A stretch of DNA of 50,415 nucleotides. It comes from Deltaproteobacteria bacterium. GTDB lineage: Bacteria > Desulfobacterota > GWC2-55-46. Below are positions 1 to 50,415 of the stretch, one piece after another. A model generated the notes under the pieces. That model saw only the letters and a program-made list of their open reading frames with translations. It did no database searches and was not told the origin of the DNA. How positions within the stretch are numbered: the stretch's first letter is position 1; every line of letters begins with the position of its first letter. The DNA is taken from assembly GCA_016213015.1 (NCBI GenBank), contig JACRCE010000101.1, forward strand, positions 1 through 50,415. The letters are read 5' to 3'. The translations under genes were made by a program, and so were the position numbers.

Positions 1-1
1 A

Positions 2-49
2 CTTGCGAACGTCTACATGGTCAGAAGGCGCCTGTTGGGCGCGACGTAG
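2..49 (+). other. possible 3' end of an upstream gene
   Basis: One frame reads 15 codons (LANVYMVRRRLLGAT) and ends in TAG at 47-49. The composition resembles coding DNA of this window, but the piece is too short to identify. It could be chance. Confidence 0.2.
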
Positions 50-189
50 CGGCCACGCGCCCGAACCCCGCCGCATGACGTGAAAGACGGCAGAAAACGA
101 GCAGACCCGGCCGCTCCCGACGATAACCAACCCAATATTTTCCATCATCGAGCGGCACATAGACAGATACCTTGGCATTAACGTGAATA

Positions 190-230
190 AATCAGAGCTT
201 CCTATATAATATCCTAAGGAACCTCTGATT
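190..230. repeat. small imperfect hairpin repeat
   Basis: AATCAGAGCTTCC at 190-202 faces GGAACCTCTGATT at 218-230. The left arm recurs as a direct copy at 402-414, so the palindrome at 271-363 lies between two copies of the same 13-mer. No gene is visible from 50 to 571. Confidence 0.6.
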
Positions 231-270
231 AATTCCTGTTTTGTTACGAATGCCGGCTATTGCAAATTCT

Positions 271-363
271 TGTCATGCCCGAGGACTTTAATCGGGCATC
301 CAGTATCTATTTGTTTTTAAAGGCGAAATACTGGATTCCCGCTTAAAGATTGCGGGAATGACA
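271..363. repeat. REP-like palindrome, TGTCATKCCCG type
   Basis: The halves TGTCATGCCCGA...GGGCATCCAGTAT and ATACTGGATTCCCGC...GCGGGAATGACA form a long imperfect inverted repeat. Palindromes beginning TGTCATTCCCGC and containing GGAATCCAG are common intergenic repeats in environmental proteobacterial genomes (from memory). No coding function is seen. Confidence 0.65.
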
Positions 364-447
364 GATTGCGAATTTATGCTTATAACGACTGATACTGAAA
401 AAATCAGAGCTTCCCTAAGAGATTGTTGCAAAACCCAATATTGACAA

Positions 448-569
448 AGGCTGTTCAAAAAGCCTCAGATGCGAGGCGGCGAGGAGCGACGAATGAGACG
501 CACTTTGTTGTGCGTCGCAGTGAGGAGCGACGAGACAACAAAGCAGATGCGGCTTTTTCAACAGCCTGC
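448..569. repeat. repeat family A, copy 1
   Basis: About 122 bp bounded by GGCTGTTCAAAAAGCC and GGCTTTTTCAACAGCC. Inside are two GGAGCGACGA boxes around a small central hairpin (GACGCACTTTG / TTGTGCGTC). Copies 2 and 3 are at 13659-13782 and 34802-34975. The repeat ends 2-3 bp before the polX start codon, so it occupies the place where a ribosome-binding site would be. Confidence 0.85.
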
Positions 570-571
570 TT

Positions 572-2308
572 ATGGAAAACTCCGGGATAGCAAAGGTCTT
601 TACCGAGATAGCGGAACTGCTCGAAATAAAGGGCGATGACCCGTTCCGCATCCGTTCCTACAAGAATGCGGCAATGGTCGTGGAGGGTCTTACTCAAAGC
701 CTGACATCCCTTTATGAACAAGGGGGGTTAAACGGCATTCCCGGCATCGGCTTAGGACTCAGGCAAAAGATAGTCGAGATGCTTGAGACGGGCGCATGCG
801 CCTTCCATGACGAACTGCTGAAAGAACTCCCGGCCGGACTCCTTGACATCCTCAACGTCCGCGGGGTCGGCCCGAAAAAGGCCGCGCTTTTTTACAAGGA
901 ACTCGGCATAAGCACGATAGAGGCGCTTGAAAAGGCCGCAGCCGCCCACGCCCTTGCCGGGTTGAGCCACATAGGAAAGAAGACCGAGGAAAACATCTTG
1001 AAGGGCATCATGGAGCTTAAAACAATGACCGGCAGGGTTACGCTCCACTCCGCCATGCAGACCGCCGAAGCTATTATCAAGTACCTTAAAAAAACAACCA
1101 ACGCCGGGGATGTCCAACCGGCCGGAAGCATCAGACGGTGGACAGAGTCCATCGGCGACATCGACATACTTGCAATATCAAGCGAGCACGAACGGATAAT
1201 CGACGCATTCGTAAGATACCCGGAAGCCAAGGAGACCGTATCAAAGGGCGATACAAAGGCGGCGATTGCGTTGAAGAACGGCTTGCGCGTAGACATCCGC
1301 GTGCTCGACGCGGACTCTTACGGCTCTGCAATGCAGTATTTTACAGGCTCCAAGTCCCATAACGTGATAATAAGGGAGATGGCGAAGAAAAAAGGGCTGA
1401 AGATAAACGAGTACGGCGTGTTCGACGAAAAGACCGGGGAGCGTCTTGCCGGTCTCACGGAGGCTGACGTATACAAGCAGATCGGTCTGCCCTTGATATT
1501 ACCTGAATACAGGGAGGGCAGAGGAGAGATAGAGGCCGCGCTTGCCGGAAATCTGCCGAAGCCGCTTGAGTTGTGCGACATCAGAGGAGACCTGCACTGC
1601 CACACCGATGAGAGCGATGGAGCGCACTCGCTCCGTGACATGGCGCAAGAGGCCATGCGTCTTGGTTACGAGTATATGGCTATAACGGACCACTCAAGGG
1701 CCATCGGCGTCGCTCACGGCCTCGACGCGAAAAGGGCGTTAAAACAGATGGATGAGATAGACGCCTTCAACGCCTCTCTTAAAAAGGCCGGCAAAAGGTT
1801 CGTTGTCCTGAAGTCCGCCGAGGTTGACATACGCGCCGACGGCACGCTTGACCACGAGGAGGCGGTGTTGGGCAGGCTCGACTGCGTGGTCGGGGCGATA
1901 CACTCCGGCTGGAACATGACGATGGCCGAGATGACAGGCCGCATCATAAAGGGTCTGAACACCGGGCGCATAGACATACTGGCGCACCCGACCGGCAGGC
2001 TCATCGGCATCAGAAGCGCCTATCAGGTTGACATGAACGCGATAATGGAGACGGCAATAATGACAGGCGTCGCGCTTGAGCTTAACTCGTCCCCTGAGAG
2101 GCTCGACTTAAACGACGTGCACTGCCGGGCCGCTATGGAAAAGGGCATACCCGTGGCCATTTCAACGGACGCGCATTCGGCGTCCCAGTTGTCCAATATG
2201 ACTTACGGCATACACACGGCAAGACGCGGCTGGCTTGAGAAAAAGAACGTACTGAACGCAAGACCGCTAAAGGAGCTTTTGACGTGGTTGAAGAAAAGAA
2301 GGTCTTGA
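572..2308 (+). CDS. polX: family X DNA polymerase with PHP domain
   Basis: Gap-filling DNA polymerase of bacterial PolX type, a cytoplasmic repair enzyme. The 578 residues carry an N-terminal 8-kDa-like region with helix-hairpin-helix motifs (GIPGIGLGLRQKI near 55-67, NVRGVGPKKA near 95-104). The nucleotidyltransferase core follows, with GSIRRW and the metal-binding GDIDIL near 185-200 and VDIRVLD further on. A C-terminal PHP phosphoesterase domain starts near 336 with GDLHCHTDESDG, then ITDHS, LAHPTGR and STDAH. In known PolX enzymes the PHP domain gives 3'-5' exonuclease or AP-endonuclease activity. The length is normal. The ATG matches the usual family N-terminus (MENSGIAKVF), but no Shine-Dalgarno sequence precedes it because repeat A ends right there. 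Family assignment is firm. Confidence 0.95.
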   Translation: MENSGIAKVFTEIAELLEIKGDDPFRIRSYKNAAMVVEGLTQSLTSLYEQGGLNGIPGIGLGLRQKIVEMLETGACAFHDELLKELPAGLLDILNVRGVGPKKAALFYKELGISTIEALEKAAAAHALAGLSHIGKKTEENILKGIMELKTMTGRVTLHSAMQTAEAIIKYLKKTTNAGDVQPAGSIRRWTESIGDIDILAISSEHERIIDAFVRYPEAKETVSKGDTKAAIALKNGLRVDIRVLDADSYGSAMQYFTGSKSHNVIIREMAKKKGLKINEYGVFDEKTGERLAGLTEADVYKQIGLPLILPEYREGRGEIEAALAGNLPKPLELCDIRGDLHCHTDESDGAHSLRDMAQEAMRLGYEYMAITDHSRAIGVAHGLDAKRALKQMDEIDAFNASLKKAGKRFVVLKSAEVDIRADGTLDHEEAVLGRLDCVVGAIHSGWNMTMAEMTGRIIKGLNTGRIDILAHPTGRLIGIRSAYQVDMNAIMETAIMTGVALELNSSPERLDLNDVHCRAAMEKGIPVAISTDAHSASQLSNMTYGIHTARRGWLEKKNVLNARPLKELLTWLKKRRS

Positions 2309-2337
2309 AAGGCGCGTGGTGATATAATGTCATAAAG

Positions 2338-3282
2338 ATGCGCCTGAATGAGGCCATGCAGACCAGACAACCATCATACATCAAGCTCTACGAAAACGGA
2401 GAGTTGAACTCAAGGATAGCCAAACTGAACGAGCGCATGTCCGAATGCACACTATGCCCGAGGAGATGCCGCGCAAGGAGGTTCGAGGGCGACAAAGGTG
2501 TTTGCAGCGCGGGACAACTGCCAATCGTCGCCTCAGCCCAGCCTCACTTCGGGGAAGAGCCTCCCCTTACCGGCTGGGCAGGGAGCGGCACAATCTTCAT
2601 GTCCCATTGCAACATGCGCTGCGTATACTGCCAAAACGCGGACATAAGCCAAGGGAGCAAAGGCGACGAGGTTTCGCTGGACGAACTGTCAACGATGATG
2701 GTTATGCTCCAGCGCAAGGGCTGTCATAACGTAAACTTCGTAACCCCGACTCATCAAATCGCCCAGATAGTCGCGGCCCTGCCAAAGGCGATAGAAAACG
2801 GCCTGTCAGTCCCGCTCGTCTACAACTCCGGCGGTTACGAGGAGCCTGACGCCATACGCCTCTTGGACGGCATCTTCGACATATACATGCCTGATCTAAA
2901 GTACGGGGACGATGACGCGGCCTTCAATCTGTCTGCCGCAATCCACTACGTCAGGTTCTCCTTTGCCTCGGCCAAGGAGATGCACAGACAGGTGGGCGAT
3001 CTCGTGGTGGATAAAAACGGCGTCGCCCTGAGTGGGCTTATCGTGCGTCATCTCATACTGCCCAACGGCCTTGCGGGCACCTCAGAGGTGATGAGATTCA
3101 TAGCCCATGAACTGAGCGTCAATACCTACGTCAACATCATGGGACAGTACCGGCCTTGCCACAAGGCCGGACAACACCCGGCCATTGACAGGCGTATTAC
3201 GCCTGAGGAGTACGACGAGGCCATAAGGATTGCAAAGGGATACGGACTCGTAACTACCGTGAACCGTGACCGTAAACCGTGA
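2338..3282 (+). CDS. pflX: PflX-type radical SAM protein
   Basis: Radical SAM iron-sulfur enzyme of the PflX/COG1313 group, related to pyruvate-formate-lyase activating enzymes; the true substrate of this group is unknown. The cluster motif is C-NMR-C-VY-C in SHCNMRCVYCQN near residues 95-106. An N-terminal Cys-rich segment (CTLCPRRCRA, then GVCSAG) near 38-60 is also typical, and VTPTHQ is conserved further on. The length (314 aa) is normal. It lies 29 bp after polX. A TATAAT at 2323-2328 sits just before the ATG and no clear ribosome-binding site is visible. The last residues (VNRDRKP) and the stop come from the hairpin repeat at 3245-3324. Confidence 0.85.
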   Translation: MRLNEAMQTRQPSYIKLYENGELNSRIAKLNERMSECTLCPRRCRARRFEGDKGVCSAGQLPIVASAQPHFGEEPPLTGWAGSGTIFMSHCNMRCVYCQNADISQGSKGDEVSLDELSTMMVMLQRKGCHNVNFVTPTHQIAQIVAALPKAIENGLSVPLVYNSGGYEEPDAIRLLDGIFDIYMPDLKYGDDDAAFNLSAAIHYVRFSFASAKEMHRQVGDLVVDKNGVALSGLIVRHLILPNGLAGTSEVMRFIAHELSVNTYVNIMGQYRPCHKAGQHPAIDRRITPEEYDEAIRIAKGYGLVTTVNRDRKP

Positions 3283-3324
3283 CCGTAAAAGATTTCTTTG
3301 TACGATTCACGGTAGTTACGAGTC
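3245..3324. repeat. heptamer-arm hairpin (family F), copy 1
   Basis: A perfect 19-bp inverted repeat (GACTCGTAACTACCGTGAA at 3245-3263, its complement at 3306-3324) encloses tandem ACCGTGA/CCGTAAA units and the apex AAAAGATTTCTTTG. The left arm is the end of the pflX coding sequence. The stem could act as a transcript-stabilising or terminating hairpin between pflX and the carbonic anhydrase gene (inference). Confidence 0.85.
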
Positions 3325-3342
3325 TACAAAAGGATCGCTGCC

Positions 3343-3969
3343 ATGAATAAACTGCCTCAACTATTCGCGAACAACAGGAGATGGGCATCCTCCATCGAAA
3401 AGACCGATCCAGACTTTTTCAAGACCCTTGCGCGACAGCAGAAGCCGGACTACTTATGGATAGGCTGCTCTGACAGCAGGGTTCCGGCAAACGAGATCGT
3501 AGGGCTTATGCCCGGCGAACTGTTCGTGCACAGGAACGTGGCAAACCTCGTCGTTCACACGGACATGAACTGCCTGTCGGTCATTCAATACGCGGTCGAG
3601 GTCTTGAATGTAAAACACATAATGGTATGCGGCCATTACGGATGCGGCGGCATAATTGCGGCGACTGAGGACAAAACGCACGGCCTCATAGACAACTGGC
3701 TAAGACACATACGGGACGTCCGTTCAATCCATTTGGACGAGTTGAAGGGGCTGGGGGATAAACCAACGATGTTGAACCGCCTTTGCGAATTGAACGTCAT
3801 CAGGCAGGTCTCCAACGTTTGTCAAACGACGATAGTTCAGGACGCATGGGCAAGAAAGCGCCCGCTTGCGGTGCACGGCTGGATATACGGCATAGAGGAC
3901 GGGCTATTAAGAAACCTCGACGTTTGCGTCGCGGGAAGGAGAGACTTCAAGCGGGTGTTCGGGGGATAG
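3343..3969 (+). CDS. can: beta-class carbonic anhydrase
   Basis: Zinc enzyme interconverting CO2 and bicarbonate in the cytoplasm. All zinc-site residues are present: Cys42 and Asp44 in IGCSDSRV, His98 and Cys101 in CGHYGCGG, at the same numbers as in Escherichia coli Can. RNVAN (64-68) and the GLIDNWL segment are also typical. The length (208 aa) is normal for the short plant-like/Can type. AAGGA lies about 8 nt before the ATG. The gene follows pflX by 60 bp across a hairpin repeat and converges with the minus-strand CNNM/CBS gene, ending only 7 bp from it. Confidence 0.96.
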   Translation: MNKLPQLFANNRRWASSIEKTDPDFFKTLARQQKPDYLWIGCSDSRVPANEIVGLMPGELFVHRNVANLVVHTDMNCLSVIQYAVEVLNVKHIMVCGHYGCGGIIAATEDKTHGLIDNWLRHIRDVRSIHLDELKGLGDKPTMLNRLCELNVIRQVSNVCQTTIVQDAWARKRPLAVHGWIYGIEDGLLRNLDVCVAGRRDFKRVFGG

Positions 3970-3976
3970 ACCGGCC

Positions 3977-5311
3977 TTATCCTCCCTTCTTCCTCTTTCC
4001 CCCCTCGATAGGCTCGACCTTCACCTTTACGATCCTGTTCAGCTCAACGTCAACGACCGTAAAGCGCATCTCCTTGAAGATTACGAACTCCCCTCCCCTC
4101 GGTATCCGCTGGAGTTTGGCAAGCATGAACCCGGCAAGGGTGTTGTACTCCTCGTCGCCCTCCTCCTCGATTACAAGCCCCGCGTCCTCAAGGTCTCCGA
4201 TGGAGGCGGATGCGTCTATGAGCATGGCGCCGTCCTTCAACTTTTCAACAAGCCCGCCCTTGCCCGTGTCGTACTCATCCTCTATCTCTCCGACTATCTC
4301 CTCAAGCAGGTCTTCTATCGTTACAAGCCCGTCCACGTCGCCGTGCTCGTCAATGACTATGGCTATGTGCATCTTCCTGCGCTGCATCTCGCGAAGGAGT
4401 TTGCTTATCATTATGGAGTTCGGCACGAAGTACGGCCGGCGCATCAGTTCGGAGATGACGATCGGCCCGCCGTGCTCAACGGCGCGGAACACGTCCTTGT
4501 TGTAGAGGATGCCGATGACCTTTTCAATGGTCTGGCTGTAGACCGGGTATCTTGAAAAACCGGTCTCGGATATGAACCTCAATGCCTTTTTCGGGTCCAT
4601 TTCAACGTCAATGGCGCTTATCACGCGCTTGGAAACCATGACCTCCTTTACCGTCGCGTCCGCGAACTCGAAGACGCCGTGCAGAAGCGCGGCCTCGGTC
4701 TCCTCGAATATGCCGGTGTCCTTGCCCTCCCTGATGAAAAACTTGAGTTCCTCCTCTGATACGAACGCGCGTTTTTCCTCGCCCTTTACGCCGAGAAGCC
4801 TCAAGACAGCCCTGTTCGAGATTGTAAGGGTTTTAACGACTACGACTGAAATCCTTGAAAGCAGGTCTATGGGAACGGCGCTCGACAACGCGATCTTTTC
4901 CGCATGGCGCATGGCAAGGGACTTGGGCGCAAGCTCGCCTAAGACGAGCGTGGCGTAGGATATGATGACGACTACCGTTGCGACGGAGAGGGCCTCCGCG
5001 TAATGGCGCGCGGGCTCGAACGGCGCGGCAAGGAAAAAAGGTTTCAGGGCCTCTATGGCCGCCACGCCGCCTATGACCGAGGCAAGGGTTCCGACGACCG
5101 TAACGCCGATCTGCACGGTCGCAAGAAACCTGTCAGGGTCCTCCTTGAGTTTTGTAACCGTCGCGGCGCTCCGGTTGCCCTCCTTTGCAAGCTTGGAGAT
5201 GAGGCTCCGCTTGGCCGTGATTATGGCTATCTCGGCGCTTGAAAAAAAACCGTTCAGAAGTATCAGTATGAATACGACGATTGCTTCGAATAAGAGGCTG
5301 TCTGACGACAC
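3977..5311 (-). CDS. CNNM/CBS-domain membrane protein (CorC/HlyC family)
   Basis: Inner-membrane protein of the DUF21-CBS-CorC family. Members are linked to magnesium or cobalt efflux; older 'hemolysin C' names are misleading. Order in the 444 residues: CNNM domain with about four membrane segments (first IVVFILILLNGFFSSAEIAI near 10-29, then GTLASVIGGVAA and VVVIISYATLVLGELAPKSLA), a CBS pair (about 205-330, including VMVSKRVISAID and HIAIVIDEHGDVDGLVTIED), and a C-terminal CorC/HlyC domain (about 345-430). GTG start, supported by AAGGAG 6 nt upstream. The gene stands alone between a hairpin repeat and the convergent carbonic anhydrase. The transported ion cannot be read from sequence. Confidence 0.92.
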   Translation of the reverse strand: MSSDSLLFEAIVVFILILLNGFFSSAEIAIITAKRSLISKLAKEGNRSAATVTKLKEDPDRFLATVQIGVTVVGTLASVIGGVAAIEALKPFFLAAPFEPARHYAEALSVATVVVIISYATLVLGELAPKSLAMRHAEKIALSSAVPIDLLSRISVVVVKTLTISNRAVLRLLGVKGEEKRAFVSEEELKFFIREGKDTGIFEETEAALLHGVFEFADATVKEVMVSKRVISAIDVEMDPKKALRFISETGFSRYPVYSQTIEKVIGILYNKDVFRAVEHGGPIVISELMRRPYFVPNSIMISKLLREMQRRKMHIAIVIDEHGDVDGLVTIEDLLEEIVGEIEDEYDTGKGGLVEKLKDGAMLIDASASIGDLEDAGLVIEEEGDEEYNTLAGFMLAKLQRIPRGGEFVIFKEMRFTVVDVELNRIVKVKVEPIEGGKRKKGG

Positions 5312-5326
5312 TTAATCTCCTTAAGG

Positions 5327-5405
5327 TTATCGGTGGACGGTTATCGGTTATCGGTTTAAGGATAGTTATTCTTTTACCTTCACTGATAACCGCTAACCGA
5401 TAACG
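5327..5405. repeat. heptamer-arm hairpin (family F), TTATCGG variant
   Basis: The arms are tandem GGTTATC units on the left (5327-5373) and GATAACC/GCTAACC units on the right (5384-5404). The apex AAGGATAGTTATTCTTTTAC matches the AAAGGATTCTTCTTTTAC apex of the TTCACGG-type copies, so the loop is shared although the arm units differ. It lies between the CNNM/CBS and enolase genes. Confidence 0.75.
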
Positions 5406-5417
5406 TCTTTACGGCGC

Positions 5418-6692
<1,275 letters not shown>

Positions 6693-6731
6693 TTATGATT
6701 TCCTCCGGAATATTTATTGCAAACCGTAGAT

Positions 6732-6759
6732 ATTATACTTTCAGGCCATGAAAAAGCAA
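6732..6759 (-). promoter_or_regulatory. sigma70-like promoter of eno
   Basis: On the minus strand TTGCTT is followed after 16 bp by TATAAT. The predicted start near 6725 leaves a leader of about 33 nt containing the GGAGG of eno. Confidence 0.6.
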
Positions 6760-6861
6760 GATTTACCGAAAAGACGGTCGGCAATTATCAGAGCCGGTAT
6801 TACGTTGCGGCTTATTTGTCGTTGCATTGGGCAAAGACACTGATCTGTTCCGTTCGGTATT

Positions 6862-7281
6862 TCAACCAAACTTTTTCACACCCGCTTTCTTTGCGGCCTT
6901 TTGCAAATCTTCGTCGAGCGTGGCCAATGGCGCGCCGCGGCGCAAAGCCAACTCAAGGTAGGAGGCGTCGTAAGCGGACAACTTGTATCGCCGCGCCAGT
7001 TGAAGGGTATCGGACAGCGCGTGCGCGAACGTGGCCGCGTCCACTTCAATATCCACCTCCGCGAGCATCTCAAGGAATGCCCCGCTCCGCGCTTCCGTCA
7101 CCAAGCCTTTTGCTTCCGCCCCGGCAATGACGTTTGCCACTTCAAGCCCCCATATTACGGGAACGATGGCGCTGGCATGTTTCATCGCATCGAGCGCTTT
7201 GCCGGCATAGGCAAGTTCTTGCGGTTTGCCGTCGCCGAAAAACCAACGCATGGTCACCGAGTTATCGAGGACGAAGCTCAT
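6862..7281 (-). CDS. PIN-domain toxin, VapC-like
   Basis: Likely ribonuclease toxin of a type II toxin-antitoxin pair. The 139 residues fit a PIN domain: acidic residue in VLDNSVTMRWF near the N-terminus (Asp5), a central Glu in WGLEVANV, YDASYLELALRRG with the C-terminal acidic cluster, and LATLDEDLQKAAKKAG at the end. These correspond to the usual PIN acidic residues. Its ATG overlaps the TGA of the antitoxin gene (ATGA), the normal arrangement of such pairs. The RNA target of VapC enzymes is often initiator tRNA or 23S rRNA, but nothing here reveals which. Confidence 0.85.
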   Translation of the reverse strand: MSFVLDNSVTMRWFFGDGKPQELAYAGKALDAMKHASAIVPVIWGLEVANVIAGAEAKGLVTEARSGAFLEMLAEVDIEVDAATFAHALSDTLQLARRYKLSAYDASYLELALRRGAPLATLDEDLQKAAKKAGVKKFG

Positions 7282-7520
7282 TGGCGTCCCTCCTCGATGA
7301 GTTTCTTGATGTTTACACCACGCACGGGGTCGGCCAGCATAAATGCCTTGAGCTTTTCCGCCGCGATAACCTTGTCCTTCGCGCTCACGCCCAAGCTTGG
7401 CACCAAATCCGCAATGGCCTCCCCACGATTGGTGATGGTAAAGCTTTTGCCGCTCTTGACCTGCCGTAACAGTTCGGAAAGCTTTGTTTTCGCTTCATAT
7501 GAACCAATTTTGATCTTCAT
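7278..7520 (-). CDS. Phd/YefM-type antitoxin
   Basis: Small DNA-binding antitoxin predicted to neutralise the adjacent PIN toxin and repress the pair. The start chosen gives 80 residues (MKIKIGSYEAKTKLSELL...), with the Phd-fold pattern 'YEAKTKLSELLRQVKSGKSF' then ITNRGEAIADLVP. The ATG at 7520 is preceded by GGGGAG at about 7 nt. A longer in-frame extension to 7628 crosses a repeat and is probably not translated. Translation is coupled to the toxin through a 4-bp overlap. Confidence 0.85.
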   Translation of the reverse strand: MKIKIGSYEAKTKLSELLRQVKSGKSFTITNRGEAIADLVPSLGVSAKDKVIAAEKLKAFMLADPVRGVNIKKLIEEGRQ

Positions 7521-7541
7521 AATTCTCCCCGCAAAAGGTAG

Positions 7542-7585
7542 ATAGGCTGAAGGTTGAAGAAACCTAAACCCCTTCAGCCTAAACC
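7542..7585. repeat. CCTTCAGCCTA hairpin repeat (family G)
   Basis: Perfect 11-bp inverted repeat: TAGGCTGAAGG at 7543-7553 and CCTTCAGCCTA at 7571-7581, upstream of the antitoxin gene. The same CCTTCAGCCT unit occurs as a direct tandem at 16676-16700. The layout (tandem short units in inverted arms) resembles family F with another unit. Confidence 0.6.
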
Positions 7586-7686
7586 CGTTAGTATAGACCA
7601 GTATATAGACCAGCCTGATAAAAATCAAGTGTTCAGTTCAGGAAGAACTTCGTTCCCGCCATGTAAGACCGCCGTGTGCAACTGAG

Positions 7687-7715
7687 TTGACTTGCTCACG
7701 ATATTGGACGATAAT
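7687..7715 (+). promoter_or_regulatory. sigma70-like promoter of the Na/Pi cotransporter gene
   Basis: TTGACT, a 17-bp spacer, then GATAAT. The predicted start near 7722 gives a leader of about 50 nt. No Pho box was recognised by eye. Confidence 0.6.
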
Positions 7716-7770
7716 AAAATAAAGCGGCGTTGCCGTTATTTGTCAAATTTCGCCGTATTTACGAATAGTT

Positions 7771-9387
7771 ATGACCACCTTATCCATCCTCAGCATATTC
7801 GGCTCCGTTGCCTTGATACTCTACGGCATGAGGTTTGCCGGTGACGGGCTTCAAAAGGCCGCGGGCCCCCGCCTCAAAAACTTCCTCATAAAGGCGACGT
7901 CCAATCGCTTCAAGGGCATCGGCGTAGGGGCCGCGATCACGGCCCTCTTGCAAAGCTCAAGCGCAACGACGATCATGCTCGTGGGCTTTGTCGGCTCAGG
8001 ACTCATGGGCCTGGCCGAAACGATGGGCGTTATGCTCGGCGCGGACATCGGCACGACGTTGACCGTTCAAATCCTCGCCTTCAAGGTATACGACTACGCG
8101 ATAGCCCTCATCGGCGCGGGCGTCCTTTTACATCTGACGAGCGGCAACGGGGCGATAAGACACGCGGGCCAGGCCATCCTCGGCTTCGGCTTCGTATTCT
8201 TCGGCTTGAAACTCCTCATGGAAACCTTTGCCCCAATTGCCGCAAACCCTCTGCTTGGCGGATTTCTCGTGGGCTTCAGTTCGGACCCGGTTGCGGGGAT
8301 AATCATATCAGGGCTTTTGACCGCGCTATTCCAGAGCAGCGCGGCAACCCTCGGCATAGCCATCACGGCGGCCCATTCCGGGCTTTTGACGATCGACGCG
8401 GCAATGCCCATCGTGCTCGGGGCCAACGTCGGCACCTGCGTCAGCGCCATAGTGTCGAGCTGGGGCGCAAACATTGACGCAAAGAGGGTGGCTGTCGCGC
8501 ACGTACTGTTCAAGGTGCTCGGCGTAATAATCGTAATGCCTTTCCTGTACGCCATCGCGCATCTCGTCGGATACGCCTCGCTTGACCCGGCAAGGCAGGT
8601 GGCGATAGCGCACACGCTTTTCAATATAGCGATTGCGATCATATTCCTGCCCTTCATAACCCCGTTTGCAGGCATGATAAAAAGGCTCCTGCCGGACAAG
8701 CCGGACACGCATAAACCCGGCGCAAAGTACCTCGACCCGATCGTATTAGCCTCGCCGTCCCTTGCCCTTGTGCAGGCGACAAGAGAGGCCCTGCGGGTCG
8801 CGGACATAGTGCAGGAGATGCTTGGCAGATCCATAGAGGCGTTCATCAGGAATGATACCCAACTCATCGAATCAATTGAAGAAAAAGACGACGACGTCGA
8901 TCTGCTCGACAAGGAGATCAAGCTCTACCTTACACGCCTTACAAGGGAGAGCCTCTCTGAAGAACAGTCCAGACGAGAGTTGGAGATAATGCTGTTTTCC
9001 GACAACATGGAGAACATCGGGGACGTGGTGGACAAAAACCTGATGGAACTCGGACGTAAAAAGATAAAGAACGAGGCATCCTTCTCAAAGGAAGGGCTTG
9101 AGGAAATACAACTTCTCCATCAAAAGGTCGTTGAGAACTTTAAGCTCGCCGTGGCCGCGTTTGCGGGAAGCGACCCGGAGCTTGCCCAGAAGCTCGTTAA
9201 TCACAAATCGAGGTTTTCAGAACTGGAGCGGGAGTTGAGGCAGGCGCACATCAACCGCCTTCATCTCGGCTTGAAAGAGACGATCGACACAAGCGCCATT
9301 CATCTCGACGTGCTCACCAACCTCAAACGCATAAACTCGTGCGTTACCAACGTGGCCTACCCGATACTTGAGAGGGCAAATGGTTGA
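7771..9387 (+). CDS. Na/phosphate cotransporter family protein with PhoU-like domain
   Basis: Inner-membrane protein of the NptA/PNaS family, predicted to carry phosphate with sodium. Two inverted halves each hold the QSSSA/QSSAA signature: ALLQSSSATT near residue 68 and TALFQSSAATLGIA near 185; GADIGTTLT and GANVGTCVSA follow each one. Eight or so hydrophobic segments fill residues 1-300. A soluble C-terminal PhoU-like helical region (about 325-538) follows, as in many bacterial members. The length (538 aa) is normal. It is the only long plus-strand gene between 4 and 49 kb. No strong ribosome-binding site is seen before the ATG. Confidence 0.93.
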   Translation: MTTLSILSIFGSVALILYGMRFAGDGLQKAAGPRLKNFLIKATSNRFKGIGVGAAITALLQSSSATTIMLVGFVGSGLMGLAETMGVMLGADIGTTLTVQILAFKVYDYAIALIGAGVLLHLTSGNGAIRHAGQAILGFGFVFFGLKLLMETFAPIAANPLLGGFLVGFSSDPVAGIIISGLLTALFQSSAATLGIAITAAHSGLLTIDAAMPIVLGANVGTCVSAIVSSWGANIDAKRVAVAHVLFKVLGVIIVMPFLYAIAHLVGYASLDPARQVAIAHTLFNIAIAIIFLPFITPFAGMIKRLLPDKPDTHKPGAKYLDPIVLASPSLALVQATREALRVADIVQEMLGRSIEAFIRNDTQLIESIEEKDDDVDLLDKEIKLYLTRLTRESLSEEQSRRELEIMLFSDNMENIGDVVDKNLMELGRKKIKNEASFSKEGLEEIQLLHQKVVENFKLAVAAFAGSDPELAQKLVNHKSRFSELERELRQAHINRLHLGLKETIDTSAIHLDVLTNLKRINSCVTNVAYPILERANG

Positions 9388-9407
9388 TGCATCGCCCGTA
9401 GTCCCGT

Positions 9408-9429
9408 AGGGTGGGCAACTGCCCACCCT
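9408..9429. repeat. perfect hairpin after the Na/Pi gene
   Basis: AGGGTGGGCA-AC-TGCCCACCCT forms a 10-bp stem 20 bp after the Na/Pi stop. It lacks a T-run, so it is not a classical terminator; it may be a REP-type element or stabilise the 3' end. Confidence 0.6.
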
Positions 9430-9470
9430 GCACGATTATTCATCATGCCCGCGGCATACTGCTCACCCAG

Positions 9471-9599
9471 ATGAAGCTCGGTCTCGGAGAGGCCGAATGG
9501 CAGAGCGGCGTGTTACAACTGCTGGTACATGCGGCAATAGTACTGGCGCTGGTTATCAGCCTGTCCGTCTATCTCAAGAGCCAAAAGCAACCGGAGTAG
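9471..9599 (+). pseudogene. possible small membrane protein or 3' gene fragment
   Basis: 42 codons with coding-like codon use and one hydrophobic stretch (LLVHAAIVLALVISLSVYL) ending in a charged tail. The frame is also open upstream to 9411 (HARGILLTQ...), but there is no ribosome-binding site, and the 5' side runs into the hairpin at 9408-9429. It could be the remaining 3' end of a larger membrane-protein gene cut at that repeat, or a small protein. I do not recognise the family. Confidence 0.3.
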
Positions 9600-9620
9600 G
9601 CATCTACCTCTCCGACCGGT

Positions 9621-11027
9621 CTATCTCATGTTGAAAAACCGCTTGATGGCCCCGAGGATGTTCTCGCCAGAGCGCTTCTCGGACTCCGGCGGACCGGCCG
9701 CCCTACCCTTCAACTCTCTTAATCCGGCCTCCCTGTGCGCGAGAGCGGCGCTGACCCTTCCAGCGAATTCGGGATGCTCGTTGAATATGCGCCTGAAGGT
9801 GCCGGACTTTATCACTATGCAGACACAGTCCTCGCTTGCCACAACCGTTGCGTTCCTCGGCTCGCCCGTTAAGAGTCCCATCTCCCCGAAAAAATCACCC
9901 GGCCCCAATGAGGCTACAAGCTCGTCCTCGTTGGCGGCGGCCCTGTGCCGAACATCGGCCCTGCCGGTGTCTATGAAGTAACAGCTCTCGCCTTCCTTGC
10001 CTTGACTCACGATTATCTCGCCCTTGCCGAAGGACTCGACGGACGCCTCCTCGGCCACGCTCCTCAGGCTATCATCGTCAAGAGAGCCAAGAAAGTCTAT
10101 GCCCCTGAGCGCGTCAAACAGATGCTCAGGACTAAGAGGCGGCTCCTCTCGTCTGTGATAAAGCGTCCTTGCCGGATACGGCATCTCGATGCCTGCGCGC
10201 CGGAACGCGTACCAGACGTGCGAATTCAACTCGGTCGAGACGCGCGGAACGCTCTTAAAGTCGTTTATCCAAACCCTGAGCCTGTAATGCAACGAAAAAT
10301 CCCCGAAGCCGGAGATCCATACCTCCGGGGTCGGCTCCTTGAGCGCCTCGCCGTTGAGGGCCGCGACCTCGAGCAATACGCCCATGACCTTGTTGGGCGG
10401 GTCCTTGTACGCGGCGTTGAAACTCAAATCAACCACATGCAACGGCGTCGGATAGGTGTAGTTCTCCAGCAGGTCCTCGGCAAGGAGCCTGTTAGGTATA
10501 TAGATATAATCGTTTTCGCGGGTAAGAAGCCTCGTGGTGCGCCACGTAACCTCCATGACCTGCCCCTCCTTGTTGTTGACCTTGACCCAATCACCCCTCT
10601 GAACCGTTCTTTCCGTGTTTATCCAGAGGCCGGTAAAGAGGTTCTTGAGCGTATCCTGAAGAGACAGCGCGATGATGCCGGTTATAACCGCCGAGGTAGT
10701 AAGGAGCGGCAGGACGTTTATGGCGAACAGCGCGTGGAGCAGATATATGGCGCCGCCGAAGTAAAGGAGGAGCGAAACGACCGTCTTCAGGAACGGGGCA
10801 ACGGAAAATCTTTTCAGGGGATTGAACGGCGCGTCCGCTACAAGCCATCTCAGGAAGGACACGATCGCTATCGCCGTGAAGAATACGAATGTCTTGCCGG
10901 CGACGTTGTTGACGACGCCGTGCTGAACGAAGAAGGCGGCTGTCCATGCCCCGACCGCCAGCGCTAAGGCGATAAGCGCGATGAAAAACGACTTCATGGA
11001 ATGTTTATGCGACCGCCGGTATTGCAT
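9621..11027 (-). CDS. MscS-family channel fused to a cyclic-nucleotide-binding domain
   Basis: Predicted inner-membrane mechanosensitive or ligand-gated channel. With the start chosen (ATG at 11027, CGGAG about 6 nt upstream) it has 468 residues. Four hydrophobic segments lie near 11-31, 45-61, 82-103 and 105-122. The MscS pore and beta domain follow (ALSLQDTLKNLFTGLWI, then the RGDWV and VTWRTTRLLTRENDYIYIPN segments). A C-terminal cNMP domain covers about 330-450, with GDFFGEMGLLTGEPRNATV as the phosphate-binding cassette. The cassette retains GE and R residues typical of real cAMP/cGMP binders. This architecture is known for bCNG channels, which often gate poorly to stretch. A longer in-frame start at 11147 crosses a palindrome and is unlikely. 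Confidence 0.9.
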   Translation of the reverse strand: MQYRRSHKHSMKSFFIALIALALAVGAWTAAFFVQHGVVNNVAGKTFVFFTAIAIVSFLRWLVADAPFNPLKRFSVAPFLKTVVSLLLYFGGAIYLLHALFAINVLPLLTTSAVITGIIALSLQDTLKNLFTGLWINTERTVQRGDWVKVNNKEGQVMEVTWRTTRLLTRENDYIYIPNRLLAEDLLENYTYPTPLHVVDLSFNAAYKDPPNKVMGVLLEVAALNGEALKEPTPEVWISGFGDFSLHYRLRVWINDFKSVPRVSTELNSHVWYAFRRAGIEMPYPARTLYHRREEPPLSPEHLFDALRGIDFLGSLDDDSLRSVAEEASVESFGKGEIIVSQGKEGESCYFIDTGRADVRHRAAANEDELVASLGPGDFFGEMGLLTGEPRNATVVASEDCVCIVIKSGTFRRIFNEHPEFAGRVSAALAHREAGLRELKGRAAGPPESEKRSGENILGAIKRFFNMR

Positions 11028-11062
11028 GGGATCTCCGCCGCGAAAAAATAGACAACCTCTGT

Positions 11063-11092
11063 GCGGGTTCAGGTTTGCAAACCTGAACCCGC
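11063..11092. repeat. perfect 30-bp palindrome
   Basis: GCGGGTTCAGGTTTG followed directly by its exact complement, between the usher stop and the MscS start. With no loop it could be a protein-binding site or a REP-type repeat. No T-run follows. Confidence 0.7.
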
Positions 11093-11168
11093 CGCGGATT
11101 TTGAAACGGAGGAGAATTATATCACGGACGGAGGCGAAATTACACAAGGCGATCTTGCGACGCCGCCG

Positions 11169-13823
11169 TTACCGCGCCTCGGCCTCCGGCGCACATAATA
11201 CCTCGCCGATCTCGACGAACGGAGAGCCGGTCGGAACCACGGGCAGTTCAAAAACGCACCTTGCGCCCATGTGCTCGCTGGTTCCGGCATAGCGCACAGC
11301 GGACTTCACGGCCTTTTTCCCGGCCGACGCCGTCTTTCCGGCGGCTAAGGCGGCGCATCCGTCGCCGGTTACAGCAGGGGTTTCGGCCTCCTCGAAATAA
11401 AACTCGCCGTCCCTGCCGGTCGGGAAGGTTATCGTGCCCGCGCCGGTCTTAAGCGATACATCCTGAAATTCGATCGGCTTCAAACCGCCCTCCGTTTGCG
11501 CCTTGAGCGAGCCGGTGTACGATATTGTCTTCCTCACGTCAAAGGACAGGCATGAGCCGCTTCTCAACGGCGGAGAGACGAACTTCATCGCGCCCTCCAT
11601 CCTGTACTCCATCGGCACGTCGCTTGTATCGATGGACACCTGATTGTCGTAATACGAGTTGAGCGCGGGCACGAATACAACGCCGTTTGCATCGGTCTTT
11701 CCGATCCGCTGGTTGTTGACGTAGGCGCGCACGCCCTCTATATCGCCGACCTTGATCATGGCAAAACTGTCCGTTATCGGCCTTGTGAGGGCAACCGTAT
11801 CCCCGACGTAGGCGACCGCTCCGGCGGCCGAGAGATCATACGTCTCATAGCCCTGACCGCCGCTCGCAACCTTCACGTCAGCCCTGTAGAGCGCAGTGGC
11901 CGTATTGACGTTGACCGTGGGATTGAGAAGATATGACGCGCTCCTGCCCGCAACGCCGTTTCTCTCCGTTGATACCCTGTAGCCCCATCCCTCGGAGTTG
12001 GCCGGGGCAGGCCGCTGAGCCTGAACGTTCAACGAGCTCGATCCGCTCGTCTTTTGATAGTTCGTCGATACCGAGGAGTCTTTGTCGAAGTAATAGACAA
12101 AGCCAAGAAACGCCTCCGTTGACGACCGCGCCTCCACCCTTCTTTTCAGCGTGGCAAGCATTGTTGCCGAATCGAAAACGCCCTTTGAGTATGAGAGCGT
12201 CGCCGTCTTCGAGCCTGTGCCGACGTACATTGCGCTTATCGAATAATCGAGCGACACGGAACCGTAGCGCTTGAATCCCCTGCTTATGCCCGCTCCGGCC
12301 TCGTACTTGGAGGTCGATGGCGCGCCGTCTACTATGTTGGCGTAGTTTCTGCTGAAACCCCTGAACAAGAGGCGCGTGCTCGTGTCCTTGCCCTGATAGT
12401 TGTGATTGGCCGACGCGCCGACGCCTCCGCCGGATCTGCTTTTGCCGGCGACAACCGCCGTTGAAATCAGCCCCAAGTCCTTTACCGGAAAGATAAACTC
12501 CGGGCCGATATGCGCGACTCCAGCGCCCGTCTCGGCCTGAACCCCGAGGGTCAGGAAATCCTCATAGCCCCAGCGATGGGATGCGCTCATCACGGCATGG
12601 CCGTAGCTGTTGCTCTCGTTGCCATAAGATTTGCGGATAAGCCCTCCGTTATAACTGTACTCGTGAAGCCCCTTCTTGAGCATCTTGTCGGTCTGATAGA
12701 ACGGATGGACGATCCTTTGCACGTTGCCGAAGGCGTCCCTTATAAGCACCTCGGCCTTGTGAGCGCCGGTGGTGTAGGCGATGTTCCTCAGGTCGAACCC
12801 GCCCGGTGCGACCTTGTCGCTTCTCAACTTTATGTCGTCCACGTAGACCTCCACGTCGGAAGCCGATTCGGAAACGCCGCTTACGTTCAACGTAGGGTAC
12901 TTGGTGAAGTACGGATCCATCCTGTAGGACTTGGAAAGGCTGAAACCCCCCATGTTCACCGTGCTGCCGAGGTCTCCGCTGGAGGCGAAAAAATCTCCGG
13001 CAACCACCCTCTTGAGTTCGGGCCGGTCGTCGAACGTAAGGTTGGTTTGGAGTCTTACGAATCTTGACGACAGGTCATCGGACGTATAGGACGAATCGGT
13101 CATAAAAAGCATGTCGCTTGACCTCATGCCGAGCTGATTCGTGATATTAAAGCTTCTCATCTTCATCGAATCGCCGCCGATATAGCCGAGCTTGTAGTTC
13201 AAAAACGCGCTTGAATCCCTTGGGCGGTAGACGCTGCTCGCCCTTGCCGGGGTAAAGTCTATCGCGCGCCGCGGGAAAAGCTCGGCTGAGGCGGTCAGAT
13301 CAAGGGACAGATACTTTTCGTTGAATCTGTAGGTCAGTCCCTTCATGGAACGAAGCGATATATGCTCTTCATTTTCAATGATGGTTTTCGTCCCGGGCAG
13401 GTCAAGGAAACCAAGGGATGCGAGGTCAACTGTACGCACGAGAAAATCGCCGTCATCCTCCATTACGACGAAGTTTTCCCCTTTGACATCCATATTGACG
13501 ATGACGTTTACTACGATGGTTTGCGAGGCGCGGGCCTCGGACAACTGGAATACCGGCGACAGGACTACGATGAAAAAGAATAACAACCCGGCGAACCGGC
13601 TTTGCCGGAGAGTCGGGCAAATAGCTATAGTAGCTTGCTGAAAAACTCTACTTTTGTACAGACTGCTCAAAAACGTCCAGATGCAAGGCGTCAAGGAGCG
13701 ACGAATGAGGCGTACTTTGCTTGTACGCCGCAGTGAGGAGCGACGCAGACAACGCAGCAGATGGGCGTTTTTCAGCAGTCTGATAGAGGCTTGCTTACGG
13801 ACGGCACATAGCCTCATTGACAT
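11169..13823 (-). CDS. outer-membrane fimbrial usher, archaic (CsuD-like) type
   Basis: Pore protein that assembles and secretes chaperone-bound pilus subunits. The body from about residue 100 shows an N-terminal domain (QTIVVNVIVNMDVKGE), a long beta-barrel, the conserved AEVLIRDAFGNVQ plug-region stretch, and C-terminal GVRAYVNNQRIGKTDANG and SYYDNQVSIDTSDVP segments typical of ushers. A signal-peptide core (LLFFFIVVLSPVF...EARA) lies near residues 80-99. The first in-frame ATG at 13823 overlaps the chaperone gene, and the frame then runs through all of repeat A copy 2 before reaching the signal peptide. No ATG lies between; only TTG, CTG or ATA/ATT codons do. The true start is therefore unsettled. 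The size after signal cleavage is about 785 aa. Confidence 0.85.
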   Translation of the reverse strand: MSMRLCAVRKQASIRLLKNAHLLRCLRRSSLRRTSKVRLIRRSLTPCIWTFLSSLYKSRVFQQATIAICPTLRQSRFAGLLFFFIVVLSPVFQLSEARASQTIVVNVIVNMDVKGENFVVMEDDGDFLVRTVDLASLGFLDLPGTKTIIENEEHISLRSMKGLTYRFNEKYLSLDLTASAELFPRRAIDFTPARASSVYRPRDSSAFLNYKLGYIGGDSMKMRSFNITNQLGMRSSDMLFMTDSSYTSDDLSSRFVRLQTNLTFDDRPELKRVVAGDFFASSGDLGSTVNMGGFSLSKSYRMDPYFTKYPTLNVSGVSESASDVEVYVDDIKLRSDKVAPGGFDLRNIAYTTGAHKAEVLIRDAFGNVQRIVHPFYQTDKMLKKGLHEYSYNGGLIRKSYGNESNSYGHAVMSASHRWGYEDFLTLGVQAETGAGVAHIGPEFIFPVKDLGLISTAVVAGKSRSGGGVGASANHNYQGKDTSTRLLFRGFSRNYANIVDGAPSTSKYEAGAGISRGFKRYGSVSLDYSISAMYVGTGSKTATLSYSKGVFDSATMLATLKRRVEARSSTEAFLGFVYYFDKDSSVSTNYQKTSGSSSLNVQAQRPAPANSEGWGYRVSTERNGVAGRSASYLLNPTVNVNTATALYRADVKVASGGQGYETYDLSAAGAVAYVGDTVALTRPITDSFAMIKVGDIEGVRAYVNNQRIGKTDANGVVFVPALNSYYDNQVSIDTSDVPMEYRMEGAMKFVSPPLRSGSCLSFDVRKTISYTGSLKAQTEGGLKPIEFQDVSLKTGAGTITFPTGRDGEFYFEEAETPAVTGDGCAALAAGKTASAGKKAVKSAVRYAGTSEHMGARCVFELPVVPTGSPFVEIGEVLCAPEAEAR
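13659..13782. repeat. repeat family A, copy 2
   Basis: 124 bp bounded by CAGACTGCTCAAAAACG and CGTTTTTCAGCAGTCTG, with the two GGAGCGACG boxes and a central hairpin GGCGTAC-TTTGCTT-GTACGCC. It lies between the chaperone stop (13795) and the usher signal peptide, in the usher's open frame. Confidence 0.9.
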
Positions 13824-14562
13824 TGATATTACCGGTCAGATTTAACTTGTTGGTCTGCACCTCTACCGTTAGCGCCGCGACATCCTTGCATGCGTCGCCT
13901 ATCTGCGCGATATACAGCCTGCTTGAGCCGCCAAGGAGATACCAACCGGTGAGGTCTTTTGAGAACACCTCCTCGCCTTTGACGTTCTTGCCCTTGACGG
14001 ATATTGCGGTTATGGTGAAGTGAGTGTTGCCGTCATTGCTTACCTGTATTTTCAAAACCCCGCCGGAGAGTTCAAGACCCGCGAGCGCGCCCTTTGGGTC
14101 TTCCTTGATCGGCTTTACGAAGATCGGCACGCCGAATCTTATGGCAATGGCCACCTGAGCGCCCGGCGCCTTCTTGGGCTGCGGTATCTCCTCGATGAAG
14201 ACGCGATAGGTTCTTTCCTTTGCAACCGCGCTCGCCTTCAAGCCGACGCGCAATACCCTTTCCTCGCCGGCGTTTATCGTCATTATCCTCGGAAAATATA
14301 TCAGATCATGCGACTCAACATAGATATCCTTGCCGTCCGCGTCCTGAGTCCATTCAAAGAGCTTTATCTGCGTATTGATCCGCTCAGCACCGTCGTTGAC
14401 GACGGCAACGAAACCGCTCTTAGTGTCCTTGTCAAGGTCAATCCGTATCGGAGAGACCTTGAAGGTGCCCGCCCCGGCCCACCCTGAAAAAAAGAAAACA
14501 AGCGTGGCGACCGTTGTCAGGACAACGGCGAGATGGCGGCATCTATTTCCGATAATGGTCAT
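13795..14562 (-). CDS. periplasmic pilus chaperone, PapD-like
   Basis: Predicted periplasmic chaperone that holds pilin subunits by donor-strand complementation and passes them to the usher. The chosen ATG gives 255 residues with a clean signal peptide (MTIIGNRCRHLAVVLTTVAT... to AGAG). The mature part begins FKVSPIRIDLD, the PapD N-terminal strand. GEERVLRVGLK and TYRVFIEEIPQ match the conserved PapD-domain region and G1 strand vicinity. A TTG start at 14598 would add 12 residues and has a purine-rich upstream, so it cannot be excluded. The gene pairs with the usher downstream. No pilin or adhesin gene is found upstream, where bzaF lies instead. Confidence 0.85.
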   Translation of the reverse strand: MTIIGNRCRHLAVVLTTVATLVFFFSGWAGAGTFKVSPIRIDLDKDTKSGFVAVVNDGAERINTQIKLFEWTQDADGKDIYVESHDLIYFPRIMTINAGEERVLRVGLKASAVAKERTYRVFIEEIPQPKKAPGAQVAIAIRFGVPIFVKPIKEDPKGALAGLELSGGVLKIQVSNDGNTHFTITAISVKGKNVKGEEVFSKDLTGWYLLGGSSRLYIAQIGDACKDVAALTVEVQTNKLNLTGNINVNEAMCRP

Positions 14563-14630
14563 TTCCGCCACTATATCAAAGTTCGAAACGGTTTTCAACC
14601 TACCTTTCTTGAAGTACCGTGTACGTGTGC

Positions 14631-14695
14631 GTGAACCATGACCGTAAAGGATTCTTCTTTTACACGGTCAACGGTCACGGTTCACGGTAGTTCAC
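14631..14695. repeat. heptamer-arm hairpin (family F), copy 3
   Basis: GTGAACCATGACCGT arm, apex AAAGGATTCTTCTTTTAC, then ACGGTCAACGGTCACGG and TTCACGGTAGTTCAC. Its right edge touches the bzaF stop codon (14692-14694). Confidence 0.85.
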
Positions 14696-15999
14696 CTCTT
14701 TCCTCCCTTTTCCAGACTCTCCTTGAAGTGCACGTTCACGTTATCCAGGGAGCAAAAACTCCCGCACATGGTGCAGGTGTCGGAGTTCTCGGGAGAGCGG
14801 CTTGCCCGTATCTCGGAGGCCGCCTCGCCGAAAAGGCCGAGCCTTGTCTGCGCCTCCCAGTTCAAGTCGCGTCTGGCCTTGCTCATCTCCATGTCCCTGT
14901 GCTTCGCGCCGAGCTTTACCATGTCTCCGGCGTGCGCCGCGATCCTCGCGGCCCTGACCCCCTCTACGACGTCCCGCTTATCGGGAAGCGCCAGGTGTTC
15001 GGCCGGGGTAACGTAGCAGATCAGGTCGGCCCCGTACCTTGCGGCCTGAGCCGCGCCTATGGCCGCGGATATATGATCATAACCCGCGGCAATATCGGTC
15101 GTGAGCGGGCCAAGGACGTAAAAGGGCGCGTCGTTGCTCATCCGCTTTTGAAGTTTCACGTTGGCCTCTATGTCGTCAAGCGGCAGATGCCCCGGCCCCT
15201 CGCACATCATCTGACAACCCATCTTCTGCCCGACGTCGGCAAGTTCGCAGTTGATGAGAAGCTCCTGCACCTGTGCGCGGTCAAGGCTGTCGTGCACGGC
15301 TCCGGCGCGCAGTCCGTTGCCCAGCGACAAAACGCAGTCGTACCTTTTCAATATCTCGACCACCCTGTCGAACCTTTCATACAACGGATTCTCCCTGTTG
15401 TTTTTCAGCATCCAGCCGGTCATGTAAGCCCCGCCCCTTGAGACAAGCCCGCCGTAGCGGTATCCCTGTCTGTTCAATCGTTCGATGGTAAGCCGGTTGA
15501 TGCCGCAGTGCACGGCCATGAACGATATGCCGTCCGCGCACTGTCTCTCGATGACGTCGAAGAGCAGTTCGTCGGTAAGCTTATTAGGGTCATGGTATCT
15601 TTCTATGGCCTCCTTGAACGCCTGATACAGAGGCACGCTGCCGACCGAAAGGGAAGTGGCGGAGAGCACCTCTTTTCTTATGGCGTCCAAGTCTCCTCCG
15701 ACCGAGAGTTCCATCAAGGTGTCGGCTCCGGCCATTTCGGCGGCGATCGCCTTTTCAACCTCGGCCTGCACGTCAATCAGGTCGGAAGAGGTCCCTATGC
15801 TCGCGTTCACCTTTGTCCGCAATCCGGCGCCTATGGCCACGCAACGCGCCTTGCGTCCGGTGTTGTTCGGTATCACCGCCTTGCCTTCGGCGATCATCTT
15901 TCTTATGTATTCGGGAGATTGCCCCTCTCCCTCGGCGGCCTTTTTCATCTCCTCCGTTACAATGCCCGATCTTCCGGCCTCCAACTGCGTCATAGTCAT
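14692..15999 (-). CDS. bzaF: ThiC-like radical SAM enzyme, probable 5-hydroxybenzimidazole synthase
   Basis: ThiC-superfamily enzyme, 435 aa. ThiC converts aminoimidazole ribotide to the thiamin pyrimidine; its paralog BzaF converts the same substrate to 5-hydroxybenzimidazole, a lower ligand of cobamides. Family motifs: NASIGTSSD (near 70), MELSVGGD, VHCGINRLTIERL, SRGGAY, CEGPGHLPLDDIEANV, FYVLGPLTTDIAAGYDHI, and a C-terminal cluster motif C-TM-C-GSF-C. Features favouring BzaF are LSLGNGLRAGAVHD where ThiC usually has LSLGDGLRPG, and RQGYRYGGLVS. The strongest evidence is a cobalamin riboswitch with terminator directly upstream instead of a TPP element. The ATG at 15999 follows GGCGGAT; nine consecutive Gs lie just 5' of that. 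The distinction from ThiC rests on context and a few motifs. Confidence 0.82.
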   Translation of the reverse strand: MTMTQLEAGRSGIVTEEMKKAAEGEGQSPEYIRKMIAEGKAVIPNNTGRKARCVAIGAGLRTKVNASIGTSSDLIDVQAEVEKAIAAEMAGADTLMELSVGGDLDAIRKEVLSATSLSVGSVPLYQAFKEAIERYHDPNKLTDELLFDVIERQCADGISFMAVHCGINRLTIERLNRQGYRYGGLVSRGGAYMTGWMLKNNRENPLYERFDRVVEILKRYDCVLSLGNGLRAGAVHDSLDRAQVQELLINCELADVGQKMGCQMMCEGPGHLPLDDIEANVKLQKRMSNDAPFYVLGPLTTDIAAGYDHISAAIGAAQAARYGADLICYVTPAEHLALPDKRDVVEGVRAARIAAHAGDMVKLGAKHRDMEMSKARRDLNWEAQTRLGLFGEAASEIRASRSPENSDTCTMCGSFCSLDNVNVHFKESLEKGGKR

Positions 16000-16032
16000 A
16001 TCCGCCCCCCCCCTTTTGAATAAAAACGAAAT

Positions 16033-16067
16033 AAAAAAATCCTCAAGGCTTACATGCCCTGAGGATT
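16033..16067 (-). terminator. intrinsic terminator of the cobalamin riboswitch
   Basis: On the minus strand AATCCTCA and TGAGGATT close a stem with an inner GGGCATGTAAGCC part, followed by seven Ts. It lies between the aptamer and the bzaF start, where a riboswitch expression platform is expected, so B12 excess would end transcription early. Confidence 0.85.
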
Positions 16068-16169
16068 GCACCCTGCGCTTCATCCCCGTCCAATGATGTC
16101 GGCTCAAAAAAACTCTTGAGCGGCCTTTCAATCCACGAAAAGGCATCATCGAAATATCTATCGTGTATC

Positions 16170-16301
16170 AGGGCAGGTCTTCTGGCTTCCGGCTCCTCCT
16201 ACCGGCCAACCTTCCCAGGAGGTCTCCCCCAGTGGTCTCGTTGGCGTTCGTCCCCGGTTACAGCGGCGGGACCGCTCCCGATTCTACACGGGATTCCCTT
16301 T
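16170..16301 (-). promoter_or_regulatory. cobalamin riboswitch
   Basis: Read on the minus strand: AAAGGGAATCCCGTGTAGAA, GGAGCGGTCCCGCCGCTGTA, ACCACTGG, GGGAAGG, and finally the near-invariant GCCGGAAGCCAGAAGACCTG. This order of boxes is the B12-element consensus. About 100 nt later comes a terminator, then bzaF. No TPP-box (THI) motif was found. Confidence 0.93.
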
Positions 16302-16304
16302 TAA

Positions 16305-16444
16305 GGTTGGCTCTAAAAATTGCTTTTTCCCCGATTTCTGCGTCATGGCGAAAATAAAAATGCTCACATATTAATTATATGCTCCGCTTTTTATTTTCGC
16401 CCTTCCTTGAACTCGGAAAAAATTTCTAATTTTTAGAGGCAACC
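16305..16444. repeat. repeat family D, copy 1 (complete)
   Basis: 140 bp with ends GGTTGGCTCTAAAAATT and AATTTTTAGAGGCAACC, internal arms GGCGAAAATAAAAATGC / CGCTTTTTATTTTCGCCC, and an AT-rich centre. Its left edge meets the 5' end of the riboswitch. On the minus strand the centre holds TATAAT (16374-16379), a candidate -10 box for the bzaF leader. Copy 2 is at 46096-46333. Confidence 0.9.
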
Positions 16445-16446
16445 TT

Positions 16447-16466
16447 ACGCCCGCGCATCGCGGGCG
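16447..16466. repeat. GC-rich hairpin 3' of the tRNA gene
   Basis: GCCCGCG-CAT-CGCGGGC forms a 7-bp perfect stem downstream of tRNA-Ala. A second weaker hairpin (GGGTTCC...GCAACCC, about 16484-16502) is closer to the tRNA end. Neither has a T-run. Confidence 0.4.
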
Positions 16467-16510
16467 CCCGATACGATATGAAGGGTTCCAACAGGCAACC
16501 CGATTTTACA

Positions 16511-16586
16511 TGGTGGAGGGTACCGGGATCGAACCGGTGGCCTGCTGATTGCGAACCAGCCGCTCTCCCAGCTGAGCTAACCCCCC
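16511..16586 (-). tRNA. tRNA-Ala, anticodon CGC
   Basis: 76 nt including an encoded CCA. Acceptor GGGGGGT pairs with ACCCTCC and has the G3:U70 pair that marks alanine tRNAs. D arm GCTC/GAGC, anticodon stem GCTGG/TCAGC with loop TTCGCAA (anticodon CGC, reads GCG), T arm ACCGG-TTCGATC-CCGGT. The GCG-reading alanine tRNA is consistent with the GC-rich third positions of the neighbouring genes. Confidence 0.96.
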
Positions 16587-16675
16587 ATGTCTACAACCCA
16601 TACAAAACAAGATAAGTTTTATATCAAAAAAAAACGCGCTTGGCAAGAAGTTTACGCTCGTGTCCTCTATTTGGG

Positions 16676-16700
16676 CCTTCAGCCTAAACACCTTCAGCCT
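16676..16700. repeat. CCTTCAGCCT direct tandem (family G)
   Basis: Two CCTTCAGCCT units (16676-16685 and 16691-16700) joined by AAACA, just 3' of the response-regulator gene. The same unit forms the arms of the hairpin at 7542-7585. Confidence 0.6.
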
Positions 16701-16706
16701 GCACCC

Positions 16707-17078
16707 TCATCTCTTTTTGTTCAGGATGTCCTTGAGCGTCTGTTTGAGTTCGGTAAGGTCTGAAGACTTTATCACGTAAGCGTCGGATGCCCACGTGCCG
16801 AAGTCGTGTTTGTAGTGCGGGTACGCGGTGCAGAGGACAACCGGCAGGTCCTTCCACTTCTCCTTGACCCTTCTTAAGACCTCAACGCCGTCCATGCCCG
16901 GCATCTTTATGTCAAGGAGCAGAAGATCAACCGGGATCTCCTCGATCTTTTTTATGGACTCCTCGCCGGAGGCCGCAAGGACTACCTCCCACCCTGCGTC
17001 TTCAAGCTCCTCCTTGTAAAGAAGCCTCAATCCCTCCTCGTCGTCCACGACGAGAATCCTTTTTTTCATGGCAATCAC
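16707..17078 (-). CDS. single-domain response regulator
   Basis: CheY-like receiver without an output domain. Counting from the internal ATG (17069), the acidic pair is Asp9/Asp10, the phospho-acceptor Asp53 (LLLLDIKMPGMDG), the switch Thr81 and Lys101 (VIKSS). All key residues are present. GGAGGT lies 5 nt before a GTG at 17078 but 14 nt before the ATG, so the GTG start (four residues longer at most) is preferred. The gene follows the histidine kinase, separated by a repeat of family B. Without an output domain it probably works by protein-protein contact or relays phosphate. Confidence 0.93.
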   Translation of the reverse strand: MIAMKKRILVVDDEEGLRLLYKEELEDAGWEVVLAASGEESIKKIEEIPVDLLLLDIKMPGMDGVEVLRRVKEKWKDLPVVLCTAYPHYKHDFGTWASDAYVIKSSDLTELKQTLKDILNKKR

Positions 17079-17088
17079 CCGGACCTCC

Positions 17089-17180
17089 CCTGCCATTCTT
17101 AAAAGAAAGGCAGGCCAAAGAACTTTAATAGGGAATAAACAGCAGGGCTGACGAATACTCATACTGCCCATGCGGCTTGC
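17089..17180. repeat. repeat family B, short form, copy 1
   Basis: On the minus strand: GCAAGCCGCATGGGC, TTCGTCAGCCCTGCTG, TTTATTCCCTATTAAAG, TTCTTTGGCC and a small hairpin (TGCCTTTCTTTT...). Other short copies are at 27384-27502 and 47356-47450. It separates the kinase from its response regulator and supplies the latter's ribosome-binding region. Confidence 0.8.
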
Positions 17181-17191
17181 TCGCGCACACG

Positions 17192-18442
17192 TCAACTCTG
17201 CTTGGCCGCCTTGTCAACGCGGAGCTTTACGGTAAAGGTGGCGCCTACGCCGTACTCGTTATGAACCTCAAGCGCGCCCTTGTGTCTCATGATTATGGAA
17301 TTCGTTATCGGCAGGCCGAGGCCCGAACCGTGTTTTTTTGTCGTGAAAAAAGGGCTGAAGATGTAACGCAACTGCTCGGGGTCTATGCCGCCGCCGCTGT
17401 CCGACACGCTTACCGCGACGGTGTTGCCGTCGAGAGAGGTTGCGAGACGCAGCACGCCTCCTCCGCCTTTTTCCCCTTTTTCCATAGACTGTAAGGCATT
17501 GGCTATGAGATTGTCAAACGCTATCTTCAACTGCTCCCTGTCCGCCTCCACCACGAGGGCGCCGCCGTAAAACTCCTTTTCGATGTTTATGCCCGCCTCG
17601 CGCGCCTCGTCGCTGAATATCTCCAACGCCTCCTCGACGACGCCGTTTATATCCTCAGGGTGAAGCTCGACCTCTGAGTCCTTCAGAAACCTCACCACTC
17701 CGTCTATGATCTTTTCAAGCCTCAATATCTCGGCCGACATCTGCGCCAGATACGGCAGGCCGGGCGAATCCTTGCCGATGTGTTTTTTAAGCCTTGCCGC
17801 GAAACCGCCGATGGACAGGAGCGGATTTTTCACCTCATGCGCCAGATTGGCGGCCATGTCGCCGAGCGCCATTATCTTCTCGGAGTCTATGAGCTTGGAG
17901 CGCATCCTCAGGAGTTCGTCATGCTCGATCCGATGAGCGTTGTCAAGCTCCGCGCAGTGCATCATGGAAGAGAGCAACATGCCGGCCGTCTCAAGACAAC
18001 CGAGCGCCTTATCGTCAAGCCCCGGCTTTTTTTTCGCCTTGAGATACAATACGCCGTAAAACACTTGATTCGCCGTAAACGGAAGAAGCGCGGCAAATCC
18101 GTAGCCTGAAAGGCCGGCGTCCTCGACCGGCGCGCCGTCCGCGGTTACAATGGAGCCGTCCTTGCGCCTAACGCATGTCAAAACGCACCCTGCCCCGACG
18201 GCGCCGGACTTTATTAAACCCGGGAGGCCGCCGGCCTCGGAATAAGACGGCTCGCATCCGGCGTTAATGCCGGATGCGGCCTTGAGCGTGAGAGCCTTCT
18301 TGCCGTTGTCCCATGCATATACGAGACATTGATCGAACTGGAAATACTCGCACAAGAGCGCGGCAGAGTTCTTCAACTTGACGTCAGGCGCGGCGTCTGA
18401 GACGGACAGTTCGGCAAGCTTCCTGATAATGTCGTATCCCAT
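17192..18442 (-). CDS. sensor histidine kinase with GAF-like domain
   Basis: Cytoplasmic sensor kinase, about 416 aa from the ATG chosen at 18442. The N-terminal 25-180 region resembles a GAF fold (YFQFDQCLVYAWDNG ... GFAALLPFTANQVFYGVLYL). The HisKA box is LAHEVKNPLLSIGGF with its phospho-His, and the HATPase domain has DNLIANALQSM (N box), VSDSGGGI (G1), FFTTKKHGSGLGL (F/G2). No membrane segments are seen, so the signal is presumably intracellular. A longer frame to 18517 would add NRDRES... and a run of HG pairs, both encoded by the hairpin repeat at 18450-18523; that start is doubted. Partner is probably the response regulator downstream. Confidence 0.9.
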   Translation of the reverse strand: MGYDIIRKLAELSVSDAAPDVKLKNSAALLCEYFQFDQCLVYAWDNGKKALTLKAASGINAGCEPSYSEAGGLPGLIKSGAVGAGCVLTCVRRKDGSIVTADGAPVEDAGLSGYGFAALLPFTANQVFYGVLYLKAKKKPGLDDKALGCLETAGMLLSSMMHCAELDNAHRIEHDELLRMRSKLIDSEKIMALGDMAANLAHEVKNPLLSIGGFAARLKKHIGKDSPGLPYLAQMSAEILRLEKIIDGVVRFLKDSEVELHPEDINGVVEEALEIFSDEAREAGINIEKEFYGGALVVEADREQLKIAFDNLIANALQSMEKGEKGGGGVLRLATSLDGNTVAVSVSDSGGGIDPEQLRYIFSPFFTTKKHGSGLGLPITNSIIMRHKGALEVHNEYGVGATFTVKLRVDKAAKQS

Positions 18443-18449
18443 ATAGAGA

Positions 18450-18523
18450 CCGTGTCCGTGTCCGTGACCGTGACCGTAAAAGATTTCTCTTTTACACGAT
18501 TCACGATCACGGTTCACGGTCGT
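18450..18523. repeat. heptamer-arm hairpin (family F), copy 4
   Basis: Left arm of CCGTGT/CCGTGA units, apex GTAAAAGATTTCTCTTTTAC (itself an 8-bp stem), right arm ACGATTCACGATCACGG and TTCACGGTCG. It fills the galT-to-kinase gap. Confidence 0.85.
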
Positions 18524-19521
18524 TACAGCTTTGCGTCCCTTAAAAACTTAGCCGCTTCCTCAGGAGGGGTCGGGTTTATATAAAAACCGGAACCCCACTC
18601 GAAACCGGCCACCTTCGTGAGCTTGGGCATTATCTCGAAATGCCAGTGATAAAATTGAGTCGCGCCGTTCTTCACCGGCGACGTGTGGAGGATGAAGTTG
18701 TAGGGCGGGTAGTTCAGCACCTTGTCCATCCTCTTCAATACGTCCGAGAATATCAGAGAAAGATTCTCATAATGATGCTTCTGGCAGTTTTCAAAGGCCG
18801 ACTCATGGGATTTAGGGAGCAGCCATATCTCGAACGGCGCCTTTGGCGCGTAAGGAGTAACGGCGATGAAGTCCCTGTTCTCGGATACGACCCTCGAACC
18901 CTGCATTATCTCCTGTCTGATTATATCACAGAAGATGCATCTCTCTTTGAAGTTGTAATACTCAAGCGCGCCGTCAAGCTCCTCGGCCACCCGCTTGGGG
19001 ATGATGGGCAGGGCTATGAGCTGGGAGTGCGTATGCTCGAGCGTCGCGCCCGCGGCCTCGCCCTGATTCTTGAATATCAGTATGTAGCGGAGCCTCGCGT
19101 CCTTTTTAAGGTCTATTATCCTGTCCCTGTACGCCCAAAGCACCTCCTCGAACTGGGCGGTGGTGAGCGTGGAGAGCGTATCCTTATGGTCCGGCGATTC
19201 GATGATGACCTCGTGGGCGCCCACGCCGTTCATCTTGTCGTATACCCCGTCCCCCTCCCTGCTTATCTCGCCCTCTACCTTGAGCGCGGGGTATTTGTTT
19301 GGAACGACTCTGATGTGCCAGCCGGTTGCATTAGCGCCGCCGCTGTTCTTGCGGTAAGCAAGGACTTCCGGAGGCGTCTTGGATTCATTGCCGGGACAAA
19401 ACGGACAAAACCCGGCCTTTGCCGGAGCCTTGACCATGTCGAACTCCGACGGTCGCTTGCCCCTGTCGGTGGAGATTATCACCCATCTGCCTATAATCGG
19501 GTCTTTTCGCAGTTCCGGCAT
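18523..19521 (-). CDS. galT: galactose-1-phosphate uridylyltransferase
   Basis: HIT-superfamily nucleotidyltransferase of the Leloir pathway, exchanging UMP between UDP-glucose and galactose-1-phosphate; some homologs act on other sugar phosphates or as ADP-specific enzymes. Of its 332 residues, RKDPIIGRWVIIS starts the family pattern, GFCPFCPGNE and CIFCD are the zinc-type Cys pairs, and the catalytic His motif is LEHTHSQL (about 160-167). FYHWHFEIMP lies near the C-terminus. The ATG follows another tandem-repeat region. No galE or galK is nearby, so a role in supplying UDP-galactose to the LPS cluster is only inference. Confidence 0.93.
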   Translation of the reverse strand: MPELRKDPIIGRWVIISTDRGKRPSEFDMVKAPAKAGFCPFCPGNESKTPPEVLAYRKNSGGANATGWHIRVVPNKYPALKVEGEISREGDGVYDKMNGVGAHEVIIESPDHKDTLSTLTTAQFEEVLWAYRDRIIDLKKDARLRYILIFKNQGEAAGATLEHTHSQLIALPIIPKRVAEELDGALEYYNFKERCIFCDIIRQEIMQGSRVVSENRDFIAVTPYAPKAPFEIWLLPKSHESAFENCQKHHYENLSLIFSDVLKRMDKVLNYPPYNFILHTSPVKNGATQFYHWHFEIMPKLTKVAGFEWGSGFYINPTPPEEAAKFLRDAKL

Positions 19522-19556
19522 ATTGGAATCCCTGTTAAAAAAGGTTCTATGTTAAG

Positions 19557-19616
19557 AACGGTTCAGGGTTAACCATGAACCGTCTCTCAGCCGTCTTCCA
19601 ACCATGAACCGTCGTC
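19557..19616. repeat. degenerate family F repeat
   Basis: ACGGTTCAGGGTTAACCATG, ACCGT, CAACCATGAACCGTCGTC: related tandem units without the usual apex, between dksA and galT. Confidence 0.6.
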
Positions 19617-19983
19617 AGACCGTGCCCCTGCTCTTTTCCTGTTCTTCCTCTTCGGTCTTGCAGGCTATGCAGCAGGTCGTTACCGGTCGCGCCATCAGTC
19701 TTTTCTCGGATATATCCTCGCCGCACAGTTCACAGATGCCGTAGCTGTTGTCGTCTATCCTCTTGATGGCCTCGTTTATCTTGGTGATGAGCCTTCTTTC
19801 CCTGTCCTTTACCCTGAGGAGAAAGTTCCTGTCGGTCTCATGCGAGGCCCTGTCCGTCGGGTCAGGGAAGTTCTCTTCCTTTGACCCGCTCATGCCGATC
19901 ACCGCCTTTTCAGCGCCGGAGAGCAACTCTTCCAATTTTCCGTGGAGGAGAAGCCTGAATTGCTCAAGTCTTGTCTTGTCCAT
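19615..19983 (-). CDS. dksA: DksA/TraR-family zinc-finger regulator
   Basis: Small protein binding RNA polymerase in the secondary channel and modulating initiation with ppGpp. The 122 residues show a coiled-coil N-terminal half (RLEQFRLLLHGKLEELL and the RASHETDRNFLLRVKDRERR stretch), then YGICELCGEDISEKRLMA and CCIACK, giving a four-Cys zinc finger. Shorter than E. coli DksA (151 aa), as is common outside Gammaproteobacteria. Whether it keeps the acidic DksA tip function cannot be decided; the coiled-coil region has D and E residues near ENFPDPTD. Confidence 0.9.
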   Translation of the reverse strand: MDKTRLEQFRLLLHGKLEELLSGAEKAVIGMSGSKEENFPDPTDRASHETDRNFLLRVKDRERRLITKINEAIKRIDDNSYGICELCGEDISEKRLMARPVTTCCIACKTEEEEQEKSRGTV

Positions 19984-20039
19984 AACTTAAAATTATACAT
20001 GATTAGGCGAGGCCGTGTAAACAACTAAATTTGCGGCAA

Positions 20040-20102
20040 CACCGTGAACCGTGACCGTTGGCCGTGAAAGGATTCTTCTTTTACACGGTTCACGGTCGCG
20101 GC
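20040..20102. repeat. heptamer-arm hairpin (family F), copy 6
   Basis: ACCGTGAACCGTGACCG then TGGCCGTG, apex AAAGGATTCTTCTTTTAC, then ACGGTTCACGGTCGCGG. The apex is identical to that of copy 3. It lies just 3' of moaC. Confidence 0.85.
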
Positions 20103-20576
20103 CTACGGCCTTACAAACTCGCCGCTTCTTCCGCCTGTTTTTTTGACGAGTCTTATGGCTGTAAGCTCCATCTCCTTGTCAACGGCCTTGCACATGTCAT
20201 AGACGGTAAGCGCCGCCGTTGCAACGGCTGTAAGCGCCTCCATCTCCACACCGGTCTTTCCGCTCACCTTTGTCGTAGCGGTTATCTCAACCCCTGGAAG
20301 GTCATTGCGCGTGGCAAACTCAACCTCGACGGACGTAAGGTTAAGCGGATGGCAAAGCGGAATAATCTCTCCTGTCTTCTTGGCGGCCATTATGCCCGCA
20401 AGCCTCGCAACGGCAAGCACGTCGCCCTTCTTCACCTCGTTTGCAAGTATAAGGTCAAGGGTTTCCTGCTTCATCCTGACAGCGCCCTTGGCAACGGCAA
20501 CCCTGTCGGTTACGCCCTTGTCCGTAACGTCCACCATCCTCGCCTTGCCTTTGTCGTCAATGTGCGTGAGAGCCAT
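20103..20576 (-). CDS. moaC: cyclic pyranopterin monophosphate synthase
   Basis: Second step of molybdenum cofactor biosynthesis, acting on the MoaA product. The 157 residues match MoaC end to end: MVDVTDKGVTDRVAVAKG, IIPLCHPLNLTSVEVEF, and the GKTGVEMEALTAV signature, then YDMCKAVDKEM with the catalytic Lys region. Start ATG with GGAGGTGGAG upstream. It overlaps the end of the periplasmic-binding-protein gene by 20 bp. The other moa genes are absent from the window. Confidence 0.97.
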   Translation of the reverse strand: MALTHIDDKGKARMVDVTDKGVTDRVAVAKGAVRMKQETLDLILANEVKKGDVLAVARLAGIMAAKKTGEIIPLCHPLNLTSVEVEFATRNDLPGVEITATTKVSGKTGVEMEALTAVATAALTVYDMCKAVDKEMELTAIRLVKKTGGRSGEFVRP

Positions 20577-22185
20577 TAGTCTCCACCTCCGCTATCCGGC
20601 CGCCTTTTATCGTCAGAACGAACAGTTTTTTCCGCGCCTCTCCGTTAACAAAAGAGATGTCCCCGGTTGCGCCCCTGAATCCCTTGACAGCGGCAAGGGC
20701 GTCTTTAACGGCCCTCCTGTTTTCATCCCCTTCAGACGATGACGCCTCCCGCATTGCCGCAATGAGCAGGCGCGCGCCGTCATAGGCGTGGGCCTCGAGC
20801 GCGCCCGGCTCGGCCCCGTACGTCTCCTTGAAGAGGCGGACGAACTCCGCGGTTTCGGGTCTTGCGCTTCCCGCGAAGAAACCGTCCACGAACACGGCGC
20901 CCTCGACGTGTTTGCCGCCGAGGTTTGCAAGGGACGGCGAATTCCACGCGCTCGTGCCGAGAAGTTGCACGTCCTTTATGCCGTGATACTCGATATACGG
21001 CGCTATGAGACCGATAGACTCGTAACTATCCGGTATGAACATGGCGTCCGCCTTTACCGAAGGGATATACTCCCTGATCTGGCGCCTATCTTCCTTCCTC
21101 TCCTTCACCTTGACGCCGAACGCCTGTCTTATAATCTGGCCGAAGTCCGTTGTGCCTGGCTTATACCCGGCCTCGGCAACGATGGAAGCGCCGCATTTGG
21201 CCGCCTCCTTTGCAAAAAGCCTGGCCAGCTCAACGCCGTAATTGTTCTGCGGATACAATATGATATGCGTCTTGTTGCCCTTCCCGCATGAATAGTCCGC
21301 GATGGCAACGGCCTGATCCTCAAGCGTCGGGAAGTTCCGATACGCCCAACCCCGCGCATCCAAGGGCATCTCCTTCTGAGACAGGGTTATCATGGGGATG
21401 CCGGACGCCTCGCTCGAGCGCGCGGCAAGGGCGGCGCTTGAACTTGAAAGAGGGCCTATGACGCCGGCGATCTTCGCGTCTGAGGCGAGCGCCGCCACGG
21501 CGGTTGTCGTGGACGCGCCGTCGCCTCCCGCGTCCTTCAAAACGACCTCGTTGCCGGCGCCGTCCGGCGAGGCGCCGAACACGTTGGCCGCAAGTAGTAT
21601 CCCCCTGAGCGCCTCTAAGCCGAACTGAGCGTAAGCGCCCTTCATCGGCAAAAGCGCGCCTATGGCTGTGGCCTTGCCGCCGTCGTCGGATGTCTCGACG
21701 TACGCCGCCTTTTCAATCTCCTTGACGAGCAACTTGGCCTTTACCCTGACAAGCGCGGCAGCCCCGCTTGACGATGCAACCGACTTAAGCGGCGACAGAG
21801 CCTCTTCTCCCCTGCCTGTCCTGTACCTCAACGCGCCGAGCGCGTAAAGCGCCTCCGGCCTCAACGGACTTGCCGGAAACTCGGCGATTACCCGGGCAAA
21901 CGCGCCTGCCGCCTTGTCGTGCGCCTTCAGCATTTCATATCTACGGCCAAGCGTCATAAGCGCCTCGTCAACGCCCGCGCCGTTGCCGGCGGCGTACCGT
22001 TCAAGCCGGACAAGTGACGCCTTGTCGTAGCCGTGAGTCTCAAGGCGCTCGTATATGGCCTCAAGGTCTTCCTGTTCAGAGCGGCCTGTCTGGGCGATCG
22101 AATGAGCGGCAAGCGCGCACGTAAGGCCGAACGCCGCTAACAGCGCTGTCGCCTGCAATGCCTTCCTCGCGCCGAAAAACATCAT
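20557..22185 (-). CDS. periplasmic binding protein (LivK/type 1) with TPR-like N-terminus
   Basis: Exported protein of 542 residues. A signal peptide (ALQATALLAAFGLTCALAA) is followed by a helical, TPR-like region about 40-150 (ALMTLGRRYEMLKAHDKAAG, LRPEALYALGALRYRTGRGE) and a type 1 periplasmic-binding fold from about 170 (IGALLPMKGAYAQFGLEALRG, VIGPLSSSSAALAA, IILYPQNNYGVELA, DAMFIPDSYES, AHAYDGARLLI). The combination recalls LpoA, the activator of a peptidoglycan synthase, as much as an amino-acid-binding protein. No ABC permease genes are near, favouring a non-transport role. The ATG overlaps the dnaJ stop by 4 bp. Confidence 0.85.
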   Translation of the reverse strand: MMFFGARKALQATALLAAFGLTCALAAHSIAQTGRSEQEDLEAIYERLETHGYDKASLVRLERYAAGNGAGVDEALMTLGRRYEMLKAHDKAAGAFARVIAEFPASPLRPEALYALGALRYRTGRGEEALSPLKSVASSSGAAALVRVKAKLLVKEIEKAAYVETSDDGGKATAIGALLPMKGAYAQFGLEALRGILLAANVFGASPDGAGNEVVLKDAGGDGASTTTAVAALASDAKIAGVIGPLSSSSAALAARSSEASGIPMITLSQKEMPLDARGWAYRNFPTLEDQAVAIADYSCGKGNKTHIILYPQNNYGVELARLFAKEAAKCGASIVAEAGYKPGTTDFGQIIRQAFGVKVKERKEDRRQIREYIPSVKADAMFIPDSYESIGLIAPYIEYHGIKDVQLLGTSAWNSPSLANLGGKHVEGAVFVDGFFAGSARPETAEFVRLFKETYGAEPGALEAHAYDGARLLIAAMREASSSEGDENRRAVKDALAAVKGFRGATGDISFVNGEARKKLFVLTIKGGRIAEVETNGSHAH

Positions 22186-23279
22186 TGCAGTATTTCCCTC
22201 ACCTTTGAGAAAAAGTTTTTCTTGAGCGGGGTCGTCTCCTCGCCGCTTATGCTTGCGAACTCCTCAAGAAGCTCCCGCTGTCTCTTGTCGAGCTTGGTTG
22301 GCGTCTCTACGTTGACCACCACCCGCGCGTCCCCGCGCCTTCCCGTATGCACGGACGCTATGCCCTTGCCCTTTAGGCGAAAGACCTTGCCCGACTGCGT
22401 CCCGGTCGGCACCTTGAGTTTGACCGATCCCTCAAGCGACGGCACGTCTATCTCGGCCCCGAGCGCGGCCTGCGTGAAGCTTATAGGCACCTCGCAGATC
22501 GTGTCGTCGTTGTCCCGCTTGAATATCGGATGCGGCCTCACGCCAAGGAAGATGTACAAATCCCCAGGAGCGCCGCCCCTTGCCCCGTGGTCTCCCTCGC
22601 CCGCTATCCTCAATCTCGAACCGGTATCCACGCCCGGCGGAATCTTTACCGTAAGATTGTTGGTAATCCTGACCCTTCCGGCCCCGGCGCACACCGGACA
22701 CGGGTCTTTTATCACCCTGCCCGTTGCCGAGCACTGGCCGCACGGCCTCGATATGCTGAAAAAACCCTGTTGCATACGCACCTGTCCGGCGCCCCTGCAT
22801 GACGGGCATACCACGGGCTGAGTGCCGGGCTTTGCGCCGACGCCTGAGCACGGGGCGCAGGTTACGGTCTTGGGTATCTTGACGGTTTTCTCGGCGCCGA
22901 AGGCCGCCTCGTCGAAACTTATCTCCATGTCATATCTGAGGTCGTCCCCGCGCTCGGAGCGGCGGCCTGACCGCTGTCCCCCGAAAAAGTCGGTGAACAC
23001 CTCGCCGAACAGGTCCTGAAAGTCCGCTCCGTAACCGGCATCCCTGAAACCGCCTTGAGCGCCTTGGACGCCGAACCTGTCATAGTTGGCGCGCTTGCCG
23101 GGATCCTTCAGAGTTTCATAGGCCGCGTTTATGAGTTTGAACCTCTCCTCGACCTCTTTATCGCCTTTGTGCTTGTCGGGATGCGCCTCGTGCGCGAGCC
23201 GTCTGTACGCCTTTTTTATGTCCTCGTCGGACGCGCCCCTGTCAACGCCGAGTATCGCGTAATAGTCTTTGTTGTCCAT
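22182..23279 (-). CDS. dnaJ: chaperone DnaJ
   Basis: Hsp40 co-chaperone that delivers unfolded proteins to DnaK and stimulates its ATPase. 365 residues from the ATG at 23279 (a TTG one codon earlier is unlikely). Domains in order: J domain (1-70) with HPD in AHEAHPDKHKG; a short Gly/Phe region (GAQGGFRDAGYG); four zinc repeats CAPCSGVG, CPSCRGAG, CGQCSATG, CPVCAGAG (about 140-205); and the C-terminal substrate-binding domains. The G/F region is rather short. Unusually, dnaK does not lie next to it. Confidence 0.97.
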   Translation of the reverse strand: MDNKDYYAILGVDRGASDEDIKKAYRRLAHEAHPDKHKGDKEVEERFKLINAAYETLKDPGKRANYDRFGVQGAQGGFRDAGYGADFQDLFGEVFTDFFGGQRSGRRSERGDDLRYDMEISFDEAAFGAEKTVKIPKTVTCAPCSGVGAKPGTQPVVCPSCRGAGQVRMQQGFFSISRPCGQCSATGRVIKDPCPVCAGAGRVRITNNLTVKIPPGVDTGSRLRIAGEGDHGARGGAPGDLYIFLGVRPHPIFKRDNDDTICEVPISFTQAALGAEIDVPSLEGSVKLKVPTGTQSGKVFRLKGKGIASVHTGRRGDARVVVNVETPTKLDKRQRELLEEFASISGEETTPLKKNFFSKVREILQ

Positions 23280-23330
23280 CAATCGTACCTATTCGTTTCG
23301 GTAACGGCGTGAGAGGCGATAAGCAACAAT

Positions 23331-23485
23331 CATCAGCCCAAACGTTTGTTCCTAATTAAAGTTCTTTGGCTTACCGTTGGCTAACCTACGGTCAGCCCCG
23401 GCAAGGAATTGCTCATTTTGAAGCCGGCCTTATCGCGCTTTCAGCGCGAGCCGTCCGGCAACCGGTCTTTCAAGAAAGGTAAGTC
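23331..23485. repeat. repeat family B, long form, copy 1
   Basis: TTCCTAATTAAAGTTCTTTG, GGCTAACC, GGCAAGGAATTGCTCATTTT, CTTATCGCGC-TTTCA-GCGCGAGCCG, CAACCGG, TTTCAAGAAAGGTAAG. Its right part lies inside the end of grpE and encodes the last residues of that protein. It fills the grpE-dnaJ gap. Confidence 0.85.
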
Positions 23486-24076
23486 AGCCTTTCTTTTCGC
23501 GACGGCCACCATCGCCGGCCTCAACAGCCGCCCCTTGAGCGTATAACCCTTCTGAAACACCTTCGTTACCACGTCCTCGCCCGCGCCGTCGCCTTCGTCG
23601 TGGCTGATGGCGTGATGAAACACCGGGTCGAACCTTTCGCCCTCGGCCTTTACCTCGACAAGTCCGTATTTGCCGAGCGCGGCAAGCGCCTGCCCTATCG
23701 TAAGCGTTACGCCTTCCCTGAGAGAGACAAGCGCGTCAGCGCTCTGAGCGTGCTCCAGCGCCCTGTCGAAGTTGTCAATTACCGGCAGGATGTCACTGAT
23801 AAGGCTCTCGTTGGCAAAGACAATGGCGTCGGACTTTTCCCTGTCGCACCGTTTTCTGTAGTTATCGAGATCGGCAAGGGCGCGCAAAAATCTGTCGTAG
23901 TTGTCCTGAGCCTCCCGCCTCGATGCCTCAAGCGCGGACTTGAGCCGCACTATCTCCTCTTCAGGGGTTTCCTGTATGCAGGCTGTATCCGCCTCGGATG
24001 GGGCTTGCGTTTGCTCATCCAGAGGCGCCATCGCGTCCTTATCGTCATTATCCATTGCGTCGTTTCCCATATCCAT
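23441..24076 (-). CDS. grpE: nucleotide exchange factor GrpE
   Basis: Heat-shock protein releasing ADP from DnaK. The 211 residues have an acidic, poorly ordered N-terminus, a long coiled coil (about 45-110, RLKSALEASRREAQDNYDRF, LADLDNYRKRCDREK), and the C-terminal beta-domain with VEVKAEGERFDPVFHHAI and the VFQKGYTLKGRLLRPAMVAV signature. The final residues ADLPFLKDRLPDGSR are not typical of GrpE and are encoded by the repeat overlapping 23441-23485. A second in-frame ATG two codons downstream is an equally good start. Confidence 0.95.
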   Translation of the reverse strand: MDMGNDAMDNDDKDAMAPLDEQTQAPSEADTACIQETPEEEIVRLKSALEASRREAQDNYDRFLRALADLDNYRKRCDREKSDAIVFANESLISDILPVIDNFDRALEHAQSADALVSLREGVTLTIGQALAALGKYGLVEVKAEGERFDPVFHHAISHDEGDGAGEDVVTKVFQKGYTLKGRLLRPAMVAVAKRKADLPFLKDRLPDGSR

Positions 24077-24177
24077 ATCCTGTTTTAATATTTTTTTCCG
24101 TCAGATGAACAATTCCTTTTCCCCTCCCCTTTTTCAAAGGGGAGGCAGGAGGGGTTAGCGGGTGGTGTCAAGCGTTG

Positions 24178-25212
24178 TCAGAAGGCGCTGCTCAGAAGCG
24201 TTGCGGTATAATTGACCAGCGGTATTACCTTGGAGTAGTTCATCCTTACGGGCCCCATGACGGCAAGCATGCCAGCGCGATTGGAACGCGCATTGACGCC
24301 GTAGCCTGCCGTTACGAAACTCAGCCCCTCGAACTCCTTGATCATGCTTTCGGAACCTAAATATGTGCGGAGCTTGCCGTCATCCATGCTCTTGTCGAGC
24401 ATCTTTACAAGCAATGCCTTCTCCTCAAAGGCTATGAAAAGCATCCTCATCCTCTCGACGTCGCCCCTGAATTCAGGCTGGTCGAGCACGTTGAGTTTGC
24501 CCTCGACGAACAGACCGTTGTCTTGGACGCCCCCTGCCTCAAGCGCCATTGCCCCGAGCCTCAGCGCCCTATCCAGAAGTTCATCGTAAAGATTTTTTTC
24601 ATTCCTCATCTCCGCGACGATAATGGAGCGCAGCTGGGCCACGGTAAGGCCGCCCGCGATGGAGTTGAGATAGTTGCACGTCTTTTCGATGTCAAGACTT
24701 GCCGCCTCGATGCCGATATCCAGAAACCTCGAAACGGCAACGCCGAGGCTGGAGACGATCATGACTATGACCCTTCCCGCGTCAACCCTGACGATGTTTA
24801 TCTCTCTGATTATGAAGTTATCCTTGTCCGGCATGAACATAAGGCAAGCGCAACCGGTAAGCGTTGCCAGCGACCTGGCCGTGCCTTTGAGCGCGCCCTC
24901 CCCGTGGTCGGCGGACTCGAAGCCCTTGAGCAGGGCATCCTTATCGCCTTTGGACAGGTCTTGCGGCTGAGGGAGGCCGTCAACGTAAAAACGGAATGCC
25001 TTTTCCGTCGGAATCCTGCCCGCTGATGCGTGAGGCCGGGCAAGAAGGCCCTGGGACTCAAGCTCGGCCATAAGGCCGCGGATGGTGGCCGGACTCAGCC
25101 CAAGGCCGCACGATTCCGCAACCGCCTTCGAGCCTACAGGCTCGGCGGTGTGGATGTACTCCTCGAGAACCGCGTTCAATATCTTTTTGTTTCGTTCGTT
25201 CAAGCGCGTCAT
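24178..25212 (-). CDS. hrcA: heat-inducible transcription repressor HrcA
   Basis: Repressor that binds CIRCE operators of class I heat-shock genes. The 344 residues have an N-terminal winged-helix domain (LNERNKKILNAVLEEYIHTA, GSKAVAESCGLGLSPATIRG, LMAELESQGLLARPHASAGR, IPTEKAFRFYVD), a central GAF-like region, and the C-terminal SNRAGMLAVMGPVRMNYSKV signature. No CIRCE (TTAGCACTC-N9-GAGTGCTAA) was seen upstream of hrcA, grpE or rpoZ in this window. The gene lies between rpoZ (39 bp upstream) and grpE. Confidence 0.97.
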   Translation of the reverse strand: MTRLNERNKKILNAVLEEYIHTAEPVGSKAVAESCGLGLSPATIRGLMAELESQGLLARPHASAGRIPTEKAFRFYVDGLPQPQDLSKGDKDALLKGFESADHGEGALKGTARSLATLTGCACLMFMPDKDNFIIREINIVRVDAGRVIVMIVSSLGVAVSRFLDIGIEAASLDIEKTCNYLNSIAGGLTVAQLRSIIVAEMRNEKNLYDELLDRALRLGAMALEAGGVQDNGLFVEGKLNVLDQPEFRGDVERMRMLFIAFEEKALLVKMLDKSMDDGKLRTYLGSESMIKEFEGLSFVTAGYGVNARSNRAGMLAVMGPVRMNYSKVIPLVNYTATLLSSAF

Positions 25213-25251
25213 AACCAGTCTGCGTAGATTTGCCGCCGGTCGAAAAACCGC

Positions 25252-25461
25252 CTACTCGGACTTAGCGGCCCTCTTTGTATGAACCGGGGTAACGATCCCG
25301 GCCGCAACCTCTCTGAGCGCGGTAACGACGAACTTATTGCCCGTATTCACGACCGATGGGGCGCCCTTCATAAGCTGTCTGCCGCGAAGCGCCGCCATAC
25401 GCACGAGTTGAAACCTGCTCGGCACCTTTTCAAGACAGTCCTCTATCGTTATCCTTGCCAT
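25252..25461 (-). CDS. rpoZ: RNA polymerase omega subunit
   Basis: Small subunit that helps assemble the beta' subunit. The 69 residues begin [20 protein letters not shown], the family N-terminus, followed by [13 protein letters not shown] (usually RARQL) and [13 protein letters not shown] (ALREI). Strong GGAGGT lies 8 nt before the ATG. The order gmk-rpoZ matches many proteobacteria, although here about 320 bp of repeat separate them. Short but complete. Confidence 0.93.
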
Positions 25462-25485
25462 CTATGAAACCTCCTTTTATTTCCA

Positions 25486-25774
25486 CTTACCTTTCTTTCA
25501 AGAAAGGGCGCTTGCAGCGTCGGCCATATGAGCTGCAGCCTGCCCCAGAATGTATTTATCGTGGGTTAGCCCGTCTGCTTATTCCCTGTTAAAGTTCTTT
25601 GGCATGCCGCTGGCTAACCGCGGGTTACTCCGGCAAGGAATTGCTCATTTTGAAACCACGTCTTATCGCGCCCAGCACCACTTTGCAATACGAGACTTGT
25701 CAAACGATACGCTTTTGTGACACGAAGTGGCGCTGGGCGCGAGTCGCCGTGTAACCGGTGTTTCAAGAAAGGTT
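25486..25774. repeat. repeat family B, long form, copy 2, with inserted hairpin
   Basis: Occupies the 327-bp gap between rpoZ and gmk. Left part CTTTCTTTCAAGAAAGG and TTATTCCCTGTTAAAG, then GGCTAACCG, GGCAAGGAATTGCTCATTTT, CTTATCGCG, and on the far side GCGCGAG, GTAACCGG, TTTCAAGAAAGG. At its centre (25668-25740) is a 73-bp hairpin related to the one in repeat A copy 3. No gene is visible here. Confidence 0.85.
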
Positions 25775-25788
25775 TGCGGGATCGCGTT

Positions 25789-26397
25789 TCAACCAACGTC
25801 GGCCAACAACCCTTTCACCACGCCGGACATGTTGACCGTCCTCGCCTTCTCGGCGATCATAACGGCCTTGAGCCTTTCAAATGCGCCGTCAAGGTCGTCG
25901 TTGACGATGACGTAGTCATAGTCAACGGCGCGCCTTATCTCCTCGACCGCAATCCGGAGCCTTCTTTGTATCTCCTCCGGCGCTTCCGAACTCCTTGATT
26001 TGAGCCTGTCTTCGCAAATCTTGACGGACGGCGGGAGGATGAATATATACGCTCCCTTATCGAGCGTCTTTCTCACGTTCATGGCGCCCTGAACGTCTAT
26101 CTCGATGAGCGCATCGTATCCCGCCTTCAAAAGCGTTTCAAGGTCTTTTCTCGACGTGCCGTAACGCTTGCCGAACACGCCGGCATATTCCAGAAACTCT
26201 CCATTGGCCAACATACGGTCAAACGCCGCGTCGTCAACGAACCAGTAGTCCTTCCCGTCGGTCTCGCCGGGGCGCGCCTGTCTGGTCGTGTATGATACAG
26301 AATGCCTCAAACCCGGAAAAAAATCAACGGCCATCTTGCAAAGCGTGGTTTTTCCCGCTCCAGACGGCGCGGATACTATGAATAGACTGCCGGTCAT
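25789..26397 (-). CDS. gmk: guanylate kinase
   Basis: Phosphorylates GMP to GDP. The 202 residues contain the P-loop APSGAGKTTL (9-18), the GMP-binding SVSYTTRQARPGETDGKDYW (about 34-53), the LEYAGVFGKRYGTS stretch, LIEIDVQGAMNVR, and FILPPSVKICEDRLKSR. The length is typical. AAGGAA stands 5 nt before the ATG. In operon with yicC upstream, a common pairing; between them is a CAGCCTG repeat. Confidence 0.97.
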   Translation of the reverse strand: MTGSLFIVSAPSGAGKTTLCKMAVDFFPGLRHSVSYTTRQARPGETDGKDYWFVDDAAFDRMLANGEFLEYAGVFGKRYGTSRKDLETLLKAGYDALIEIDVQGAMNVRKTLDKGAYIFILPPSVKICEDRLKSRSSEAPEEIQRRLRIAVEEIRRAVDYDYVIVNDDLDGAFERLKAVMIAEKARTVNMSGVVKGLLADVG

Positions 26398-26409
26398 AGA
26401 AATTCCTTA

Positions 26410-26493
26410 GGCTGCAGGCTGTTGGACTGCAGACTGTCGGAAAAGACAGAAAACTACAGCCTACCAGCCTGTCTTCTCCCTAACAGCCTGCCT
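26410..26493. repeat. CAGCCTG tandem hairpin (family G-like)
   Basis: GGCTGCAGGCTGTT on the left pairs partly with AACAGCCTGCC on the right, with further CAGCCTACCAGCCTG units and a GACTGTCGGAAAAGACAG inner stretch. It fills the yicC-gmk gap. Confidence 0.55.
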
Positions 26494-26496
26494 TCC

Positions 26497-27360
26497 CTAC
26501 TCCGCGTTCTGGGTCTGCTCCTTAATCTTTTCCAGTTCGTTCTTCATCTCAACCGCAATCTGCGCTATTTGAGCGGAGCCGGACTTGGAGCCTATGGTGT
26601 TTATCTCCCTGCCGATCTCCTGACACAAGAAATCAAGCCGTTTTCCGATCGGCTCGTTCAGCGCAAGATATTGCCTGAAAAGGGCAATATGGCTTTTGAG
26701 CCTCGTTATCTCCTCGCTTATGTCCGAACGCTGGGCAAAGACCGCGGCCTCGAGCATTATCCGGCCTTCCTCGGCCCTGCCCGCTATCAGTCTTTCGATG
26801 TCCTCTTTGAGCCGCGCCCTGTACGCCTCAACGGCGGCGGGGGCCGCTTGCTCTACCTTTGAGACCGACGCCTCTATATGGGCGAGCCTATATCGCATGT
26901 CAAGGGCGATGGACTCTCCCTCTTTTATCCGCCACGCCTCGGCCTGAACAAAGGCGGTCTCAAGGGCGGCCTTTAACGGCGTCCACTCATCCGCGTTGTC
27001 CTCCTGCGGAGCCGCGAATATCTCCTTTGTCCTCAAAAGAAACCCGGCGTCAACGTTATTGTCAATGCCGAGCGTCTCCTTGAGCAAGCCTGCGGCCTCC
27101 ACGTAAGCCTTTGCAAGCCGCATGTTGAGTTCAAGACCGGGCGCCTCGCCGGGCATGGATGAAATAAACACGGTAAAGGAGCCTCTTGAAAACCTCTTTT
27201 TCAACTCCCCGCGCATCTTTAGGTCAACGGGAAAAAACCGCTCCGGCATCCTGAGATTCACGTCAAGGAAGCGGTTGTTGAGACTTTTGAGCTCCAGCAT
27301 ATAAGAGTTAACGCCTATTGCAAACGAGGCGCGTCCGTATCCCGTCATGCTCTGTAGCAT
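26497..27360 (-). CDS. yicC: YicC family endoribonuclease
   Basis: Member of the YicC/YloC family, for which endoribonuclease activity has been shown in E. coli. The 287 residues begin LQSMTGYGRASFAIG, then ELKSLNNRFLDVNLRMPERF and LKKRFSRGSFTVF, and close with the conserved YicC_C region KRLDFLCQEIGREINTIGSK. ATG with GAGGTGG upstream. Position directly ahead of gmk and rpoZ is a widely conserved neighbourhood, which fits a shared housekeeping transcript. Confidence 0.93.
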   Translation of the reverse strand: MLQSMTGYGRASFAIGVNSYMLELKSLNNRFLDVNLRMPERFFPVDLKMRGELKKRFSRGSFTVFISSMPGEAPGLELNMRLAKAYVEAAGLLKETLGIDNNVDAGFLLRTKEIFAAPQEDNADEWTPLKAALETAFVQAEAWRIKEGESIALDMRYRLAHIEASVSKVEQAAPAAVEAYRARLKEDIERLIAGRAEEGRIMLEAAVFAQRSDISEEITRLKSHIALFRQYLALNEPIGKRLDFLCQEIGREINTIGSKSGSAQIAQIAVEMKNELEKIKEQTQNAE

Positions 27361-27383
27361 TATCTTTCCACCTCTGTCCTTTA

Positions 27384-27502
27384 CTTACCTTTCTTGAAAG
27401 AAAGGCGGGCCAAAGAACTTTAATAGGGAATAAACGTCCCCCGATAGAGACATTCGGGGGCAGGCTTGGCTGACGAAAACTCATGTTGCCCGTGCGGCAA
27501 GC
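27384..27502. repeat. repeat family B, short form, copy 2
   Basis: Same core as the copy at 17089-17180 (minus strand: GCTTGCCGCACGGGCAAC, TTTTCGTCAGCC, TTTATTCCCTATTAAAG, TTCTTTGGCC, CTTTCTTTCAAGAAAGGTAA), but with an extra hairpin GCCCCCGAATGTCTCTATCG to GGGGGAC inserted before the TTTATTCCC box. It encodes the end (LAARAT) and stop of the DUF4416 gene. Confidence 0.85.
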
Positions 27503-28020
27503 ACGTCGAATGCATGACGTTTTCTTATACGCCTTAAAATAGCCTGCGTCCGCTCATCCTTGTAATCGGGATACGTCCACGGCAAGAAAACAAAGTCCGA
27601 GCCCTCGTACATTAAAGTCAGTTCCGCGTACACGCCCTGACCGATATATATCCTGTGAGAAAAATTCTTGCACGAGGCAAGCACGAACTTTTCAAGAGCC
27701 ATGAACCCCGGGTCTATGTTGACGCGCCTTTTGCCGTCTTCCGTACAAAAATCGGAACGCTCAAGCCCGTTGGTGAATATCTTGACGTCCGCCAGTTCAT
27801 CGGGCCGGATGAGCCGTTCAAAGGATGCCAACCTTCTTTTAAGCGCCTTACCGAACTCTTTTTCATAATAATCCGTATGGTCAAAGGCCAGTACGGGACT
27901 TAAAATGTCAACCGGGCCAAGCCGCTCGATAAGTCCCAATAGCACGGCCTTGAAAAGCGATACTTCTCCGGTAAAGATGCTTACCACGGGTTTTACGGAT
28001 TGAGGAGCGGACGACTTCAT
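27481..28020 (-). CDS. DUF4416 family protein
   Basis: Protein of unknown function, 179 aa, soluble by appearance. The family pattern is visible: a first segment VSIFTGEVSLFKAVLLGLIE, then LAFDHTDYYEKEFGKALKR, then RRVNIDPGFMALEKFVLAS, then HRIYIGQGVYAELTLMY and FLPWTYPDYKD. DUF4416 proteins are mostly found in Desulfobacterota, Nitrospirota and related phyla, often near LPS or housekeeping genes (from memory). The last residues LAARAT and the stop lie in a repeat. One nt separates its ATG from the rfaE1 stop, so it is translated with the LPS operon. Confidence 0.8.
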   Translation of the reverse strand: MKSSAPQSVKPVVSIFTGEVSLFKAVLLGLIERLGPVDILSPVLAFDHTDYYEKEFGKALKRRLASFERLIRPDELADVKIFTNGLERSDFCTEDGKRRVNIDPGFMALEKFVLASCKNFSHRIYIGQGVYAELTLMYEGSDFVFLPWTYPDYKDERTQAILRRIRKRHAFDVLAARAT

Positions 28021-28021
28021 G

Positions 28022-29026
28022 TCATAGCCTGACCTTCAGGCCGTTGACCACCGCCTCCCTCAACTCATCGGGGAGAAGCGTGGCCGTGCCTACCTTGCCT
28101 ACGACTACGCCCGCCGCGAAGTTGGCGAGCACAGCGGCCTCGGTGAATGTCGCGCCTGAGGCAAGGGCAAGCGATAGCGTGCCGATGACGGTGTCCCCTG
28201 CGCCGCTTACGTCAAAGACCTCCCGCGCAACGGTCGGTATGTGTATGTCCGAACGGTCCTCGAAAAGACTCATCCCGTTTTCGCCACGCGTTATGAGAAG
28301 CGCGGCGGAGCCAAGACGGGATAGAAGCGCCTCACCCGCCCTGTGTAAAGTGGGATCGTCCACGATCTCCACGCCGGACGCCTGAGACGCCTCAAGATTA
28401 TTCGGCGTTACGATCGTAGTCCCCTTGTAATAATCGATGTGCTCGACCTTAGGGTCCACGGCCACTGCGACCCCTGCCTTTTTGCAAAGAGAATTGGTTT
28501 CATGGACAAGCGCCTCGCTCACCAGCCCCTTTGCATAATCGGATATGACCACCACGTCCGTTGATCTGACGGCTTGGCGTATGTACGACAAGACCTTTGC
28601 CGTTATCTCAGGAGGGAGAGCGTCTTTTTTTTCGCGGTCGAACCGCACCACCTGCTGGCTGTGGGCTATGATGCGCGTCTTTATGGTGGTAGGCCGCTTT
28701 GCGTCAACCACTACCCCGTTGGTTTCTATGCCCTTTGCCTTCAGGCTGTTGACGAGTTTTTTGCCGTCGTCATCCCTGCCTATCACTCCGGTTATGGACG
28801 CCCTGCCGCCAAGGCTGTGTATATTGTTCACCACGTTCGCGCTGCCGCCGAGCATGAGGCTCTCAGACGTAACCTCGACTACGGGCACCGGCGCCTCAGG
28901 GGATATCCTCCTCACCTTGCCCCAGATGAAGTGATCCATGATGAGATCGCCTATCACGAGGACGCGCGCATCCTTAAACCCGTCTATAAGCGAAAACGCC
29001 CTTTTAAGACCCAGATATCTTTTCAT
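28022..29026 (-). CDS. rfaE1: heptose-7-phosphate kinase (RfaE domain I)
   Basis: Phosphorylates D-glycero-D-manno-heptose 7-phosphate at C1 on the way to ADP-heptose for the LPS inner core. PfkB/ribokinase fold, 334 aa: LVIGDLIMDHFIWGKVRRIS near the start, GGSANVVNNIHSLGGRAS (about 57-74), and the ATP-site VSGAGDTVIGTLSLALA (about 266-282). The protein ends with the kinase domain; the cytidylyltransferase-type adenylyltransferase half found in fused HldE is missing and must be encoded elsewhere. It overlaps the preceding glycosyltransferase gene by 23 bp. Confidence 0.93.
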   Translation of the reverse strand: MKRYLGLKRAFSLIDGFKDARVLVIGDLIMDHFIWGKVRRISPEAPVPVVEVTSESLMLGGSANVVNNIHSLGGRASITGVIGRDDDGKKLVNSLKAKGIETNGVVVDAKRPTTIKTRIIAHSQQVVRFDREKKDALPPEITAKVLSYIRQAVRSTDVVVISDYAKGLVSEALVHETNSLCKKAGVAVAVDPKVEHIDYYKGTTIVTPNNLEASQASGVEIVDDPTLHRAGEALLSRLGSAALLITRGENGMSLFEDRSDIHIPTVAREVFDVSGAGDTVIGTLSLALASGATFTEAAVLANFAAGVVVGKVGTATLLPDELREAVVNGLKVRL

Positions 29027-30143
29027 GCGCTATCTTCTCGACGAGCCGCAAAAACTCGCTCACGTTCCTTTCCATCGTATATTCAGAGACCGCTTCCCTT
29101 ACGGCCCGACCGGCCTTACTCCTTAACGCCTCATCAAGGAGCGGGGTTATTCTCGCCGCTATCTCCCCTGCGTCCGACGGGTCATGCACCACGCCGTTAT
29201 ACGGCAGTCCGGTCAAAAGTTCCGACGCGCCGTTGGCGCTTGTCGTAATGACCGGAAGAGACGCGGCCATCGCTTCAAGGCATGAGTTGCTGAACGGCTC
29301 GTATATGGAAGGCAGGACGAATATGTCTCCGGCACAATAGTAGTCCCTTGCGTTCTTGAGCGGCCCCTTGAAGATAACCCTGTCCCGCACCCCAAGTTGT
29401 TTTGCCTCTCTTATGTGCTCGTTCGGTCTGCCCTTGCCGATGACGACGAGGCGCGCGTCCGCCTTGTCTTTCAGAAGGGCCAGGGCGCGTATGAGAAATT
29501 TGAGACCCTTTCTCTCAAACCCGGAACCCACGAACAGCAGTACCACGCTATCAGCGGCGACGCCGAGGGAGGCGCGTATCTCCGCCCTTTTTGAAGCGTT
29601 GTCAGCGGCCTTTGCCTGCGAGTCAATCCCGTTATATATAACACATATCTTTTCATCGGGCAAACCGTAATGCCTTTGTATGTCATCCTTGACCATCCTT
29701 GAATTGGCGGCCACCATCTTGAGCCTTGCGCTTTTGAACATCTCCTCCTCGAGCATGAGCATGGTCATATGAAAAGGGGTCAACGCAATAGCAAGCCTTT
29801 TAATCCATGAGACATGAGCGCACCGAGCCACAAGCCACTGTCTGTGGCATCCGTCCCCTGCCCTGTATATGTCCTGACAGTGCGTCCTCTCAAGGCTTAT
29901 GACCACGTCCGGGGCCGCTTTCTTTATGACCTTCTCGACGTTGGAGGCGAAGATGAGCGGCTTTAGGAAGGAAGGCCCCCAGACCGGCACATGGCGCACG
30001 CTGACGCCGCTTGACGCGGGCCATGAGTTTGCGAACACGTCCACGCCGTGCCCTCTGGCGATAAGCCCTGAAATGAACCGCTCAAGAAAGACCTCTGCCC
30101 CGCCGTAAGGCGTATAACGCATCCTTATAAGTCCGATCCTCAT
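29004..30143 (-). CDS. glycosyltransferase family 4, WaaG-like
   Basis: GT-B enzyme of LPS-core type, 379 aa. The N-terminal half opens with IGLIRMRYTPYGGAEVFLER, the sort of sequence seen in WaaG (UDP-glucose:heptose glucosyltransferase) where GGAE follows the start. The C-terminal domain shows VVLLFVGSGFERKGLKFLIR, VVIGKGRP, VIFKGPLKNARDYYCAGDIF and the E-x7-E motif in YEPFSNSCLEAMAASLPVI. The acceptor and sugar cannot be fixed. It overlaps the GT9 gene upstream by 4 bp (ATGA). Confidence 0.9.
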   Translation of the reverse strand: MRIGLIRMRYTPYGGAEVFLERFISGLIARGHGVDVFANSWPASSGVSVRHVPVWGPSFLKPLIFASNVEKVIKKAAPDVVISLERTHCQDIYRAGDGCHRQWLVARCAHVSWIKRLAIALTPFHMTMLMLEEEMFKSARLKMVAANSRMVKDDIQRHYGLPDEKICVIYNGIDSQAKAADNASKRAEIRASLGVAADSVVLLFVGSGFERKGLKFLIRALALLKDKADARLVVIGKGRPNEHIREAKQLGVRDRVIFKGPLKNARDYYCAGDIFVLPSIYEPFSNSCLEAMAASLPVITTSANGASELLTGLPYNGVVHDPSDAGEIAARITPLLDEALRSKAGRAVREAVSEYTMERNVSEFLRLVEKIAHEKISGS

Positions 30144-31180
30144 GCGGGAACCCCTGAAAGTTCATCAAACGCCCTGATAACCTCGTCCACCCCGACTGAC
30201 GCGGCCTCTCTCCCGTTTTGCACAACCGCGCTCGGCACGCCCCACGGCGACCATCTCCTCTTGTCGGTTGAGCCCCATATCGTCAGCACGGGTTTGCCCA
30301 GTCCGGCCGCTATGTGCATGGCCCCGCCGTCGCAACAAACGACCATTGAAGCCATGCTCAGGACGGCGATGAGTTGCTCGACGCTCCGAGTCCTATACGC
30401 TATCGGCTCTTTCTTCATCGCGCCCGCGAGAGCGGCCGCTGCCTCGTCGTCCCCGGGATGCAAAGGGTTGTCCTTCTCACCCGGAGACCAAAGCAACAGT
30501 ACGCGATGGCCCGGCCTGCCTTGAATCACGTCGGCCAGCGCCTTAAACCTCTCTACAGGCCACCTGTTTTGCGGCCTTCTCGAGCTTATGTGGATTGCGA
30601 TGAGTCTGTCGCTTTCATCAATACGTGTTTTAAGATATGCCCGTGCTTTTTGAACCTCTATTTCATCGGGCTTGACCAAGAGCGGAAGCTCAAGCCCCTC
30701 CTTTATGCCGAGAGGCGCAAGGAGCCGCATCATGGCCTGAACCTCATGTATCGGCTTATCTCCTTGAGGCGCGTCAATAGGGTGCGTATAGACAATGGCC
30801 TTGCCTATGTTGCCTGCGAAGACAGGCCCGATCCTCATCCTTGCGCCGGTCAACAGCGCGAACCGGGCAAGCCTTGAAGACGGGGCGTAGCCGCAGGCTA
30901 TGCTTACGTCAAACGAGGCCCTTCGTATTTTTCCTATGAGCCGCAGGTTGTCGAGCCACACCGTAAACCTGCTTCCGCCCGATTGATGTTTGAACTTTTC
31001 GTAGACGTATACGTCGTTTACATCAGGGTTGTTACGCACCACTCCGGCGTTATAGGAGTTGACGAGCAGAGCTATGCGGCACCTCGGATATTTTATACGA
31101 ACCGCCCTTATGGCCGGCGTGGTGCATACAAGGTCGCCGATATTGTCGCGCCGTATGAAAAGGACGCTTTTAACGTTCAT
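30140..31180 (-). CDS. glycosyltransferase family 9 (heptosyltransferase-like), no Cys tail
   Basis: ADP-heptose:LPS transferase family member. The ATG at 31180 gives about 346 aa beginning MNVKSVLFIRRDNIGDLVCT with TPAIRAVRIKYP. A longer frame to 31237 overlaps the O-antigen ligase gene more deeply and is less likely. The C-terminal donor site reads VVCCDGGAMHIAAGLGKPVL, TIWGSTDKRRWSPWG. In contrast to five other GT9 proteins of the cluster it has no Cys-rich tail, so its acceptor or partner may differ. Confidence 0.88.
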   Translation of the reverse strand: MNVKSVLFIRRDNIGDLVCTTPAIRAVRIKYPRCRIALLVNSYNAGVVRNNPDVNDVYVYEKFKHQSGGSRFTVWLDNLRLIGKIRRASFDVSIACGYAPSSRLARFALLTGARMRIGPVFAGNIGKAIVYTHPIDAPQGDKPIHEVQAMMRLLAPLGIKEGLELPLLVKPDEIEVQKARAYLKTRIDESDRLIAIHISSRRPQNRWPVERFKALADVIQGRPGHRVLLLWSPGEKDNPLHPGDDEAAAALAGAMKKEPIAYRTRSVEQLIAVLSMASMVVCCDGGAMHIAAGLGKPVLTIWGSTDKRRWSPWGVPSAVVQNGREAASVGVDEVIRAFDELSGVPA

Positions 31181-32468
31181 CAGCCTCACCATGACCTTGC
31201 CGAAGGTCCGCGGATAAAACAACGCATACCGCGGCAAAGCTCATCATCAGCACGCCGTAAGACTCCTCCCACAGTCCGTTGGAGAAGTTGATGAGCACGT
31301 AACCGAGGAACACGCCGGGAACGGCGTATCTCAAGAATAGTCCGCCGGTCGAGGTTCCTCGCCCAAGTCTGACGGCATTGAAACCCTTTACGATAACGGT
31401 AGCCCAGAAGAACACGAAGGCGACAAGGCCGGCAAGACCGACCTCAAAGAGTATCTGAAGAGGCAGGTTATGCGGGTTTGCCGCGCCGTATCCTGCTTGA
31501 CTGAAATACAGATGCGTCCTGCCAGACTTGTCCCATTTGTCGTCGAGATAGCCGTTGTCCTTTGCCACGAGCGCTATCTTTTTCCAGCCGTAGCCGTGTC
31601 CTATGATCGGTCTTTCTTTTATCATATCCACTACGCCCGACCAGATGCTCGCCCTGTCGTTCCATCCAACAGAATCGTTGCTGACGTAGTTCGCCGGATT
31701 CAACAGCGTCCTGTACCTGTCAAACGACCCGGGCTTGGCGTAAAAAATGCCCGCGCCTGCGATCACGCAGACGATGAGTCCGGCGGCAAGATAACGATAA
31801 CGTTTGGCCATAATCGTTATAAGCATCGAGGCGGCAAGGATGGCGACGACCTGACTCCTGTGGTTATTCAAAATGGACAGGACGAGCTCGATGAGGATGA
31901 AAAACGCTAAGGCGCACTTGACCGTAAGAGAGTCCTTTGACGCAAACAGATACGCAACCGCAAGCGGGATGAAGAATACCGCGTTAAGCGAATACCCGCC
32001 TAAAAACGGCGCCTCCTTCAATGAAAGCCAGTTGAACAACTCGCTCATGTCGTAGTTCAATAATATCACCACGCTCAAGACGGCAAACCCGGCGAACATG
32101 GCGTAGAAGATATGTCTTAGCGCGTCAAAGGTCTTATGCTCTCCGATGATGACGAAAAACACGACGGCCTGATAAAGAAGATTTTTCCTTATGGCGTTGA
32201 AGCTCTCCAGTTGATAATGACTCAAGAGCGCGCTGAGCAGCGCGACAAAGGCAAGGATGATGAAGGCGCGCACCGTCCAATCCCTGCTTGAGACCTTAGT
32301 CCTGCCAGATAAAAGTCCAACGACAAAGAACAGGAACATGAGCCCAAAGGCAATCTCCCTTACGCTCGTGAACCTTTCAAACGGTTGGAAAAATAGATAG
32401 ACGAGCAGAAAGACCCTTGCAAGGGCGTACCTCTCGACATATCCGGCAAAGGCGTCAAGTAGTCTCAT
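31170..32468 (-). CDS. waaL: O-antigen ligase family protein
   Basis: Polytopic inner-membrane protein (432 aa, 10-12 hydrophobic segments) of the Wzy/WaaL family. The C-terminal half holds the large periplasmic loop with PIIGHGYGWKKI and GYGAANPHNLPLQILFEVGL, matching the conserved RPLxGxGxG...HNxxL pattern of ligases. WaaL moves O-antigen from undecaprenyl diphosphate to lipid A-core; Wzy polymerases share the fold, so the exact role is a likely guess from the LPS-core context. It overlaps the next GT9 by 4 bp. Confidence 0.83.
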   Translation of the reverse strand: MRLLDAFAGYVERYALARVFLLVYLFFQPFERFTSVREIAFGLMFLFFVVGLLSGRTKVSSRDWTVRAFIILAFVALLSALLSHYQLESFNAIRKNLLYQAVVFFVIIGEHKTFDALRHIFYAMFAGFAVLSVVILLNYDMSELFNWLSLKEAPFLGGYSLNAVFFIPLAVAYLFASKDSLTVKCALAFFILIELVLSILNNHRSQVVAILAASMLITIMAKRYRYLAAGLIVCVIAGAGIFYAKPGSFDRYRTLLNPANYVSNDSVGWNDRASIWSGVVDMIKERPIIGHGYGWKKIALVAKDNGYLDDKWDKSGRTHLYFSQAGYGAANPHNLPLQILFEVGLAGLVAFVFFWATVIVKGFNAVRLGRGTSTGGLFLRYAVPGVFLGYVLINFSNGLWEESYGVLMMSFAAVCVVLSADLRQGHGEADER

Positions 32469-33598
32469 CGTGTCCTCTCACGGTCACGGTTCACGGTCAC
32501 GGTATTTAGCGCCCTCTTCATCACGTCGTCAACCGATATGCCGGTTACGCAGCGCGCATCGAAGAAGCGGCACTCATAAGGCGTTTTGAAGGTATGGGAG
32601 CACGGTATGCACTCCAGATCGTTTCTCTGCACTATCCGGCTTTCATGGCCTATGGGCCTTTGATCCCGCATGTCGCACGGCCCGGCAATATCAATGACCG
32701 GCACGCCGAGGGCGTCGGCCATGTAGACCAATCCGGTGTCAACGCCGATTACAAGGGAGAGCTTTCTTATCACGCTCGGCAGCTCTTCAAGCGTCAAAGC
32801 GCCGCACAGGTTCTCTACCCGTGCTCTTCCGTTGATTGTGTTGATAAGCTCTATTGCCGCGCTCCGCTCCTTTTCCATGCCGAAGAGGCATATCACGGCG
32901 CCGGTTTCGTCAATGATGCGCCGCGCAAGGGCGAGGAAGTTTTCCCTGCCCCAGTCCTTCATGGCGTTGCCCGTGCTGAGCACGATGCCCACGCGCGGCC
33001 TCGTCTCGCCCTTGAGAAACAAGGCGTACTTATCCCGCGCCAAGGACGACTCGAACAACTCCCTTGTCTCGATGAAGTTTGCAACGCCGATATGTCTCAG
33101 AGCCTTCAAACAGGTCTGTGCCGAGGTCTGCCCTGACAGATGATACTCGACGTTCGTATTGAGGTTCAACAGCTCCTTGAGGGTCCTGCCTATGAAGTCC
33201 GGGTACACGGCAATCCTTTTCGGTATCAGCGCCCATAGCGCGATCAGGATGTTCGCGGCGCTCGGTGAAAGTATCAGCGCGGCTGAATACCGTTTTCCAG
33301 CTATCATGTACGCGGCCCTGAGCTTGCCGAAAAAACCCCACGTCTCCTTCAATACGATTATCTCGTCAACACGCGGATTATTCCTGATAAGCGGCGCGGT
33401 TGTCGCGGTTGCAACCACCCCCAAACGACAGTCTGGAAACTCCCGCTTTATCTCCCTGAAGACCGTGGTGGCGCAAACCATGTCGCCTATCTTTGCGGTC
33501 TGGAACACAAGAACGGAAAAACCCTTGCGCCTTGAGACAAGCCTTGACGCCGACCATATAAACGGGTACAGGACAAAGGACAAGATGGCGTATATCAC
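32465..33598 (-). CDS. glycosyltransferase family 9, Cys-tail type
   Basis: Heptosyltransferase-like protein of 377 aa with an N-terminal membrane-like stretch (IYAILSFVLYPFIWSASRLV). FQTAKIGDMVCATTVFREIK opens the GT-B domain, and VIGVDTGLVYMADALGVPVI with DIAGPCDMRDQRP forms the donor site. The C-terminal cysteines are in ECIPCSHTF, YECRFF and RCVTGI. The last residues NTVTVNRDRERTR include the NRDRE tail encoded by the family F repeat at 32478-32503, and the ATG of waaL overlaps the stop. Its GT4 neighbour overlaps it by 4 bp. Confidence 0.88.
   Translation of the reverse strand: MIYAILSFVLYPFIWSASRLVSRRKGFSVLVFQTAKIGDMVCATTVFREIKREFPDCRLGVVATATTAPLIRNNPRVDEIIVLKETWGFFGKLRAAYMIAGKRYSAALILSPSAANILIALWALIPKRIAVYPDFIGRTLKELLNLNTNVEYHLSGQTSAQTCLKALRHIGVANFIETRELFESSLARDKYALFLKGETRPRVGIVLSTGNAMKDWGRENFLALARRIIDETGAVICLFGMEKERSAAIELINTINGRARVENLCGALTLEELPSVIRKLSLVIGVDTGLVYMADALGVPVIDIAGPCDMRDQRPIGHESRIVQRNDLECIPCSHTFKTPYECRFFDARCVTGISVDDVMKRALNTVTVNRDRERTR
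32478..32503. repeat. family F repeat inside the end of a GT9 gene
   Basis: CACGGTCACGGTTCACGGTC then ACGG: tandem units without the apex. It encodes the terminal VTVNRDRE of the GT9 protein. Confidence 0.8.
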
Positions 33599-34782
33599 CG
33601 GAAAACCTCGGCAATGACCGCCTCAACGCCCGAAACGTATCTATCCATGCCAAACAGCGCGCTCACCCGCGCCCTTCCGGCCTCTCCCATTGTCTTCAAA
33701 CGTGTCCTGTCCTTTATTATCTCAGCCAGCGCTTTGGCAAGGGAGGCCGCGCCCTCCTCCTTGACCACCATCCCTGTTACGCCGTGGTCTATCAATTCAC
33801 TTGCCCCGGCAACGTCAAAGGCTGCAACCGGCTTGGCCATGAGCATGGCCTCAAGGATGACCCTCGGAAGCCCCTCCTTTTCAGAAGCCAGCACGAATAT
33901 ATCCATCGCGTTGATATACGAAAGCGCATCCGTGCAAAAGCCGGTGAAGACGGTCTTATCTCCGATACCCGTCTTTGTCGCAATATTCTTCAGCCTTTGC
34001 ATCTCAGGGCCGTTGCCGACTATGAGCAACCCGCCAATAGAGCCTTGCATGACGGATACGGCCTCTATGAGCATGTCAACCCGCTTTCTCTTTACCAATG
34101 ACCCGACCGTGCCGAGCACGAGCGCCTCTGTGCTTATGCCGAGCCGTCTCCTTACGTCGTCTCTGTCCTCAATCGGCCTTGCGCTCAGGTCTATCCCGTT
34201 ATGCACCACCACGCATTTGTCAGGCTCCACCCCGCTTACAATAAGGCTGTCCCTTACGCCGTTGGACACGCAGACGACCTTTGCCACGTGATCGTTAACG
34301 GCCTTTGCCTCCATTGCGTTAAGCCTCGTCTCTATCCTTGTGTGCTGAACGCACGGCACTCCAACGACGGATGCGGCCAATATGCCTTCAAGGTTGGACG
34401 ACGGCTGATTGTTCATGTAGAGGCCGTCAAACCCTTTCAACTCATCCGCGATTGTCTCTGAGGCCGGGACTATCCTGTGTTTATAGTCGAGGTTGAACAG
34501 GTATTTTTTTTTAAGAGCCGCGCTTAAGGACAGCGCCGCCCTTCCCGCCTCTCGCGCCGCTTTGACTCCGATTCCAGTGCGCGGCCTCTCGATGAGTTTG
34601 AACGAGACGCCAAGCCTCTCGATCTCGGTCTTTACGTCGGAGTCCTCGCCTTTTTTATAGTTGTCGTAGAAAAGAACCGAAAAGGCGAACCTCTTACGGT
34701 CTGCCCTCTTCAACAGCTCAATGAGGCTGTTGGTCCCGCCGCCCCACTCCTTGCCGGTATCGAGTACGAGGATCTTTTTCAT
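33595..34782 (-). CDS. glycosyltransferase family 4
   Basis: GT-B enzyme, about 395 aa from ATG 34782 (a GTG two codons before is possible). N-terminal motif KEWGGGTNSLIELLKRADRK, and the donor domain LVLGTVGSLVKRKRVDMLIE, LLIVGNGPEMQRLK, VFTGFCTDALSYINAMDIFV with the E-x7-E motif in EKEGLPRVILEAMLMAKPV. Like GT4 enzymes of LPS or exopolysaccharide synthesis. Repeat A copy 3 lies 19 bp upstream, between this gene and the CgeB-like gene, so this part of the operon is less tightly coupled. Confidence 0.9.
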   Translation of the reverse strand: MKKILVLDTGKEWGGGTNSLIELLKRADRKRFAFSVLFYDNYKKGEDSDVKTEIERLGVSFKLIERPRTGIGVKAAREAGRAALSLSAALKKKYLFNLDYKHRIVPASETIADELKGFDGLYMNNQPSSNLEGILAASVVGVPCVQHTRIETRLNAMEAKAVNDHVAKVVCVSNGVRDSLIVSGVEPDKCVVVHNGIDLSARPIEDRDDVRRRLGISTEALVLGTVGSLVKRKRVDMLIEAVSVMQGSIGGLLIVGNGPEMQRLKNIATKTGIGDKTVFTGFCTDALSYINAMDIFVLASEKEGLPRVILEAMLMAKPVAAFDVAGASELIDHGVTGMVVKEEGAASLAKALAEIIKDRTRLKTMGEAGRARVSALFGMDRYVSGVEAVIAEVFR

Positions 34783-34801
34783 TATCACCCACTATTGACG
34801 A

Positions 34802-34975
34802 AGGCCGCTCAAAAACGCTCAGATGCAAGGCGTCAAGGAGCGACGAATGAGCCCAGCGCCACTTTGCTACACGAAGGAATTTGTCAAGCAACATGCTTTC
34901 GTAATCCAAAGTGGCGCTGGGCGCAGTGAGGAGCGACGCAGACAACGCCGCAGATGGGCGTTTTTCAGCGGCCTG
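34802..34975. repeat. repeat family A, copy 3, with enlarged central hairpin
   Basis: Outer parts as in copies 1 and 2 (GCCGCTCAAAAACG, GGAGCGACGAATGAG, GCAGTGAGGAGCGACGCAGA, CGTTTTTCAGCGGC). The small central hairpin is replaced by a 72-bp one (34851-34922) with CCCAGCGCCACTTTGC and AAAGTGGCGCTGGGC arms. The right end supplies the final LAGR codons and the TGA of the CgeB-like gene. Confidence 0.9.
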
Positions 34976-36026
34976 CTAACACGTCGTAGGCTTCGCTCAC
35001 TATCCGCGCAACGTGGTCGTAGGTATACGCAACCGTTACATGGGCATAGCCCTCGGATGCGACACGCTCGCGCTCATCGTCGTGCTTCAGGAGATGCGCC
35101 AGTTTCGTCCTGAACTCTTGAACGCCTTCGTAGACGGCGACATGTTTGCCCGGCTCCACAACCGAGGCCAGGTCCCTTGAACCGTCGGTCAAGAGGCAGG
35201 CGCGGCACGCCGGAACCTCGAGGACGCGCATGTTCATGCCCGTGCGCTTGGCCGCCTCCTCGCCCCAATTCGTTATATTAAGCACAACCTTTGTCTCGCC
35301 GTACAATCGGGTAAGAGACTCGCCGTGGATGTACGCTCCTTTGAACGCTCGTCTCACCGGCGCGTTGAAGATATTCTTCTTGAGCCACTTCGGGCCGTAT
35401 ATCACGCCGTTGGACGAAACCTTCAGAGCCTCCTCTATAAACCTCTGGCGCATATCCGACCGGCCTCCCACGAAACACCAGTCAAATCGTTTTTTACAGT
35501 CCACGGGATGAAATGCCTTCGTGTCAACCGAATGAAAGAGCAGGGCCGCGTTCTTTATCCCCCTTTTTCGCGCCTCATCAACGCACGACGAATTCATGAA
35601 AAAATATTTATCGAAGAGGTCTATCTCCTTGAACGCCTCCGACTGCCTCTCCTCGCGCTCGACCCACCAGCCGAAAAGAGACGCCTTCTTCTTGACCTCG
35701 ATGAGGGCCTCCTCCTTGAAACGTATGCCGCGTATCAGCAAGACGAGATCGGGCGCAAAGGCGTTGACGGCCTCGACGAGCTTTAAGCTTCTATAGTTGA
35801 GGTGCGCTTTAGGATGTTCCGAAAAAAAAGACCTGTCCTTGGGCAGCAGCCTCAGATTGTGCGCCGTCTTATTCACATGATGGATGACGTACCTGTCGAA
35901 CAGGGTGTTCTCATCGGCATAGAGACATTCGGCCTCGACGCCCATCGCATTGAAGGCGGCCTTCAGGTAGTCGGCTATCGGCGGCCTTGACGAATAAACA
36001 AGGAGCGCCCTTTTGAGTTTTGTCAC
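34965..36026 (-). CDS. CgeB-like glycosyltransferase (GT1-like C-terminus)
   Basis: Protein of 353 aa resembling the CgeB/'spore maturation' glycosyltransferase group, which here is surely not sporulation related. Typical pieces are FDWCFVGGRSDMRQRFIEEA, YGETKVVLNITNWGEEAAKR and RVLEVPACRACLLTDGSRDL. The N-terminal half (LLVYSSRPPIADYLKAAFNA) is DUF3880-like. The sugar is unknown. It overlaps the upstream GT9 by 4 bp, and its last codons lie in repeat A. Confidence 0.85.
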   Translation of the reverse strand: MTKLKRALLVYSSRPPIADYLKAAFNAMGVEAECLYADENTLFDRYVIHHVNKTAHNLRLLPKDRSFFSEHPKAHLNYRSLKLVEAVNAFAPDLVLLIRGIRFKEEALIEVKKKASLFGWWVEREERQSEAFKEIDLFDKYFFMNSSCVDEARKRGIKNAALLFHSVDTKAFHPVDCKKRFDWCFVGGRSDMRQRFIEEALKVSSNGVIYGPKWLKKNIFNAPVRRAFKGAYIHGESLTRLYGETKVVLNITNWGEEAAKRTGMNMRVLEVPACRACLLTDGSRDLASVVEPGKHVAVYEGVQEFRTKLAHLLKHDDERERVASEGYAHVTVAYTYDHVARIVSEAYDVLAGR

Positions 36027-37156
36027 GCTCCACTCCCGCCTTTATGCGCTAATACAGTCTTTACCGCCGCTTGAACCTCGTCAACCGTTATCGCCTCCAT
36101 GCACCTCTGATACTTGCACTTCTTGCTTGAGCACGGGTCGCACGTCCTCGGCTTTTGTATGACGACGTGCCTGCCCTTGTCATAGAGCGGCCCGGTTCTC
36201 CGGTAGTCCGCCACCGCGTATAAAGCAACGACCGGAGTCCCTGCCGTAATCGCTATGTGCATGGGCCCGGTATCGCCGGTAACGAGACACTGGAGCCTTC
36301 TTATGAGAGGCGCAAGTTCAACGAGGCTCAAGCGGCCCGCGATGCTTATCGCCCTTTCTCCTATGCCCGCGGCAATCCCCTCGCACAACGCGGCCTCGTT
36401 TGGAGAGCCTGTTATGATCAATCGCGCTGAAGGGTATACATCGACAAGCCTCTTGCCCAGTTCTATAAACCTGTCCGGGAACCACTGCCTGCTTATCGTC
36501 GAAGCCCCGGGCTGGAATCCAATGAGCAGGTCTTTTTCCCCAACGCCCTCCTTCGCAAGAAACGCCTCAACGCCCGTTGTGGAGTCGGCGTTGACGAAAA
36601 GCTCCATCCTTACGTCGGTAGTATCGCAGCCGGCCAGAGCCGTCGTCGCAAGCCGCGCCTGTATGCCGTGTCCGAGGCCGTCCCACGCGACAACCGGCGC
36701 ATTGTTGGCAAGCAGAAAGTTATAAGCGCTGTTGTTCGGCAGTTTCATTATAAAGCGCGCCCCTGCAAGATAACATATCGGCGTTGCCTGCGGCTCGTTG
36801 CCGTGCAGTATGAGCGCCAGATCGAAGTTGAACGGCTTTAGCTCCCTTATGGTCGCAAAGAATCTCTTATACCCGCCATGATACAACACCACCCTGTCAA
36901 GGTACGGGCTGTTGTCGAAGAGCGCGGCGTTGTCCGCGTTGAAGAGCGCGACGATCCTCGCCGATGGGTATCTCCTCCGAACGGCCCTTATGGCCGGGGT
37001 CGAAAGAAGCGTATCCCCTATGGCCGTGGACGACACGACAAGGATATTCTTTACCTCGCCCGGCGCGAACCACTCCATGCCGGTCTTTCGCCTGTCAACG
37101 GCCTTCAAGAATCTGAGATACAGATACAATAGATTGTCGATCGGGGCAAACCTCAT
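36023..37156 (-). CDS. glycosyltransferase family 9, Cys-tail type
   Basis: 377 aa. Start region ILVVSSTAIGDTLLSTPAIR, middle LIGFQPGASTISRQWFPDRF (about 223-242), donor site CLVTGDTGPMHIAITAGTPV and the VALYAVADYRRTGP stretch. Tail cysteines CDPCSSKKCKYQRCMEAI, close to the usual GT9 tail C-x2-C-x4-C-x3-4-C. Neighbour overlaps: 4 bp with the CgeB-like gene downstream and 4 bp with the deacetylase gene upstream. Sugar and acceptor unassigned. Confidence 0.9.
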   Translation of the reverse strand: MRFAPIDNLLYLYLRFLKAVDRRKTGMEWFAPGEVKNILVVSSTAIGDTLLSTPAIRAVRRRYPSARIVALFNADNAALFDNSPYLDRVVLYHGGYKRFFATIRELKPFNFDLALILHGNEPQATPICYLAGARFIMKLPNNSAYNFLLANNAPVVAWDGLGHGIQARLATTALAGCDTTDVRMELFVNADSTTGVEAFLAKEGVGEKDLLIGFQPGASTISRQWFPDRFIELGKRLVDVYPSARLIITGSPNEAALCEGIAAGIGERAISIAGRLSLVELAPLIRRLQCLVTGDTGPMHIAITAGTPVVALYAVADYRRTGPLYDKGRHVVIQKPRTCDPCSSKKCKYQRCMEAITVDEVQAAVKTVLAHKGGSGA

Positions 37157-37968
37157 AAGCCACGCTTCCTGAAGGCGGAGTATATACCGGAGAGCAACGG
37201 GTTGGTGTATACCTTGAGCCTTGATTCAAGCCATCGCGGCCTGTCCCTTACCGCAATCCTGTTTATGGCGAACACGTCCGCGCCTTGCCTTACGACTCCA
37301 TGCCGCGTGGTGAATATGGCCTTGTAACCCGCCTTTTTCGCCGCGCCGACGGCGTTGTCCGAAAAGAGACCCTTTGGCCAACAGAGGTACGGACAGTCGT
37401 GCCCAAACTCGGCCTCTATCGCGGCCTTGGACGAGACGAGTTCCTTGGCAAGCGCAACGTCATTCAACTCATCGCATAGGGCATGGGCAGCGGTATGAGA
37501 GTAAAACCTGACGAGGCCGCTTGCCTCCATCTCCCTTGCCATGTCCCAGTTCATTATCGCCTTATGAACCTCGCCCGCCTCAATGCTTTTTATGGCCTGC
37601 CTGTGGCGCAACGGATTTCCACCGCTCTCGTCTATCGCCGCCCTCTTTTCGGCGCTTGAAGCGGCCTGAGAAGCGGCAAGCCACGACGTTACGGCAAAGA
37701 TCGTCGCCTTAACGCCGTACTTTTGAAGGAGCGGCCATGCAAAGACATAGTTGTCCAGATATGCGTCGTCAAAGGTTATCGCAATGGAGCCGGGGCATAC
37801 CTCCCGCTCCCCGCGCATAAACGCAACTACTTCATCGAGACTGAGCGTCTTGTAACCCGCCTCCTTTATGAACTTCAACGAGCGTTCAAACGCCTCCGGC
37901 GTAATCGTTATCATGTCTCCGGCGTTTGTATTGACGTGATGATACATGAATATCGGTATGACCGGCAT
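37153..37968 (-). CDS. polysaccharide deacetylase family protein
   Basis: NodB-homology (carbohydrate esterase 4) protein, about 271 aa from ATG 37968; GAGG stands close before the ATG and the preceding GT4 gene stops 4 bp upstream. Motif 1 is ITFDDAYLDNYV with the metal-binding Asp pair, motif 2 is YSHTAAHAL (H-x3-H), and CWPKGLFSDNAV is also recognisable. IFMYHHV opens the domain. There is no signal peptide, so it would act in the cytoplasm on a lipid-linked sugar or nucleotide sugar rather than in the wall. In the cluster it probably removes an acetyl group from an N-acetylated sugar of the LPS core (inference). Confidence 0.88.
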   Translation of the reverse strand: MPVIPIFMYHHVNTNAGDMITITPEAFERSLKFIKEAGYKTLSLDEVVAFMRGEREVCPGSIAITFDDAYLDNYVFAWPLLQKYGVKATIFAVTSWLAASQAASSAEKRAAIDESGGNPLRHRQAIKSIEAGEVHKAIMNWDMAREMEASGLVRFYSHTAAHALCDELNDVALAKELVSSKAAIEAEFGHDCPYLCWPKGLFSDNAVGAAKKAGYKAIFTTRHGVVRQGADVFAINRIAVRDRPRWLESRLKVYTNPLLSGIYSAFRKRGL

Positions 37969-37972
37969 CACC

Positions 37973-39085
37973 TCAAACCCTCTTTCGCCTTGCCTCAAGC
38001 AAACCGTTGTACAACTCGAACATGCCCCTTGCCATCGCGTCCATTGAAAACGATCTCTCCACCATTGCCCTGCCCGCCTCTCCCATCTGAGCCGTCTTTT
38101 CCCTGTCCTTCAATAAATTTATTATCGCTCCCGCAAGGGAAGCCGCGTCCTCCGGCGGAACCAAAAGCCCCGTAACGCCGTCGATGACCGCCTCGCCCAC
38201 GCCCCCGACGTTCGATGCAATGACCGCCTTCTTCATTGCCGCTGCCTCAAGTATCGAAGTCCCAAGCGCCTCCTGAAGCGTCGGCAAAACGAAAAGGTCT
38301 ATAGATGAAAGCACGGCTGGAACGTCCTTTCTCAAGCCGAGGAGCTTGACGCTCTTGCCTAGCCCAAGGCTCTTTATCCTCTCTTCTATGTTTGACCGCT
38401 GAGGCCCGTCCCCGGCAAAGACGAAGACGGCTGAGGGGAAGGATTCAAGCGCCATTGGTATGGCCTCAAGCAGAACGTGATGCCCCTTTTTCTTCCTCAG
38501 GATGGCGACCGTGCCGACGATTGGAATCTCGCTGTCCAGCCCAAGCTCTTGCCTCAACGTACCCGGCGCGGAATCGGGGTCGAATATCTTGAGGTCAACC
38601 CCGGTCGGTATGGATACGACGCGATTCGCGTTTATCCCCTTTTCGTCAACAAGATACCGCCTTACCGCGTCGCTCACCGTCACCACTATATGCGGAAGGA
38701 GCGAATAGCTCATCTTCGAGGTTATGGGAAGCGCCAAGTGCCGCGTCCTCACAATTATCGGCCTTGAACTCGACAACCTTCCGGCAACGGCAAGAAGCAG
38801 GCTGTCGTCCCCGCTATGGGTGCTTACCACGTCAACCCTCTCCTGCTTTATAAGCTGAAGGCAGAATAAGAGCGCGGATATGTCCCGGTTGGAGCGCATC
38901 CGGTGCGTCCTTACGTCCAAGCCGTTCGACGCTGCCTTTTCCCTGAGCCTGCTGTCCGGCTTGCAGACTATTATCGGACGCGCCCCGAGTCTTTTCAAGC
39001 CGAGACATTCATGGAGCGTCCTGTTTTCCTGCCCGCCCCATCCAAGGGAGGATTCGGAGTGCAACACCGTAAATTCCCCTCTCAT
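37973..39085 (-). CDS. glycosyltransferase family 4
   Basis: GT-B transferase, 370 aa. Start FTVLHSESSLGWGGQENRTL, then VTVSDAVRRYLVDEKGINAN, IPTGVDLKIFDPDS, IVGTVAILRKKKGHHVLLEA, FVFAGDGPQR, and the C-terminal E-x7-E region LPTLQEALGTSILEAAAMKK. The WGGQE element is frequent in LPS-core GT4 enzymes. It overlaps the methyltransferase gene by 4 bp. Confidence 0.9.
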   Translation of the reverse strand: MRGEFTVLHSESSLGWGGQENRTLHECLGLKRLGARPIIVCKPDSRLREKAASNGLDVRTHRMRSNRDISALLFCLQLIKQERVDVVSTHSGDDSLLLAVAGRLSSSRPIIVRTRHLALPITSKMSYSLLPHIVVTVSDAVRRYLVDEKGINANRVVSIPTGVDLKIFDPDSAPGTLRQELGLDSEIPIVGTVAILRKKKGHHVLLEAIPMALESFPSAVFVFAGDGPQRSNIEERIKSLGLGKSVKLLGLRKDVPAVLSSIDLFVLPTLQEALGTSILEAAAMKKAVIASNVGGVGEAVIDGVTGLLVPPEDAASLAGAIINLLKDREKTAQMGEAGRAMVERSFSMDAMARGMFELYNGLLEARRKRV

Positions 39086-39780
39086 CTCCCCATGCGCTCC
39101 AGTCTCACGACAAGATGATCTCCAAGGAGCGCGTCCTTGGATGACAAAACCCTGAGCAGAGACGCCTTGGCTGAATCTTTTTCAGTTTCAAGGGCCCTGC
39201 CCATGCCCCCCATGCAATAGCTCGCCTTTAGCAGGGGATACAACAGATAGGCCGATCTCTTGTATCCCGACGCCTTGATCTCCTTGAGCTCAAAGCCGGC
39301 GCGTACGCCAAGGCCCATTATCTCGACAAGAGAGACGGCGTTGAAAACAACCTTGTCCCAACCCTTCTTTTCAACGATTGTCCTTATCGGCTTGAAACCC
39401 GGATAATAACCCCTTCTCAGAAAATACAGCCTTGACGAAGCGTTCAATATGTTCGGCAGGCTCAGTATGAGGCTTCCGCCTTTTTTAACGAGCCGGGTAA
39501 ACTCCCTGAACAACTTGGCGTGGTTTTCAAGATACTGGAGCGATTCACTGCAAAGCACATAGTCGAACGCATCGCCGATGAACGGCAGATTTTCGTTCAG
39601 GTCCGCCCTGACAAATCTTCCCTGCATGGTAGTCGCCTCGTACAAATCGAGCGCGACGACCCTGAACCCGGCCTCCTTGAGCGCAGAGCCTATGGCGTCC
39701 GTGCCTGAGCCCGCGTCAAGAACCAGACCTCGTTCCAACCCGTCCATAAATTCCAATACGCTCATCTGATGGCGTTTCAT
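39082..39780 (-). CDS. class I SAM-dependent methyltransferase
   Basis: 232 aa. Motif I is LVLDAGSGTDAIGSALKEAG (about 14-33) and motif II VVALDLYE. FDYVLCSESLQYLENHAKLF (about 73-92) and KKGGSLILSLPN (about 99-110) resemble Methyltransf_11/UbiE-type enzymes. Substrate unknown; in this cluster methylation of a core sugar or of a lipid intermediate is plausible. It overlaps both neighbours by 4 bp. A distal membrane or hydrophobic patch (YLLYPLLKASYCMG) might hint at membrane association. Confidence 0.85.
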   Translation of the reverse strand: MKRHQMSVLEFMDGLERGLVLDAGSGTDAIGSALKEAGFRVVALDLYEATTMQGRFVRADLNENLPFIGDAFDYVLCSESLQYLENHAKLFREFTRLVKKGGSLILSLPNILNASSRLYFLRRGYYPGFKPIRTIVEKKGWDKVVFNAVSLVEIMGLGVRAGFELKEIKASGYKRSAYLLYPLLKASYCMGGMGRALETEKDSAKASLLRVLSSKDALLGDHLVVRLERMGR

Positions 39781-40946
39781 TGAAGATCACCTTGCGCGTT
39801 GCCCTTGAGCATGGCAATGACCGCCTTCAAAACAACATCCGGATCAAGCTCGTCAAGACACCTGCTCTTCTTCGTGCCGTTGCATCCGTCCTTGCCGCAC
39901 GGCGCGCAGTCCCACGGCATCTGTATGACGAGGTTGCGCCCGAACCTTTGCGTCCCGTTCCTTTGCGGGTACGGAGACCAGATACCCGAGGCCGGGGCGC
40001 TCTTGTTGGCCGCGAACCATGCGCCTATCTCTTTATTGTCCCACGGCCCCCAATCGAACGCGCCTGAAGGGCCGAACACGGCCGCAACCGGCGTCCCGAC
40101 CGCGGCGGCTATGTGCATGGGCGCGGAATCAACGCCGAAAAAAAGAGCGGCGCGCCTTGACAAAACGCTCATCCGCTTCAACGTGAGCGCGTTCAATATG
40201 TCAACCGGGCGGCTCTTCACAACCTTCAATATCGCGGCGATCATGGCGCGCTCCTTGTCAGCCGGGCCGGAGGTCAACACGGTCTTGAAGCCCTCGCGCG
40301 ATAGTCCGTCAATCAGATGAGCACAGCCATCGGCGGTCCAGCATTTGAACAGCCAGCGCGAGACAGGGTGGATATGCACGTAGCGCTCGCCCGGCCGTAT
40401 CCCTCTTTCCTCAAGCGCCATTTGAACATACGCCTCATCCTCTTGAGAGGCATGGATGTCAACTCGCAGATCGTTCGTATCGACGCCGAATGAGCGAAGA
40501 ACGCCGAGATCGCGCAGCACGTTATGAAGCCTGATTGACGGCCTTTCGGCAAGATGCGTATAAAGCAGCCTCTTCCCTGCAAAGCCCTCTCCAACGGGAT
40601 CGTAACCGAGCCGATACCTTGCCCCGGTTAAAAATCCAAGAAACGCGGCCCTGTCCCCTCCGGTCAAGTCCACGGTCATGTCAAAACGCCTTCCTCTCAA
40701 AGCGGCCGCCTGTTGCACCTGATGCAAGCGCTTCAATCCCGATGCGCCCCTGTCAAGGCTTATGACCTCGTCAACAAGGGGATTCTCCGTCAACATCTCT
40801 TCGGTGCCGGGGTTTACGAGGACTGAGACGCGGCTGGCCGGAAAACTCTCTTTAAGCGCCCTTATGGCGGGGACACACAAGAGCACGTCCCCTATGTGTC
40901 TGAGCTTTATGACGAGTATGTTCTTTACGCCGGGAAAATCGTTCAC
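39777..40946 (-). CDS. glycosyltransferase family 9, Cys-tail type
   Basis: 389 aa. NILVIKLRHIGDVLLCVPAI near the N-terminus, VHIHPVSRWLFKCWTADGCA (about 191-210), donor site LFFGVDSAPMHIAAAVGTPV and AAVFGPSGAFDWGPW. Tail CAPCGKDGCNGTKKSRCLDE. The start codon is GTG and overlaps the GT2 stop as GTGA; both codons lie in the family F repeat at 40942-40970. The SRWLFKCW and GPSGAFDWGPW features point to a core heptosyltransferase of the WaaQ (heptosyl-III-like) group, but this is uncertain. Confidence 0.88.
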   Translation of the reverse strand: MNDFPGVKNILVIKLRHIGDVLLCVPAIRALKESFPASRVSVLVNPGTEEMLTENPLVDEVISLDRGASGLKRLHQVQQAAALRGRRFDMTVDLTGGDRAAFLGFLTGARYRLGYDPVGEGFAGKRLLYTHLAERPSIRLHNVLRDLGVLRSFGVDTNDLRVDIHASQEDEAYVQMALEERGIRPGERYVHIHPVSRWLFKCWTADGCAHLIDGLSREGFKTVLTSGPADKERAMIAAILKVVKSRPVDILNALTLKRMSVLSRRAALFFGVDSAPMHIAAAVGTPVAAVFGPSGAFDWGPWDNKEIGAWFAANKSAPASGIWSPYPQRNGTQRFGRNLVIQMPWDCAPCGKDGCNGTKKSRCLDELDPDVVLKAVIAMLKGNAQGDLQ

Positions 40947-40970
40947 GGTTCACGGTCGCGGTTAACGGCC
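40942..40970. repeat. family F repeat supplying a stop/start junction
   Basis: TTCACGGTTCACGGTCGCGG then TTAACGG. On the minus strand it reads NRDREP and then GTGA, where TGA ends the GT2 gene and GTG starts the GT9 gene. Confidence 0.85.
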
Positions 40971-41704
40971 TTCATCTCCTTGAGCTTTGCGTACTTGGCA
41001 AGCGTGTACGCCGCGTACAACATGCTGAGCGTTATCCCGACCGAGCCGTCGAGAAAGCCGCGCTTCAACACGAACATCTTGAGGAACGTCGCCAACGGCC
41101 TCAACAGCAGATCGAAGACCGTGGCGCTCCTGCCGTCCTTTTTCATCTGCTCCGCTGCAAGCGTCGAATACCTTTGCATCCTGTCAAGGTAATCGCCCAC
41201 GTCCTTGTAAGTATAATGGATGAGCGGATTTTTCAGATACCCGACCGCGCCGTTTACCACAACGGCCTCATGCACGGCCCGCTCCGAGAACGCGCCGGCG
41301 TCTTTTCTATAAAGCCTCAGATTATAATCGGGATACCAGCCGCAATGACGTATCCAGCGTCCGCCAAAGTGGTTTTTTCTCGGCACGTAATATCCGTCCG
41401 CGTCCCCTGACGATATTGCCTTGAGTATCTCATCCCTCAGCTCAGGCCCTACCCTTTCGTCCGCGTCAACGTTCAATATCCATCCGCCTCGCGCCCGCGA
41501 GGCAACGAGATTCTTCTGAGCGCCGAAGCCGAGCCACTTATCATTGAAGACCAGAGCGCCGCGTGAGCGGCAGATATCCACGGTCTTGTCAACCGAGCCG
41601 GAATCGCTCACCAAGACCTCGCCGGCCCATTTGAGGCCGTCAAGGCACTCACCGATGGACTCTTCCTCGTTCAGGGTTATTATGGTAACGGAAAGTCCAG
41701 TCAC
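40943..41704 (-). CDS. glycosyltransferase family 2, WaaE/KdtX-like
   Basis: 253 aa. LSVTIITLNEEESIGECLDG, then EVLVSDSGSVDKTVDI (DSGS replaces the usual first acidic motif), and DADERVG (about 80-86) as the catalytic DxD. HCGWYPDYNLRLYRK and FSERAVHEAV are characteristic of the WaaE/KdtX group (beta-1,4-glucosyltransferase to heptose I of the LPS core). The final residues NRDREP are encoded by the family F repeat and are not part of the family. Confidence 0.88.
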   Translation of the reverse strand: MTGLSVTIITLNEEESIGECLDGLKWAGEVLVSDSGSVDKTVDICRSRGALVFNDKWLGFGAQKNLVASRARGGWILNVDADERVGPELRDEILKAISSGDADGYYVPRKNHFGGRWIRHCGWYPDYNLRLYRKDAGAFSERAVHEAVVVNGAVGYLKNPLIHYTYKDVGDYLDRMQRYSTLAAEQMKKDGRSATVFDLLLRPLATFLKMFVLKRGFLDGSVGITLSMLYAAYTLAKYAKLKEMKAVNRDREP

Positions 41705-41744
41705 GGTTCAGGGTTGAAAGTACGGTTCATGGTTCATAGTTCAG
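41701..41744. repeat. degenerate family F repeat
   Basis: TCACGGTTCAGGGTTGAAAG, TACGGTTCATGG, TTCATAGTTCAG: a single arm of diverged units upstream of the WaaE-like gene. The stretch 41745-41818 shows nothing else. Confidence 0.6.
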
Positions 41745-41818
41745 GACGCGGGATGCTCCACGCACCCATCCTGTGTTGTGGACTCTACTACTACGCATGC
41801 CTCAAAGCTACCCTTACC

Positions 41819-41986
41819 TCACAGCGGCTTGGCCTCTTCAATCAACATGACCGGGATATCGTCCTTTATGGGATAGACGATGGCGCATCTTTCGCAGACC
41901 AGTCCGTCCTTGCCGTCGTTCAAGCGCACCTTGCCCTTGCACTTGGGGCAGGCCAGAATATCGAGCAGTTCTTTATCTATTGCCAT
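41819..41986 (-). CDS. Trm112/YcaR-family small zinc-ribbon protein
   Basis: Complete 55-residue protein. It begins AIDKELLDILACPKC and has one CPKC (Cys13/Cys16) and one CERC (Cys31/Cys34), a four-Cys zinc ribbon, followed by YPIKDDIPVML, the Trm112/UPF0434 signature. Eukaryotic Trm112 activates methyltransferases; bacterial relatives often lie in LPS or lipid A gene clusters (next to lpxK or kdsB). GGAGG is 4 nt before the ATG. It sits between the WaaE-like GT2 and the flippase gene; a methyltransferase lies two genes further. Confidence 0.93.
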   Translation of the reverse strand: MAIDKELLDILACPKCKGKVRLNDGKDGLVCERCAIVYPIKDDIPVMLIEEAKPL

Positions 41987-42042
41987 ACAGCCTCCATGAA
42001 ATACCTGTTTTTTTACGCCCGCGCATCACGACAATGTTGCCT

Positions 42043-42076
42043 TTACGGTCGCGGCTCACGGTCGCGGCTCACGGCC
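42043..42076. repeat. family F repeat inside the end of the flippase-like gene
   Basis: TTACGGTCGCGGCTCACGG, TCGCGGCTCACGG: tandem units on one arm, encoding SRDREPRP and the stop TAA. Confidence 0.8.
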
Positions 42077-43017
42077 TTTAAGGGCATCCCGCCCATCCTT
42101 ATATACTCCACGCCGCCGATGATGCTCACTATCGCCGTAATGGCGAACCAGATGAGAGAGAGCGTAACGGCTTGCTCCTTTGTCGCGCCGGCCATCGGAA
42201 AAAGAAATATGAACGCCCCCTCGCGGATGCCGAGACCGGCAAGCGAGAGCGGCAGCATGGATATTACGGTGGTAAGCGGTATAAGCAGAAAGTAATACCC
42301 AAGGCTTATGCCGATGCCGAGTTGAACGCCGAGAAGATAGTAGCCGATGATGACGCCTGACTGCACGAAGAGCGAACAGAGGAATATCTTTACGAGCACT
42401 CCGGGGTGTTTCTTGTAGCTCATCAGCACGTTGTAGAAGGCGTCTATCTTCTTGTTGATGCCGTAGAAATGCACCTTTGACAGCAACCACATTACGCGGT
42501 TATGTAGCCCCTCCACCCAGATGACGAGGCTCAACGTTACAAAAGCGCCGATGAGGAGCGCGAGGAACACCGGCAGCGCCGTGCCCTTTATGAGCGCCCA
42601 ACCGGGAATAAGAGCCAGCGCGGTCAGCGTCATAAGCGCGGTAAAGCCCGAGTACCTGTCCATAAACATGGATGCAAAAGAGACGTCCCCCCTCTGAGAG
42701 GACTTGTAGAGGAAATACCCTTTCACGAGGTCTCCGCCCACCATCGTCGGCAGGAAGTTGTTGAAAAACATCCCGATGAAGTATATCGAGAGGAGCTTGA
42801 AGTACCCGACCTCCATGTCCTTTTTAAGCACTATTGACCAGCGATAGGTCGACACCGCCTGAGTGCAGACAAAAAACAGCGCGATAAGGACGATGACGTG
42901 CGGCTTGACCGATATGGCCGTCCTCCAGAAAAGCGCCATGTCGAGCTTGCTGAACAGGACGTAGAGTATGAAGCCGGATACGCATATCTTCAAAAGAACG
43001 GAGAGGACATTCTTCAC
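42043..43017 (-). CDS. lysylphosphatidylglycerol-synthase-TM-like / UPF0104 membrane protein, flippase-like
   Basis: Polytopic membrane protein (324 aa, about 8 hydrophobic segments) of the UPF0104/AglD-MprF-like family. QAVSTYRWSIVLKKDM, FNNFLPTMVGGDLVKGYFLY and MFMDRYSG match its conserved elements, and GGDL is diagnostic. Relatives act as putative lipid or polyprenyl-phosphate-sugar flippases. It overlaps the adjacent GT2 by 4 bp, suggesting it handles the GT2 product. The C-terminal KAVSRDREPRP is encoded by the family F repeat at 42043-42076. Confidence 0.87.
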   Translation of the reverse strand: MKNVLSVLLKICVSGFILYVLFSKLDMALFWRTAISVKPHVIVLIALFFVCTQAVSTYRWSIVLKKDMEVGYFKLLSIYFIGMFFNNFLPTMVGGDLVKGYFLYKSSQRGDVSFASMFMDRYSGFTALMTLTALALIPGWALIKGTALPVFLALLIGAFVTLSLVIWVEGLHNRVMWLLSKVHFYGINKKIDAFYNVLMSYKKHPGVLVKIFLCSLFVQSGVIIGYYLLGVQLGIGISLGYYFLLIPLTTVISMLPLSLAGLGIREGAFIFLFPMAGATKEQAVTLSLIWFAITAIVSIIGGVEYIRMGGMPLKAVSRDREPRP

Positions 43018-43958
43018 TTGCCGAGCACCTTCCTTACCGTGTATATGGGCTTGCCCTGCGATTCGTGGTAGACCCGCGCAAGCATCTCTCCCAACAGCCC
43101 CATTATGACGAGCTGAACGCCTAATATGATAAAGAGCACCGCAAGGAACAGAAGCGGCCTTGAGCCGATGCTCCGGCTCATTACAATCTTTTCAAAGCTG
43201 AGATACAGACCGAGCGCAAAACCAATGACGCCCAACAAAAGCCCGGCCGAGCCGAAGGCGTGTATGGGGCGGGTGGAAAAACTCTGCAGGAACTTCACTG
43301 TGATAAGGTCGAGTATGACGCGGACGGTGCGCGATATGCCGTACTTGGACCTGCCGAACTTTCTCGCGTGATGCGTGGTTTCCACCTCGGTTATCGAGGC
43401 CCCTACCCAGCTCGCCATCGCCGGTATGAAACGGTGCATCTCGCCGTAGAGCCTTACGTTTTTGATGACCTCTTTTCTGTATGCCTTGAGCGTACAGCCG
43501 TAGTCGTGCAGATGCACACCGGTAACGCTCGATATGAGCTTATTGGCAAGGATGGACGGCAGCCTCCTCGACAAGAACTTATCCTGCCTGTTCTTTCTCC
43601 AGCCGCTGACCACGTCGTGCCCCTTCATCTTCTCGACGAGCTTTGGGATGTCATTGGGGTCGTTTTGCAGATCCGCGTCCATCGTTATGATGATGTCGCC
43701 GCTCGCGTGCTCGAACCCGGCGGCCATTGCCGCGGTCTGGCCGAAGTTTCTCCTGAACGAGACCACTACGACCGTTGGGTCGCTCTTTTGTATCCCCTCT
43801 AACGCGGCAAATGAACCGTCCTTACTGCCGTCGTCAACGAACAGTATCTCGTACTTTCTTCCAAGCCGCTCCATCACGTCCTTTATTGAGCGGTAAAGAT
43901 GCGGGATGCTCTCCTCTTCCTCGAATACCGGTATGACTATTGAAATCGTCTCTTCCAA
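43014..43958 (-). CDS. glycosyltransferase family 2, ArnC/DPM1-like
   Basis: Probable undecaprenyl-phosphate sugar transferase, 314 aa from a TTG at 43958 (AGAGG 7 nt upstream, one nt after the GT39 stop). The in-frame ATG at 44093 would overlap the GT39 gene by 134 bp. Motifs: ISIVIPVFEEEESIPHLYRS, ILFVDDGSKDGSF, FRRNFGQTAAMAAGFEHASG, IITMDADLQNDPNDIPKLVE. Two C-terminal membrane segments (LLLGVIGFALGLYLSFEKIV and LFLAVLFIILGVQLVIMGLL) are as in ArnC/GtrB enzymes. It would load a sugar on the lipid carrier for transfer by the GT39. Confidence 0.9.
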   Translation of the reverse strand: MEETISIVIPVFEEEESIPHLYRSIKDVMERLGRKYEILFVDDGSKDGSFAALEGIQKSDPTVVVVSFRRNFGQTAAMAAGFEHASGDIIITMDADLQNDPNDIPKLVEKMKGHDVVSGWRKNRQDKFLSRRLPSILANKLISSVTGVHLHDYGCTLKAYRKEVIKNVRLYGEMHRFIPAMASWVGASITEVETTHHARKFGRSKYGISRTVRVILDLITVKFLQSFSTRPIHAFGSAGLLLGVIGFALGLYLSFEKIVMSRSIGSRPLLFLAVLFIILGVQLVIMGLLGEMLARVYHESQGKPIYTVRKVLGK

Positions 43959-43959
43959 C

Positions 43960-45480
43960 TCAAAACCTCTCGAATCCGCTTTTTTTTGCGCCCTTAAAGC
44001 CGTAGCACCTGAATATCGAAAACTCCTTGAGCGCAGACATCCCTCTATAAATGAAGAACGTCTCCTTGGCGCAACTCTCAAAGGTATCGGCAACGGATGA
44101 ATCTATCTCGCTTGCCCCGCCCTTGACGTACACGGCGTTATAACCCTTGAGCCCTTCGTATCCGGGCCACAGGTCGTACTGGTTCATGCGCCTTGTCCCT
44201 GTGTCCGCGTTATACGTTACGGGATTGCCCGGCGTGTAAAAGGCCAACTCGCTCGCTATCTGATAGGTGTCGCTCATGACGAACACGTCGCCATGTTTTT
44301 CCATCTCGGATTTTACCCTGCCAACCCGCAAGCCGAGTTCTTTCCAACCCATGACCCTGTTGAACGGCGGCCCCTTCAAAAACCTTCCCGCGCCCGCCCA
44401 TTCGAGCGGCATGGGCAGATACACGAGGATTGTGGCCAAGAGCGCGATTATCACGCCGATGGCCGCTATGCCGCGCACGAGGCCGCGCTCTTTTCGACTA
44501 TGTGCCCTTGCGGCCGTCTCTATGGCCCATACCGCGGACGGAAGCGCGACCACGTAAGAGGCTATGGCCCAGTTGCCCTGCACCTTGCCGCGCACCGAGG
44601 CAACAAGAAAAAACAAAAAAAGCGGCGCGGTGGTAAAAAACGCAAGTTTTAGGGCGCTTTCCCTGTATCTGAAGCCGTCCGTAAAGCACCTTGCCACGCC
44701 CCAGACAAGGCCGACGAACACGATGGGCGTTATGAGCAAAACCTGAGAGGCGACAAACTCAAGCGCCGTCATAATGGAGTAGGCCGCGTCGCTTGCGTGG
44801 GCATGACCCAAGGTGTGCCGTATTGTAACCTGTCCGTGCGAAATATTCCAGTAGATTACAGGGGTTACGACAAGAAGGCTTAAGAGGCCGGCGATATACG
44901 GCGGCCTCCTCCTGAGCCAGAACCTGTCTTTATACGAAAACAGCATGTAGAGCAAAAGGCATGGATAGATAAGGAGCGTCGTATATTTGCCCATGAACCC
45001 AAGCCCGATTGAGATGCCGGCAAGATACCAGAAAAGACCGTCCCTTCTTTGAAGCGCCTTCATCAGGCAATAGACAGCGGTAATCCAGAAAAAAATAAAT
45101 ACAACGTCGGTCGTCATAAGCACGGCCCCGACCGCGAATATCGGGATGACGTTTGCAAATATCGCGCCGTAAAACCCTGCCTTCTCGCTCTTGAACATAT
45201 CCCGGCCGAGAAGATACAACATCCATGACGAGGCCGTGGAAAACAGGACGGCCCCAAGGCGGACGCCGAGCGCCGTATCCCCGAATATGCCTGTAAAGAA
45301 CGCGATTACATATGCAACCGCCGGGCCTTTGCTGTAATACGAAAGGTCCAATCGCCTGCTCCACTCCCAGTAGTGAGCCTCGTCGGGCGACAGGTCGAAC
45401 GGCCCATAGCCTATATAGACGAGCCTCATGACGGCGAATAAGGCCAATATGACAAGGAGCGTGATTTTATTGTTTATCAT
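43960..45480 (-). CDS. glycosyltransferase family 39 (ArnT-like)
   Basis: Integral membrane lipid-carrier-dependent transferase, 506 aa with about 11 hydrophobic segments in residues 5-375. The essential acidic loop appears as LSPDEAHYWEWSRRLDLSY (about 25-43), followed by YYSKGPAVAYVIAFFTGIFG. ArnT adds 4-amino-4-deoxyarabinose to lipid A; family members transfer other sugars to lipid A, core or proteins. A soluble C-terminal part (about 380-490) is periplasmic. It overlaps the PAP2 gene by 4 bp. Confidence 0.9.
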   Translation of the reverse strand: MINNKITLLVILALFAVMRLVYIGYGPFDLSPDEAHYWEWSRRLDLSYYSKGPAVAYVIAFFTGIFGDTALGVRLGAVLFSTASSWMLYLLGRDMFKSEKAGFYGAIFANVIPIFAVGAVLMTTDVVFIFFWITAVYCLMKALQRRDGLFWYLAGISIGLGFMGKYTTLLIYPCLLLYMLFSYKDRFWLRRRPPYIAGLLSLLVVTPVIYWNISHGQVTIRHTLGHAHASDAAYSIMTALEFVASQVLLITPIVFVGLVWGVARCFTDGFRYRESALKLAFFTTAPLFLFFLVASVRGKVQGNWAIASYVVALPSAVWAIETAARAHSRKERGLVRGIAAIGVIIALLATILVYLPMPLEWAGAGRFLKGPPFNRVMGWKELGLRVGRVKSEMEKHGDVFVMSDTYQIASELAFYTPGNPVTYNADTGTRRMNQYDLWPGYEGLKGYNAVYVKGGASEIDSSVADTFESCAKETFFIYRGMSALKEFSIFRCYGFKGAKKSGFERF

Positions 45481-46061
45481 TCGATGTCGTCGACTACAAC
45501 CCTGTTTTTCTCGCGCCTGCGCGTATACTCGGCCACGGCAAACTTCTCAAGCCGCGCAAAACATAGCGCGACGATCGTGCCGAGCATTGCCCCGACGGTT
45601 ATGTCAATCGGGTAATGCACCCCTACGTAGACACGTGAGTAGGCGACCGCAAAGGCGATCGCCAGAAACAGCGGCTTAAACCTCCCGTACCTCATGGACA
45701 AAAAGACCATTGCCGCGAATATGTTCGTTGCATGGCCCGACGGCAAAGAAAACGAGGACCTGCAACCCGCGACAAGCCGCGCATAGTCAAGGGCGTTGCA
45801 CGGCCTGACGCGCATGATGAGGTGCTTGAACTGGTTGCAGAGCAGGTCGGCAACCAGCACCGTCAACACGAGGACGACAAGCCCCATCCTGTCCTTGCGC
45901 TTGCCGAGTATAAGCACCAGCGCCATTGCCGCAACTATCGCGCCCGTGAAGTTGAACTTCTCGGTAACGAAAAGCATGAACGGGTCGAGCCAGACGGCTG
46001 AAAGAGTCCCGTTGATGATATGAAAAAGCCATACGTCAAAACGAACTATTGCGCCCATCAA
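45477..46061 (-). CDS. PAP2-superfamily phosphatase
   Basis: Membrane phosphatase, 194 aa. All three motifs are visible: KHLIMRVRP (K-x6-RP, about 79-87), PSGH in SFSLPSGHATN (about 106-116), and SRVYVGVHYPIDI (SR-x5-H-x3-D, about 141-153). Five or six hydrophobic segments. Relatives recycle undecaprenyl diphosphate (PgpB/BcrC) or remove lipid A phosphates (LpxE/LpxF). Its tight linkage to the ArnT-like gene and to LPS core genes makes both plausible; I cannot separate them. Confidence 0.9.
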   Translation of the reverse strand: MMGAIVRFDVWLFHIINGTLSAVWLDPFMLFVTEKFNFTGAIVAAMALVLILGKRKDRMGLVVLVLTVLVADLLCNQFKHLIMRVRPCNALDYARLVAGCRSSFSLPSGHATNIFAAMVFLSMRYGRFKPLFLAIAFAVAYSRVYVGVHYPIDITVGAMLGTIVALCFARLEKFAVAEYTRRREKNRVVVDDIE

Positions 46062-46095
46062 GATTGTTTGCCCCCATGCTCCTCTATTGTATTTA

Positions 46096-46333
46096 GGTTG
46101 CCTCTAAAAATTAGAAAGTTTTTCCGAGTTCGAGGAAGGGCGAAAATAAAAAGCGCAGCATATACGCTAATATGTGAGCATTGGGCCAACCGCAAAAGCG
46201 CGGTTAGCCTCGGTAAGGAATTGCTCATTTTGAAAGCGCGTCTTATCGCGCCTGCGGCGCGAGCCGACGGGCAACCGATCTATTTTCGCCCTGACAAGGA
46301 AATCGGGAAAAATAGCAATTTTTAGAGGCAACC
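46096..46333. repeat. repeat family D, copy 2, interrupted by a family B piece
   Basis: Ends GGTTGCCTCTAAAAATT and AATTTTTAGAGGCAACC, with the same inner arms as 16305-16444. Family D is cut after GTGAGCATT and resumes at TATTTTCGCC; in between lie about 98 bp (46183-46280) of family B. Its right end encodes the GCL tail and stop of waaC. The remainder of the waaC-PAP2 gap shows no gene. Confidence 0.9.
46183..46280. repeat. repeat family B piece nested in repeat D
   Basis: GGCCAACCG, GGTAAGGAATTGCTCATTTT, CGTCTTATCGCGC, GCGCGAGCCG, GGCAACCG: the core of the long family B form as at 23331-23485, without the outer TTAAAGTTCTTTGG and TTTCAAGAAAGG parts. Confidence 0.85.
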
Positions 46334-47350
46334 ATTAACCGCTTTCATCACCTCATCCACGGTTATTCCGCTCATGCAAACCGGGTCCGCGCAGGTACGG
46401 CGAAAACACGGCGAGCAGGCGAGGCCCCTTCTTATGACGATGTGTCCTCCTTCGCAAGGGTAAGGCCCTGTCCTCGTCGGCGAAGTCGGACCAAAGAGCG
46501 CGACTACCCTTGTCCCGACGGCCGCGGCCACGTGCATGGGGCCTGAATCGACGGTAACGGCGAAACGAGCGCCTTTGGAGAGCGCGGCAAGCTCTGCAAG
46601 TCCGGTTGCCCCGGCCATGTTTACGGCCTTATCCCCGATATCGCGTTGCATGCGTTCAAGACGCGGCCTGTCGGAAGCGCCGCCTACAAGAACCGCATAC
46701 ATGCCCGTTGAACCGATGGCCGTCCTTGCCAATTGCACAAACGATGAGTCGCTCCAGAGCTTGGTTGCCCACCTTGCCGACGGACATACAATAAAATACG
46801 GAGAGCCTTCAGGGATGCCGAGCGCCTTTAGCTTGCCTTTAACCGTTGTCAGCGCATCGCCGGACTCGGCCATGTGAAATACGGGTTTCTCGACATCGCC
46901 CCCTGTCGCGTATCTTGCAAGGTCCATATACCTGTCTACCGCGTGTCTTTCCGGGTCGTAAGGAGGTAGTTTTTCATTCAAAAAAATGGAGGAACACTCC
47001 CTTGCGTTTGAAAAGCCGATCCTTCTTTTGCCTCTTGAGACCAACACCCAGACCGCGCTTTTTGCAAGCCCCTGAAAGTCGATCACAACGTCGTATCGCT
47101 CCCGGCTAAGCCAGCGCGCGGTCTTGATGTTCTTCTTTATGTCCTTTGCCCATCCGCGATTCTTGACGACTATGACGTTATCAAGCATAGGGTGTCCTCT
47201 CAATATCCCGCTTGCCGCCTCCTCTACGAGCCAGTCTATGCGCGCCTTTTGGCCGTTCCTCTCAAAACCGCGTCTCAAGGCCGCAAGCGCGGGAAGCGTA
47301 TGCACCACGTCGCCGATTGAAGAGAGTTTTATTATGAGAACCTTGATCAT
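46322..47350 (-). CDS. waaC: LPS heptosyltransferase I
   Basis: GT9 enzyme adding the first heptose to Kdo of the LPS core, 342 aa. MIKVLIIKLSSIGDVVHTLP and ALAALRRGF, then ARIDWLVEEAASGIL, DVVIDFQGLAKSAVWVLVSR, and KRRIGFSNARE, all in the WaaC order. Donor site FAVTVDSGPMHVAAAVGTRV then ALFGPTSPTRTGPY. Tail CSPCFRRTCADPVCMSGI. No Shine-Dalgarno sequence is visible before the ATG, because a family B repeat ends 6 bp upstream; the stop codon comes from repeat D. Confidence 0.9.
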   Translation of the reverse strand: MIKVLIIKLSSIGDVVHTLPALAALRRGFERNGQKARIDWLVEEAASGILRGHPMLDNVIVVKNRGWAKDIKKNIKTARWLSRERYDVVIDFQGLAKSAVWVLVSRGKRRIGFSNARECSSIFLNEKLPPYDPERHAVDRYMDLARYATGGDVEKPVFHMAESGDALTTVKGKLKALGIPEGSPYFIVCPSARWATKLWSDSSFVQLARTAIGSTGMYAVLVGGASDRPRLERMQRDIGDKAVNMAGATGLAELAALSKGARFAVTVDSGPMHVAAAVGTRVVALFGPTSPTRTGPYPCEGGHIVIRRGLACSPCFRRTCADPVCMSGITVDEVMKAVNGCL

Positions 47351-47355
47351 CTGGT

Positions 47356-47450
47356 GCTTGCCGCACGGGCAATATTAATTTTCGTCAGCCCGGCTGTTTA
47401 TTCCCTATTTAAAGTTCTTTGGCCTACCTTTCTTTCAAGAAAGGTAGGTC
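47356..47450. repeat. repeat family B, short form, copy 3
   Basis: GCTTGCCGCACGGGCAATAT, TTTTCGTCAGCCCGGCTG, TTTATTCCCTATTTAAAG, TTCTTTGGCC, CTACCTTTCTTTCAAG then AAAGGTAGGTC. It bridges the gmhB stop and the waaC start and encodes the ADLPFLKER tail of GmhB. Confidence 0.9.
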
Positions 47451-47999
47451 CGCCAGTATCATGTCAACGGCGCCGGACAGGTCGTCGGCCACGAAGTCCG
47501 GCGCAGGGTTTAATTTTGAAAGCTCCTTCTTACCGTCTCCTGTAAGCACCAGCACCGTCTTGACGTTCAGATTGCGTCCGAGCCAGACGTCCGACGCCTT
47601 GTCTCCCACGACGTAGGCGCGTGATAGTTCTATGCCGTGCTCGGCCACGGCCCTTTGAGCGAGCAAGGTCATGGGCTTTCTGCACGGGCAATTGTCATCG
47701 GGATGGTGCGGACAAAAATATACGGCGTCGATACGCGCCCCCGCGTCAACGCGCAAAAGCGCGGCAAGCCTATCGTTGACCGCCTCCACGTCCGCGCCGG
47801 TGAACATGCCTCTGCCTACGCCGGACTGGTTGCTTACAACAACCACCTTGACTCCGGCGTCGTTAAGCCGCCTTATGGCGCGCCCCGCGCCGGGGATAAG
47901 CTCAAGCGTATCCGGGTTTGAAACATAGCCCGTGTCCACGTTGATCGTCCCGTCCCTGTCGAGAAAGACCGTTGCGCCCTTTGCGTCAAGAAGACGCAT
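47424..47999 (-). CDS. gmhB: heptose-1,7-bisphosphate 7-phosphatase
   Basis: HAD-family phosphatase that removes the C7 phosphate in ADP-heptose synthesis, 191 aa from ATG 47999 (AAGGGG 6 nt upstream; overlaps waaF by 14 bp). DRDGTIN (HAD motif I, DxDGT), VVVVSNQSGVGRG (motif II), the zinc site CPHHPDDNCPCRKP, and GDKASDVWLGRN (motif IV). The final ADLPFLKER is repeat-derived. Together with rfaE1 it covers two of the four heptose-activation steps; gmhA and hldD are not in the window. Confidence 0.94.
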   Translation of the reverse strand: MRLLDAKGATVFLDRDGTINVDTGYVSNPDTLELIPGAGRAIRRLNDAGVKVVVVSNQSGVGRGMFTGADVEAVNDRLAALLRVDAGARIDAVYFCPHHPDDNCPCRKPMTLLAQRAVAEHGIELSRAYVVGDKASDVWLGRNLNVKTVLVLTGDGKKELSKLNPAPDFVADDLSGAVDMILADLPFLKER

Positions 48000-49068
48000 G
48001 GACAGCCCCCTTTGCGCCTTTTTCAGAGGCGCGCATGAGCGCTTCAGCGGCCTCGATGACCATATCAACGCTCACCGAGGCAAGGCAATCGTAATGCCCG
48101 AACCTGCAGGTTCTCTTGAAACACGGACTGCACGGCACACGGTTGAGCACTGCGCGCGCATGAGCGCCCACGGGCCCGGTCAGGGCCGGGTCCGTCGAAC
48201 AAAATATACCGATGGTCGGAACGCCAAGGGCAGAGCCAAGATGCATGGGGCCTGAGTCGTTAGCTATGAATATATCCAGCTCGATGAGCAATGCCATGAA
48301 CTGCCTCAGCGTCAGCTTGCCCGCACAATTGACGCACGGGAAAGGCAACAACCTCTCCACGATGGAGACGGCCTCGACGTCCTCTTGAGCGCCAAAGATG
48401 ATCGTTGCGGCATTGTGCCGTCGTCCGAGTTCGGCAACGGCCTTGGCAAAACGCTCAGGCAGCCATCTTTTTGCCTGCCCGTAGCTTGCGCCTGGAGAAA
48501 CGCCGACAAGAGGCCGCCCGGCAAGGCCGTAGGTCTTCAAATACGCCTTTGCCCATTTGCGTTCATCGCGAGTTACGTAAAGACGCGGCCTTGGGGAGGC
48601 GTTGCCGCTTACCGCGCCTCCCATAGCCTCTATCAGATGCAGATAATAATAGACCTGATGAGCGGCCTTGATCTCCTTTGTCGCCGTAACCGCCTTGGTG
48701 AGGAGCGGCCCCCGCAGATCACGCGCAAAACCGATGCGCTCGGGGATCCCGCTTATGAAGGAAAGAAAGGCGGCGTCAAAGGCGTTCTGGAACAACACGG
48801 CAACGTCAAACCGTCTCTTCCGTATCTCGCCTGAGAGCCTTACCCTCCCGGCAATGCCTTTATGGGCGTCCTTGTCGTCATAGACCATTATATCGGTGAC
48901 GTCCGGGGAGTTTTGAAAGACCGGCGCAACGCTCGGCTTTGCCAGAACGGTTATCGCGGCGACGGGATAAAGACGCCTCAGAGCGCCAAGCGCCGGCGTG
49001 CACAACACCGCGTCCCCTATCCAGTTGGGCGCCCTCACGATCAGGCATTTTTTTTCCTTGGCGGCCAT
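47986..49068 (-). CDS. waaF: LPS heptosyltransferase II
   Basis: GT9 enzyme adding the second heptose, 360 aa. Begins KKCLIVRAPNWIGDAVLCTP and ALGALRRLYP, then DVAVLFQNAFDAAFLSFISG, IPERIGFARDLRGPLLTKAV, HQVYYYLHLIEAMGG, the WaaF order, with VSPGASYGQAKRWLPERFAK and donor site IFIANDSGPMHLGSALGVPT then IGIFCSTDPALTGPVG. Tail CSPCFKRTCRFGHYDCL. It is first in the long minus-strand LPS operon. A consensus promoter overlaps its immediate upstream region, giving a nearly leaderless transcript. Confidence 0.92.
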   Translation of the reverse strand: MAAKEKKCLIVRAPNWIGDAVLCTPALGALRRLYPVAAITVLAKPSVAPVFQNSPDVTDIMVYDDKDAHKGIAGRVRLSGEIRKRRFDVAVLFQNAFDAAFLSFISGIPERIGFARDLRGPLLTKAVTATKEIKAAHQVYYYLHLIEAMGGAVSGNASPRPRLYVTRDERKWAKAYLKTYGLAGRPLVGVSPGASYGQAKRWLPERFAKAVAELGRRHNAATIIFGAQEDVEAVSIVERLLPFPCVNCAGKLTLRQFMALLIELDIFIANDSGPMHLGSALGVPTIGIFCSTDPALTGPVGAHARAVLNRVPCSPCFKRTCRFGHYDCLASVSVDMVIEAAEALMRASEKGAKGAVHASS

Positions 49069-49076
49069 AATTCTTT

Positions 49077-49107
49077 ATTATAATATGAAATATGACTACG
49101 ATGTCAA
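49077..49107 (-). promoter_or_regulatory. sigma70-like promoter of the LPS operon
   Basis: Minus strand TTGACA (49102-49107), with TATTAT after 16 bp or TATAAT after 19 bp. The predicted start is 2-5 nt before the waaF ATG. Confidence 0.65.
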
Positions 49108-49136
49108 TTTTAATAGTCCATTCTGCCAAATACTCC

Positions 49137-49165
49137 TTGAAAGCGCCTCGCATGAGTGCTATTAT
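49137..49165 (+). promoter_or_regulatory. sigma70-like promoter of the Cys/His-rich gene
   Basis: TTGAAA (49137-49142), a 17-bp spacer, TATTAT (49160-49165). The predicted +1 is at or near 49172, the G of the GTG start codon. Confidence 0.6.
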
Positions 49166-49171
49166 AGCGCC

Positions 49172-49585
49172 GTGAACAAGACCATTTCAGTCCTGATACT
49201 GGCCGTCTTTCTCCTGCCATTCTTCAGGCCGTTGGCCCATGCGGATATTACCGGCATGAAGGAGGTATGCGACTTATCGCACAAGGCAAGGCATTGCAAA
49301 CACGGAAACAGTTGCCCAATGAACAAAAAAAGCGCCGGTTCAACGCATGAGCATCATGCAGGCGTTCAGGAGCGCGGCAAGGGTCACGACTGCCGCTCCT
49401 ATTACAAGTGCGCCGCGACAAAGCAGTCCACTGACGCGGTTATCAGCGCTTTTGATGCCGTCTTTATCATAAGTATGCCGGCAGCAATCGGCTTTTTCAC
49501 GCATCAGAGTCCTCTTGTTGCCTCATGCGAAACCGCATATCAAGACCCTCATATACCGGACCCTTACAAACCTCCTCGTTCATAA
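49172..49585 (+). CDS. exported Cys/His-rich protein of unknown function
   Basis: 138 aa with GTG start, inferred from the signal peptide NKTISVLILAVFLLPFFRPL with ADIT after it. The mature N-terminal half is rich in Cys and His: CDLSHKARHCKHGNSCPMNK, HEHHAGV, KGHDCRSYYKCAA. A second hydrophobic stretch (AFDAVFIISMPAAIGFF) and a polar tail PHIPDPYKPPRS follow. Metal binding is an inference from composition. No ribosome-binding site is seen; a promoter ends just before the start. A longer in-frame ORF begins at 48998 but overlaps waaF antisense and lacks support. I do not recognise the family for sure. Confidence 0.6.
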   Translation: MNKTISVLILAVFLLPFFRPLAHADITGMKEVCDLSHKARHCKHGNSCPMNKKSAGSTHEHHAGVQERGKGHDCRSYYKCAATKQSTDAVISAFDAVFIISMPAAIGFFTHQSPLVASCETAYQDPHIPDPYKPPRS

Positions 49586-49617
49586 AGCCGACCACCGCCT
49601 TCATACGTCCGACACAG

Positions 49618-49641
49618 GTCTTTTCCATAGCAGGAAAAGAC
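49618..49641. repeat. 9-bp hairpin between the last two genes
   Basis: GTCTTTTCC-ATAGCA-GGAAAAGAC, perfect stem, upstream of the outer-membrane protein gene. It has no T-run, so its role is unclear. Confidence 0.5.
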
Positions 49642-49710
49642 TATCGGCATCGGCGCGCCCGGCACAACTACTGGGCGCAATTGGATAACCTTGTCATCAG
49701 GAGGCTTACG

Positions 49711-50415
49711 ATGTTGAAAAGATTCGTCGTCATCTTGTTTTGCGCCGCATGGTTTACCGTGCCTGCGCTTAAAGCCTTTGCCTGCGACTACTGCATACTC
49801 TCAACCGGCATCTCGCCGCTGGACACCATCAAAGGGAGCGGGATGCGCGTAAACTCGCGCTACACCCTTATGGACAAGACGTACAAAGGGACAGAGCAAA
49901 TAAAGACCGACCAAAGGCCCAAGGAGGAGTTCTGGACAACCGAGATAACCGGCTTTTTCGGTGTAACAGAGGATACCACCCTGCTCGTGGTCGTGCCGCT
50001 TAAAAAGAACAAGACACGCGGACACCTGCACGTGCACGATGACGGGGAGATGGAGGTTGAAAGCATGAAAGGCAACGAGTCCGGCCTTGGCGATATAGCC
50101 GTGCTGGGCCGCTTCAACCTTTTAAGGCGCCATAACCTCGACTCCACGACGTCCGTTGCCGCTCTCGCAGGCGTCAAACTCCCTACCGGCAAAACCGACG
50201 GCAGGACAGAGGCTGGGGATGAGTTTCTGGACGCCCATATCCAGCTCGGCACCGGGTCAACCGACCTTCTTCTCGGCCTCTCCGCCTCTCACGCGGTACA
50301 AAGGCTCACGCTACTGGCCAACCTCCTTGGAAGCGTTACGGGCGACGGAAGGAGCGGCGAAGTCGAACACAACTACGGCAACATCTTAAACTATGACATT
50401 GGCGCGAAGTACAGG
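49711..50415 (+). CDS. outer-membrane beta-barrel protein (partial, runs off the window)
   Basis: 235 codons are visible and no stop. Signal peptide LKRFVVILFCAAWFTVPALK then AFAC; the mature N-terminus is CDYCILSTGISPLDTIKGSG. Alternating strands follow (MRVNSRYTLMDKTYKG, EFWTTEITGFFGVTEDTTLL, GLGDIAVLGRFNLLRRHN, VAALAGVKLPTGKTDG, FLDAHIQLGTGSTDLLLGLS), the pattern of MetA-pathway/'transporter'-type barrels. GGAGG 7 nt before the ATG. A two-Cys start (CDYC) and a HLHVHDDGE loop may bind metal. It is likely co-transcribed with the Cys/His-rich gene 125 bp upstream. Confidence 0.75.
   Translation, partial: MLKRFVVILFCAAWFTVPALKAFACDYCILSTGISPLDTIKGSGMRVNSRYTLMDKTYKGTEQIKTDQRPKEEFWTTEITGFFGVTEDTTLLVVVPLKKNKTRGHLHVHDDGEMEVESMKGNESGLGDIAVLGRFNLLRRHNLDSTTSVAALAGVKLPTGKTDGRTEAGDEFLDAHIQLGTGSTDLLLGLSASHAVQRLTLLANLLGSVTGDGRSGEVEHNYGNILNYDIGAKYR

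Follow-up and report, generated by a model that had tools for sequence, protein, structure and literature searches.

A short hairpin module at the centres of unrelated palindromic repeats and in the RNase P RNA of a deltaproteobacterial draft genome and its relatives

Introduction

When peripheral helices of RNase P RNA and rRNA expand or are replaced, slow mutational growth is the usual explanation. Composite repeats such as ERIC, BOX and BIME are modular palindromes with inserts or sub-modules, an organisation which recurs in the repeats that house the hairpin described here (module M).

Several kinds of small mobile DNA resemble this module in one respect or another. Bacterial MITEs are like it in being small, non-coding and multi-copy, in having terminal inverted repeats and target duplications, and in the stem-loop of their transcript (PMC10969869); the terms “RNase P”, “nested” and “rRNA” appear nowhere in the text of this review of prokaryotic MITEs. 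REP/RAYT systems share with M the high copy number of small palindromes and their composite arrangements (PMC8266576, PMC2817692, PMC3733652), and REPs have been reported as targets of IS elements (PMC1525189). The Rickettsia palindromic elements (RPEs, cited in PMC10969869) show a further likeness, as they represent small palindromic mobile DNA residing in essential genes. In mitochondria, the double-hairpin elements (DHEs), sponge RHEs and yeast GC clusters persist unspliced in rRNA and other genes (PMC2800124), and they are similar to M as selfish hairpins in which the stems are conserved and the loops vary.

The window analysed here comprises 50,415 nucleotides and represents contig C74 of the draft genome of a groundwater bacterium (G000, hereafter the source genome), which has 2,265,301 bases in 117 contigs. 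Its initial annotation claimed that a 72-bp hairpin with TTGTCAA in the middle, located at the centre of repeat A copy 3, is related to a hairpin at the same place in repeat B copy 2, and proposed that such an apex is exchangeable, like a module inserted into existing palindromes. Confinement of the hairpin to one old repeat would have refuted this proposal.

Results

Module M in the window

The hairpin of repeat A copy 3 proved to be as described, with 72 nt and perfect outer arms of 16 bp (GCCCAGCGCCACTTTG...TTGTCAA...CAAAGTGGCGCTGGGC; Table 1). For repeat B copy 2, a 73-bp hairpin had been claimed at 25668-25740; a related hairpin is indeed present inside this span, but it extends over 67 bp only. 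The short central hairpins attributed to the other copies of A and B were all seen. Analysis of RNA structure, which had been suggested as a check on the module, came out in its favour: relative to dinucleotide shuffles, both window copies fold far below expectation (z of -8.9 for M of A copy 3 and -7.6 for M of B copy 2), and the whole repeat A copy with M gives z of -8.0. The repeat B core at the centre of repeat D (ends GGTTGCCTCTAAAAATT) is a second exchangeable level, a palindrome within a palindrome.

The Rfam search of the window yielded a cobalamin riboswitch and one tRNA, and nothing else. This riboswitch (16155-16330, minus strand) adjoins a repeat D copy at ~16330-16445.

Table 1. 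Positions of module M, its host repeats and the M-free apices in the window
Feature	Position	Strand	Remarks
Module M, apex of repeat A copy 3	34851..34922	+	70 bp core 34852-34921 plus flanking G-C pair
Host repeat A copy 3, M at centre	34803..34975	+	palindrome GGCCGCTCAAAAACG...CGTTTTTCAGCGGCC
Module M, diverged B subtype, 67 bp, apex of repeat B copy 2	25671..25737	+	flanks CGCG[M]CGCG
Host repeat B copy 2, core palindrome	25616..25775	+	outer arm runs on to ~25568
Repeat A copy 1, short apical hairpin without M	497..516	+	GACGCACTTTGTTGTGCGTC
Repeat A copy 2, short apical hairpin without M	13710..13728	+	GCGTACTTTGCTTGTACGC
Repeat B copy 1, short apical hairpin without M	23434..23448	+	CGCGCTTTCAGCGCG
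Repeat B core nested in repeat D (~46098-46331)	46196..46290	+	short apex 46247-46261 CGCGCCTGCGGCGCG, without M

Copies and host repeats in the source genome

With the arm CCCAGCRCCACTTTG and up to two mismatches, 147 and 158 matches were obtained on the two strands of the source genome, compared with 3 and 5 for the reversed control, while a strict two-arm pattern detected 107 copies in its 2.27 Mb (control 0). The small size (64-73 bp), the lack of coding and the high copy number fulfil the respective criterion of a MITE. At least four palindromic repeats that are unrelated to one another (A, B, C and D) can carry M in their centre. Automatic classing of 64 distinct copies assigned 34 of them to C, 18 to A, five to D, three to rnpB and one to B; of the three left unclassed, inspection by eye placed one in D, one in B and one in a further palindrome, CGTACCG[M]CGGTACG. 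The search for the module alone and within other palindromes, as recommended initially, therefore supports an exchangeable apex, and the hairpin is not confined to one old repeat, since its hosts are several and unrelated both in the source genome and in the relatives. The picture of simple insertion needs one refinement: in most hosts M replaces the old apical hairpin instead of being added to it.

A tree of 40 different M copies contains at least 11 changes of host label, with a minimum of 8 for nine labels and a mean of 22 after shuffling. The B copies and the D copies each form one supported group, and the A and C copies are partly intermixed. These changes suggest several entries of M into its hosts followed by copying along with the host repeat, within the limits of a weakly resolved tree.

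A further dispersed small hairpin (CCCCCGCTTAAA...GCGAGGGCAGGC) was noted in G004, where it occupies the loop of one M copy (L248 2501-2678), and near repeat A of the source genome (L047 near 1502), and a third one (TTCCCATTGC...GCAATGGGAA) is recurrent in the repeat A arm of the source genome and in G004 (L033, L025, L040 and L158 flanks). Separately, M lies within 60 bp of a tRNA gene in 5 of 174 copies, with ~1.4 expected (L189, L192, L225, L236), and one tRNA-Ala is flanked by M on both sides.

Filled and empty copies of repeat C

Repeat C (TTAAGGAAGCTCTGATTAATTC...GAATTAATCAGAGCTTCCTTAA) carries apex alleles of the type GATTGCCGCG-CCGCGAAAGCGCGG-CTCGCAATGACA and their variants, found in 84 places in all, as well as CTTTG loops. 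In the same frame, M stands in place of the short apex (GATTGCCGCG-M-CTCGCAATGACA). An empty copy, GATTGCCGCGCAATGACA, reads GTCATTG-CGCG-GCAATC (contig C31, L242), while the filled copies, e.g., L001, read GATTGC-CGCG-[M]-CGCG-CAATGACA, the reverse complement being GTCATTG-CGCG-[M]-CGCG-GCAATC. Therefore, the difference between the empty and filled copies consists of M and a 4-bp CGCG duplication.

The left end of C (GGAAGCTCTGATT / GGAAGCTCTGATTTATTC) is located directly upstream of an IS5-type DUF772 (PF05598) transposase fragment at the end of contig C49 (L272). Judging from this sequence context, repeat C is probably a MITE of the IS5-type element present as a fragment in the source genome, and M seated in C would be multiplied together with it. 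A C-type element without M, which has the C ends and another interior (GTCATGCCCGAGGACTTTAATCGGGCATCCAG), was noted in the window at 203-418.

Distribution in relatives and conservation of the ends

A covariance model built from 27 M copies revealed M in nine relatives besides the source genome, with at least 27 matches in each of G003, G004, G010, G018, G043, G044 and G057, two in G013 and one marginal match in G051. By the strict pattern, carriers constitute 9 of the 63 genomes of the class, and their distribution is patchy. Scanning of named genomes gave “Deltaproteobacteria bacterium” NC_groundwater MAGs, with Pr3 as the site of nearly all of them and Pr1 as that of one, and in addition one Elusimicrobia MAG and one unclassified bacterium; the groundwater study is PMC7906910. 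Viral contigs, phages and plasmids yielded no match, which speaks against the spread of M by phages or plasmids.

Among 148 distinct copies, conservation is mostly 92-100% at arm positions 1-14 (with A or G at position 7) and drops to 38-77% from position 15 inward, which fulfils the MITE criterion of conserved terminal inverted repeats with a variable interior. Across species, only the inverted repeat formed by the outer 14 bp (CCCAGCRCCACTTT) is strongly conserved, as expected of ends read by a protein.

Target sites

Of 109 distinct sites in the relatives, 15 have direct repeats of 4 bp or more immediately next to M, with 2.5 expected from swapped partners, and only one has repeats of 5 bp or more. 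The duplications seen were TCAA, TAAA, CCCG, TTTCG, CTTG, CATG, CGCG and CGTG. The 4-bp excess together with the CGCG empty/filled pair of repeat C fulfils the MITE criterion of a fixed-length target duplication, and in this respect M behaves like a MITE. Most M sites have no duplication, which is expected if duplications decay or if M replaces an apex.

At the same 109 sites, flanks that pair as inverted repeats over 5 bp or more were found 18 times, 15 times the expectation of 1.2, and M may occupy the exact centre of a palindrome, e.g., AACCCCTTTTG[M]CAAAAGGGGTT (L215). The swapped-partner control preserves composition but not the local symmetry of intergenic DNA. Stem pairs joining the M flanks are in modest excess (P about 0.004), and our first flank-pairing measure over 25 nt did not discriminate. 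Neither a duplication nor a palindromic seat is present in a large share of copies; about half or more of the M copies in relatives have no clear hairpin tip, and many are away from any. In relatives, some sites lie in intergenic DNA or terminator-like hairpins, and others in RNA genes, namely those of RNase P RNA and, in one case, of 23S rRNA.

RNase P RNA and other RNA genes

The single RNase P RNA gene found in the source genome (545 nt; 270 bits vs. a gathering score of 100) contains three M modules, at P3, P12 and P19. The helix names were assigned by means of the RF00010 alignment and the usual architecture of class A RNase P RNA. The same three helices are occupied in G044, where the P12 and P19 copies are nearly identical, while M is located at P3 and P9 in G057 and at P12 in G010 and G003. 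In P3 of G043, M is nested in M, the inner copy lying between CGTG direct repeats. At all these seats M replaces whole rnpB hairpins, and the nested G043 copy is the only one with a target duplication.

The conserved rnpB core is intact in all carriers except G003. In this gene (L150), a P3-like flank passes to the P12 side via a single M and the gene middle is missing, which may be a misassembly or a real deletion between two M copies. Each of the carriers G000, G010 and G057 clusters with relatives whose rnpB is free of M (G009/G017, G004/G007 and G051, respectively) in the rnpB tree, and several independent entries of M are therefore likely. Mobile DNA thus appears to remodel a core ribozyme hairpin by hairpin. 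The literature searched, the coverage of which was incomplete, contained no bacterial report of mobile palindromic hairpins in RNase P RNA.

Separately from M, the stem CCCCGAT..ATCGGGG was observed at P3 and P14 of rnpB in G051 (L127) and G056 (L129), and also at P9 and P12 in G056, which gives the impression that a single hairpin spread by copying to further rnpB arms.

In a contig labelled as part of an Elusimicrobia MAG (L157), M is located at the 3' end of a 23S rRNA gene; by sequence, it replaces the tip of what we take to be helix 101. For LSU rRNA in the source genome, no match was obtained in the MAGs. The presence of M in tmRNA was considered and rejected by lengths only: three full tmRNAs of carriers are of the normal 349-355 nt, so that no M is expected.

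Search for a transposase and a parent element

No transposase for M was found. An autonomous element with M ends was not found in 332 kb of the source genome, where the arms pair up within about 180 bp. Nearly all exact arms of G004 likewise have their partner at such a distance, and inspection of the surroundings of exact arms that seemed unpaired (14 in G004 and one in G057) gave no such parent, since the partners always lay within about 180 bp. The Y1 transposase (PF01797, TnpA_REP) had no match in the source genome, G004, G018 or G044. Two further candidates were rejected: DDE_Tnp_1 (PF01609), which had no match in the source genome and was found only in G018, and the DUF772 (PF05598) fragment, present once in the source genome, the upstream end of which matches the repeat C ends and not those of M.

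Discussion

We favour, with moderate confidence, the interpretation of M as a transposase-dependent, MITE-like mobile hairpin, which inserts preferentially at palindrome centres, takes the place of the former apex and gains copies through its host repeats. This rests on observations of dispersed copies with conserved ends, of 4-bp duplications and a single empty site, and of apex replacement and several host families. The transposase is inferred: M would be a non-autonomous element, the 14 bp terminal inverted repeat of which is recognised in trans, and its insertion would generate the 4-bp target duplication. Insertion may prefer palindromic targets such as CGCG and palindrome centres, although a true target preference, rather than survival, is also an inference. 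At a hairpin tip, M would only lengthen the stem and could be tolerated even in terminators and RNase P RNA; the redundant old apex would then be lost, the order of these two events being inferred as well. Seated in the centre of other mobile palindromes, M would be multiplied with them, giving rise to the 100+ copies of the source genome. Against the MITE reading stand the failure to find an autonomous parent in the stretches searched, the lack of PF01609 and PF01797 matches in the source genome, the majority of sites without duplication and the copies in relatives that have no clear hairpin tip.

A less probable alternative, which nevertheless stays in contention, is hairpin-for-hairpin exchange, in which replication or break repair at a cruciform copies one apex over another via a few shared stem bases (CCC/GGG, GCC/GGC). 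Since the entry and exit sequences are reverse complements, such an exchange could deliver M in either orientation, and the old apex would disappear without any target duplication being made. This is what rnpB displays, where the old apical hairpins are gone without duplication. In the P3 helix of the clearest pair, from a single genus, GCTG-CCC-cgatgtaatatcg-GGG-TGG of G051 corresponds to GCTG-CCC-[M interior]-GGG-TGG of G057: the CCC/GGG base is exactly kept and the inner 13 nt are swapped out. The conversion of GATTGCCGCG-CCGCGAAAGCGCGG-CTCGCAATG into GATTGCCGCG-M-CTCGCAATG in repeat C, the occurrence of M in both orientations (12 and 6 copies in A, 31 and 3 in C) and the near-identity of the P12 and P19 copies of G044 fit this scheme too. 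It does not account for the marks of transposition, i.e., the duplications at 15 of 109 sites and the CGCG pair, nor for many M copies outside hairpins, and the restriction of conservation to the outer 14 bp resembles ends recognised by a protein.

A broader version, which is also less probable but not ruled out, is that whole apical hairpins pass from one palindrome or structured RNA gene to another, unrelated one by a DNA exchange process for which a few shared stem bases suffice. M would then be the most successful of such units, and a different stem, CCCCGAT..ATCGGGG, recurs at P3, P9, P12 and P14 in relatives of another family. If hairpin trading were true, RNA helices would evolve partly by swapping whole arms.

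It is quite improbable that M lacks any targeting, inserting everywhere and surviving only at hairpin tips, in terminators and in variable RNA arms. The sites are intergenic or in RNase P RNA arms that vary between relatives, and the excess of hairpin tips is modest outside the MITE hosts, as survival alone would predict. However, perfectly paired flanks are 15 times in excess, and rnpB is hit too often: with about 150 copies, three M in ~0.4 kb have a genome-wide P of about 3e-6, and when insertion is confined to non-coding DNA, which is assumed to make up 10% of the genome and to be equally tolerant throughout, P is still about 0.003 for the source genome and 1e-4 for G044.

False hosts made by short-read joins at repeated hairpins would be suspected in a draft MAG, the contigs of which often end in C or M elements, and the G003 rnpB does resemble P3-M joined to P12-M with the middle absent. 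Chimeric joins would mix the families, yet the left and right host arms are concordant in 54 of the 56 source copies with at least one classable arm (the two discordant ones being a D/B mosaic and a half-classed A), and the same rnpB arms hold M in several separately binned genomes, which makes an assembly artefact very improbable. Least credible of all is a functional RNA domain, e.g., a hairpin that binds a protein and has been co-opted by RNase P RNA along with further RNAs: the P12 and P19 copies of the source genome have unbroken 27-28 bp stems, more perfect than in the dispersed copies, and P12 bears a paired A-U to C-G change relative to these, but the patchy occurrence (9 of 63 genomes) and the copies with target duplications indicate a selfish element.

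Comparison with known systems

M does not qualify as a REP/RAYT system. The REP foot tags show no enrichment of note at 165 copies (GTAG near 3 and far 7, CGTC near 9 and far 3), and the Y1 transposase is missing from the four genomes searched. The RPEs are of ~150 bp and are known for inserting in-frame into protein genes, while M is shorter and is found in palindromes, terminators and RNA genes. The DHEs, RHEs and GC clusters are organellar; in contrast, M is located in bacterial chromosomes (MAGs), has 4-bp duplications and takes the place of original rnpB hairpins. Unlike ERIC, BOX and BIME, M represents one module common to several unrelated palindromes, to RNase P RNA and to several genera. 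M differs from the usual MITEs in having only 64-73 bp, in being almost entirely a hairpin and in residing in RNase P RNA and palindrome centres, and the search for its parent IS was without success.

Up to three arms of the only rnpB gene detected in a genome are thus represented by a selfish hairpin, in lineages whose closest sampled relatives have no M there. This offers a concrete and testable route for the gain and loss of arms in structured RNAs and accounts for the “Russian-doll” palindromes of the carrier genomes; palindrome centres would thereby be added to the preferred niches of bacterial MITEs.
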